Shown here: positions 1 through 44,537 of the stretch, piece by piece | Layout of the letters: each line of letters opens with the position of its first letter | Numbering within the stretch: position 1 is the stretch's first letter | Assembly: GCA_019243675.1 (NCBI GenBank) | Contig: JAFATZ010000239.1 | Location: 1-44,537, forward strand | Length of the DNA stretch: 44,537 nt | Direction of reading: 5' to 3' | Source: Ktedonobacteraceae bacterium | Lineage (GTDB): Bacteria > Chloroflexota > Ktedonobacteria > Ktedonobacterales > Ktedonobacteraceae | Position numbers and translations under genes: made by a program | The notes under the pieces: generated by a model | The model's database searches: none | Seen by the model: only the letters and a program-made list of their open reading frames with translations | What the model was told of the DNA's origin: nothing

Positions 1-227
1 TCGCGGTAGATAGCATCAATCCATGCATCAGGGGTATATCCATCTGGTGTGTGTACTGTCCAAACAAATTTTTCTTGTTCAAAAAATGAGGAGACAAAAG
101 CTTCACGGGGAATGGAGAGGAATGCCTGGGCTACGCTCTCTGATTGAATGGTTCCAGCTTGACGGAGACCTTCAACAAGCAATCTCCGAGCTTGCGTACT
201 GCGACCAACTGTATCAATGTTTAGCAC
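1..227 (-). CDS. PCMT-like peptide methyltransferase, N-terminal fragment (runs off left edge)
   Basis: The frame opens at a GTG at 227 and stays open to the window edge, giving about 75 residues. The N-terminal pattern RRLLVEGLRQAGTI, then IPREAFV and finally W(I)DAIYR, resembles the start of protein-L-isoaspartate O-methyltransferase-like enzymes, especially the long PCMT-type methyltransferases associated with graspetide (ATP-grasp) and FxLD lanthipeptide loci. Such enzymes use SAM to methylate acidic side chains of modified peptides. The SAM-binding domain lies beyond the edge, so the assignment rests on the N-terminal pattern only. The GTG overlaps the stop of the 49-residue ORF just upstream, suggesting translational coupling. 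It could also be an ordinary PCMT repair enzyme. Confidence 0.6.
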   Translation of the reverse strand, partial: MLNIDTVGRSTQARRLLVEGLRQAGTIQSESVAQAFLSIPREAFVSSFFEQEKFVWTVHTPDGYTPDAWIDAIYR

Positions 228-370
228 AAGGCATACTCCTCTGGAGATACTAACAGATGAGCCATTGCCTGAGCCATGGGTAGACCAGTCGGTGGCTCTA
301 GCCAACAAAACTGCCCATTTGGATTTATCTCAATTTCTGGGCTGACCATCTTATCACAACCAGCAGACAT
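221..370 (-). CDS. 49-residue peptide upstream of the methyltransferase; candidate RiPP precursor
   Basis: ATG at 370 follows an AAGGA ribosome-binding sequence and an in-frame stop, and the ORF ends at TAA 223-221, overlapping the GTG of the methyltransferase gene. The product starts MSAGCDKMVSPEIEIN and ends SPEEYALC. It has three Cys (including the last residue), several Glu, and a central QFCWLEPPTGLPM stretch. Size, position and coupling fit a precursor or small partner of the PCMT-like enzyme, but I do not recognise a specific precursor family. A promoter with a palindrome at its predicted start site lies immediately upstream. Function is inferred from context only. Confidence 0.5.
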   Translation of the reverse strand: MSAGCDKMVSPEIEINPNGQFCWLEPPTGLPMAQAMAHLLVSPEEYALC

Positions 371-449
371 TAGTCCTTAATACCACTAGCATAAAATAGG
401 CCATCTCCCATCAGAGCCAGTTTTATGAGAATGTCAGGCAGTGATTATG

Positions 450-492
450 TACACATGTGTATAGTATGTTAAACAAATATTCCAGTTGTCAA
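450..492 (-). promoter_or_regulatory. Promoter with operator-like palindrome for the peptide-methyltransferase unit
   Basis: Read on the minus strand, TTGACA (492-487) and CATACT (468-463) are separated by 18 bases. The expected start site falls inside the perfect 12-bp palindrome TACACATGTGTA (450-461). This layout suggests a repressible promoter for the 49-residue ORF and the downstream methyltransferase. Sequence match only. Confidence 0.5.
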
Positions 493-499
493 GGAAGAT

Positions 500-778
500 C
501 TAACACGAAGGTGAGCCTCCCCCGTTTGCTCGTGCGACACAATAAATAGCATCCTCTGGGCCTTGACTAAAGTCAAAAATATCAGTATCCTTCTCCAGAG
601 CGTGCAAAAACTCCTCTGCTTCTTCCTCGCACTCAAGCACAATCACCCCCAAGCCATATCTCTGCGTCATGCCAGACCAGAGCACTCCTATGTTCGCATC
701 TTCCTCAAACTGATAGTTGAAAGCATCGACAAGCTCATCGACACGGCTTCCATCACAGAGCACAACGATATCTTTCAT
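500..778 (-). CDS. Small unknown acidic protein (92 aa)
   Basis: The product begins MKDIVVLCDGSRVDELV and is rich in Glu and Asp in its centre (ECEEEAEEF). It has no obvious signal peptide or membrane segment. ATG 778 is chosen over upstream starts because a strong AAGGAGG site sits six bases before it. It lies downstream of another small unknown gene on the same strand, with a 72-base gap, and upstream of the peptide-methyltransferase promoter, so it probably belongs to the same accessory locus. I do not recognise the family. The alternation of short hydrophobic strands and acidic helices suggests a small alpha/beta fold, which is inference only. Confidence 0.6.
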   Translation of the reverse strand: MKDIVVLCDGSRVDELVDAFNYQFEEDANIGVLWSGMTQRYGLGVIVLECEEEAEEFLHALEKDTDIFDFSQGPEDAIYCVARANGGGSPSC

Positions 779-850
779 GATATGCCTCCTTGCTACACCT
801 TGCCACGAGCAGGTTCCCCCGCTCAACAGCATGCAATACAACTCTGCCCG

Positions 851-1111
851 TTATCGCAGATTTTCCCAGGGATTGGCCGCGCCTACCACGATATAATGCA
901 CGTCGCGGTCGCGGCAACCACGCCAGTAGGACAAGCGGGCACAATGGGCCACCGCAGCTTGCAGTTGCTCAGGGGTCGGACTGATAATAAAACGTCCTCC
1001 TATATACCCAGTGACGTAGCGCTGGAAGGTGTCATCGCTCATCCAGATACGCAGTGTGTCGTCCGCGTTTGCTCCGTACCAGCGTCCACCTTCATAGTGT
1101 AAGCTGCTCAT
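851..1111 (-). CDS. Small unknown protein (86 aa)
   Basis: The product starts MSSLHYEGGRWYGANADD and ends VGAANPWENLR, with two Cys in the second half (HCARLSYWRGC). A purine-rich GAGGAGGAGA site about ten bases upstream supports ATG 1111 rather than the longer frame. It is soluble by composition and unlike any family I can name. It is the first gene of the minus-strand accessory group, divergent from the XRE regulator at 1413. Context would fit a small component of a peptide or regulatory system, but no function can be assigned. Confidence 0.55.
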   Translation of the reverse strand: MSSLHYEGGRWYGANADDTLRIWMSDDTFQRYVTGYIGGRFIISPTPEQLQAAVAHCARLSYWRGCRDRDVHYIVVGAANPWENLR

Positions 1112-1357
1112 TGCTGCTTCTCCTCCTCGGTTGGTTTGTTGCATCTCGTGAACTTCCTTCTCTATGTTTCGGTCTGGCACATTTGTAAGAAATGATTTGC
1201 ATACCGCTGTGCTAATAGGATGTTGCACTTGATAAGTATGACATGAAACAAGCGGAACCTTGAAGGTCTTTTCTCCCCACCTGGCGGCCACTTTCCGCAG
1301 CAAAGGCGGTCATTTCTCGGTCATTTTCTCGTATTGCTCTTCCTACACATTCTACCC
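1112..1357. other. Divergent intergenic region upstream of the XRE regulator
   Basis: Non-coding spacer between the minus-strand small genes and the plus-strand regulator. I see no RNA gene here. The likely regulator promoter begins at its right end; a promoter for the minus-strand genes must lie here too, but I could not identify one convincingly. Confidence 0.4.
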
Positions 1358-1386
1358 TTGACGCTATCCCCTGGTAGCTATAAACT
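1358..1386 (+). promoter_or_regulatory. Putative promoter of the XRE/TPR regulator
   Basis: TTGACG (1358-1363) and TAAACT (1381-1386) are spaced by 17 bases, with an alternative TATAAA at 1379. A short inverted repeat GCTA...TAGC lies in the spacer and could be autoregulatory. The predicted start of transcription near 1393 would exclude a start codon at 1389 and supports ATG 1413. Confidence 0.4.
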
Positions 1387-1412
1387 AGGTGAAGTACACG
1401 AGGAGCCAGACA

Positions 1413-2729
1413 ATGGAGAACAGAAAGCTCTCACAAGCGAGAGCGAAGAAGCGCTGGACCATCGCCAAGGTGTGTGAACTCACCGGCATCAGCGAAAAAA
1501 CGTACAGGCGCTGCGAACGCGGCACTCACAAACCGCACTACCACACCATTGATAGACTTTGCTCTGCATTTAATATGACTGCCGAAGACTTAGGATTCGT
1601 GGATGAAACCAACGACCTACCAGCAAACGGCACAGACGTTGTAACCCTAACCAGAGATCAGATCAACGCAATCATCCACATACTACAGTTAGGAGAAGAT
1701 GAAATGACTCACTTTGATCCCACCAGACGTAAAGCCATCCTCCAAGCCTTACTCACCGCTAGTTCAGTTGCAGTAGCCTCTCCGCAGATACTAGCTAACC
1801 CCGAACCTTGGGACCGTTTACCACGCTCCATAACTCAACCATTAGATATGAGCAAAGAAGCGCTAGAATATTTTCAACAATTAATAAATATAGGCTGGCA
1901 TTTAAGCAATGCTAGCCAAGATGCTACAGTGGAACGTATGCTACCTATCTTCATTCCACAACTAGAAGCTGCTGCACAACAGCCCTCAAAAAATCAACAG
2001 GCACTATGTGCGATAGTAGCACAAGGCTATATATTAGCGTCTGAGGTAGATAGGAATAATATTAAAGCTGTAGAGCACTATGGCAAGTTAGCTGTACGTT
2101 ATAGTGAAACATCACATGACTATAATATATTAGTAGCAGCGTTAAAACAACAGGCCACAATAGCATCAATCGCACATAAAACAAATGAGGCACTGGAGAT
2201 ATACCTAAAAACACTACAATATCTACCATTTGTAACTCCACTGCTTACGTCCAGGGTATATATGGGACTAGCAAACACATATGCCAAAAGCGACATAAAA
2301 AATAGTAGTCTAGCCACAAAGTACCTTGATCTAGCTCACGAAACATTTCCCCAAAAACCAGAAGAAGACACGAGTTATCTCTACACAGGAACGGGCACGC
2401 CTGTCCTTTATCTCTATAATGGCCTAACCTACACAAACTTAGGAAAGTATCAGGAAGCATGGGACAGTCTTGAGCATGTAGACGGTATTGAACCGAAACC
2501 ATACCTAAACGAAAGTAGCAGAATCGAAATTATTAACCTACAAGCTGAAGCTGCTGTGGGACTAGGAGACCTGGAAACCAGTTCTAAATACTTGGAAGCT
2601 GGCATAACAGCATCTAAGTCAAATGGCTATAACATTCGTGCTAGTGAGTCTTTTGGAGTGTACCAGCAAATAAAACAGAAGTGGCCCAATGAAAGCAGTG
2701 TCAAAGAATTGATAGAACTGTTTCACTAA
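1413..2729 (+). CDS. XRE-family HTH transcriptional regulator with TPR-like C-terminal region
   Basis: Residues about 5-60 form a helix-turn-helix of the Cro/C1 type (LSQARAKKRWTIAKVCELTG, then SEKTYRRCERG). The remaining ~370 residues are helical with TPR-like spacing and probably sense a peptide or partner. A hydrophobic stretch near residue 110 (LLTASSVAVASPQ) is typical of similar regulators but is not a convincing membrane anchor. ATG 1413 has a GAGGAG site seven bases upstream, while the in-frame start at 1389 has none. The gene is clearly AT-richer than its neighbours, with many ATA codons, suggesting acquisition. It is divergent from the small-peptide genes and may control them. Confidence 0.85.
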   Translation: MENRKLSQARAKKRWTIAKVCELTGISEKTYRRCERGTHKPHYHTIDRLCSAFNMTAEDLGFVDETNDLPANGTDVVTLTRDQINAIIHILQLGEDEMTHFDPTRRKAILQALLTASSVAVASPQILANPEPWDRLPRSITQPLDMSKEALEYFQQLINIGWHLSNASQDATVERMLPIFIPQLEAAAQQPSKNQQALCAIVAQGYILASEVDRNNIKAVEHYGKLAVRYSETSHDYNILVAALKQQATIASIAHKTNEALEIYLKTLQYLPFVTPLLTSRVYMGLANTYAKSDIKNSSLATKYLDLAHETFPQKPEEDTSYLYTGTGTPVLYLYNGLTYTNLGKYQEAWDSLEHVDGIEPKPYLNESSRIEIINLQAEAAVGLGDLETSSKYLEAGITASKSNGYNIRASESFGVYQQIKQKWPNESSVKELIELFH

Positions 2730-2739
2730 AAGGCGTACC

Positions 2740-3459
2740 CTACCCATCCTCCAACTCTTGTAATAACTTCACATCCAGCTTACCACTCAAATCCAGCTTG
2801 GCGAACAAGTCAGGGCGTCGCTCCCGCGTTCTGCGCAGCGCCTCTTTGCGTCGCCAGCGTGCGATCTGCTCGTGATGACCCGAGAGCAGCACATCGGGAA
2901 CGCGCCAGCCACAAAATTCGGGTGGGCGCGTGTACTGTGGGTATTCCAGCAAGTTAGCACTGTGCGACTCTTCATCAGTGGAGCCTTCGGTGAGCACACC
3001 AGCAATCAGGCGACTGACAGCATCGACAACGACCATCGCAGCCAATTCACCACCCGTGAGCACGTAGTCGCCAATAGAGAGCTGATCGGTGACGAGGTGC
3101 TGGCAGACACGCTCATCAATGCCCTCGTAATGTCCACAGAGCAGTGTGATGCGCTCTTCCTGGGCGAGACTACGAGCGACCTGCTGATTGAAGAGGTGAC
3201 CCTGCGGCGTCATAAGAATAATAGGCCCGCCTTGATAGACGGCTTCGACAGCAGCGAAGATCGGTTCTGGTTTCATAACCATGCCAACACCGCCTCCATA
3301 AGGATAGTCATCGACGATATGGTGTTTATCAGTGGTGGCATCTCGAATGTTGTGCAGGTCGATAGAGAGTAAGCCGCGTTCCCGTGCTCTTTTCAGCATA
3401 CTCTCATTGAATGGTCCCTGGAACATGCCAGGGAAGAGCGTGAAGATATCTACATGCAT
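2740..3459 (-). CDS. trmD: tRNA (guanine-N1-)-methyltransferase TrmD
   Basis: TrmD methylates N1 of G37 in tRNAs reading CNN codons, preventing +1 frameshifting. The 239-residue product has the family length. It shows the conserved start [12 protein letters not shown], the [15 protein letters not shown] loop, [13 protein letters not shown], and the trefoil-knot SAM-binding segment [20 protein letters not shown] with the catalytic Asp in that region. The usual rpsP-rimM-rplS neighbours are absent. The gene stands alone, convergent with the XRE regulator at a spacing of only ten bases. A GAGGTGAG ribosome-binding site precedes the ATG. Confidence 0.97.
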
Positions 3460-3566
3460 ACTTAATACTCACCTCTAGCTATATGTGTTAAAATAACATC
3501 GTTATTGAACGCTAGTGCCTAATCACTCACCTTCCATCATACACCTTCTGGGTGGAGTTTGTTGCA

Positions 3567-5138
3567 ATGTCCTGGTCCCATGTGGAGCGTTTAGAGAATC
3601 TGCACGATCAATTAACCATACTACTGGGTGGTGCCATCCGGCTCTTATGTGGAGAAGCTGGTGTTTTTGTGGTATCCAAGGAGGCGTTTGACCCACAAAG
3701 TAGCGCGGAATACACGCTCTATCAGATAGACGAGGAGCGACTAGAACGCTTCCTAGCCTGGGCGCAGAGGGGGAGACAGCCGAACTCAGTCGAGCCGCTT
3801 GTCTGTCGCAGTATGCCGCACGACTTAGTAACACAGCCTGGGCTGATGGAAGGCGAGACAGAGCAGCAGGAGATAGAGCTGTGCTCGCTCTTTCTCCACG
3901 ACCCCACGGGGCCTCTCGGCATGCTATACTACGTGAGGCTAGCAGGTATGCGTTCCTGCTTTGAGTGCGGGACAGATGGAACTGTACATATGTTCGTTGC
4001 TCAACTTGCCGTCGGCTTGCGTTTTGCCCTCAAAGCGCAGTCACTAGAGAAGGAGCAGGCGCGACTAGCTGCCATTTTCCAATATAGTGCTGAAGGCATC
4101 CTCACCGTCGATGCAGCGCTACGTATCATTGACTTCAATCCTGCTATGGAGCGCTTGACTGGGTGGCCAGAGAGTGAGGTGCTAGGGTGCTCTTACTTCA
4201 AGGTCTTGCGCCCCAAAGATCGTTATGGCAACGACCTGAGACAGGAAGATTCGCCCATCCTGCAAGCATTTGCGGGTCAGGTGGTTTTAAACAAAGAGAT
4301 GGTCATTAGTACACGCGATGGACAATGCATTGACGTCTGTGTTACTGCTTCTTGCGTACGTTCAGTGAAGGGAGAGCCAATGAACGGCATTCTCAATGTA
4401 CGCGATATCACCTTGCAGCGACAGCAAGAGGAGCAGCGCTCAATGTTCATTTCTGTGATCTCACATGAACTACAGACGCCTATAGCAATCATCAAAGGAT
4501 ATGCCTCAACGCTCGCCCGACCGGACGCTAAACTAGATGCGAAGGCACTGCGCAAACGTCTGCTCGCTATTGAAGAGGAGGCGGACCGCTTGAACAAGCT
4601 AGTAGGAAATCTGCTCTATGCGTCGCGTATCCAGGCAGGGGGGCTGTCGATGGAGGTTGCGCCGTTAGACCTCGTACCCCTGATCCGAGGTGTGACACGG
4701 CGTCTGATAGCCAAGAGTCCCGATGTTGCTGTGGAGCTTGACATACCCGCCAACCTTCCACTGGTGATGGCCGATAGAGACCGCATAGAGGAGGTACTGC
4801 AGAACCTACTGGACAACGCTGTGAAGTACTCACCACACCAGCGGGCCTTGACTATTACCTGTCGCGCTACAGGCGAAGAAGTCATCGTGAGTGTAAGTGA
4901 CAAGGGTATGGGCATCTCACTACGTGATCAAGAGCGCATCTTTGACCGTTTTCAACGCGTTGGAGGCGCTCCAACGCAAGCGATGCCAGGAGCTGGCTTG
5001 GGGCTATACATTTGCCGTGTGATCGTCGAGGCTCATGGCGGCCATATCTGGGTAGAAAGTACTCTACATCAGGGATCGACATTTTCATTTAGTTTACCAC
5101 GTGAAGAAAAAGCTCAATTGCCGATGGTGATGTTTTGA
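3567..5138 (+). CDS. PAS-domain sensor histidine kinase
   Basis: This is a cytoplasmic sensor kinase: no membrane segment is visible. An N-terminal ~160 residues of GAF-like character precede a PAS domain (about 165-285, [20 protein letters not shown]). Then come a HisKA dimerisation helix with phospho-acceptor His in [10 protein letters not shown] (near 300), an N box [10 protein letters not shown], a G1 box SDKGMGIS and a G2 box [11 protein letters not shown] prefer ATG 3567 with a GGGTGGAG site upstream; an in-frame GTG at 3552 is the alternative. The stop overlaps the start of the response regulator by one base, so the two form a coupled two-component pair. The signal is unknown. Confidence 0.93.
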
Positions 5139-5860
5139 TGATAGAAAAGGACACGTTCGATCAGCGTGATATGACGATTTTAATCGTGGATGACGAGCCG
5201 CGCATCCGCGATCTTGTGCGCATGAATCTGGAATTGGAACACTACAGGGTCATAGAGGCAAGCAACGGACAAGAGGCGCTGGAACAGTTGCGCGAGCATC
5301 TACCTGATCTTGTTATACTAGATGTAATGATGCCAGGGATAGACGGCTTCGAGACACTGCGGGCTATACGCGAGGTCTCCACTGTTCCCGTCATGATGCT
5401 CACGGTGCGTCAAAGTGAACAAGATAAGATACATGGTCTGGACCTAGGAGCCGACGACTACTTAGCGAAACCCTTCAATCCCCGTGAACTACTCTCTCGT
5501 ACCCGCGCGCTGCTACGTCGCTCATTCATGCCGACACCTTCGCGCAAAACCGAGATTGTGGTTGACCAGGATTTAAAGATCGACTTCGCCCGACGTGAGG
5601 TGATAGTACGCGGGCAAAAAGTCGTGTTGCGTCCTACGGAATATCGCCTTCTCTATCACCTTGTGAGTAACGCAGGTCGCCTGCTTACACACGAGACACT
5701 TCTCTCAAAGGTCTGGGGGCACGAATATCGCGATGAGGCTCATTACTTGCGCCTCTACATTGCGTATTTGCGTCACAAGATCGAAAAAGACCCGGCACAT
5801 CCAAAGTACATCTTTACCGAACGCGGTGTAGGCTATCGCTTTAAAGCATTAGACGTGTAG
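5138..5860 (+). CDS. OmpR/PhoB-family response regulator
   Basis: Partner of the preceding kinase. The receiver domain has the acidic pair DDE at residues 18-20, phospho-acceptor Asp62 (VILDVMMPG), Thr89 and Lys111 (LAKPFNP). The C-terminal winged helix-turn-helix (about 140-240) contains [18 protein letters not shown] and ends GVGYRF, as in the OmpR group. It probably binds direct repeats upstream of target promoters. ATG 5138 overlaps the kinase stop (TGATG); an in-frame TTG at 5135 and an internal ATG at residue 12 are alternatives. A URO-D family gene follows after about 30 bases and may be in the same transcript. Confidence 0.95.
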
Positions 5861-5891
5861 GAACGACCTCTTTGACTGGAAAGGAAAAATT

Positions 5892-6881
5892 ATGAATAAG
5901 AAGGAACGTGTTGATGGCGCACTACGAGGTGAGCAAGTTGATCGCGTGCCAGTGAGCATGTGGGGCCATGACTTTCTACGTGAATGGAGCCCACAAACGC
6001 TAGCTGAAGCAATGGTAGAAAACTTTACGCGCTACGACTGGGATTTTATGAAGGTCAATCCGCGAGCCTGCTATCACGTAGAAGACTGGGGCGTCAAAGT
6101 GCAGCCATCGGGCGATAAATACACTGCGCCAATCTATGGGGATACACCAATTAAGAGTGCTTCAGACTGGAAAAGGCTGCGCCCATTGGAACCAGACCGT
6201 GGGGTATTAGCCGAGCAGTTACATGCTCTCCAGCTTATCAAGCATAGTATAGGTTTTGACGCCTACTTTGTGCAGACCATTTTCTGTCCACTTGGCGTGG
6301 CAAAGTGTCTGGTTGGCAACAAAAATGAGCCAATCCTGCACACTATCCGTGAAGACCGTAAGGCATTGCGCACAGCCTTGCACGTCATTAATGAAACATT
6401 CATCAACTTTGCCATTGCCAGTTTAGAGCAAGGTGCAAGCGGCATTTTCTACGCTACTAACAAATGGGCAAGTGCGGGGCTACTCACAGAGGATCAATAC
6501 CGTGAATTTGGCGAGCAGTATGACCTGGAATTCCTAGATGCTATTAAAAGTCGTAGCAAATTTAATATTCTGCATCATTGCGGTTCGTACATCTACTTCG
6601 ATCTGCTCGCCTCGTATCCTGTGCATGCCATCAGTTGGGCTGCCACTCTCGAAGGCAATCCAGATTTGCACGAGGGGAAACTGCGCTCGGGCAAAGCAGT
6701 AATGGGAGGTATCAGCGAAAAAACAACACTCAAAGACGGCTCGCCACTTCAGGTGCAGGAAGAAGTGGGCAAAGCTATCGAGCTGACGGGGGGAAGCCAC
6801 TTTTTGCTCGCCCCTGGCTGTGCCGTACCACCAGAGACACCAGCAGAGAACCTAGAAGCTATTCGGCATGCACTCTTATAA
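5892..6881 (+). CDS. Uroporphyrinogen decarboxylase (URO-D) family protein
   Basis: The 329-residue product starts MNKKERVDGALRGEQVDRVP, the typical opening of URO-D superfamily proteins, a TIM-barrel group that includes HemE and methylcobamide:CoM methyltransferases. The C-terminal part holds GGISEKTTL and GSHFLLAPGCAVPPETP, where a Cys precedes the ETP motif as in MtaA/CmuA-like members. It lacks the N-terminal pattern that I would expect for HemE, so methyl transfer or an unknown decarboxylation is as likely as heme synthesis. A GGAAAGGAAA site precedes the ATG. It follows the two-component pair closely, and a strong promoter for the next gene starts just after it. Confidence 0.85.
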   Translation: MNKKERVDGALRGEQVDRVPVSMWGHDFLREWSPQTLAEAMVENFTRYDWDFMKVNPRACYHVEDWGVKVQPSGDKYTAPIYGDTPIKSASDWKRLRPLEPDRGVLAEQLHALQLIKHSIGFDAYFVQTIFCPLGVAKCLVGNKNEPILHTIREDRKALRTALHVINETFINFAIASLEQGASGIFYATNKWASAGLLTEDQYREFGEQYDLEFLDAIKSRSKFNILHHCGSYIYFDLLASYPVHAISWAATLEGNPDLHEGKLRSGKAVMGGISEKTTLKDGSPLQVQEEVGKAIELTGGSHFLLAPGCAVPPETPAENLEAIRHALL

Positions 6882-6888
6882 CATTGTC

Positions 6889-6920
6889 TTGACAAGCATA
6901 ATACATGTATTATACTTGTA
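6889..6920 (+). promoter_or_regulatory. Near-consensus promoter with a 28-bp operator-like palindrome
   Basis: TTGACA (6889-6894) and TATACT (6911-6916) are separated by 16 bases. The spacer and flanks form ACAAG-C-ATAATACATGTATTAT-A-CTTGT (6892-6919), a 28-bp inverted repeat with one mismatched pair. A dimeric repressor or MerR-type activator binding here would control the promoter directly. The next gene, a Nudix hydrolase, starts about 170 bases downstream. Strong by sequence; the regulator is unknown. Confidence 0.65.
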
Positions 6921-7092
6921 CAATGTGCAAATCACCATGTGCGACACTCTTAACTTGAGGTTGACCTTAAAAACTCATAAATAACTCTGGGCTACTATAG
7001 ACAATCAGAAAAATGTTGTATAGTATAATCTGATGTAGAGTGAAGCAAGGTGCTTGCACTTGATGGTAGAGATGGGTAGTGTGATGTGATAA

Positions 7093-7614
7093 ATGGAGCG
7101 ATATCAAACGGTACGGGCCTATTCAGCAGGCGGTGTCGTTTTTCGGGTTGTTCCAGTGTACTTTCCGAAGAATGGCTCTGCGCTAGACCCACATAACATA
7201 GAATGCGGCATAGTGCCGCCCGAGGACACGAGGTCCGTGGAAATAGCGCTGGTAGGGCGCAGTCATGTCGGCATGTGGGTACTACCCAAAGGTACTCCAC
7301 AGCCAGGTGAGACAATCGAGCAGGTGGCCGTACGCGAGGTACAAGAAGAGACTGGTTTACAGGTGCGCTTGATCGCATACGTCGGCAGCGTCTCATACTC
7401 ATTTGTGCGTGATCAGATACGTTACCACAAACAGGTACGTCACTTTCTGTTCCAGGCAATTGGTGGTGACACTGCACTCCACGATCATGAATACGATGTA
7501 GTGGAGTGGTTTCCTCTCCAGGAGGCATGTCGCCGTCTGACCTATCAGAGCGAGGTAAATATTTTAAACCAAGCCGAAGAGAGATTACTACAGTGGCTAC
7601 AACACCAACAGTAA
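7093..7614 (+). CDS. Nudix hydrolase
   Basis: A 173-residue protein with a Nudix box GTPQPGETIEQVAVREVQEETGL-type pattern (split here: G-x5-E-x7-REVQEETG at about residues 73-95), which binds Mg2+ and hydrolyses nucleoside-diphosphate-X compounds. The segment HVGMWVLPKG just before it is a common substrate-side feature. The N-terminal RAYSAGGVVFR matches the start of the fold. An insertion between strands (about residues 20-50) is unusually long. Substrate cannot be read from sequence. It is the first gene after the palindrome-containing promoter at 6889 and is followed by a small membrane protein. Confidence 0.92.
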   Translation: MERYQTVRAYSAGGVVFRVVPVYFPKNGSALDPHNIECGIVPPEDTRSVEIALVGRSHVGMWVLPKGTPQPGETIEQVAVREVQEETGLQVRLIAYVGSVSYSFVRDQIRYHKQVRHFLFQAIGGDTALHDHEYDVVEWFPLQEACRRLTYQSEVNILNQAEERLLQWLQHQQ

Positions 7615-7634
7615 GGAAGGACTGCACTAACCCT

Positions 7635-7970
7635 ATGCAGAGCAAGTCGCGCTACAGAATTATGCGCCGTATCCTTTTTCCCTATAGTGGGGAGGAACCG
7701 CTCTCGCGTGTCCAGGCAATGCGCGTTATTGGGGCATGGATTCTCATTTTCGTCCCTGGTATGTTAATACTTACTCTGTTACTAGCAGTAGTGGTCACTC
7801 TTCCTTTGCATAAAATACTTTTGCTGCTCCTGCTCTCATCTTTGTCGGGAATTATTATTTTTGGCACCTTGAGCTGGTTGGTTGTTGCTATGAGTAATCG
7901 TGCTGCCCGCATTCTACAGGCGCGTAGGATGACGGGAAGTGGTATCAGTGGAGATAGATATGGATCTTAG
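7635..7970 (+). CDS. Small two-helix membrane protein (111 aa)
   Basis: Two strongly hydrophobic segments, roughly residues 31-52 (IGAWILIFVPGMLILTLLLA) and 57-82, follow a basic N-terminus (MQSKSRYRIMRRILF), suggesting an inner-membrane hairpin with both ends in the cytoplasm. ATG 7635 lies 20 bases after the Nudix stop, with an AAGGAAGG run at 7613-7620. A later start at 7662 (MRRILF) is possible. Its end overlaps the start of the MEDS gene by 11 bases, so the three genes look like one operon. No family recognised. Confidence 0.65.
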   Translation: MQSKSRYRIMRRILFPYSGEEPLSRVQAMRVIGAWILIFVPGMLILTLLLAVVVTLPLHKILLLLLLSSLSGIIIFGTLSWLVVAMSNRAARILQARRMTGSGISGDRYGS

Positions 7971-8634
7971 TGTTGAAGGTAAATCGGAACGCATCCCCCC
8001 TGGCTCGCACATCTGCCAGCTCTACAGCAAAGTGACAGAGATTCCTAGCGTAACAGCACGGTTGATGAAGGTCGGATTATCCCTTTCAGAAAAATGTCTC
8101 TTTGCCGCAGCTCCGGCGCAGATTAAGGAGTTTCGTGAAGAATTGCACAAATTGCAAGTCGATGCGGACGCGCTGATCGCAGCAGGGCAGTTGATACTGC
8201 ATAGTGAGCGTGAGATGTTCTTAGCAAATGGCAATCGCTTCGATCCATATTTTTTACTTTCTTCTCATCAAACATTTATTGCTCAGGCGTTACGCGAGGG
8301 TTGGCAAGCTGTACGTATCTCAATAGATATGACTTGGTTATTGAAAGATGTTGCCACTCCTGAACAGATTCTCAAGTACGAGGCGGCATCCGATGCCGTC
8401 TTCACCTTCCAGAATGCCCCAATTATTGCTTTGATGCACTACGATCATAGCAAGCTGATGCCCAATCTGGTGGTAGAACTGTTGAAGCTACACCCCATCT
8501 CCGTAGTGGGCAAGTACATCAAACGCAACCCTTTCTATTTGAACTCTGAGCAGTATATGCTCAAGATTCTGCGCATAAACAAAGAGAAATCGACAAACAC
8601 TGGTAATCCCCCTCATAGGGGCAATAGCGCTTGA
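7960..8634 (+). CDS. MEDS-domain (DcmR-like sensory) protein
   Basis: The product shows the hallmarks of MEDS domains: GSHICQLY near the start, then LSLSEKCLFAAAP, a central GNRFDPYFLL region and REGWQAVRISIDMTW. These single-domain proteins are related to KaiC-like folds without a working Walker A and are thought to sense or bind small ligands alongside signalling proteins. ATG 7960 has a GGAG site six bases upstream; the in-frame GTG at 7939 lacks one. The last residues (about NPPHRGNSA) are encoded by a palindrome that also holds the stop codon, so the natural C-terminus may have been altered by repeat insertion. Confidence 0.82.
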   Translation: MDLSVEGKSERIPPGSHICQLYSKVTEIPSVTARLMKVGLSLSEKCLFAAAPAQIKEFREELHKLQVDADALIAAGQLILHSEREMFLANGNRFDPYFLLSSHQTFIAQALREGWQAVRISIDMTWLLKDVATPEQILKYEAASDAVFTFQNAPIIALMHYDHSKLMPNLVVELLKLHPISVVGKYIKRNPFYLNSEQYMLKILRINKEKSTNTGNPPHRGNSA

Positions 8635-8646
8635 GCGCTATGCCCC
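8618..8646. repeat. Palindrome spanning the MEDS gene stop (possible terminator or REP-like element)
   Basis: The arms GGGGCA-ATAGCGCT and AGCGCTAT-GCCCC flank a two-base loop, forming a strong GC-rich hairpin. The TGA at 8632-8634 lies in it. There is no T run after it, so it is either a weak terminator or an interspersed palindrome that has replaced the end of the gene. Confidence 0.6.
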
Positions 8647-8695
8647 GCAAACCCTCCCTTTCCCCTCTTTAGGATGGAGAAAAAGCCTTTTTCCA

Positions 8696-8725
8696 TTGAC
8701 ATAGATCAGCAATAAATGTTAGCAT
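8696..8725 (+). promoter_or_regulatory. Putative promoter for the 8834 gene cluster
   Basis: TTGACA (8696-8701) is followed after 18 bases by TAGCAT (8720-8725). The leader to the first start codon would be about 100 bases. The -35 is consensus and the -10 is weak. Confidence 0.4.
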
Positions 8726-8833
8726 ATCCGTATCTTAACTACAACTACTTTTTTACAGATGAAAGATTAGAGTACGTCATGAATAATAAACGTATTTAAG
8801 ATCACTATTATCTTTCGGTAAGGAGACGCGTAA

Positions 8834-9505
8834 ATGAGTGATCTCTTTAGCAAAATTAGGCAAGCAACGGGCTTTGTCAATCAAAACGAGCTTTACAACC
8901 AAGCTTTCGAGAAAGGTGTCTTGCTAAAGAAGTTCTTTGATGCTGCGGGTATGTTTGAGAAAGCCGCCAAGAAATTCACTGAGAGCGGTGACCAGATGAT
9001 GGCAACGCAGGCTATGGCCAATAGCCTACTGTATCGTTATTTGGCAACGGGGGATGCCAGCACTATTTCGCCATTGCTCCAGAATTTGAGTAAATTACCA
9101 CAGATTGAAGTAATCTGCTCGCGAGAGATGATGCCTGTCGGCCCTCTCTGTGCTGAGTTGGATTGTCGCTTAGTTGAAGCTGCTCTCAGCCAAGCGCAAG
9201 ATGATCAGATCAGATCACGCGACCTGCACAAGCTTGCACGCGATAAGTTTCAAGCGATTAGCCGTAATCCTCTGATTACTTACAGTTATGTTCCAGCAGA
9301 AGATCAACATAACGATAGAGCAGAGCTGCGCTGTTTCTATCACGCTGGCATGTACTCCTTTTATGAGGCCATGACAAAGAAAGATAGTGACCCCTCTGCG
9401 GCATCAGACGATCTTTCACTGGCAAGACAAGCATTCCAACGCTGCAACGATCAACTCCAGATACAAAACGCATTACTGGGACTATTCTTCTGCTTGACAT
9501 GCTGA
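8834..9505 (+). CDS. Unknown helical protein (223 aa), first of a coupled pair
   Basis: ATG 8834 has an AAGGAG site eight bases upstream. The product is soluble and helical: segments such as AAGMFEKAAKKFTESGDQMMATQAMANSLLYR look like TPR or solenoid helices. The C-terminal part carries DLSLARQAFQRCNDQL and then a hydrophobic end (ALLGLFFCLTC). It overlaps the next ORF by seven bases. The downstream frame is open for some distance upstream of its ATG, so the two could be one protein broken by a frameshift near 9450-9505. I do not recognise the family. Its neighbour is an SPFH protein, suggesting a membrane-associated complex. Confidence 0.72.
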   Translation: MSDLFSKIRQATGFVNQNELYNQAFEKGVLLKKFFDAAGMFEKAAKKFTESGDQMMATQAMANSLLYRYLATGDASTISPLLQNLSKLPQIEVICSREMMPVGPLCAELDCRLVEAALSQAQDDQIRSRDLHKLARDKFQAISRNPLITYSYVPAEDQHNDRAELRCFYHAGMYSFYEAMTKKDSDPSAASDDLSLARQAFQRCNDQLQIQNALLGLFFCLTC

Positions 9506-10434
9506 TCTCTATATTAGGCCAGCAACGAGGAGTTCCTCCCGAGGCCATTATGGACCAGCTTGAACGTGCGATAACGCAACTCAACAAAGCAGAGCAACAG
9601 GCATTAGCCTGTACATACAGCCCACTCTACACTGTACCTCTACAACAAGGCATACACAAAGATATTACAGTTGCTCTGATTTTCCGCGCTGTAATCAAAT
9701 GCTATGAGATCGTCACCCACGTTCAGTCTATAGATTTCGAGCCTTTTTACCAGTCCCTAACGGACTATACTAGTGCTTTAGTACACATGCAATCGCCTGA
9801 TCACCTACTTGGGCTACTTCAATCTATCGTTCGCCTGCTGGCTGCTCGCTCTGGTGATGACCCTATCTCCGTGCTGATGGATTGGAGTTGGCTCGATGCT
9901 ATCGTTGAAAACCAGCGCGTAAAAGGTACTTTTGGCATAGGGGGCGAAAAGGTTGCTATGGTAGTGCGTCATCTGCAACCCTACTGGGCGGCAACACTCA
10001 ACTATGCTGAACAAAGTGGCGGCATTTTTAAAACAGTCGAAGGTCGCTCGGCACTTATTCTCGCCGATGCCACTTCTACGCAGACACCTGTGATTGGACA
10101 TTTATTGTCCAAAGACCCTAGCTTGCCAGCCATTCAAGCAGGTATCAACACCTTTAATCTCTTGGACAAACAGACAATCGCATTACCTGCTCTCATATCA
10201 CAAGATATGGCTGAGAAGGCGATGAAGGCTTATACAAATCAGCGCACGTCTGAGTTAGGGGCAACTGTTGTCAAAATGATCGGTCTGATCTACTTACCCG
10301 CAGCTTTTGTACGCTATAAGACCAAAAATGGAGGGCAGCGCGAAATCATTGTAAGCCGTTTGAATTTCGTTAATCAAGAGTTGAATAATGTTCTTAGCCA
10401 AACTCATCAGTTTCTTCACCAATATGGTGCTTAG
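9499..10434 (+). CDS. Unknown helical protein (311 aa), second of a coupled pair
   Basis: The ORF starts with ATG 9499 inside the end of the preceding gene (ATGCTGA overlap), without a clear ribosome-binding site, so it is either translated by coupling or is the second half of a frameshifted gene. The product is mostly helical (EAIMDQLERAITQLNKAEQQA) with a central region of short strands (GIGGEKVAMVVRHL) and a C-terminal LIYLPAAFVRYKTKNGGQREI. No signal peptide or clear catalytic motif is visible. The SPFH gene begins 26 bases later, probably in the same operon. Family not recognised. Confidence 0.72.
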   Translation: MLISILGQQRGVPPEAIMDQLERAITQLNKAEQQALACTYSPLYTVPLQQGIHKDITVALIFRAVIKCYEIVTHVQSIDFEPFYQSLTDYTSALVHMQSPDHLLGLLQSIVRLLAARSGDDPISVLMDWSWLDAIVENQRVKGTFGIGGEKVAMVVRHLQPYWAATLNYAEQSGGIFKTVEGRSALILADATSTQTPVIGHLLSKDPSLPAIQAGINTFNLLDKQTIALPALISQDMAEKAMKAYTNQRTSELGATVVKMIGLIYLPAAFVRYKTKNGGQREIIVSRLNFVNQELNNVLSQTHQFLHQYGA

Positions 10435-10460
10435 TTGAACTAGAGAAGAGAGGATTTACT

Positions 10461-11687
10461 ATGGGATTGATAGACGTTGGCATCCGGCTCATGGACAATG
10501 TTGATAAGGATATACGCCGTATAGGCCAGCGATTGGGATTTATGCCACTCTCCTGGCGTCAAGTAGTGATGGGAAATCCTGCAAAAGATGGGCTTTTGTG
10601 GCGCATTCCTGACCCCGACGTTGCTATGGCCAATTCTCTGATTCGTATACAAGCAATCATTGTTTCGGAGCATGAACGAGCCATAGTCCTCAAGGATGGC
10701 AGGATCGCTGATCACGAGATTCTTTATCCTGGATTGTACGATATCAGGCGCACTATGGAGGTGCGCGGCCAAATTGAAATCATCTGGACTACTACTACTG
10801 AGTTTCAAATACGCTGGGGAGTGCCCGATGTACTGACTAGAGATCGGGTGAGTGTTGGAGCAAGTGGATTTTGCTTGGCAACTATAGTTGCACCTGAGGC
10901 ATTTCTCACTAGTGTGGCAGGCAATGCACAGGTGTATACAAAAGAAAACCTAGCTGCATTTACCAGATCGGATATTGGCTCTCTCTTACGTGATCTTATG
11001 GCCCGCAAGACCGTGATGGAGTTTCAGCTTGCCCGTGACGAGTTTATTTATGCAGCCCGTGAGAAGCTCGACCCCATATTTGCACGTTGGGGCCTAGAGT
11101 TTCGTGGGTTGACCATTGAGAACCAGCGCATTCCAGAGGAATTCCGTCAAGCGGCACAGGCACGAGTGAAGATTCAGATGGAGAAGGAAGCCGAACTTGA
11201 GGGAGCGCAGGCAGATGTCAGTCTTGCTCAATTGGAAGCTCAGAGACGCATTTATCTAGCACAAGCCGAGGCCACCGAACACTATGTTATTGGCAATGCT
11301 GAAGTGGAGAAAATGCGTCGCCAACTGAGTATAGACATGGATCCACTAAAACTGATGACGGCAGAAGCAATGAGAATTGCTGCCGCTAATCCAAGCCAAG
11401 GTTCGCTAGTTGATGGTCGCATACAAATTATGGGCCAGCTCTCTGGAGTGCTCAACGCTCCCTCTCCTACTGAAATACCCCCTGTTAATCCTAGCGTTGC
11501 TCTAGGACCAACGACCATTGCTGCTTCCGCCAGCTCAACGGTCCAGGCATCTGAGCCAATGACCCGTGAGAAGATAGAGTCAATACTCGACAAGCTTGAT
11601 GAACGTTTTGCAAACGGGGAGATAAGCGAGCAAACATATCTCCAGATGCATGACAAGTGGCAGAAGAAGCTCAATCAATTGCCCTAG
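10461..11687 (+). CDS. SPFH/band-7 domain protein with SHOCT-like tail
   Basis: The 408-residue product belongs to the SPFH (stomatin/prohibitin/flotillin) superfamily of YdjI-like 'virion core' type. It has an N-terminal PDVAMANSLIRIQAIIVSEHERAIVLKDG, the SPFH fold to about residue 240, then an Ala/Glu-rich coiled coil (RVKIQMEKEAELEGAQADVSLAQ split across it). A Pro/Ser-rich linker leads to a C-terminal SHOCT-like module (IESILDKLDERFANGEISEQTY). Such proteins scaffold membrane microdomains or PspA-type stress complexes. There is no N-terminal membrane helix, so association would be peripheral. It follows two coupled unknown genes with a GAGAGGA site and a 26-base gap. Confidence 0.88.
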   Translation: MGLIDVGIRLMDNVDKDIRRIGQRLGFMPLSWRQVVMGNPAKDGLLWRIPDPDVAMANSLIRIQAIIVSEHERAIVLKDGRIADHEILYPGLYDIRRTMEVRGQIEIIWTTTTEFQIRWGVPDVLTRDRVSVGASGFCLATIVAPEAFLTSVAGNAQVYTKENLAAFTRSDIGSLLRDLMARKTVMEFQLARDEFIYAAREKLDPIFARWGLEFRGLTIENQRIPEEFRQAAQARVKIQMEKEAELEGAQADVSLAQLEAQRRIYLAQAEATEHYVIGNAEVEKMRRQLSIDMDPLKLMTAEAMRIAAANPSQGSLVDGRIQIMGQLSGVLNAPSPTEIPPVNPSVALGPTTIAASASSTVQASEPMTREKIESILDKLDERFANGEISEQTYLQMHDKWQKKLNQLP

Positions 11688-11694
11688 CCGCAGC

Positions 11695-11742
11695 TTTAGA
11701 GTGCCTAACGCTCCACATACCACACGCATTAGGCGCTCTAAA
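11695..11742. terminator. Hairpin between convergent SPFH and AIM24 genes
   Basis: Arms TTTAGAG(T)GCCTAA(C)GC and GC(A)TTAGGC(G)CTCTAAA form a long imperfect stem between two converging genes. T runs are short, so it may be a bidirectional terminator of modest strength. Confidence 0.5.
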
Positions 11743-11762
11743 TGGGGCTACCCGAAAAAGCA

Positions 11763-12716
11763 TTAATTGCCAAAAAGGTTGTTCAGAGTATCGAGTGGAC
11801 CTCCCAGGTTGCTTTGACCACCTGCTTGTTGCGCTCCTTCGACCTGTGGTGGATGGTAGGTCATTGACTGGATACCGACGCGGCCCGGACCAGTGAAGCG
11901 ATTCAGGATGATCGAAGCGCCAGCGAAAAAACCTCCGATAGCACCTAGTATACCACCACCACCACGCTGCGATCCCGCTACCGTTGTGACTGTCATCTGA
12001 ACCGAGGGATCCTTCCACAGCCAAGCACCAGGCTCAATGTCAAGTGTCTCTCCGCGAGCCAACTGCTTCTCGAAGACATTGCCATAGCCATGCAGGAGTA
12101 AAAGGCCCTCGCTGCCCCGTGCCGTGAACTGATCAATGAACAGCCCTGTACGGCTAAACAGAATATTGGCTGCCCCTTGCACAAAGGTAAAGTTATAATC
12201 TATATTGCCCGTGGCAACCAGAAATTGATGTTCGCGTACCTCCACCATCTGTCCAGGTTGCAAGCGCAAGGCAACAATCTGACCAACAGAGTCACGCGAA
12301 AACGCAATATTGCCCGGCCCTTGTGCTTCAGTGATGAAGATTTGCAGGCCCGCGAACAAGCGCCTTGCTGCTCCCTGCATAGACCGGAAACCAATCTGCA
12401 CTCCTGGGTGCTTCCACAACAGAATATGATGCTCGAAGTAGATAGGCATCTGGCCACCGAGCATAATGTCTACAACTGGCACCAGCTCACCATCAATGGA
12501 AACCGTCATATCCGCGAGGCGTATTGGTCCCTTGGGGTTATGTAACTCTGCCTTCGGCACAGCATTGCCGAAAAGGCTGTTGCTATACTCTTCATACTGA
12601 TTGGGCGGTGTATATGTCCCCGCCGATTGGGGTTGGTTGACTGGCAATGTCGCTCCACAAGTTCCACAAAACTTGGTTCCATCAGCCACCTGACTTTTAC
12701 AATTCGGACAAATCAT
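11763..12716 (-). CDS. AIM24-family protein with N-terminal zinc ribbon
   Basis: Residues 1-22 form a zinc ribbon of the C-x2-C...C-x2-C type (ICPNCKSQ and FCGTCGA). A linker then leads to an AIM24/TIGR00266-like beta-helical domain with repeated motifs such as HHILLWKHPGVQI, GPGNIAFSRD, FLVATGNIDYNF and GEGLLLLHGYGN-type segments, ending in a Gly/Gln-rich tail. AIM24 proteins are associated with membranes; the bacterial role is not established. I choose ATG 12716 because the zinc ribbon begins there. An upstream in-frame ATG (12788) would add 24 unlikely residues. It converges on the SPFH gene, and such proteins may work at membranes together. Confidence 0.88.
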   Translation of the reverse strand: MICPNCKSQVADGTKFCGTCGATLPVNQPQSAGTYTPPNQYEEYSNSLFGNAVPKAELHNPKGPIRLADMTVSIDGELVPVVDIMLGGQMPIYFEHHILLWKHPGVQIGFRSMQGAARRLFAGLQIFITEAQGPGNIAFSRDSVGQIVALRLQPGQMVEVREHQFLVATGNIDYNFTFVQGAANILFSRTGLFIDQFTARGSEGLLLLHGYGNVFEKQLARGETLDIEPGAWLWKDPSVQMTVTTVAGSQRGGGGILGAIGGFFAGASIILNRFTGPGRVGIQSMTYHPPQVEGAQQAGGQSNLGGPLDTLNNLFGN

Positions 12717-12790
12717 GACTGAACTGCCTTTCTTGAGAATCTGAAGCACATCTTCATTGATAATAACAGTTCTGCACGATGACTGCAAGG

Positions 12791-12838
12791 GTTGCTAAGT
12801 ATAGCAACTTGACATCTCCACAACCTTTCCCCTACAAT
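12791..12838 (+). promoter_or_regulatory. Promoter and small inverted repeat upstream of the nuclease-helicase gene
   Basis: GTTGCTA-AGTA-TAGCAAC (12791-12808) directly precedes TTGACA (12809-12814). TACAAT (12833-12838) follows after 18 bases. A good sigma-70-type promoter for the gene starting at 12876. The inverted repeat abutting the -35 could be an operator. Confidence 0.6.
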
Positions 12839-12875
12839 CGAGCAACAAAATAAATAGTCAGGAAGAGGTGCCCCG

Positions 12876-15800
12876 ATGAAGGATGCATCCACTATGGCAA
12901 GTCAGCAGGATGGAGAGCAGGAACAGACACAACCTGCCAAGCACGAGTGTTTCCTGTGCCTACTTGATCCCGCTCGTCCCTGCTCGACACGCCAACTAGA
13001 AGGGCACATCGTGGCAGCATATGAACGTAGTATCAACGGGAAACCGCTACCGTTTATTCTGCTCAGGACGCCGCACTTTCTGGCCTCACTGGCCCTCACC
13101 GACTACTACCTCGGCTTTGTGCGTGATTTGTGTACTCGCGGTCCGATCATCAGAGAACTGGCACTGCGCGTCTACCATCTGCCGACCGAGCCAGAAATCC
13201 TAGAATACCAAGGCGAGCCACTTCACCGCTATACAGCGAACTCCTATACCTTAGCCGTGCTAGAGCCTGATATACTGCTCAATATCACAGACTTAGCCCA
13301 GGCTCACTATTGCTCACGGCAATACCTGCTCAATCGCCTTGTCTCCTCACCGCCTTCTGCAGCCACCATACGCGGCAATTTGGTGCATTACTGTTTCAAC
13401 GAACTGCTCAAGGCGCATGATAGAGATCATACGCTGGCAAGAAACGAGTTCAATAGCCTAGCGACGCCGCTCTCGCTGCTACACTCCTACCTGGAACAAG
13501 GATTACAGCAATACCAGCTTGAACTTGCACTGGCCAACGTGCCACTTGAGCAGATGCGTGCCGAGGTCGTGTCGCATCTGGAAAGCCTGGCGACGTGGTA
13601 CCAAAGCCAAAGTACAACGCTGTGGGATATGCCCAGTGCATATGTGAATGAGCAGGCTGCAGCACAACCACGCGAGGGCAATAGGGTACGTGCAGAGACG
13701 TTCTTACTAGCTCCTGAAATCGGGCTACGGGGACGCCTTGATCTGTTCTGGGAACAAGCGGGACAGCAGCGTCTACTCGAACTGAAGACAGGCGGTTCGA
13801 CGGGCGATCTACCCAAGCCCGACCATAGGCGACAGGTACACGGCTACCACGCACAATTGCTTGTACGGCATAATTCAACGCTGAAGAAGGCGCTGGCGAC
13901 CTTGCTGTATAGTGGGACACTCGGAGAGGCACAGGCTTACGGTATTAGCTTTACACTACGCGAACTGCAGCGCGTCAACGAGACGCGTAACATTCTTGCC
14001 CTCAGCCATGCAACAGGCATGCCGTCTGCTCCTCCTGCTCCGTCGCGCTGCCGTAAGTGTTCAATGCTCGCCCACTGTGCCCACATCTCCTCGCTACTCG
14101 GCTGGCAGCCACCTCAGACAGATGAGACACAAGACAGAGCGAACCCGTGCAGTGAGGATAGTGCATTTTTCGCTAAGTACTATTGGCTTTTGCATAGCGA
14201 GGGGCGCACGGGAGAGCAACAACTAGCCTTGCTCTGGAAGGAGAATGTAGAGCAGCGCAACGAGCGTGGTGTGATAATTGACGGTCTGGAGTTGGAGAAG
14301 ACGGAAGCAGCAGCGCAGGGTGACTGGCTACAGACGTTCCACTGTGTAAACAAGTCTGAACTGCGCAAGGGAGACGAAATTCTGTTGAGCGATGGTGATC
14401 CTATCACAGGACAGGTCGTGATCGGCACCATTGTCGCTATTAGCGCGCAGCAGGTCACCGTCTGGCTACCAGAACTGATTAGCAACCCGACGCTGCTTGA
14501 TCGCTACGATAATAACCTCGTACACGTGCGTACACTGCAAAATCTGCTGCGCTGGCTCGAACAAGCAGAGCCGCACCTGCGCGACTTGATAGCCGGACGT
14601 GTGCGACCGCGCTTTATCGGCGTAAATGTCCCACCACGTCCCGATTTCAACGCCGAACAAAATCTCGCCGTCGAGCGCGCACTGCAGATGCAAGATTACC
14701 TATTGATCCAAGGACCGCCAGGGACGGGCAAGACAAGCGTGATCGCCGAGATCGTGAAACGTCTAGTACAGCAGGGGCAACGCGTGCTGCTGGCGGCGTT
14801 TACCAATCAGGCGGTGGATAATGTGCTCAAGCGGCTCAGCGACAAAGAAGACTTCCACGATTACATTCGTCTCGGCCACAAGCGCAGCGTCGATGAGTCG
14901 GAGGCCGTACTGGGAAAACTTTTAAAGCAGCGCTTACAGACAGCACTGGAGGATCCGCCCCACACAGTGTACGATATACTCCTCCAGACACCAGTTATCG
15001 CCTCGACCACGGCAACCTGGTCATCCGACACCTATACACCCTCAAATGATCCAGCAGTTCAGTGGCCAGCATTGCATTTTGATGTTGCCATCATCGACGA
15101 GGCCAGCCAACTCACTGTTCCTAGCTTGCTTGGTGCGCTACGCTTCGTCAAACACTTCATCCTGGTTGGCGACGACAAGCAGCTCCCCCCGCTTGTGCTG
15201 AGCCAAGAGGCTGCTGCACAGGGTCTAGCCGACTCGCTCTTTAGCATCTTGAAGCGACTTGATGATGACTATATGCAAAGAAACGAGATGGTTATTGATG
15301 CCTGTGTCAATTTGGCCGTGCAGTACCGTATGAACCGCTGGATTTCACATTTCTCCTCCCAAGTCTTTTATGATGGGAAGTTGAAGGCTCATGAATCGGT
15401 AGCGCATAGATGCCTAGAATATGCGACGGACACGGTAGATCAGGGCACGATAAATCGTGCCCCTACGCCTTTATTTATCACCAGAAGCATTGACCCCACG
15501 CGCCCACTCGTCTTCCTGGATATACGTGCAGTACACGGAGTGGACGATGAAATGGCGAGCGAGCGAGCTAAGACGAGCGATGCAGAGGCGCGTGTAGTGT
15601 GTGCTATTGTGGAGGCATTGAGGACGCGAGGGATCGAGGAAGAAGAGATTGGCATTATTGCTCCCTATCGTGCCCAGGTGGCCAATATTCGCCATCACCT
15701 TTGCGCGATATATGGCGATGGGGCAGAAGGCGCGGTAAATCGGGGCACGATAAATCAGGGCGCGATAAATCGGGCCCCTACCGTTGATACGGTGGACCGC

Positions 15801-16037
15801 TTCCAGGGAGGAGAGCGCCTCGTTATCATCATGTCATTTGCTACCTCCGTTGAGCCGAGGCTTGGCAGTCAGCGCCGTGCGTTTCTCACCAATCCCAACC
15901 GTTTGAACGTTGCGCTCACACGTGCTCAGCGTAAGCTTATCCTGGTTGGGTGCATACACGCACTGGAGCACTTGCCCATCTTTGATCGCCTTATCACTTA
16001 CTGCCGTAGTATGGGAACTGTCATTAGCACAGAATGA
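12876..16037 (+). CDS. Cas4/RecB-type nuclease fused to superfamily 1 helicase (Dna2-like)
   Basis: The 1053-residue protein joins two modules. The N-terminal ~420 residues look like a PD-(D/E)XK nuclease with a 4Fe-4S cluster: a first Cys near 146 (YCSRQYLLNR), the catalytic LELKTGGS near 301, and CRKCSMLAHC near 391-400. The C-terminal half is an SF1B (Dna2/Upf1-type) helicase with Walker A QGPPGTGKTS near 612, IIDEASQL near 740, GDDKQLPPL, QYRMN and TVDRFQGGE near 973, then LNVALTRAQRKLILVG. It probably processes 5' DNA flaps or ends in repair. Two in-frame palindromic repeats interrupt the helicase at about residues 853-864 and 953-969, encoding GTINRAPT-like segments; the frame remains intact. 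Confidence 0.93.
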   Translation: MKDASTMASQQDGEQEQTQPAKHECFLCLLDPARPCSTRQLEGHIVAAYERSINGKPLPFILLRTPHFLASLALTDYYLGFVRDLCTRGPIIRELALRVYHLPTEPEILEYQGEPLHRYTANSYTLAVLEPDILLNITDLAQAHYCSRQYLLNRLVSSPPSAATIRGNLVHYCFNELLKAHDRDHTLARNEFNSLATPLSLLHSYLEQGLQQYQLELALANVPLEQMRAEVVSHLESLATWYQSQSTTLWDMPSAYVNEQAAAQPREGNRVRAETFLLAPEIGLRGRLDLFWEQAGQQRLLELKTGGSTGDLPKPDHRRQVHGYHAQLLVRHNSTLKKALATLLYSGTLGEAQAYGISFTLRELQRVNETRNILALSHATGMPSAPPAPSRCRKCSMLAHCAHISSLLGWQPPQTDETQDRANPCSEDSAFFAKYYWLLHSEGRTGEQQLALLWKENVEQRNERGVIIDGLELEKTEAAAQGDWLQTFHCVNKSELRKGDEILLSDGDPITGQVVIGTIVAISAQQVTVWLPELISNPTLLDRYDNNLVHVRTLQNLLRWLEQAEPHLRDLIAGRVRPRFIGVNVPPRPDFNAEQNLAVERALQMQDYLLIQGPPGTGKTSVIAEIVKRLVQQGQRVLLAAFTNQAVDNVLKRLSDKEDFHDYIRLGHKRSVDESEAVLGKLLKQRLQTALEDPPHTVYDILLQTPVIASTTATWSSDTYTPSNDPAVQWPALHFDVAIIDEASQLTVPSLLGALRFVKHFILVGDDKQLPPLVLSQEAAAQGLADSLFSILKRLDDDYMQRNEMVIDACVNLAVQYRMNRWISHFSSQVFYDGKLKAHESVAHRCLEYATDTVDQGTINRAPTPLFITRSIDPTRPLVFLDIRAVHGVDDEMASERAKTSDAEARVVCAIVEALRTRGIEEEEIGIIAPYRAQVANIRHHLCAIYGDGAEGAVNRGTINQGAINRAPTVDTVDRFQGGERLVIIMSFATSVEPRLGSQRRAFLTNPNRLNVALTRAQRKLILVGCIHALEHLPIFDRLITYCRSMGTVISTE
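15434..15466 (+). repeat. REP-like palindrome inside the helicase gene, copy 1
   Basis: The core GGGCACGATAAATCGTGCCC (15443-15462) is a perfect inverted repeat with nine-base arms, followed by CTAC. It is translated as part of a segment reading DQGTINRAPT with no counterpart expected in SF1 helicases. Similar units occur at 15734-15781 and 19895-19949. Confidence 0.85.
15734..15781 (+). repeat. REP-like palindrome inside the helicase gene, tandem copies
   Basis: Three GATAAATC/GGTAAATC-type cores alternate with GC-rich arms (GGGGCACGATAAATCAGGGC, then GCGATAAATCGGGCCCC), ending CTAC as in copy 1. Translated in frame as a repeated GTINQGAINRAPT segment, immediately before the conserved TVDRFQGGE helicase motif. 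Confidence 0.85.
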
Positions 16038-16096
16038 ATTGGTGCGTTTTAGCACCAGAAAAAGACCCCAAATATCTAGTTATTAGGGCAACAATG

Positions 16097-16105
16097 TGTT
16101 ATACT
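16097..16105 (+). promoter_or_regulatory. Extended -10 promoter for the zinc-ribbon/rpsU operon
   Basis: TGTTATACT matches the extended -10 form (TGnTATAAT) with no good -35. It would give a leader of about 100 bases before the start at 16210. A small hairpin GGTGC...GCACC lies further upstream at 16041-16056. Confidence 0.4.
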
Positions 16106-16209
16106 TGTGGGAAGCTGTATGGTGCATTATTGCTTAGAGTAGATTGTCTATTGAAAGCTGCGCGATACAGGAATGTTGTTAGGCGTAAGCCAAGAAATGA
16201 GAAAAATGT

Positions 16210-16563
16210 ATGCAAGTCAGTGATCGAACCCTGTACTGTCGCGATTGTCAGCAGGAATTTATCTTTACCGCGGGCGAACAGGAATTTTATGCCAGCCGTG
16301 GACTCACCAATGCACCAAGCCGTTGCCCAGAATGCCGTGCTGCGCATAAGCAAACTGTTGGGGGGCAGAATCGTTCGCGAGGTGGTCGTAGCGACGGTGG
16401 GGTTCGCGAGGCCCGTCAGATGTATCTAGCAACCTGTGCAAGTTGTGGAAATGAGGCACAGGTTCCTTTTCAGCCGCGAGAAGGCAGGCCCGTGTATTGT
16501 AGCGAATGTTACCAAGCGCAAGAGTCCTCCGATCGAGGTTCTCAACGTCGGTCACGCTGGTAA
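16210..16563 (+). CDS. Double zinc-ribbon protein with CxxC-x17-CxxC domain
   Basis: The 117-residue product has two metal-binding modules. The first is a zinc ribbon, LYCRDCQQEFIFTAGEQEFY followed by CPECRAAHK. The second is CASC, seventeen residues, then CSEC, exactly the CxxC-x17-CxxC arrangement (TIGR04272-type). A basic Arg/Gly linker (NRSRGGRSDGG) and an RRSRW tail suggest nucleic-acid or ribosome contact. It ends six bases before rpsU and almost certainly shares its transcript. The biochemical role of this family is not established; association with translation is inferred from the neighbour. Confidence 0.88.
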   Translation: MQVSDRTLYCRDCQQEFIFTAGEQEFYASRGLTNAPSRCPECRAAHKQTVGGQNRSRGGRSDGGVREARQMYLATCASCGNEAQVPFQPREGRPVYCSECYQAQESSDRGSQRRSRW

Positions 16564-16568
16564 CCCTT

Positions 16569-16757
16569 ATGAGCGCAGTTTTCCTCAATCCCGGCGATTC
16601 ATTTGAGGTAGCACTCAAACAGTTCAACCGCAAGGTGCTTAACGCAGGGATTCTTACTGAGGCGCGCCGTCGGAAGCATTATGAGAGTCCGCAGGCTCGT
16701 CGCAGGAGAAAAGCCACCGCAGCGCGCCGTCGTCGGAAGCAACGTCCACATTCGTAG
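16569..16757 (+). CDS. rpsU: Small ribosomal subunit protein bS21
   Basis: ATG 16569 opens a 62-residue very basic product: FLNPGDSFEVALKQFNRKV, AGILTEARRRKHYESP and an Arg/Lys-rich tail (RRRRKATAARRRRKQR). This is the bS21 pattern, a late-assembly protein of the 30S platform involved in initiation. The start is fixed by homology: an upstream in-frame ATG at 16506 lies inside the preceding gene. The Shine-Dalgarno is poor, so translation is probably coupled to the zinc-ribbon gene, whose stop is five bases away. A strong terminator follows at 16780. Confidence 0.93.
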   Translation: MSAVFLNPGDSFEVALKQFNRKVLNAGILTEARRRKHYESPQARRRRKATAARRRRKQRPHS

Positions 16758-16779
16758 AGCGTGAATAATCACCAACGCT

Positions 16780-16850
16780 AAAACAAAAGAGCCTACTAAA
16801 ACGTAATAGTATGTAACAAAGCGTTTTAGTAGGTTCTTTTGTTTTTTTAC
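16780..16850 (+). terminator. Rho-independent terminator after rpsU
   Basis: Arms AAAACAAAAGAGCCTACTAA.. (16780-16803) and ..TTAGTAGGTTCTTTTGTTTT (16822-16845) pair with one wobble, and the stem runs into a T-rich end. Clear end of the zinc-ribbon/rpsU operon. Confidence 0.88.
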
Positions 16851-16936
16851 ATAACCAAAGCATATGTTATGATAGGCGTGGCACGTATGGACCACTTTAC
16901 TGCTACCACTGATGAAAGATTTAGAAAAGGACAGAT

Positions 16937-17929
16937 ATGAGTAACAAATATGCAGGCATAGGGCGCTGGCATGCAGGTCTCATGGCGATGATTGTCGCAC
17001 TTGGCCTATTACTTAGCGCAACTGCGAGTGCCTTTGCCTCCTCGGTATACATATCCGACGCTGCTGGAGTACTTAATACATCGCGGGTGCAGAGCGAGGC
17101 ATCAACACTGGGTTATCCGCTGAGCATCTATACGCTGAACAACTTTAACGGCACAACATCTGACTTCGATCAGCGTACGCGTAGCCATATCACACAACCA
17201 AACATGCTAGTTATAGCAATTGACACGGTGCATAAGCATGTGACGATTGACGGCGGCTCTCAAGTGCCCTTATCGAACAGTCAGTATAGTGATGCCATCA
17301 ACGCCTTTCGCAGCAACTACAACGGTGGTGACTATACCGGGGCGACGATAGCCGCTATTGGCTCCCTAAGTACATCTCTTCGGGCTGCTCCAGCAGGATC
17401 AGGCTCGAATGGTGGGAACGTGCCTGCCCCTGCTTCGGGTGGTGGCGCATGGCTTGGCACATTCCTACTTATTGGTTTATTGGTCATCGTTGGTCTGGCT
17501 GTGTTCGCCTTTATTCGTAGGCGGCGTGGTCTGTTTAATCAGCCGTATAATCCACCTTATAACGAGCCTTACAACCAGTACAATCAACCTCCCTACAATC
17601 AGCCCTACAACCAGTATAACCAGCCTCCCTACAATCAGGGCTATCCACCTAATTATGGCCCGGGAGCTAGGCCGGGTGTAAATCCTTGGGTCGCTGGTGG
17701 TTTAGGCGCTGCTGCTGGTGGGCTGCTTGGTTATGAGCTGGGCCGACAACAAGGCGAGGAGGAGGGGGAGCGCCAGGATATGGGCAACAATGGAGGCAAC
17801 TTCGACAATAGTGGCTCTGGTGGTGACTTCGGCGGTGGTGCGAGTGGCGACTTTGGCGGCGGTGGTGGAGGCGATTTCGGTGGAGGTGGTGGAGGCGATT
17901 TTGGCGGCGGTAGCAGCGGCAGCTTTTAA
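16937..17929 (+). CDS. Secreted/membrane TPM-domain protein with YNQ and Gly-rich tail
   Basis: A signal peptide (about residues 1-35, GLMAMIVALGLLLSATASAFA) leads to a TPM-type domain (VYISDAAGVLN, then MLVIAIDTVHKHVTIDGG). A membrane helix near 175-195 is followed by basic RRRRG, so the C-terminus should be cytoplasmic. The tail contains YNQPPYNQ-type repeats (about 200-238), a glycine-zipper GGLGAAAGGLLGYELG and ends in GGDFGGG repeats. TPM proteins have been linked to photosystem repair in plants and to envelope functions in bacteria; the role here is unknown. AAAAGGACAG is the ribosome-binding site. It converges with the ATP synthase operon at a long palindrome. Confidence 0.85.
   Translation: MSNKYAGIGRWHAGLMAMIVALGLLLSATASAFASSVYISDAAGVLNTSRVQSEASTLGYPLSIYTLNNFNGTTSDFDQRTRSHITQPNMLVIAIDTVHKHVTIDGGSQVPLSNSQYSDAINAFRSNYNGGDYTGATIAAIGSLSTSLRAAPAGSGSNGGNVPAPASGGGAWLGTFLLIGLLVIVGLAVFAFIRRRRGLFNQPYNPPYNEPYNQYNQPPYNQPYNQYNQPPYNQGYPPNYGPGARPGVNPWVAGGLGAAAGGLLGYELGRQQGEEEGERQDMGNNGGNFDNSGSGGDFGGGASGDFGGGGGGDFGGGGGGDFGGGSSGSF
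17570..17641 (+). repeat. 36-bp tandem duplication encoding YNQYNQPPYNQP
   Basis: Two adjacent 36-base units (17570-17605 and 17606-17641) differ at a few mostly silent positions. They encode the Tyr/Asn/Gln/Pro repeat of the TPM protein and imply expansion by slippage or unequal exchange. Confidence 0.8.
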
Positions 17930-17933
17930 GTTC

Positions 17934-17989
17934 AAGAAGCAAGAAAAAATGTTCCCGATCATGATCGGGAACATTTTTTCTTGCTTCTT
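17934..17989. terminator. Bidirectional terminator: 56-bp perfect palindrome
   Basis: Each arm is 28 bases and pairs exactly, centred on GATCATGATC, with A and T runs in the arms (GAAAAAATG / CATTTTTTC). It sits five bases after the TPM gene stop and four bases after the atpC stop, so it ends transcription from both sides. Confidence 0.92.
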
Positions 17990-17993
17990 AAAG

Positions 17994-18458
17994 CTACTGC
18001 TGCTCGGAACTGGGCATGCTAATGCGACGGCGACCACTGCGACGGGCGATATCGGCGACCTTGAGACGGCTCATCTCACGCGCTAGTGCCGCCTCGATTT
18101 CGGCGCGATCTTCGTCCGATGCAGCCTGGGCTAGAGCTTCCTGGGCACGACGACGAGCTTCCTCGGCGCGTGCCTCGTCGATCTCATCGGCGTGCTCGGC
18201 AGTATCCGCTAGCACGATGACACTGTTCTCGGACACCTCAAGGAAACCGCCAGAGACGAAGATTGGCTCTTCTCCTTCTCCCAGTTTAATCGTAAGTACG
18301 CCGGAACCAAGCAGTGCCAGCAGGGCAGCGTGATGCGGTAGAATACCGAGTCGCCCCTCAGCACCTGGTGCGCTGACAAGATTAGCCTCGCCACTGTACA
18401 GTTCACGCTCGGCGGTTACTACCCTGACATGCAAGGTGTTGTTGCGTGTTACCGCCAT
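17994..18458 (-). CDS. atpC: F1Fo ATP synthase epsilon subunit
   Basis: Epsilon is the rotary central-stalk subunit that regulates F1. The N-terminal beta-sandwich contains LHVRVVTAERELYSGEANLV, APGAEGRLGILPHHAALLAL and FVSGGFLEVSENSVIVLAD. The C-terminal helical hairpin is Ala/Glu/Arg-rich (DEARAEEARRRAQEALAQ). At 154 residues it is slightly longer than typical because of a basic tail (RRSGRRRISMPSSEQQ). It is the last gene of the operon, three bases after atpD, and ends at the 56-bp palindrome. Confidence 0.96.
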   Translation of the reverse strand: MAVTRNNTLHVRVVTAERELYSGEANLVSAPGAEGRLGILPHHAALLALLGSGVLTIKLGEGEEPIFVSGGFLEVSENSVIVLADTAEHADEIDEARAEEARRRAQEALAQAASDEDRAEIEAALAREMSRLKVADIARRSGRRRISMPSSEQQ

Positions 18459-18461
18459 TGC

Positions 18462-20838
<2,377 letters not shown>

Positions 20839-20849
20839 TGCTTTGCCTC

Positions 20850-22457
20850 CTAGGGCGCTTGAGTAGCTTTTTGTGTTGTAGTAGCTTTAAGCGCATTCTC
20901 AGCCTTGGCCTGTTTGCTCTCTTCTTTACGCGGCGCGGCTGTCCTCTTGAACTCGTCAATTGCTGCACCTAATTTGTCCAGCAGCTCCTGAGACATCTTA
21001 TTCCTTTGCTTGACCGACTTCTCGACGATCTCCTGGCCGAGCTCAGGATGGTTGGCATCCATATAGCGATAGAAGGCCGCCTCCCACGCGGAAACCATGT
21101 CTACTGGCACATCATCCAGATAGCCCTTTGTACCAGCGAAGATGCTCATCACTTGCTTCTCTACCGGGACAGGTTGGTACTGGGGCTGCTTCAGCAACTC
21201 AGTGAGACGTTGACCACGGTCAATGCGGCTCTTGGTTGCTTTATCAAGGTCGGATGCAAACTGCGTGAATGCGGCGAGTGCGCGGAACTGCGCGAGGTCA
21301 AGGCGCAACGTACCAGCTACCTGTTTCATGGCAGGCGTCTGGGCAGTACTTCCTACACGCGAGACCGAGTTACCGACGTTGATGGCTGGGCGGATACCAG
21401 CGTTGAACAGATCGCTCTCAAGGAAGATCTGGCCGTCAGTGATCGAGATCACGTTGGTCGGAATATAGGCCGAGATGTCGTTTGCCTTGGTTTCAATAAT
21501 TGGTAGCGCGGTTAGTGAGCCCCCGCCATAATCTGCGTTCAAACGTGCCGCACGCTCTAGTAGGCGCGAGTGCAGGTAGAACACGTCGCCAGGGAAGGCT
21601 TCGCGCCCAGGCGGACGACGAATAATCAGGGATATATTGCGATAGGCTTCTGCATGCTTCGTCAGGTCGTCGTAGATGACAAGCGCATCGCGTCCAGTCT
21701 CCATGAACTCTTCACCAATGGCACAGCCAGCATAAGGGGCAAGATATTTCAACGGTGCTGGCTCGGAGGCGTCCGCAACAACCATCACTGTGTAATCCAT
21801 TGCTCCCGCACGCTCCAGGATTTCGCGTGTACGCGCAACCGAGGAGTTCTTCTGACCAATGGCGACGTAGATACAGATCAGGTTCTTGCCCTTCTGGTTG
21901 ATGATCGTATCAATAGCGATAGCCGTCTTGCCCGTCTGGCGGTCACCGATGATAAGCTCGCGCTGCCCACGCCCGATGGGAATGATACTGTCGATAGACT
22001 TGATGCCAGTTTGTACCGGAGTGTTCACCGATTGGCGCGTAATAACGCCAGGGGCAATACGCTCAACCGGGCGCGTTTTGTCGGTCTCAATGGTGCCGCG
22101 ATCATCAAGTGGCTGACCGATGGGGTTCACTACGCGACCAAGCAGTGCGTCGCCAACGGGTACCTCAACGATACGACCAGTGGTGCGCACTTCATCGTCT
22201 TCACGTACGTGCGTGTAGTCGCCCATGATAGGGCAACTTACAGTTTCCTCTTCAAGGTTAAAGGCTAATCCATACAGATTTGTACGGGGAAAGTGTACCA
22301 GTTCAAGATATTTCACATCCTGCAGGCCATAGACGCGAGCAATACCATCCTGTACCGCAATGACGGTACCGACACTTGCTGTCGAGGTATCGCGTGCATC
22401 AAAGCCAGCGATGTTTCTCTCAATGATGGCACTGATTTCATCAGCCCAGGAAGCCAT
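20850..22457 (-). CDS. atpA: F1Fo ATP synthase alpha subunit
   Basis: Non-catalytic nucleotide-binding F1 subunit. It has a Walker [16 protein letters not shown] near 170, the [16 protein letters not shown] beta-barrel segment, [19 protein letters not shown] and the [15 protein letters not shown] arginine-finger region. At 535 residues it is longer than usual because of an extended Lys/Ala-rich C-terminus ([20 protein letters not shown]). The start [20 protein letters not shown] matches the family. It lies 49 bases after atpH. Confidence 0.97.
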
Positions 22458-22506
22458 CTTCTTCTCCTAATTTTCTAGAGCAAAACGTGTCTAGTAAAGA
22501 AATAGT

Positions 22507-23166
22507 TTATGAGCGATACGCGGACGGTTTAGCATCTGAGACAGTTTTGTAATCATCATTTGGTCTAGTACCGTGACGGTCGAGGCCCATATCCTTCATA
22601 TCTTCCGGTAGATCTGCTTGCACGTTTGAGCCGCTAGTCAGCAGCCGCTGTTGCAAGGCAGTCAAGCGGTAGCGTACACTGCCATCGATAACACTATCGC
22701 CAACACGAGCTATTACACCACCGAGGATGCTCGGATTGACGTGTGTATTCATGATGATGCCTTTCCCCGTCTGATCTTCTAATGCCTGTTTCACCAGAGC
22801 AAGCTGCGCGTTATCCATCTGCGTAGCCGTCGTTACCTCAGCAACTGCCTGGTTTCTGTAATCGAGCATGAGCTGTGCAAATTCATCAGCGATAGCTGGC
22901 ATGAGGTCAACTAGTTCACGCTGCACGATCAGCAGAGCAAGATTGAGCGATGTGGGCAGCACCTTAGACGTCAATGCCTGACGTATAGCCGTCTCTTTAC
23001 GTTTTGCCGGAATCTTGGGTTCGCGCAGAAGGTAAGCCAACTTGTGGTGTTTAAAGAGCTTACCCATCTCTCGCATATCTTCTTCGGTGCGATCAAGTGT
23101 GTTTTGTTTGCGAGCGAGATCAAAGATGGCAGCAGCGTAACGGCGTGCAATCGCTCCCTTAAGCAT
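22507..23166 (-). CDS. atpH: F1Fo ATP synthase delta subunit
   Basis: Delta joins F1 to the peripheral stalk. The product begins MLKGAIARRYAAAIFDLA, contains LLREPKIPAKRKETAIRQAL and the C-terminal PSILGGVIARVGDSVIDGSV segment. At 219 residues it carries about 35 extra polar residues after the normal end (LPEDMKDMGLDRHG and on), without recognised function. Its ATG overlaps the stop of atpF by one base (TAATG), so the stalk subunits are translationally coupled. Confidence 0.94.
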   Translation of the reverse strand: MLKGAIARRYAAAIFDLARKQNTLDRTEEDMREMGKLFKHHKLAYLLREPKIPAKRKETAIRQALTSKVLPTSLNLALLIVQRELVDLMPAIADEFAQLMLDYRNQAVAEVTTATQMDNAQLALVKQALEDQTGKGIIMNTHVNPSILGGVIARVGDSVIDGSVRYRLTALQQRLLTSGSNVQADLPEDMKDMGLDRHGTRPNDDYKTVSDAKPSAYRS

Positions 23167-23714
23167 TATTGCCTCCCTGCCTGGCCACTGCTGCTCACAA
23201 ACTCTTCTACCAGACGACGGTTATCTTTACTATCCACCGAACGGCTGATGACTTTGCTGGCCGCGTCAATAGACAAATTTACCACCAAGCGACTCAGATC
23301 GTTGCGCGCACGATTGGCCTCTTGCTGAATGCGTGCAACCTGCTGCTGCGTAAGTTGTTCTGCCCTAGCATGAGCATCTTCTAGAATGCGATTCGCTTCC
23401 TGCTGTGCATTCTTCGCGGCTTGTTCAATCGTCTCCTGTGCCTGTCTGCGTGCATCAGCAAGAAGTTGCTCTGCTCGCGCTGATGCTTCAGTAAGATCAC
23501 GCTTGGCCTTCTCTGCATTCTCAACACCCTCTCGGATCACCGCTTGGCGTTGTTCGAGTATCTTGATAATGGCAGGAAATCCATATCTCCACAGCAGAAA
23601 AAAGACGATGCCAAAGCTAATGAGCTGCGAGAGAAAGGCAACTGTGTTGATGCCGAGTCCCTCAGATATTCCACTAGACGCATCAGCAAGAAGAGGCGTA
23701 AGTATTGCTACCAT
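23166..23714 (-). CDS. atpF: F1Fo ATP synthase b subunit
   Basis: Peripheral stalk subunit of 182 residues: one N-terminal membrane helix (about 24-44, FLSQLISFGIVFFLLWRYGF) and a long Ala/Glu/Arg coiled coil (ENAEKAKRDLTEASARAEQ). The C-terminal part should contact delta (LSIDAASKVISRSVD). An AAGGAGG site precedes the ATG. It lies between atpE and atpH as in the standard operon order. There is only one b-type gene, so the stalk is presumably a homodimer. Confidence 0.96.
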   Translation of the reverse strand: MVAILTPLLADASSGISEGLGINTVAFLSQLISFGIVFFLLWRYGFPAIIKILEQRQAVIREGVENAEKAKRDLTEASARAEQLLADARRQAQETIEQAAKNAQQEANRILEDAHARAEQLTQQQVARIQQEANRARNDLSRLVVNLSIDAASKVISRSVDSKDNRRLVEEFVSSSGQAGRQ

Positions 23715-23852
23715 CGTAGCCTCCTTTCATCAGAAATAGTACCACATCTCTGTGTAGCAGAAAGACACAGTGTACCGATTCCCTTTACTACGATACACAA
23801 CAGCAAAAGGTAGACAACGTACTGTGTTTTCATACTCTATAAAGACAGAGTA

Positions 23853-25074
<1,222 letters not shown>

Positions 25075-25153
25075 TCGGCATCCTCCTTGTTCGCCGGGCT
25101 CTGCTGGACCTTAGTTCGTAGTAGATGGCTTCCGTCTATCTTGCCTATAGCAT

Positions 25154-25375
25154 CTATAGTAATCGTGTGTGTGTTAATAAACGGTATACTCCATATATTC
25201 CCGAGATCAGGCCAAGCAACAGCCCGAGTAGTACCAATAAATGTGCGGTATGTGCTACACCATCAAGGTAGTTTCCAAGGATGGTGAATAGAGCAATAGG
25301 TACTGCTATAATGAAGCCTAGTTGTCCCATTAAGGCCAGTGATCCCCAAACAGAGGGTGGTGGCTTTTGTTGCAT
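25154..25375 (-). CDS. AtpZ/AtpI-like ATP synthase assembly protein
   Basis: A 73-residue membrane protein with two helices (SLALMGQLGFIIAVPIALFT and LLVLLGLLLGLISGIYGVYR) separated by a short loop with GNYLDG. Size, topology and position at the head of the atp operon fit the AtpZ/AtpI family, which assists c-ring assembly and may transport Mg2+ or Ca2+. A good promoter lies just upstream. The ribosome-binding site is weak. Confidence 0.8.
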   Translation of the reverse strand: MQQKPPPSVWGSLALMGQLGFIIAVPIALFTILGNYLDGVAHTAHLLVLLGLLLGLISGIYGVYRLLTHTRLL

Positions 25376-25420
25376 CAGGGTAGCCCCATCTGTCTTCTCT
25401 TCTTCTCAAGTACCGACCAG

Positions 25421-25450
25421 ATTATAGCACACAAACTCCTTTTTTTGCAA
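25421..25450 (-). promoter_or_regulatory. Promoter of the ATP synthase operon
   Basis: On the minus strand TTGCAA (25450-25445) and a consensus TATAAT (25426-25421) are 18 bases apart, about 45 bases before the AtpZ/I-like start. Confidence 0.65.
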
Positions 25451-25495
25451 TAGCAGACACATGAATCTGAACAATTTAAAAGCGGTAAAGCAATG

Positions 25496-25545
25496 TTTTT
25501 GTAGCGGTGCGTGTAGGCGTTGCGCTCACACGCACCACTACAAAA
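25496..25545. repeat. Hairpin after the epimerase gene (terminator or interspersed palindrome)
   Basis: Arms TTTTGTAG(C)GGTGCGTGT and ACACGCACC(A)CTACAAAA flank a 13-base loop. With T-rich ends on both strands it can end transcription of the minus-strand epimerase gene, whose stop abuts it. The GTAG.. / ..CTAC ends recall the REP-like family, so it may be a related element. Confidence 0.65.
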
Positions 25546-26529
25546 TTACAGATACCCATGTTTCTGGTACCACAGAGCAGTCTGCTTCATTCCCTCTTCG
25601 AGACCCATCTGTGGGGCATAACCAAGTTCCTGCTGCGCACGCTGAATTGAGTAGACACGGCTGTTGGTCAGAAATGTGACACGGCTACGTGTAAGTGGCG
25701 CACGCTCGCCCTGCAAACCAGGTGTTAGCGCGAAGATATCCGAGGCGAGATTGGCGAGCCAGAGGGGAATATTGCCCGCTGGAAGTTCTCTCTCCATAGA
25801 GTGAGCAATAGCTGTAGCAAGCTCGCGAATAGTAACAGGGGCTTGTCCGGCAATATTGTAGCTGCGACCGATGGCCTGTGGGCATTGCGCGCAAAGTAGA
25901 AACGCCGCTGTCATATCATCAATATAGACAGGATGTAGCAGGGCCTTTCCACCGTCGATCACGCGGAAAAGCCCCTTCTTAATTGAGGCGAAGAAGCCCA
26001 ACAAGTGCAAATCCCCAGGTCCATAGACCAGTCCTGGACGCACTACACTCATGGGTAAACCTTGCTCTTTGTAGGCTTTGAGGGCCAGTAGCTCCCCCTC
26101 TAATTTCGTTGTCTCATAAGGATTAGTGGGCGCAAACGGCGCTTCTTCAGCGGCTGCTGTCTTGCCTGTGACACCATGTACACCCGTAGTACTGCAATGG
26201 ACGATGCGTTGCAACTGCTGCTGTCCTCGGCACGCTTCCAGCAGAATACGTGTACCCTCGACGTGCGTGTGTTGATAGAGGGCTGCCGGAACACTGGGAT
26301 GGTAGAGACGACCTACGAGATGGTAGATGATGCTCGCACCGTCTACGGCCCGTCTCACCTGCTGTACGTCGGTAATTTCGCCTTGGACGACATATACAGC
26401 ATCGCCGAATTGCTGACGCGCTTTCTCTCCATCGCGCACCAGCACACGCACACTTTGTTGCTGTGTGATCAATGCTGTGACGAGGGCCGAACCCAGAAAG
26501 CCTGTTGCACCCGTTACTAGTATCGTCAT
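25546..26529 (-). CDS. NAD-dependent epimerase/dehydratase (extended SDR)
   Basis: An atypical or extended short-chain dehydrogenase of 327 residues. It has an N-terminal dinucleotide-binding motif GATGFLGSAL, the IIYHLVGRLYHP segment, catalytic NPYETTKLEGE (YxxxK) near residues 143-147 and PGLVYGPGD. Substrate is probably a nucleotide sugar or a lipid-linked group, but cannot be specified; members near glycosyltransferases often act on sugars or sterols. The ATG overlaps the stop of the DUF362 gene (ATGA), showing coupling. Confidence 0.9.
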   Translation of the reverse strand: MTILVTGATGFLGSALVTALITQQQSVRVLVRDGEKARQQFGDAVYVVQGEITDVQQVRRAVDGASIIYHLVGRLYHPSVPAALYQHTHVEGTRILLEACRGQQQLQRIVHCSTTGVHGVTGKTAAAEEAPFAPTNPYETTKLEGELLALKAYKEQGLPMSVVRPGLVYGPGDLHLLGFFASIKKGLFRVIDGGKALLHPVYIDDMTAAFLLCAQCPQAIGRSYNIAGQAPVTIRELATAIAHSMERELPAGNIPLWLANLASDIFALTPGLQGERAPLTRSRVTFLTNSRVYSIQRAQQELGYAPQMGLEEGMKQTALWYQKHGYL

Positions 26530-27689
26530 TGGCGTGCTCCCGAATAGCCCTTGACGCTAATGGCGTTTTCAGGACAGGCTTCGTAACAGAGAAGGCAACG
26601 CTGACAGGTCTTGTAGTTCACTTTCAACGTCTTGAGGTCGATCACATCAGGTAATGGACAGGCTTCGACACAGGTACCACAGTGCGTACATTTGTCCTCG
26701 TGAATCTTGGGGCGCGTACCTACAAGACCTGTACCGTATAGAGTAGTGCAGAGGTGCTTACCGCGTTCGGCAATCCAGGTATAGGGATAATCTAGGGGAT
26801 ACATCATCCAGAAGACAAATTTATAGAGTCCCTTTTGTACAGGCAGTCGAAATTTCTTAATAATGCCAACATCTTCGCCCACACGCTGCCATGAAGGCAT
26901 GCCCAACTGCTGCAGAGCGAGCTTGAGATGTGGAATGTGACGCGGGTTGACGCCCACAACATCGCAGCAGGCTAGGTCAACGGCGAGGCTATCGTGACCA
27001 GCAATGAGCACCTGGAGATTAGCCTTGTCGCCGTAGAGTGGCCCTTCTCCATCCTGGCCAACGCTGCCATCGACAATATTCAAGTCAGGCTTGATAGCTA
27101 GGTTCATATCTACAATGCTCTGATCAATACCGAAGGTGTGCATGGAACGGCGATCAGGACGGGGTAAGATACCCATCGGATTTTTCATACTCAGCGTCAT
27201 AGTAGAGACGACGTGCGTCTTGAGTACAGGCAGATTAATCAAGCGGGCCTCTTGTAGAATACGCAGGATATGGAATTTACGCAGTTTCTTCGCACCTGCA
27301 GGCTGCACTTCCATCCAATCCCCTGTGCCACCCTCTGGGTCTACACGCAGAATATGAATATCATTTTCTGCACAGAACTTTTCTACACCGAGAATAGTGT
27401 ATGTAGCCTCGCGATCAAACTCGGTGCCAGGAGTCTCGCACAGAACGGGTTGCGCACCACAGGAGCGCACCTCTTCCGCTACCGCCTTGAGCAAAGCGAA
27501 GCTCGTAGTTGAACCGGATGCAGCATTACGCCCCGCCACGAAATTAGGTTTCAGAATAGCCATTTTGGCACCTCTGATAACGGCTTCCATGCCCCCTACC
27601 TGCTCAATAACGCGATGTGTGGCTTGCTCAATGCCATCAAAGGTGCGTGTGACTGCAACGGTATTGGTATCTGGTCGTGTCGCTAACAT
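26526..27689 (-). CDS. DUF362 protein with two 4Fe-4S ferredoxin clusters
   Basis: The N-terminal ~290 residues form a DUF362 domain (AILKPNFVAGRNAASGSTTS, and THVVSTMTLSMKNPMGILPR). The C-terminal 80 residues carry two complete 4Fe-4S motifs, CTHCGTCVEACP and CQRCLLCYEACP. Such proteins are believed to act in electron transfer, but the reaction is unknown. The segment FVFWMMYPLDYPYTWI is hydrophobic and may touch the membrane. It is coupled to the SDR epimerase by a four-base overlap, suggesting a joint redox step. GGAAAGG precedes the ATG. Confidence 0.9.
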   Translation of the reverse strand: MLATRPDTNTVAVTRTFDGIEQATHRVIEQVGGMEAVIRGAKMAILKPNFVAGRNAASGSTTSFALLKAVAEEVRSCGAQPVLCETPGTEFDREATYTILGVEKFCAENDIHILRVDPEGGTGDWMEVQPAGAKKLRKFHILRILQEARLINLPVLKTHVVSTMTLSMKNPMGILPRPDRRSMHTFGIDQSIVDMNLAIKPDLNIVDGSVGQDGEGPLYGDKANLQVLIAGHDSLAVDLACCDVVGVNPRHIPHLKLALQQLGMPSWQRVGEDVGIIKKFRLPVQKGLYKFVFWMMYPLDYPYTWIAERGKHLCTTLYGTGLVGTRPKIHEDKCTHCGTCVEACPLPDVIDLKTLKVNYKTCQRCLLCYEACPENAISVKGYSGARQ

Positions 27690-27706
27690 AAAACCTTTCC
27701 TTTATG

Positions 27707-27724
27707 CATGCATATGTGCATGCG
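27707..27724. promoter_or_regulatory. Palindrome upstream of the DUF362 gene
   Basis: GCATGCA-TATG-TGCATGC is an 18-base inverted repeat about 20-35 bases before the start codon, possibly an operator. No protein can be named. Confidence 0.35.
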
Positions 27725-27793
27725 AAGATATATTCATGGCATAATAGCAATTCCCTACGATCATCTTGTCCATCTAGTGATTGCATGGCACGG

Positions 27794-29761
27794 CTATACA
27801 GTCGACTGTGCTATTTTGTGCTGTACCTGGTAAATCGTAATAACAAGTTTGCTGTCTTGGTCATTAGCAGAGAAGACAGCTCGTGTTACAGAATGCTCCC
27901 TTGCAGTCTCAATAATGCTGAAGGGACCACCCAGATGTTCGATATCATTGAGCATTTCAGAGTCGGCTACGATGTAATCAATACGGTCCCAGTTGCCATT
28001 CAGAATTTTATCGTGCAGATCAGGATCAGTAGCCACATTGAAGTAGACATGAGCAAGAGGGTAAGTAGCACCAGGGCCAACCCCTGTCCCCCCAGGCTCG
28101 CGCAGATCCATATAGAGATAGCTATTGATAACGATGAACGCATTATGTGGGACATGCTGGTGTATCCAGACAATTGCCTGCTGCTGTGCCGACGTAGGAT
28201 GCTGAGTGAAGTCTATGCTGGAGTTGGCTAGGTCGTAAGGGATAACGGCACCGATTACGACAAGTACTAACACGACGCGAACAACGTCAAAGCGTAGCAG
28301 TTTAGCAATCCAGCTCATGATCGTGTTGACTGCCATAGCAGTATTGATAGCTGTCAGTGCTATCAATGGGATAAAATAGAATGGCAACACAATGCCACCG
28401 CGTATCAAGAGGAGCCAGAAGCTGAGTGAAAAGAGCGCTAACATCAGTTGCTGACGCTTCCACCATCCCACTACTGCATTAAAGGCAATAGTCACGATAC
28501 TGCAAGCTACAAGCACAGCATCTCCGCTGACCCACACATGCCAACTTGTGGCAAGACTACCCCCGGTCTGTGTACGCTGTGTCTGCCCAATAAGCGTATC
28601 AATTAAGCTCAGGTGCTGACGCGTATCACCTGGGAGATGCCAACTGTAAGGAAATAACTCACCTTTCAGAACAGCCAACAAAATAAAGCTAGAACCTATC
28701 GCACCAACGATATAGGTGAAAGCCACAAGAGCAAACTTGCGCTGAAACTTCGTCGTATGCAGCCAAATAGCGTAGATCATGACTGGTAGAAAGAGCAAAA
28801 AAATCTCTTTTGAGAGCAACGCTATGCCGAAGGAAACGGCGGCCCCTACAATATATAAGAGACGACTGTTCCCGACCACCAATAAATACATTGCTAACAG
28901 CAGCCAGAACGTGCCGATGTTATCTAGTAGCACTTGCCGCTGATAGGTGATGCTTAGTGGTGAGAGCGAGAAGATGATCAGAGCTAATAGCCCTGCAGTG
29001 CGACTAGCACTCAGGAGACGCACAATCAGATAGACAAGTAGCGAGCAACCCAAGGCATAAAAGAGCATGAGGACCCGACCACTATTAATAGCATTTCCGA
29101 AGGTAAAGAAGCCCCCGCTCAGTTGCACCCACGCGGCAATCTGCATCCAACCCAGTGGGGGGTGACCATAGCCATAGGGGTAGGGAGTAATCAGTCCTTG
29201 CAAGATTGCCCAGGCATTGGACATATAAGTTCCCTCATCCAACTCATAGCGAGGAAAATTAAACATATTAAAAGCATGAGCCACCAGCGAAATAGTCATG
29301 CCAACGACGACGACAAAGGTTTCGAGCCAGAGAGGAATAGTAAGTCTTCCCTTATTTATAGGATTGATGGGAGCGATTTGGGGCAAAAGGTGCGTTGCGC
29401 TGCTAGCTATGCGCTCCCCCTGCTGTGGCATTGTCTTGGGCAGATTTGTGGTAAATCCCGTCGGTCGTCGCAATGGATGAACGCGCCGCCCTTGACGATT
29501 AGTAGTAAGTACGAAGAAGTTCGGAGCGCGATACAGAGTAACGTTTCCTCCCTCAATCTCTGGTGCTTGCTGTGAAGGATGTGCCATTGTTGGCGGCACT
29601 GGAGGTACTGGTGACACTGGCAGTTGCACTGTAGGAAGCTGTTGCACTTCTTGTCTAGTCTGGTCTTCCATAGGTGTTACGTAACGTTGAAACTGCCCTT
29701 GCTGCTTAGGAGATGCTTGTTGCTGCTTTTCCTGCTCGGGAAGCGGTTCATAAAGAGTCAT
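27794..29761 (-). CDS. Membrane glycosyltransferase, GT39/PMT-like (GT-C fold)
   Basis: A 655-residue protein with a Pro/Gln-rich cytoplasmic N-terminus (~135 residues) and about ten to twelve membrane helices. The first periplasmic loop contains FPRYELDEGTYMSNAW, where the Asp-Glu pair matches the acidic catalytic site of GT39/ArnT-type polyprenyl-phosphate-sugar transferases. A soluble C-terminal part (about 530-655) follows the last helix. It probably transfers sugars from lipid carriers onto a surface polymer or protein. It lies 17 bases after the GT2 gene, and the two look cotranscribed. Confidence 0.88.
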   Translation of the reverse strand: MTLYEPLPEQEKQQQASPKQQGQFQRYVTPMEDQTRQEVQQLPTVQLPVSPVPPVPPTMAHPSQQAPEIEGGNVTLYRAPNFFVLTTNRQGRRVHPLRRPTGFTTNLPKTMPQQGERIASSATHLLPQIAPINPINKGRLTIPLWLETFVVVVGMTISLVAHAFNMFNFPRYELDEGTYMSNAWAILQGLITPYPYGYGHPPLGWMQIAAWVQLSGGFFTFGNAINSGRVLMLFYALGCSLLVYLIVRLLSASRTAGLLALIIFSLSPLSITYQRQVLLDNIGTFWLLLAMYLLVVGNSRLLYIVGAAVSFGIALLSKEIFLLFLPVMIYAIWLHTTKFQRKFALVAFTYIVGAIGSSFILLAVLKGELFPYSWHLPGDTRQHLSLIDTLIGQTQRTQTGGSLATSWHVWVSGDAVLVACSIVTIAFNAVVGWWKRQQLMLALFSLSFWLLLIRGGIVLPFYFIPLIALTAINTAMAVNTIMSWIAKLLRFDVVRVVLVLVVIGAVIPYDLANSSIDFTQHPTSAQQQAIVWIHQHVPHNAFIVINSYLYMDLREPGGTGVGPGATYPLAHVYFNVATDPDLHDKILNGNWDRIDYIVADSEMLNDIEHLGGPFSIIETAREHSVTRAVFSANDQDSKLVITIYQVQHKIAQSTV

Positions 29762-29778
29762 ACCGTTACTTTCAATTC

Positions 29779-31053
29779 TTATGCAACTGCTTTACGGTGT
29801 TGTCCAATATGGGCAGTTTTCTCCCAGTTTGATGTCCCCTTGATGGAGCGGAAGACAGCGCGGATGGCACCTAATCCCAGAACAAACTGATAGGGAAAGA
29901 AAGCCAGCATCAGTATCAGTACCTCGCGCCAGCGCCACTTGTGTTTATGCACGCGCAGGAACTCGTGCAAGCCTGCGATTTCTATGAAGATTGCCAACAC
30001 GAAGCAATAGAGCGGCATAAAAGTCAGCATTGCCAACCAGACGGGTAACTTGACGAAGAAAAGCATGAAGAGCGAAACTGGAATCATGAGCACGAAAAAT
30101 GCTTGCACTTCAGGCAAGATGAGCACGTAGCAGGCCAACAAGCGTTGTGAGAGTTTCTCCAGCTTGAGCCATTCCCACTTGAAGAAAATCTGAATAAAGC
30201 CCTGATTCCAGCGTGTGCGCTGCTTGATAAACTGTTGGAGAGTATGAGGTGTCTCTTCGCGTGTCACAAACTCATCGTCATAAATGATACGTAGACGCGC
30301 ATGGGAGAGGCACAAACGAATACCAAGATCAGCATCTTCTGTTAAACAGTTTTCGTCCCAGCCGCCGAGTTGCTCCATCAGCTCGCGCCGAACAAAGACG
30401 GTGTTGCCACCGAGGGGTGTCATACCAATACGCGCAAAGAAATGCAACGACGACTTAAACCAGAAGAAGTATTCTAGCACGTTGAGGAAACAAAACCACT
30501 TTGTATTATAATTCATCAACTGCACGCCACTTTGCACCACGTCCACACCTTCATCAAGCATAGTCGTATTGATAATGTTGAGAATATCAGGATGAGGTTC
30601 ATCTTCTGCATCGAAAATGGTTACTACATCGCCTCGAGCCACCTGGAGCGCATAATTGAGTCCACGTGGTTTACTGGTTTTGGGTTTACTGTCGTAGATG
30701 ACAAGTTGAACATTAGGATCCCCTAGTTCGTCAATCTTGGCCTGCGCCTCCGCGATAGTGCCGGGGTCGTCATCACTGCAAATTGCTAGAATCTGCATCA
30801 ATTCTTTTGGATAGTTCAAGTCATAGACTTTCTGAATCGTCTCACGATAGACATCCTCTTCGTGGCGCGCAGGTAGCATAATGGTAACGGAGAGGCAGGG
30901 GTCGCGATACACGGTCGGAGCATGATTAAGCCACGCGTGTTCCGGGGTCTCCCAAGTGAAGAGGATTAAACGGATATTGAAGATGGCCTGGGCTGTCATC
31001 ACAAAAATAATCACCAGGTATAGGAGTTCTAAGAAGGCAATGAAAATAGTCAA
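29779..31053 (-). CDS. GT2 family membrane glycosyltransferase (cellulose synthase-like)
   Basis: A 424-residue inverting glycosyltransferase. The nucleotide-sugar motifs are ICSDDDPGT, FDAEDEPHPD (DxD-type), CLTEDADLGIRL (acceptor-site ED) and QRTRWNQGFIQ (Q-x2-RW). One helix is at the N-terminus and several follow the catalytic domain (YVLILPEVQAFFVLMIPVSL). This is the architecture of processive synthases such as cellulose, hyaluronan or poly-GlcNAc synthases. The start is a TTG with a GGAG upstream. The product is unknown. Confidence 0.92.
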   Translation of the reverse strand: MTIFIAFLELLYLVIIFVMTAQAIFNIRLILFTWETPEHAWLNHAPTVYRDPCLSVTIMLPARHEEDVYRETIQKVYDLNYPKELMQILAICSDDDPGTIAEAQAKIDELGDPNVQLVIYDSKPKTSKPRGLNYALQVARGDVVTIFDAEDEPHPDILNIINTTMLDEGVDVVQSGVQLMNYNTKWFCFLNVLEYFFWFKSSLHFFARIGMTPLGGNTVFVRRELMEQLGGWDENCLTEDADLGIRLCLSHARLRIIYDDEFVTREETPHTLQQFIKQRTRWNQGFIQIFFKWEWLKLEKLSQRLLACYVLILPEVQAFFVLMIPVSLFMLFFVKLPVWLAMLTFMPLYCFVLAIFIEIAGLHEFLRVHKHKWRWREVLILMLAFFPYQFVLGLGAIRAVFRSIKGTSNWEKTAHIGQHRKAVA

Positions 31054-31075
31054 AAGCAGCGCTTCTCCTCTCTAT

Positions 31076-32761
31076 CTAGCAAGGCACGTAATTGGCTAAT
31101 GCATCGATCTTATGACCACATAAAGTATGGCTGAGCGGTGTAACGATCGAGCCGTCCTTAGCTGGTACAATGTAGCTATACGCTTCAGCACCACTGAGTT
31201 GAGTTGCACCGCTGCGATGCAACGTAAGCACGACAATACTATTGCCGACAATGCTCACATCCAAGCTAGGCCATGTACTTACCCCTATGAACTGATTCAC
31301 AGGACGAATTTGTATAAGCTGTGTCGTTGCGGACTTATTGACGAATAACAGACTTACCGCCTGATGCGAGTCGTCCTGGGTGGCATACATACTAATAGGT
31401 GTTTGCCCTACTGCCACAGGAACAAGGTTTGATTGCAGATGCGCGAACAACTGCATCACACGCGCCATTGCTGTTTCTTGCAAACCATTTCCAACAAACA
31501 AGGGGTAGGGTGAGTTGACATCTGACGCTGAGAAGAAAGCTGCATACTCGATCTGCTGTTCTAGCAATGTTCCCCACGTATCTGCCCACCAGAGAGCGGC
31601 TTGCCCGTGAGAAGGATCGATGCCCTGACTAGGATTAGTATTGACCTCAGTAATAGCAATGGGCACATCGCGTCCAAGATCTCGCCTGATCAAGTCGCGT
31701 AGGGGAGGTAGTAGATAGTTTAAAGCATTGCTACTACTCATAAGTAGAGCGGGAGCCTGTTGGGCATTCTCGAAAGGGAAATAGTGGAACGAAATGCCAT
31801 CAAGCACTCTAATATGATTAGCCTGTTCGTAGCTGCCTATACCTTTCAGGAAATCGTCCATCCAGGGATGCCCACCTGCGTCGAAGGGACCAGCGCCCAC
31901 ACCATAGAAATTACTCAGTTCAGGGCCGAACACCTTAATAGTCGGGTCATTCTGATGCATAGCCTTGGAGAACTGGATGAACGCCGTTACATAATCCGCC
32001 ACCGTATACGGCTGGTTGGTTAACGGGTTAATCAATGTTGGCTGATCTGGCTCGTTGCCAACTGTCCACAGCTTCACTGGGTGAAAAGGATCGTGCGCAT
32101 GCTGGGCCTTACGCTGATCGCTGTGCGGGTTATTCATATAATCGACCCAGCGTCCTGCCAAGTTGGCTCTTACATTTAAATCTGTAGTCAGGTCAGCAGG
32201 CTTAAAATTGCCCTGCTCGTCTTTCACTGGGCCAGAAAGATGTGCCTGAATCATGCCTTCACTGTTTGTTTGTGTGAGAAACGTAGCAAAATTGCCCAGT
32301 TGACTGAGCGTGAGAATATGCTGCTCACCCCACTCTCCACCTGGGTAACGCAACAACTTAATAGACATATCCTGCAGGCCACTGACAATAAAAGGAGTGT
32401 AATTCATAAAGCCAGCAGAGATGTGATCCAGTGAGTTAGTACCCACTTTAGGAAAGACATTCACCCCGAAGAGATGAGGGTCTATTGGTAAGCTCTGCCT
32501 CAAGTCGACCTGTGCAGGCTGCTGGTCACCGATACGCACTTCAAGCTGGTCATCGTTACCGCTGGCAACCATACTTACACGTAACGCAGCAAAAATAACC
32601 ACGATTAGCAAGATAATGCTAACAAGAGTAAAGATGCCACGACGCTTAAGGCGTGATGCTGGAGTGAGCGGAACAACATCTCGCCAGCCCACTTGTTGTT
32701 CTGGTGAGCGTTGCACCTGTGCTACTGCTCCATTACGACCTGCATCGTTATTGAAAGCCAT
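31076..32761 (-). CDS. Membrane-anchored clan GH-A-like glycoside hydrolase
   Basis: A single membrane helix (about residues 42-65) anchors an extracellular TIM-barrel-like domain. Visible motifs are KLLRYPGGEWGE, LWTVGNEPDQP with probable acid/base Glu237 and IAITEVNTNPS with probable nucleophile Glu372. The N-E and T-E pair is typical of clan GH-A families such as GH39, GH51 and GH79. The C-terminal ~110 residues form a beta domain. Activity may be trimming or release of the polymer made by the following GT2 and GT39 proteins. ATG 32761 has a GAGGAA site seven bases upstream; 32791 has none. Confidence 0.75.
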   Translation of the reverse strand: MAFNNDAGRNGAVAQVQRSPEQQVGWRDVVPLTPASRLKRRGIFTLVSIILLIVVIFAALRVSMVASGNDDQLEVRIGDQQPAQVDLRQSLPIDPHLFGVNVFPKVGTNSLDHISAGFMNYTPFIVSGLQDMSIKLLRYPGGEWGEQHILTLSQLGNFATFLTQTNSEGMIQAHLSGPVKDEQGNFKPADLTTDLNVRANLAGRWVDYMNNPHSDQRKAQHAHDPFHPVKLWTVGNEPDQPTLINPLTNQPYTVADYVTAFIQFSKAMHQNDPTIKVFGPELSNFYGVGAGPFDAGGHPWMDDFLKGIGSYEQANHIRVLDGISFHYFPFENAQQAPALLMSSSNALNYLLPPLRDLIRRDLGRDVPIAITEVNTNPSQGIDPSHGQAALWWADTWGTLLEQQIEYAAFFSASDVNSPYPLFVGNGLQETAMARVMQLFAHLQSNLVPVAVGQTPISMYATQDDSHQAVSLLFVNKSATTQLIQIRPVNQFIGVSTWPSLDVSIVGNSIVVLTLHRSGATQLSGAEAYSYIVPAKDGSIVTPLSHTLCGHKIDALANYVPC

Positions 32762-32894
32762 ACTCACATTCCTCTGCTTAGACGCAATCATAGAAAGAAG
32801 GTCACAACGACTTTATTTATTTGACGTATTGGACATCGCATTGAAACAGTTAGTAGGACATTCTACCCTAATGTACTATTACCAACACAAAATA

Positions 32895-32942
32895 GCATAA
32901 ATAATGACGGGCACGATCTTGTGCATCCGTCATTATTTATGC
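32895..32942. terminator. Long AT-rich hairpin between 33026 gene and GH-A gene
   Basis: Arms GCATAAATAATGACGG and CCGTCATTATTTATGC match exactly, with an inner GCAC...GTGC stem. Downstream of the minus-strand gene ending at 33026 and upstream of the next minus-strand gene. It may be a second terminator or a mobile palindrome. Confidence 0.6.
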
Positions 32943-32975
32943 TGTAGAACAGCCGTTACACTAATCAGTAGTTCC

Positions 32976-33010
32976 AAAAACCAGAGCATCACATGATGAC
33001 ACTGGTTTTT
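32976..33010 (-). terminator. Terminator after the 33026 gene
   Basis: On the minus strand, AAAAACCAG and CTGGTTTTT pair around a partly self-complementary loop, ending in a five-base T run, 16 bases after the stop codon. Confidence 0.7.
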
Positions 33011-33025
33011 GTTGGGTTTGCACCG

Positions 33026-33436
33026 CTAATCAATGCACAGATATTTGTTGGCCTTCTGAAGATACAACTCCTCGTTTGCCTCTATCATCAGCTTATGCAT
33101 CACGACGACATCAGGGTCGGGCAACAACTCAACAGGTTGTAGACAAAGGCGCATAATCATATGGCCATTTTCTATAACCTGAACATACCCCTTTGAGCGC
33201 GGTACGCGATATACACGTTGTGGCTCTGTGGGACTAGGAATTTCCAGATAGCCCCGCCATGTGAGTTGGTGAAATTGTTGCGGTGTAAGTGTATCGCGCA
33301 GAAGATCAGCAGCTCGGCGCTCAGCACGCGACCAAGTCTTGAAATATGGCTGAAAAATCAGCCATATTGTTTGCAAAACTGCTAGAATAATAACAACCCA
33401 ACCCAGGACGCCAAGCACCTGAGTAACGGGAGTCAT
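33026..33436 (-). CDS. Unknown small membrane-anchored protein (136 aa)
   Basis: An N-terminal helix (LGVLGWVVIILAVLQTIWLIF) is followed by a basic stretch (SRAERRAADLLRD) and a compact domain with PQQFHQLTWRGYLEIPSP, YRVPRSKGYVQVIENG and a closing helix MHKLMIEANEELYLQKANKY. The last motif pattern (vYRvpr...v.v) suggests a small beta-rich domain at the membrane face. The start overlaps the stop of the upstream small gene by four bases, so they are coupled. No family recognised. Confidence 0.7.
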   Translation of the reverse strand: MTPVTQVLGVLGWVVIILAVLQTIWLIFQPYFKTWSRAERRAADLLRDTLTPQQFHQLTWRGYLEIPSPTEPQRVYRVPRSKGYVQVIENGHMIMRLCLQPVELLPDPDVVVMHKLMIEANEELYLQKANKYLCID

Positions 33437-33678
33437 CCGCCGATAACTCGCGGGACCATCACGATCTGCTCTGCAGTAGCATCGAACTGATCAATACGCT
33501 GTGTTGGTTTACCTGGCTCGACGCGGAATGGGGTAGCGCCTCTTGCACGCTCTTGGGCAAAGATGCGCTCTGCCTCTCGGACCGCTGCCATAGCCTCGGG
33601 GTCACCTGTCAAGGCTTTCTGCACATCCCATACGACACGATCATCGCCGCGCCGTGACATCACTCGTAACATTCCCAC
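33433..33678 (-). CDS. Unknown small protein (81 aa), GTG start
   Basis: I choose GTG 33678 because AAGGAGG lies seven bases upstream; ATG 33672 is the alternative. The product contains RRGDDRVVWDVQKALTGDPE, EAERIFAQERARGAT and ends EQIVMVPRVIGG. It is soluble, charged and without known domain. A hairpin AGGCTACC...GGTAGCCT at 33739-33759 lies in its probable leader. Coupled with the membrane-anchored 136-residue protein, the pair may form a small complex of unknown function. Confidence 0.65.
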   Translation of the reverse strand: MGMLRVMSRRGDDRVVWDVQKALTGDPEAMAAVREAERIFAQERARGATPFRVEPGKPTQRIDQFDATAEQIVMVPRVIGG

Positions 33679-33738
33679 AGTCGTTCCTCCTTCGTAGTCT
33701 ACGCCACGTGAGTGGCATTTTTCGACGGACACTTGTAG

Positions 33739-33759
33739 AGGCTACCACAATGGTAGCCT
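33739..33759 (-). other. Small hairpin in the leader of the 33433-33678 gene
   Basis: AGGCTACC-ACAAT-GGTAGCCT is a perfect eight-base stem about 60 bases before the start codon. It could be an operator or a leader structure. No T run follows. Confidence 0.4.
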
Positions 33760-33859
33760 TCACACAATCAATGAACTACATAGTACAAAAAAGTGGTTTT
33801 CTGCAAGTGATGCAGATTGCCTTCTTTGTAGGACACGTTTCATGTCGGTGATCTGTTAC

Positions 33860-33897
33860 GTTTCAATCCTCGCCAGTTCGTAGGGAACTACCGCAAC
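33860..33897 (-). CRISPR. Solitary CRISPR-repeat-like unit
   Basis: Read on the minus strand, this 38-base unit begins GTTGCGGTAGTTCCC, has an internal AGTTC/GAACT inverted repeat, and ends GCGAGGATTGAAAC. That end is the hallmark ATTGAAAC terminus of type I and III repeats. No second copy or evenly spaced repeat is visible nearby and there are no cas genes, so it is at most an orphan or decayed array. Confidence 0.4.
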
Positions 33898-34094
33898 GTC
33901 TGTCTAAAAATGACAGGATACAACGGATGGTATCCCTACGCAATCCAGGGATCTTTTCCGAGCAGCTTGCGTGAGTCTGCACTAGCATCTCTGAATAGGT
34001 GCAAGACGTATGTTGAACGAGAATTATTACTACTATTGTACGTGACAGTTTGGCGTTAGTCAATGGGGTAGGCATATATTTCAACGACGATTAG
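33898..34094. other. Non-coding region downstream of the DegV gene
   Basis: No convincing gene, RNA or terminator was found. A segment GGTATCCCTACGCAATCC (near 33927) weakly recalls the CRISPR-like unit in the opposite direction, but the match is poor. Confidence 0.4.
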
Positions 34095-34934
34095 CTACTG
34101 CGCCGTGACTACAGCAACAGCAGCCGTGCCAGGACCGGTATGTGTACCTAACACAGCTCCGAGCTTGTAAAAGGGGATATCTCCCTTGTATACCTCCCGT
34201 ATTGCCTGGGCGAGCTGCTGTCCCACCTCTTGACTGGCTTCAGCAATACACAGACTTTCTATTTCTCCCATTTCACTCACCAGTTGTGCTACACGTGCAT
34301 ACGCCTTGCCGCGGGTGCGTGGGCGCTCTAGCGGTGCCGCCCCACCGTCTTTGATCGCCAGAATTGGTTTGACATTGAGCATGCTACCCAGCATCGCCTG
34401 GGCGCTGCCAATACGCCCTCCTCGTTTCAAGAACTCCAGCGTGTCCAACACTGCTAGAACGTGGGTGCGGGAAAGTTCATCGAGGACGTGTACCTTGATT
34501 TCTTCCAAGCCCACTCCTTGTTTGGCCTCTTGTGCCGCGTGCATTATAGCCTGAGACATGCCCACACTGATAGAGCATGAATCAAGGATAGCGATGGGTA
34601 TCCGGCTTTCGGAGAGCGTATCACGAGCTGTGCATGCTGACTGATAGGTACCGCTCAATTTTGAGGAGAGATGAATGGAGAGAATACCATCTGCACCTTC
34701 ACTGATGAGATTTTTGTAGGCTTCTTGTAATGCGGCCGGTGGAGGTTGAGAGGTACGCGGCAAGGCTTTACTTTCCTGTAACTTTCTATAGAAACCCGCG
34801 TTATCCAGTTCTACTCCATCAAGAAAGGCTTGTTCACCGAAGAAAACGGTGAGCGGGACGATGGTAATACCTAACGCCTGCGCCTGCGCTAGCGGAATAT
34901 CAGCAGTGCTATCTGTAACAATACGAACGGCCAT
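34095..34934 (-). CDS. DegV family fatty-acid-binding protein (FakB-like)
   Basis: The 279-residue product starts VRIVTDSTADIPLAQAQALG and has VPLTVFFGEQAFLDGVEL, the lipid head-group motif RTSQPPPAALQEAY, and LDTLEFLKRGGRI. DegV proteins bind a fatty acid and present it to the kinase FakA. The gene lies 13 bases downstream of a FakA-type gene, strongly supporting that role. The C-terminal HTGPGTAAVAVV is typical of the family. Confidence 0.93.
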   Translation of the reverse strand: MAVRIVTDSTADIPLAQAQALGITIVPLTVFFGEQAFLDGVELDNAGFYRKLQESKALPRTSQPPPAALQEAYKNLISEGADGILSIHLSSKLSGTYQSACTARDTLSESRIPIAILDSCSISVGMSQAIMHAAQEAKQGVGLEEIKVHVLDELSRTHVLAVLDTLEFLKRGGRIGSAQAMLGSMLNVKPILAIKDGGAAPLERPRTRGKAYARVAQLVSEMGEIESLCIAEASQEVGQQLAQAIREVYKGDIPFYKLGAVLGTHTGPGTAAVAVVTAQ

Positions 34935-34947
34935 GATACACTCCAGT

Positions 34948-36630
34948 TCATTCAGCAGAGATAATATAAGGGTAGTATGCCTGCCCTCCGTCCACTACCT
35001 CGATCTCAAGGTGCGAGTACTGCTGTTTGATGTGATGAACTCTTTCTTGTGCCTGGGCAGCCGTGACATTCTCTCCATAGTAGAGCGTGACAACTTCATA
35101 GTTTTCTAGTTCCATGCGCTGCAATGTGTCGTTAATAACATGATCCATATTCTGCCCTGCAACTGTCAGTTTTCCGTTAATGAGGCCGATATAGTTTCCC
35201 TCACGGACATCTACTGCGCCAACCTGTACTGAACGCACTGCTGTAGTAATCTCCGCTGTTTGAACATGTTCAATAGCCTGTGTCATGGCCTGACAGTTCG
35301 CGGCGAAATCTGCCTCAAAGTTGAAGCTTAGCAATGCAGCAATACCTTGAGGCATCGTGTCGCTTGGCACAACATAGACTTCTTTGTTTGTCAGAGCAGC
35401 AACCTGACGAGCGCTCAAAATCACATTGCCATTGTTGGGCAGAATAATTACTTTATTGGCCGATACGGTATTGACGGCTGCTAACACCTCTTCAATACTG
35501 GGATTCATAGTTTGCCCACCCGCAACGATAGCGTTGACTCCTAAGCCTCGGAAAACTTTCTCTAGACCCGCCCCTGAGACGACTGCGACAGTGGCGCTAT
35601 CTCCAGTCACAGCAGAAGTTTCTCCTGCATGTTCTGCTTGGCTCTCTGCCGCATAGGTAAGGCTCTGCTCTTGCAGATTTTCGATGTTAATATCTAGTAA
35701 GCTGCCCAGGCTCACTCCGTAGTCAAGAATTTTGCCAGGTGTTAAGGTGTGAGTATGCACTTTGAGCATCTTCTCATCACCCGCAACTACAGTCGAAACA
35801 CCGCCCATGTCGATAATCATTTGACGAATAGCGTCCACATCCAAATTCGTGCCGCGCAGCAGAAATACAACCTCGTAGCCAAACTCCTCATCAACGGTGA
35901 TTCGCCCTTTTTTTACGGCCGCCTCCCCAGAAGAAGAGCTGACACTAGGAGGAGGAAGTGTTCCTGTTTCACCTCTCACATAGCGCCATACTCCCTCTAA
36001 AATTGTGCAGAAACCTTGCCCACCAGAATCAACAACACCAGCCTGTTTGAGAGTAGGAAGCAACTCCGGTGTAGAAGCTACAGCTTGGCGAGCAGCAATA
36101 ACGGCCTCTTGTATTAAGCCAACTAGATCATCACCTCGCTCTGCACTTTTGCTGGCCGCTTCTGCTGTCTCGCGTACAACAGTCAGAATCGTTCCCTCTA
36201 TGGGTTTAAGTACTGCACGATAGGCCAGACGCGAAGCTTCTTGCAAGGCGTTAGCAAGGTCAGTGGCGCTAAAGGTCTGCTTCTTGTCGAGTCCCTGGGC
36301 CAGCCCACGTAGTGCCTGCGAAAGAATAACGCCGGAATTGCCACGCGCTCCGAGCAGGGCACCATGCGCAATCTTCTCAGCGATGACGCTAGCGGAGGTT
36401 TCGGTGCTATGGATGATGTCACGGATTGCTGCCTGCATAGTGGCTGACATATTTGATCCAGTATCGCCATCGGGAACGGGAAAGACGTTGAGAGCATTAA
36501 TAGCCTCGCGGTGCTCTTCCAACCATGCAGCGCCTATGAGAATAGCCTTCTTGAGGTCCTGACCATCGAAGACGCTGATACGACGCAGACGTTGTCGTAT
36601 ACCTGCTATACGAGATGCTTGTTGCTTCAT
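34948..36630 (-). CDS. fakA: Fatty acid kinase FakA-like protein (DAK phosphatase domain, YloV family)
   Basis: The 560-residue protein has an N-terminal DhaL-type ATP-binding domain with NVFPVPDGDTGSNMSATM, whose Asp residues hold Mg-ATP, and GARGNSGVILSQALRG. A middle domain (FGYEVVFLLRG, then HTHTLTPG) and a C-terminal DegV-like domain (VIILPNNGNVILSA) follow. FakA phosphorylates fatty acids bound to FakB, feeding PlsX/PlsY phospholipid synthesis. It precedes the DegV gene in one operon. The N-terminal basic stretch RIAGIRQRLRRI is a short extension. Confidence 0.9.
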   Translation of the reverse strand: MKQQASRIAGIRQRLRRISVFDGQDLKKAILIGAAWLEEHREAINALNVFPVPDGDTGSNMSATMQAAIRDIIHSTETSASVIAEKIAHGALLGARGNSGVILSQALRGLAQGLDKKQTFSATDLANALQEASRLAYRAVLKPIEGTILTVVRETAEAASKSAERGDDLVGLIQEAVIAARQAVASTPELLPTLKQAGVVDSGGQGFCTILEGVWRYVRGETGTLPPPSVSSSSGEAAVKKGRITVDEEFGYEVVFLLRGTNLDVDAIRQMIIDMGGVSTVVAGDEKMLKVHTHTLTPGKILDYGVSLGSLLDINIENLQEQSLTYAAESQAEHAGETSAVTGDSATVAVVSGAGLEKVFRGLGVNAIVAGGQTMNPSIEEVLAAVNTVSANKVIILPNNGNVILSARQVAALTNKEVYVVPSDTMPQGIAALLSFNFEADFAANCQAMTQAIEHVQTAEITTAVRSVQVGAVDVREGNYIGLINGKLTVAGQNMDHVINDTLQRMELENYEVVTLYYGENVTAAQAQERVHHIKQQYSHLEIEVVDGGQAYYPYIISAE

Positions 36631-36675
36631 AATTCCCCTTTGCCGCTACTCACCGAATTCCGCCCCCGTGGTTTT

Positions 36676-36734
36676 GAGAGAAGTGGTGATGGTGCGGACG
36701 AAGGCCCGCACCATCACCACTTCTCTCTTTTTTT
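36676..36734 (+). terminator. Strong plus-strand terminator with no gene before it
   Basis: Arms GAGAGAAGTGGTGATGGTGC and GCACCATCACCACTTCTCTC surround a small loop, followed by seven T. The T run lies on the plus strand only. The nearest upstream plus-strand gene is far away: the preceding gene (fakA) is on the minus strand and diverges from here. It could end an unseen short transcript or insulate the rpmB promoter. Confidence 0.75.
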
Positions 36735-36807
36735 AGGTGGGGCTGGGCAGCCGCTAATGTCCTTTTTTGTCAGCATGGCAGAGCCACTGCTTGCATTAAG
36801 ATTGGAC

Positions 36808-36836
36808 TTGCCAAATTGACCTATATCGGTTATACT
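36808..36836 (+). promoter_or_regulatory. Promoter of rpmB
   Basis: TTGCCA (36808-36813) and TATACT (36831-36836) are 17 bases apart; the leader to rpmB would be about 110 bases. The rest of the 36631-36950 gap holds the terminator at 36676 and nothing else that I can see. Confidence 0.6.
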
Positions 36837-36950
36837 GGCATAGTGTGCCGGGGTTAGCGGATGCTATTTTCATTCATGCAGTATACCAAAGGCCCCAGAG
36901 ATAATCAAGGATAATCTCAATTCCACCAAAGGCTAGGGAGGAACATAGAT

Positions 36951-37148
36951 ATGGCAGCAGGTCGTTGTGACATTTGCGAACGTAAGCCAATGTACGGCAA
37001 TAACGTGCCCCACTCGCAGCATCGTACGCGTCGCCGCTTCGTATTAAATGTACAGCGTCGTCGCCTTGAAATTAATGGTGTTCCACGTACAGTGAATATC
37101 TGCACACGCTGTCTACGCACTATGATGAAGTTGCCAAAGGTGCGTTAA
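36951..37148 (+). CDS. rpmB: Large ribosomal subunit protein bL28
   Basis: A 65-residue basic protein: RCDICERKPMYGNNVPHSQH at the N-terminus, then RTRRRFVLNVQRRRLEINGV and ICTRCLRTMMKL. Two CxxC pairs (CDIC, CTRC) make it the zinc-binding form of bL28. AGGGAGGA precedes the ATG. Monocistronic, with its own promoter and a shared bidirectional terminator. Confidence 0.96.
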   Translation: MAAGRCDICERKPMYGNNVPHSQHRTRRRFVLNVQRRRLEINGVPRTVNICTRCLRTMMKLPKVR

Positions 37149-37211
37149 AGCTAGGCATAAAGCAAAAGGTTGCGGGCAATGCTCGCAACCTTTTGCTTTA
37201 TGCCTAGCTTT
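37147..37211. terminator. Bidirectional terminator between rpmB and rlmN
   Basis: Arms of about 27 bases (AAAGCTAGGCATAAAGCAAA.. / ..TTTGCTTTATGCCTAGCTTT) pair almost perfectly. The rlmN stop codon (37206-37204) is inside the right arm and the rpmB stop abuts the left arm. Confidence 0.9.
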
Positions 37212-38343
37212 TGCTTGTATCGAAGTGCGTGCGCAATTGACCACAAGCAGCAGCGATGTCGTCACCGCGTTCGGCACGCACACTATTACTCACACCATGT
37301 TGAAAGAGGATATCGCGAAATGTGCGTATAGCCTCCGGCCCAGGAGGCCGATAACCAGCCGCTGTTGCATTGACTGGTATGCAGTTTACATGGGCAAACT
37401 GGGCCAATGGAGCAAGTAGTTCGCCAAGTTGGTGTGCGTGTGTCGGCGTATCATTTACTCCTGCAAGTAACACATACTCGAACGTCACCTGACGCCTTGT
37501 GGCCGCTATGTAGTCCTCGCAGGCGGCTAGCAGCTCTGATAGAGGATATTTACGATTCACTGGCATAGTCTGCCCGCGTAATTCGTCGGTTGGAGCATGC
37601 AGCGAAATTGCTAGATGTACTTGCAGAGGTTCCTGGCTCAACTTGCGAATCGCTGGGACAAGTCCCACGGTTGAGACGGTCATGTGCCTTGCTCCCAGAT
37701 TAAAGCCATCGGGGCTATTAAGAATGTGTAACGCTCGTAACACATTGTCGTAGTTGTGCAATGGTTCACCCATGCCCATAAGTACGATATTGGTAATATG
37801 ATCGATAGGTTTACTATCAGGTAAGCCCCGTGCTACCCAGGGAGCTTTGCGTAGTTCGCGTGCAAAGTACAGCACTTGTACTACGATCTCTCCCGCGCTC
37901 AGATGGCGCTCAAACCCCATCTGGCCAGTCGCACAGAAGGTACAACCAAACGCACACCCCGCCTGCGAGGAGACGCAGACAGTAGCCCGTGCGCTACTCT
38001 CACCCAGGGGGGGATAGAGCATTAACACCGATTCAATCAGCTTGCCGTCAGGCAATTCCAGTAAAATTTTGCGCGTGCGGTCATCCTTAGAATGCAGTTC
38101 CCTGCGTACCACTATTGGCCCAATAGACGCTTCTTGGGCTAAGCGGCTACGCAGGGACTGCGGTAGATTGGTCATCTCTGCAAAATCTGTGACCAGATGT
38201 GTATAGAGCCAATTATAGATTTGCTTGGCGCGAAAAGACGGCTCACCCTGCTCTTTCAGCCACTGCTGAAGTTGAGGGAGCGTAAGTGCTAGTAAATCAA
38301 TCTTTTTAGTTGTTGTGTGTGATACTATCCGTGTCATAGTCAT
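37204..38343 (-). CDS. rlmN: 23S rRNA (A2503)/tRNA (A37) C2-methyltransferase RlmN
   Basis: A radical SAM enzyme of 379 residues that makes m2A in 23S rRNA and some tRNAs. The cluster motif CAFGCTFCATGQMGF holds the three ligand Cys. QVHLAISLHAPTDELR and MPVNRKYPL are family signatures, and AERGDDIAAACGQL carries the second catalytic Cys. GEPLHNYDNV is also conserved. An extended -10 promoter lies so close to the first ATG (38343) that the transcript may be almost leaderless; ATG 38337 is the alternative start. Confidence 0.97.
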   Translation of the reverse strand: MTMTRIVSHTTTKKIDLLALTLPQLQQWLKEQGEPSFRAKQIYNWLYTHLVTDFAEMTNLPQSLRSRLAQEASIGPIVVRRELHSKDDRTRKILLELPDGKLIESVLMLYPPLGESSARATVCVSSQAGCAFGCTFCATGQMGFERHLSAGEIVVQVLYFARELRKAPWVARGLPDSKPIDHITNIVLMGMGEPLHNYDNVLRALHILNSPDGFNLGARHMTVSTVGLVPAIRKLSQEPLQVHLAISLHAPTDELRGQTMPVNRKYPLSELLAACEDYIAATRRQVTFEYVLLAGVNDTPTHAHQLGELLAPLAQFAHVNCIPVNATAAGYRPPGPEAIRTFRDILFQHGVSNSVRAERGDDIAAACGQLRTHFDTSKS

Positions 38344-38348
38344 GCGTC

Positions 38349-38357
38349 ATTATAACA
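38349..38357 (-). promoter_or_regulatory. Extended -10 promoter of rlmN
   Basis: On the minus strand TGTTATAAT (38357-38349) is a perfect extended -10. Transcription would start about 38342, at the rlmN start codon itself, with no Shine-Dalgarno, suggesting leaderless initiation. Confidence 0.5.
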
Positions 38358-38406
38358 TGAAAAAACAAATGTTTGTGCTGCTGCCAAAGGAGGGGAGAGG
38401 AGATTT

Positions 38407-39531
38407 TTGTCATCTACACCGCTACAACAACTCATCATGCAACGCATCCAGCGCGATGGACCTATTACTTTTGCCGAGTTTATGCAGATGGCGCTCTATA
38501 TGCCCGGCTATGGCTACTACGTTACGGGACCAGCAAGAATGGGTTGGCAAGGCGACTACTACACCAGCACCAACATCTCGCCTCTTTTTGCCAATTGTGT
38601 GGGACGGCAACTCTACCAAATGTGGGAGCAATTAAAACGTCCTACCCCCTTTGTAGTGCTGGAACAGGGTGCCGGGCGCGGTCACCTCGCAGAAGGAGTG
38701 CGCCGTTGGGCTAAACGAGATAAGGGAGAAGATGACTTCACTACGGCTCTCGATTATCGTGCTGAGGATATACACATGGGGCAGGATGCTGTAGCAGAGA
38801 ATGAAGTGAGCGACACGACAGCACAGCCACATGTTATCCTCTCAAATGAGCTGGTTGACGCCTTTCCTGTGCATATCCTGGAGAAACGCAATGCTCGGCT
38901 CTATGAAGTATATGTGCATGTGCAGCAAGATCGCCTGAGCGAGGTGCTCGATGAGCCGAGTAGCCCAGAGGTGGCAAGCTACCTGGATAGTTACCATATT
39001 CCCTGGCTCTCTTTCAACGATGGCTGGCGCGCCGAGGTCAATCTAGCTGCGTTGCGCTGGATGAAACAGACGGCCCGCTTACTACTAGGTTCGTCGCCAC
39101 GACGCAAGAGGCGCGGTTTTATTCTCATTATCGACTACGGCGATAGAGCACGTGCCCTCTACACACGCCATCGGTCAAGGGGAACGCTGGCCAGCTACTT
39201 TCAACATCAACTAACCGAACGACCGCTGGTTCGTCCGGGCGAACAGGATATTACTGCACATGTTAACTTCAGCGCACTCATCCAAGAGGGCCGCACCCAA
39301 GGTTTGCGTCTATACACGTTCACGACGCAACGCCTCTGGCTTGAGAGTATGGGCATAGACGAGGAATTGGAGTGGCTACGCACACACGACTTTGCTGTGA
39401 TAGAGACACAGCGCTCCTCCAACCAAGGCCAAGTAGCGCTACTCCAGTGGTATGATGTGCGCCAACGTGCAGCCGCACTCACTGATCCGGCGGGTATGGG
39501 CAATTTTAAAGTGCTTATCCTCAAGCACTAA
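38407..39531 (+). CDS. MidA/NDUFAF7-family SAM-dependent methyltransferase
   Basis: The 374-residue product matches the MidA group: PITFAEFMQMALYMPGYGYY, GDYYTSTNISPLFA, the SAM-binding VLEQGAGRGHLAEGV and ILSNELVDAFPVH. In mitochondria NDUFAF7 methylates an Arg of a complex I subunit; the bacterial target is not known. The C-terminal LIIDYGDRARALYTRHRSRG and the GQQD/HVNFSAL region (PGEQDITAHVNFSALIQ) are conserved. The start is a TTG at 38407 with a GGAGAGGAGA site; an in-frame ATG follows near codon 11 (MQRIQ). Confidence 0.92.
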   Translation: MSSTPLQQLIMQRIQRDGPITFAEFMQMALYMPGYGYYVTGPARMGWQGDYYTSTNISPLFANCVGRQLYQMWEQLKRPTPFVVLEQGAGRGHLAEGVRRWAKRDKGEDDFTTALDYRAEDIHMGQDAVAENEVSDTTAQPHVILSNELVDAFPVHILEKRNARLYEVYVHVQQDRLSEVLDEPSSPEVASYLDSYHIPWLSFNDGWRAEVNLAALRWMKQTARLLLGSSPRRKRRGFILIIDYGDRARALYTRHRSRGTLASYFQHQLTERPLVRPGEQDITAHVNFSALIQEGRTQGLRLYTFTTQRLWLESMGIDEELEWLRTHDFAVIETQRSSNQGQVALLQWYDVRQRAAALTDPAGMGNFKVLILKH

Positions 39532-39579
39532 AAACAATGAAGAGAAAATTTGAACAATCAAATTTTCTCTTCATTGTTT
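39532..39579. terminator. Bidirectional terminator between MidA-like and M1 peptidase genes
   Basis: Arms of 22 bases (AAACAATGAAGAGAAAATTT.. / ..AAATTTTCTCTTCATTGTTT) pair exactly around a four-base loop, between convergent genes, with A/T-rich ends. Confidence 0.9.
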
Positions 39580-39583
39580 ACTC

Positions 39584-42229
39584 TTATTTCACTTTTGCTT
39601 CCAACACTCCCACCTGCTCTTTTAATTTACGGCTCTCCTCGCGCAATTCGTCGAGATCTTTGCGCAAGTTTTTCAACTGTTCGTCATCCTTTCCACTGGA
39701 GCGTAGCGCATGAGCGGCAGCACGCATAGAGTGCTGAGTGCCAGAGTCGAGCTCGCGGCTGGCTGCACGCTCTAATATTTCAATGGCGCGTCTCTCGCCG
39801 AAGACTTCTAGTGCTGAGGCGCAAATGCCGCGCACCATGTCCCAGCTATCATGTTCAACAGCGTTACACAGCGCTGTGACAGCTCGCTGACGAGCCTCTT
39901 CGCTGTAGAGATAGCGTTTGGCTCCGACAACACGTAAACCTCTAGCGGCCATTGCACGCAGCAGTGGATGGCGTGTCGGATCGTTGAGGTACTGCATCAT
40001 TACCTCCACTACGCGATTCTCGCCCGCCTCGCCCAGGCCAGCAAAGACGCCGCGCTCTACGTAGTACATCCATGTCGGACGCTCCAGCAGTCGTGTCAGC
40101 AGTTCAACGCTTCCTTCGACGCGTGTTTTGCCCAGCGCTTCCGCAGCGCTTGCCTCTACTTTGTAGCTTACGTCGCCCTTCTCAAGTAGTGTGCTTAAAG
40201 CCTGAGCTGAACGCTGCCCCATTTCAGCCTGCTGAGGCGCTTGAAATGTGCCCAGAGCTTGAACAATGGCGGCACGTACACGCGAGAACTCTGTGGGATT
40301 GAGGGTCTCCAGCGCCCGTATGAGCACGGTTTGTGCCTTCTCGCTGCCTCTCTTGCCAAGTGCAGAGACAACTGCGACACGCACAGCCCAGAAGGGATCG
40401 CGCTCTAGGGCTGTGGTGAGTGCCTCAAAGCTCTCGTCATCACTCTTTTCGCCTAATGCTTCTGCGGCTTCGATACGTCCCAACACATCGGGATCGTGGG
40501 CGAGTTGAAAGCGTAACAATTTGGTAGAGCGCTCGAATTTGAGTGTTTTGAGCAACCAGCCGTCTGGGTCGAAGCGCACCATGAGCGGTTCACTCTGCAA
40601 GGGAAAGTAGAAGTTCTGCTCGACCTGTCCATCTTCCCCGACAACGACACGCATGGGCACCACGCGTATTTGAGTAGTCTGAGTTGCTTCGTCTGAAAGC
40701 AGGACGCTAAAGGCGAGATCGACAGGAGTCACAAAACAGGGGGTCAACTCGTCAACCTTTTGTGTCTGCTTGATCTTGACCCGCGCCATGCGATGCTCAT
40801 TGTCCCATGAATACTGTACTTCAAAGGCTGGATAGCCACCACTGTAAACCCATTGCTGGAAGAAGCGTGCCATGCTGTGGCCAGTCACCTCTTCAAGCGT
40901 GCGCTCCAGGTCAGCGGTAATTACCTCTTTCTCGCGGTAGCGTGTAAGATACGCTTGGATTGCGCGCCTGAAGGCCGTTTCACCCAGTTGATGGCGCAGC
41001 ATATGTAAAACCCAGGCACCTTTGTGATATATGTGAGCGTCGAACAGCTCCATGCCCTGATCGTAGTAGACGTTATAGACGACAGGACGCCGATAGCGGC
41101 TATCTTCGCCTAGGTAGCCCTCCTTCAGGGACTTCATCGACACTTTGAACCAATCGTTGCCAAGGTCATGTTCATTCCATAGTTCTTCAAAGTAGGTAGC
41201 AAAGCCTTCGTTGAGCCACGCGTTTGGCCAATCGCGACAGGTGACGAGGTCGCCGAACCACTGATGGGCCAGCTCGTGCGCCACTACTGGCACGTAGTCT
41301 AGGTCGAGCGCGGCACGCTCATCAAGCAACAGCGTAAAGCTATGCGTAGTGGCAGTGGTATGCTCCATCGCTCCTATGTAAAGTTCAACCACTGTCTGCG
41401 CATACGTATCGTAGGGATACTCGACTCCGGTGTAGTCGGAGAAGAAGCGCATCATCTGCGGTGTCTTGCCCAGGTAGAAGTGAGCCTCGTCCTTGCGATC
41501 TTTGCGCACATAGTAGTTGACAGGCTTGCCATTGTAGGAATCTTCAATGACAGCGAAGTCGCCCACCACCAGCGAGACCAGGTAGGTGGCATGAGGTACA
41601 TCGTGACGCCAGTGATACGTTTTCGTCGCCCCATTGTCGATGACGCTGAGCAGCCTACCATTGGAAACTGTGAGAAACTGAGCAGGGACGGTAACAATAA
41701 TCTCGGTCGTAGCGCGGTCATTGGGAGCATCATGGCAGGGAAACCAAGCGCTATGATAGCGCGGCTGCCCAAACGTCCATGCCTGTGTAGGCCGCGTCGC
41801 ATCCTCTGGCGCAGGTTTGACAAAGAAGAGTCCCGAGCGTGGTTTAGCGTGATACACAATAGCTATCGTGAACTCTTCACCATAGTGATATGGTCGATCC
41901 AGCGTCACCGTTAGCTTTCTGTCAGTAGTGGTATATGCTAGCTGTCGGCCATCTTCAAGCGAGACACTTTCAACGTGCAACTCTACTGTGTCAAAGGTAA
42001 TAGTTGTAAGCTCATCATAAAGAGCAGAGAATGTCGTATAGGCAGTACCACTGATTGTCTCTCGCTCAAAATCGAGTCTGATAACTAGTTTGACATGTTT
42101 GACATCGGCAGGGCGGTCAGGTGCATACTGTTCACGGTCGCCAGGTAATTCAAAAGAGCGTGCCTTTGGTACAGGATTGTGGGAATGATGGTCGTCACCA
42201 AGGCAGAATGTATGATTACAACGAGACAA
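39584..42229 (-). CDS. M1-family zinc aminopeptidase with HEAT-repeat C-terminus
   Basis: An 881-residue metallopeptidase. The zinc site is VAHELAHQWFG (HExxH near 316) with the third ligand in NEGFATYFEEL. The substrate-binding motif reads GAMEHTTATT rather than the usual GAMEN. The N-terminal beta domain (VKLVIRLDFERETISGTAY) precedes it. The C-terminal 350 residues are HEAT-type repeats (DPFWAVRVAVVSALGKRGSE and similar), ending in a coiled coil (LRKDLDELREESRKLKEQV). It releases N-terminal residues from peptides, probably in the cytoplasm: no signal peptide is seen. The start is a TTG with AGGAG eight bases upstream. Confidence 0.94.
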   Translation of the reverse strand: MSRCNHTFCLGDDHHSHNPVPKARSFELPGDREQYAPDRPADVKHVKLVIRLDFERETISGTAYTTFSALYDELTTITFDTVELHVESVSLEDGRQLAYTTTDRKLTVTLDRPYHYGEEFTIAIVYHAKPRSGLFFVKPAPEDATRPTQAWTFGQPRYHSAWFPCHDAPNDRATTEIIVTVPAQFLTVSNGRLLSVIDNGATKTYHWRHDVPHATYLVSLVVGDFAVIEDSYNGKPVNYYVRKDRKDEAHFYLGKTPQMMRFFSDYTGVEYPYDTYAQTVVELYIGAMEHTTATTHSFTLLLDERAALDLDYVPVVAHELAHQWFGDLVTCRDWPNAWLNEGFATYFEELWNEHDLGNDWFKVSMKSLKEGYLGEDSRYRRPVVYNVYYDQGMELFDAHIYHKGAWVLHMLRHQLGETAFRRAIQAYLTRYREKEVITADLERTLEEVTGHSMARFFQQWVYSGGYPAFEVQYSWDNEHRMARVKIKQTQKVDELTPCFVTPVDLAFSVLLSDEATQTTQIRVVPMRVVVGEDGQVEQNFYFPLQSEPLMVRFDPDGWLLKTLKFERSTKLLRFQLAHDPDVLGRIEAAEALGEKSDDESFEALTTALERDPFWAVRVAVVSALGKRGSEKAQTVLIRALETLNPTEFSRVRAAIVQALGTFQAPQQAEMGQRSAQALSTLLEKGDVSYKVEASAAEALGKTRVEGSVELLTRLLERPTWMYYVERGVFAGLGEAGENRVVEVMMQYLNDPTRHPLLRAMAARGLRVVGAKRYLYSEEARQRAVTALCNAVEHDSWDMVRGICASALEVFGERRAIEILERAASRELDSGTQHSMRAAAHALRSSGKDDEQLKNLRKDLDELREESRKLKEQVGVLEAKVK

Positions 42230-42250
42230 AATAGGTCTCCTCTCAATAGC

Positions 42251-42279
42251 TTGACTTATTCACTCACTCATTCTACCAT
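42251..42279 (+). promoter_or_regulatory. Putative promoter of aroE
   Basis: TTGACT (42251-42256) and TACCAT (42274-42279) with 17-base spacing, about 45 bases before the aroE start in the divergent region. Confidence 0.45.
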
Positions 42280-42327
42280 GGGAGGGCAAAGCGTAGTGTT
42301 CCTGACTTCAGAGATATGGACTAAGAA

Positions 42328-43182
42328 ATGATAAGTGACAAACGACGCGTCGGACTCATTGGCGACCCCGTCGCGCACTCTTATTCCCCACGCTTTCAAC
42401 AGGCGGCGTTCGACGCGCTAGGCATTGAGGCGCATTATGAGCTATGGCACACGCCAGCCTTGCAACTTCCCATGCGTATCCAATCCCTACGCAATATAGA
42501 CTGCTTTGGCGCAAACGTCACTATCCCACACAAGCAGGCTGTTTTACCGCTGCTTGATCATATTGATCCGTTGGCGGCACGTATTGGAGCTGTCAATACA
42601 ATAGTACACAGAGCGGGGCTGCTCTGGGGATACAACACAGATGCGCCAGGGCTGCTACTGGCACTGCAAGAGCACGGTGTCGGTGAGCAACATAATAAGG
42701 CAACCTCACTCAAGGGCTGCACCGCTATCCTCCTCGGCGCTGGTGGTGCAGCACGTGGAGCAGTCTTCGCACTCGCGGGAGCAGGTGTCGAGCGCCTTTT
42801 GCTCGTCAATCGCCATCTTGAACGCGCACAAATGTTGGCAGCGCAGGTGCAACAGGACTATGCTGGTATCCTGCTGTGCCTGGATGACCCCAGTGTGCTC
42901 GCTGCATATCCCGACTCTATTATCATCAACGCTACGCCCACAGGGATGCACGATGACAGTAGCCCACTACCAGCCGAAGTACTAAGCCGCTTCGCACCCG
43001 ATACGTTCATCTATGATATGATCTACAATCCCGCTGAGACGAGTCTGCTACGCCAAGCTCGCGCCAGAGGTTTACGCGCTGCTAACGGCCTCTCTCTGCT
43101 CTTGCACCAAGGAGCGCTTTCATTCACTTTGTGGACGGGCAGAGAAGCACCGCTTGATGTTATGCGGACTGCGTTGTATTGA
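42328..43182 (+). CDS. aroE: Shikimate dehydrogenase
   Basis: Reduces 3-dehydroshikimate to shikimate with NADPH in aromatic amino acid synthesis. The 284-residue product has GLIGDPVAHSYSPRFQQAAF with the substrate-binding SxS, NVTIPHKQAV with catalytic Lys69, NTDAPGLLLAL with Asp105, and the dinucleotide motif LGAGGAARGAVFAL. NRHLERAQ gives the NADP phosphate-binding Arg region, and NGLSLLLHQGALSF closes the fold. The ribosome-binding site is weak. No other shikimate-pathway gene is nearby. Confidence 0.96.
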   Translation: MISDKRRVGLIGDPVAHSYSPRFQQAAFDALGIEAHYELWHTPALQLPMRIQSLRNIDCFGANVTIPHKQAVLPLLDHIDPLAARIGAVNTIVHRAGLLWGYNTDAPGLLLALQEHGVGEQHNKATSLKGCTAILLGAGGAARGAVFALAGAGVERLLLVNRHLERAQMLAAQVQQDYAGILLCLDDPSVLAAYPDSIIINATPTGMHDDSSPLPAEVLSRFAPDTFIYDMIYNPAETSLLRQARARGLRAANGLSLLLHQGALSFTLWTGREAPLDVMRTALY

Positions 43183-43207
43183 ACAACAGAACAAAAAGAT
43201 CAGATCG

Positions 43208-43447
43208 TTATTCGTCTTCGGGATGATGCATTCTCCGATGATTCAACAAAGTACCAACAACTCCACCGACTACAATGCCCGCGATAGTGCCTGTACCAGG
43301 AAAAACACTTCCTAAAGGGCCACCTACAGCTATATCTACCACAATGCCAATCGTGGCTCCTGCCAATGAACCCAATGCTGAGCTAGTACCAATAAAATTT
43401 ACCTGATGTAAGCGCTGTTCGGCCTTTTCTTCTGGATCTGCCGACAT
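43208..43447 (-). CDS. Small glycine-zipper membrane protein (79 aa)
   Basis: A charged N-terminus (SADPEEKAEQRLHQ) is followed by two Gly/Ala-rich hydrophobic segments (SALGSLAGATIGIVVDIAVG and GTGTIAGIVVGGVVGTLLNH) with glycine-zipper spacing, and a His/Glu tail. Such zippers pack tightly in membranes or form small pores. Its ATG overlaps the stop of the upstream membrane gene by one base (TAATG), so the two are coupled. Family not recognised. Confidence 0.7.
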   Translation of the reverse strand: MSADPEEKAEQRLHQVNFIGTSSALGSLAGATIGIVVDIAVGGPLGSVFPGTGTIAGIVVGGVVGTLLNHRRMHHPEDE

Positions 43448-44175
43448 TACATACCTCCATACGCATAAAATGCATAGGCACTAAGGAGACAAACTAAAAC
43501 GGTCAAGAAGATAGATGTAATAGCAATTCCCCATGAGGTATCTTTTTTTCCAGTATATTGACTTTGTGGTATTTGACCAGCTAATTGTTGCTCCATACAC
43601 TTTACCTGCTCCCTTGCCTGCTTCAATTGGAAATCTACTTCATAGAGTTTCTTATCGTTTATGTCCCTAAGTCTACTCGAAAATTCCTTGCTCTTTTTCG
43701 CTGGAATGCTTTGATTATACCTCTTGATAAGACAATTTAATCGATACTGCATAATTTGTAATTGATTGTACACCTCTTCTGATGAAAGTTTGAAAGCAGA
43801 ATGCATTGTTACTCCGAAGAAGCTTGCCGAAAATATTAATAGGACGAGCGCTGATATTGCAAGTAATATTATTCCTGAAATTGTTGTTGGATCTGTTTTG
43901 ACAGATATATCATTCTGTAGCACTGTCAACAGTTTGCTTACCAAAGAAGCTGCAAGTGTAGCAGAAAAGATGTATAATTGCCCATCTTTCAATAAGTTGA
44001 GATAATGTCTCCCTTCGACTTCCCAGTCAGTGATAAAGGCGAGGATCAAACAACTGAATATTAAGGGTAGCAAAGCTAGAACGATATTGACAAGCAGCCA
44101 GATGATAAAAGCTTGCAAATCAGGATGTAATGATGAAGATGCACTTAGACTGCTGACTACAGTACTATGATACAT
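43447..44175 (-). CDS. Unknown four-helix membrane protein with coiled coil (242 aa)
   Basis: Hydrophobic segments lie at about 23-48, 70-88, 100-125 and 215-238 (GIAITSIFLTVLVCLLSAYA). Between the third and fourth is a soluble Gln/Lys-rich helical part (LQIMQYRLNCLIKRYNQS, then VDFQLKQAREQVKCMEQQL) predicted as a coiled coil. The gene is AT-rich compared with aroE and the M1 gene and may be acquired. It is coupled with the glycine-zipper protein. No family or function recognised. Confidence 0.7.
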   Translation of the reverse strand: MYHSTVVSSLSASSSLHPDLQAFIIWLLVNIVLALLPLIFSCLILAFITDWEVEGRHYLNLLKDGQLYIFSATLAASLVSKLLTVLQNDISVKTDPTTISGIILLAISALVLLIFSASFFGVTMHSAFKLSSEEVYNQLQIMQYRLNCLIKRYNQSIPAKKSKEFSSRLRDINDKKLYEVDFQLKQAREQVKCMEQQLAGQIPQSQYTGKKDTSWGIAITSIFLTVLVCLLSAYAFYAYGGM

Positions 44176-44422
44176 AGATGTTTACTTCCTTTTCCCTCTC
44201 TACCTGACGCCATATTGGCTCTACCACAAGGTTCATAAAGTCCCCTGTATCCTCCTGTAACTTCCATTACAAGGTCAAGCATACAACCATGTCAAGTACT
44301 ATTGCAGCGTTTTTCAAAATTTGCCACTTGCCCTCTCGTACTCCCTATGAATCCTACAGGGCTGTGAGGCTAAATGTTGTAGAATAAGTCAGGTACACCT
44401 AGACCACAAAGGAGATATCTCT

Positions 44423-44537
44423 ATGAGATTTGTCAGCTTCTCTACCACCGAAATCCCCAAACCACACCTGGGTATCGTGCGAAATGACGAAGTGCTCGAT
44501 GTCGACCTGGCTGGCCGCGCACTCAAGCTTATCACTC
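44423..44537 (+). CDS. Fumarylacetoacetate hydrolase family protein, N-terminal fragment (runs off right edge)
   Basis: ATG 44423 with an AAAGGAGATATC ribosome-binding site opens MRFVSFSTTEIPKPHLGIVR, then NDEVLDVDLAG. This is the usual start of FAH-family proteins with the short N-terminal domain (FAH_N-like), which precedes the metal-binding hydrolase/isomerase domain. Only 38 residues are present, so the catalytic residues cannot be checked. The family includes 2-hydroxyhepta-2,4-diene-1,7-dioate isomerases and acylpyruvases. Confidence 0.75.
   Translation, partial: MRFVSFSTTEIPKPHLGIVRNDEVLDVDLAGRALKLIT

What the first reader, a model, noticed from the sequence alone, without database searches (positions are those of the whole stretch)
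15434..15781. REP-like palindromes inserted in frame in a helicase gene
Units with a GATAAATC core and complementary GC-rich arms occur twice in the helicase coding sequence, the second as a tandem set just before the conserved TVDRFQGGE motif. They keep the frame and are translated as GTINRAPT/GAINRAPT. In-frame tolerance of a mobile palindrome inside a conserved enzyme is unusual (comparable to Rickettsia palindromic elements) and offers a natural source of new peptide segments.
Basis: partly seen in the sequence, partly recalled or inferred. Interest (0 to 1): 0.65.

Follow-up and report, generated by a model that had tools for sequence, protein, structure and literature searches.

The report
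Mobile DNA palindromes inside a helicase
Two copies of a genome-wide family of tiny mobile palindromes (REP elements) lie in frame inside a bacterial DNA2-like repair enzyme and are translated as floppy loops; the case is real and well supported, but this kind of insertion was already described in other bacteria.

Summary
On the minus strand the units read GTAGGGGC-C/A-CGATTTATCG-C/T-GCCC: a GTAG foot plus an imperfect palindrome, the anatomy of GTAG-type REP elements. The window's 3.27 Mb draft genome (Ktedonobacteraceae, Chloroflexota) holds 67 copies and its only congener 52; the reversed-pattern control holds none. The gene is a complete DNA2-type nuclease-helicase. REP-derived DNA encodes 13 residues at 15429-15467 and 18 at 15729-15782. 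Both sites carry the REP in the congener; site 2 there is 30 bp (two 15-bp half-units) shorter. Orthologues from other genera have unrelated sequence of similar length at both places, so the REPs occupy hypervariable loops. AlphaFold predicts both segments as disordered within a well-folded enzyme. About ten other proteins of this genome, including PEP carboxylase, MurF and PriA, carry in-frame REPs, and in 20 of 33 informative cases GTAG supplies a gene's TAG stop. No REP transposase (RAYT) was found in either genome; relatives have full-length RAYT genes flanked by GTAGGGG repeats. Intragenic GTAG-REPs in repair genes and REP-supplied stops were described in 2013 (PMC3733652). Verdict: new member of a known kind.

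The parts
12876..16037 (+). DNA2-like nuclease-helicase gene (1053 aa): PD-(D/E)XK nuclease with Cys cluster, SF1B helicase
   Evidence: Pfam Dna2, PDDEXK_1, AAA_11, AAA_12; full-length match to DNA2 5eaw, E 2.5e-53; Foldseek top hits 5ean/5eaw/5eax, E 2e-58 to 3e-57; dN/dS 0.13 outside the REP segments
15429..15467 (-). Site 1: REP-derived segment, 39 bp, encoding DTVDQGTINRAPT (residues 852-864)
   Evidence: degenerate half-unit at 15-bp spacing; congener has it, other genera do not; pLDDT below 50 at residues 854-860
15443..15466 (-). REP unit GTAGGGGCACGATTTATCGTGCCC (perfect palindrome variant)
   Evidence: hairpin -9.7 kcal/mol, z -5.9
15729..15782 (-). Site 2: REP-derived segment, 54 bp, encoding GAVNRGTINQGAINRAPT (residues 952-969), a unit plus two 15-bp half-unit repeats
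   Evidence: (30 bp longer than congener); pLDDT below 50 at residues 947-965
15758..15781 (-). REP unit GTAGGGGCCCGATTTATCGCGCCC
19895..19948 (.). Further REP pair in inverted orientation between atpG and atpD (same family); supplies the TGA stop of atpG
   Evidence: fold z -5.3

Best explanation
A GTAG-tagged REP family, of the kind thought to be mobilised by RAYT (Y1 HUH) transposases, spread in the ancestor of this Ktedonobacteraceae genus. Copies landed in two hypervariable, probably exposed loops of the RecA2 domain of a DNA2-like nuclease-helicase. In the minus orientation and one particular frame the element has no stop codon and is read as G-T/A-I-N-R-A-P-T. Because the loops tolerate varied sequence, the insertions survived in frame, were trimmed or partly replaced the old loop, and then changed length by gain or loss of 15-bp half-units (five codons), which keeps the frame. 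The peptides are most likely neutral passengers. Shown: family membership by anatomy and copy number, in-frame reading, congener-only distribution, loop position and predicted disorder, the 30-bp (two half-unit) in-frame difference, and REP-flanked RAYTs in relatives. Inferred: transposition by RAYT, later loss of RAYT from the genus, slippage as the expansion mechanism, and neutrality.
For: 67 copies in G000 and 52 in G001, control 0; related GTAGGGGC palindromes in other genera of the family and order. RAYT genes with the HUH motif (DHVHG) flanked by GTAGGGG repeats in family members G019, G015 and (motif DHIHF) G014; G019 carries GTAGGGGTGCAATTCATTGCGCCC, close to the GTAGGGGCCCAATTCATTGTGCCC variant of G000. 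Orthologue alignment: REP peptides only in the genus, in variable loops. Site 2 differs by 30 bp, two half-units; half-unit spacing in coding copies is 15 or 18 bp (6 of 6) against 13-18 elsewhere (6 of 13 multiples of three). AlphaFold (mean pLDDT 81.8): low-confidence segments 854-860 and 947-965 coincide with the inserts. Codon changes: 1 synonymous and 5 non-synonymous in 21 aligned REP codons against 207 and 108 elsewhere, Fisher p = 0.02. Other in-frame REPs in PEPC, MurF, PriA, PurL-type proteins, PKS and a NACHT-HEAT protein; in MurF the REP peptide aligns as an insertion against a solved homologue.
Against: No empty orthologous site of the same gene is at hand: the only congener is occupied at both sites, so insertion is inferred from other genera at about 60% identity, where loop lengths are similar. 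No intact RAYT in either genus genome. Disorder in a model built on 31 sequences is partly expected for any genus-specific loop. The codon test rests on 6 changed codons. Both genomes are drafts.
Confidence: 0.86

Rival explanations
1. Retained function: the REP is kept in the gene because its DNA or RNA hairpin does something (gyrase or RAYT binding, mRNA folding, translation pausing), and the peptide is incidental.
For: REP codons changed mostly at non-synonymous positions while only one synonymous change is seen, as if DNA were conserved; a few shared sites elsewhere show paired changes in the stem, e.g. GTAGGGGTATGATTTACCATACCC opposite GTAGGGGCCCGATTTATCGTGCCC.
Against: Across shared sites, stem changes are mostly breaking (18 broken, 10 wobble, 5 compensated); site 2 in tandem form folds poorly (z -1.8).
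Confidence: 0.12
2. Ancient loop peptides that resemble a REP by chance or by low-complexity evolution.
For: Loops of similar length exist at both places in other genera.
Against: 24-bp near-exact matches to a 67-copy family at both sites; no GxINRxPT peptide outside the genus; GTAG foot present.
Confidence: 0.02
3. Adaptive exaptation: the REP-encoded pentapeptide repeats give the enzyme a new interaction surface or regulate helicase activity.
For: Site 2 lies directly before helicase motif V (VDTVDRFQGGE) and changes length between species.
Against: Peptide sequence and length differ between two close species; predicted disorder; same peptides occur in unrelated enzymes.
Confidence: 0.05
4. 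A variant of the best explanation: local copying rather than two independent transpositions. One copy arrived and the second arose from it, or was homogenised with it, by short-range conversion or duplication.
For: In G001 both copies of the gene carry the same variant GTAGGGGTCCGATTTATCGCGCCC, which no other listed copy of that genome has.
Against: In G000 the two copies differ at two positions; the flanks of the two sites are unrelated.
Confidence: 0.3

Closest known systems
GTAG-tagged REP families and intragenic REPs (Di Nocera, De Gregorio and Rocco 2013, PMC3733652)
   Same: GTAG foot, short GC-rich imperfect palindrome, dispersed copies, inverted dimers; copies in frame inside genes, many of them replication/repair genes including UvrD/REP helicase; GTAG termini giving TAG stop codons; Chloroflexi are among the phyla reported.
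   Different: Ktedonobacter is not named in the main text; a DNA2-like gene and 15-bp half-unit tandem tails that expand in frame were not seen in the parts I read; RAYT not found in this genus.
Rickettsia palindromic elements (RPE), inserted in frame in ORFs (as summarised in PMC3733652)
   Same: Palindromic repeat tolerated in frame in proteins that are probably functional.
   Different: RPEs of R. conorii carry CGTC, not GTAG, at one end; [quoted passage not shown]
REPINs / REP-RAYT systems (PMC2817692, PMC3116915, PMC8266576; titles and abstracts only)
   Same: REP with GTAG associated with a Y1 HUH transposase whose gene is flanked by REPs; such genes exist in relatives.
   Different: Mostly extragenic; in this genus the RAYT is missing or unassembled.
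Eukaryotic DNA2 nuclease-helicase (PDB 5eaw)
   Same: Same domain order and fold over residues 123-1042.
   Different: The bacterial enzyme carries REP-encoded loops in RecA2.

Membership tests
GTAG-type REP element | Tetranucleotide GTAG (or near variant) at one foot of the hairpin | tested here: met
   Both helicase copies and nearly all of the 67 copies start GTAG; note that GTAG was part of the search pattern, with two mismatches allowed
GTAG-type REP element | Short (20-40 bp) imperfect palindrome able to form a hairpin | tested here: met
   24-bp unit, 7-9 bp stem, consensus C-T mismatch
GTAG-type REP element | Many dispersed copies per genome, often as inverted dimers | tested here: met
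   67 and 52 copies in two draft genomes, pairs at 19895-19948, L082, L090
GTAG-type REP element | Located next to 3' ends of genes, often giving the TAG stop | tested here: met
   20 of 33 copies entered by a long upstream frame have it stopped by GTAG, 11 expected if frames were equal
GTAG-type REP element | Cognate RAYT gene flanked by REPs in the same genome | tested here: inconclusive
   NF047646: no match in G000 (83% complete) or G001 (99% complete); REP-flanked RAYTs exist in other genera of the family. Both are draft assemblies, and PMC3733652 notes that REPtrons may be missing from REP-bearing species
GTAG-type REP element | Mobilisation by RAYT | not testable with these tools
   Needs an experiment; presence/absence differences between sister species were seen
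Rickettsia palindromic element (RPE) | In-frame insertion in protein genes | tested here: met
Rickettsia palindromic element (RPE) | CGTC terminal tag (R. conorii families) | tested here: not met
   GTAG instead; tag definition from PMC3733652
DNA2-type nuclease-helicase | PD-(D/E)XK nuclease with Cys cluster followed by SF1B helicase, homologous over full length | tested here: met
   (invariant C146, C392, C395, C401)

The most novel reading that the evidence does not exclude
After the REP transposase was lost from the genus, the intragenic REPs kept evolving without it: 15-bp half-units expand and contract in frame and copies within one gene are homogenised, so a dead REP family acts as a standing generator of pentapeptide-repeat loops in housekeeping and repair enzymes.
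Probability: 0.15. Interest if true: 0.55.

Novelty: new member of a known kind. Interest (0 to 1): 0.36.

Why it matters
It extends intragenic GTAG-REPs to a Ktedonobacteraceae genus with congener and outgroup comparisons, and shows a frame-preserving growth mode (15-bp half-units). With about ten REP-carrying proteins and a congener for comparison, the system would allow a direct test of whether REP-encoded peptides are neutral loops or become functional, and of how REPs behave once their transposase is gone.

Tried and rejected
Selection for the hairpin: tested by counting stem changes at shared sites; mostly decay, so rejected as a general rule. A RAYT in the genome: the PF01797 hits in G000 (33 positions) and G001 (42 positions) read as C-terminal remnants of IS200/IS605 TnpA near TnpB pieces, not RAYT. 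A pre-existing GTAG as insertion target: the few empty sites (L074 near 2572, the REP at the end of the 252-aa gene of L094, the L009 cluster) do not show a consistent target; left open. N-terminal 'intragenic' REPs (rplV, ftsZ, dak2, an SDR) were discarded because an ATG follows the REP and the domain starts after it. A GTAG-hairpin scan around Y1_Tnp (IS200-like) loci of relatives found nothing useful; the RAYT-specific model was needed.

Full report
Observation. The ORF 12876-16037 is open for 1053 codons and contains three exact GATAAATC cores at 15449, 15749 and 15764. Read on the minus strand, the units are GTAGGGGCACGATTTATCGTGCCC (15443-15466) and GTAGGGGCCCGATTTATCGCGCCC (15758-15781). 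The window is contig C444 of a 3.27 Mb draft genome of 475 contigs, 83% complete; with up to two mismatches the pattern GTAGGGGCNCGATTTATCGNGCCC occurs 67 times there and its reversed control never. A congener (G001, 99% complete; also found as Ktedonobacteraceae bacterium isolate CP_BM_RX_R7_7) has 52 copies. Variant forms occur in other genera of the family and order. This is a dispersed repeat family, not chance.

What the host gene is. Pfam finds Dna2, PD-(D/E)XK and AAA_11/AAA_12 domains. The protein matches DNA2 (PDB 5eaw) over residues 123-1042 with E 2.5e-53, and the predicted structure has DNA2 structures as its best matches. Between the two congeners the gene is under purifying selection, dN/dS 0.13 outside the REP segments (the segment limits used there were one residue off at site 1, corrected).

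Orthologues. The congener carries a REP at both sites, GAINRTPT at each; site 2 is 30 bp shorter than in the window. Orthologues from other genera of the family and from other families of the order lack the peptide and have unrelated residues of comparable loop length. Exact GATAAATC/GATTTATC cores are not found at these positions outside the genus. Insertion therefore most likely predates the split of the two species, and the REP DNA stands in for former loop sequence rather than simply adding to it.

Extent and growth. Many REPs are followed by degenerate copies of their 3' half, (C)GATTTATCGTGCCC. In coding copies of G000 the spacing is 15 or 18 bp in six of six cases; in the rest it is 13-18 bp with six of thirteen multiples of three; shuffled tails almost never show a half-unit (4 of 1520). 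With these, site 1 encodes DTVDQGTINRAPT and site 2 GAVNRGTINQGAINRAPT. The PriA copy also differs between the species by 15 bp. The frame is thus preserved by the unit length itself plus selection; slippage is the likely but unproven mechanism.

Structure and constraint. An AlphaFold model from 31 orthologues (mean pLDDT 81.8, pTM 0.85) has six low-confidence segments of three or more residues; two of them, 854-860 and 947-965, are the REP-encoded loops. In 21 aligned REP codons there are 1 synonymous and 5 non-synonymous codon differences against 207 and 108 elsewhere (Fisher p = 0.02; 3 of 962 windows of the rest of the gene are as extreme). The numbers are small, but they fit unconstrained peptides.

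Other genes. Long ORFs with internal in-frame REPs include PEP carboxylase, MurF, PriA, two PurL-type proteins, a polyketide synthase, a radical SAM protein, a PMT-type membrane protein and a NACHT-HEAT protein. In MurF the REP peptide aligns as an insertion against a solved homologue; for PEP carboxylase the alignment around the REP is loose, and for PriA the REP lies outside the aligned stretches. Several N-terminal cases are annotation artefacts, with the true ATG after the REP. Two of the six reading frames through the element are closed; one of these is the xxG-TAG frame. In 20 of 33 cases where a long upstream frame runs into the REP, the GTAG provides the stop codon.

Transposase. The RAYT model NF047646 finds nothing in G000 or G001 but finds full-length RAYTs in relatives. 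Those in G019, G015 and G014 are flanked by GTAGGGG repeats, and one in G019, GTAGGGGTGCAATTCATTGCGCCC, closely matches a REP variant of G000. The Y1_Tnp fragments in the two genus genomes look like IS200/IS605 remnants. Loss of RAYT is plausible but both genomes are drafts.

Known precedents. Di Nocera et al. 2013 (PMC3733652) describe 24 GTAG-REP families, Chloroflexi included, REPs inside genes with many in DNA replication and repair, GTAG supplying TAG stops, and the parallel with Rickettsia RPEs. The present case is a new member of that kind. What I did not find described there is the 15-bp half-unit tail and its in-frame length change, and a DNA2-like host gene; only the sections cited were read, and the supplementary list of intragenic REPs could not be consulted.

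Limits. One congener only; no empty orthologous site of this gene; draft genomes; small counts for the codon test; RAYT-driven movement and neutrality are inferred.

Noticed in passing
window 19895-19948: Inverted pair of the same REP family between atpG and atpD; its GCATGATAAATC provides the TGA stop of atpG, and the 498-aa GTG-started atpD ORF starts inside or next to the REP, so the true start is probably the ATG (ATGGCAACAAAC) downstream.
   Followed up: partly
L033 (G001) 1100-1123 and 1385-1408: The two REPs of the congener's helicase gene are the identical variant GTAGGGGTCCGATTTATCGCGCCC, not seen in other listed copies of that genome, suggesting local conversion or copying between sites about 290 bp apart.
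   Followed up: partly
L067 (PEP carboxylase, REP at 2949 of the reversed locus) against L219: At the orthologous in-gene site the congener has GTGAGAGCATGATTTCTCACACCC: 10 of 24 bases differ, yet it still contains the palindrome GTGAGA/TCTCAC.
   Followed up: partly
L009 (contig C272 near 9172-9276): Cluster of three REPs in direct and inverted orientation, one repeated with its flank (CATCCCATTAACACGTAGGGG...), absent from the congener, where one copy of the flank sequence remains.
   Followed up: partly
window 37147-37211, 17931-17992, 16780-16845: Long, near-perfect inverted repeats (24-32 nt arms) between genes, perhaps transcription terminators; unrelated to the REP family.
   Followed up: no
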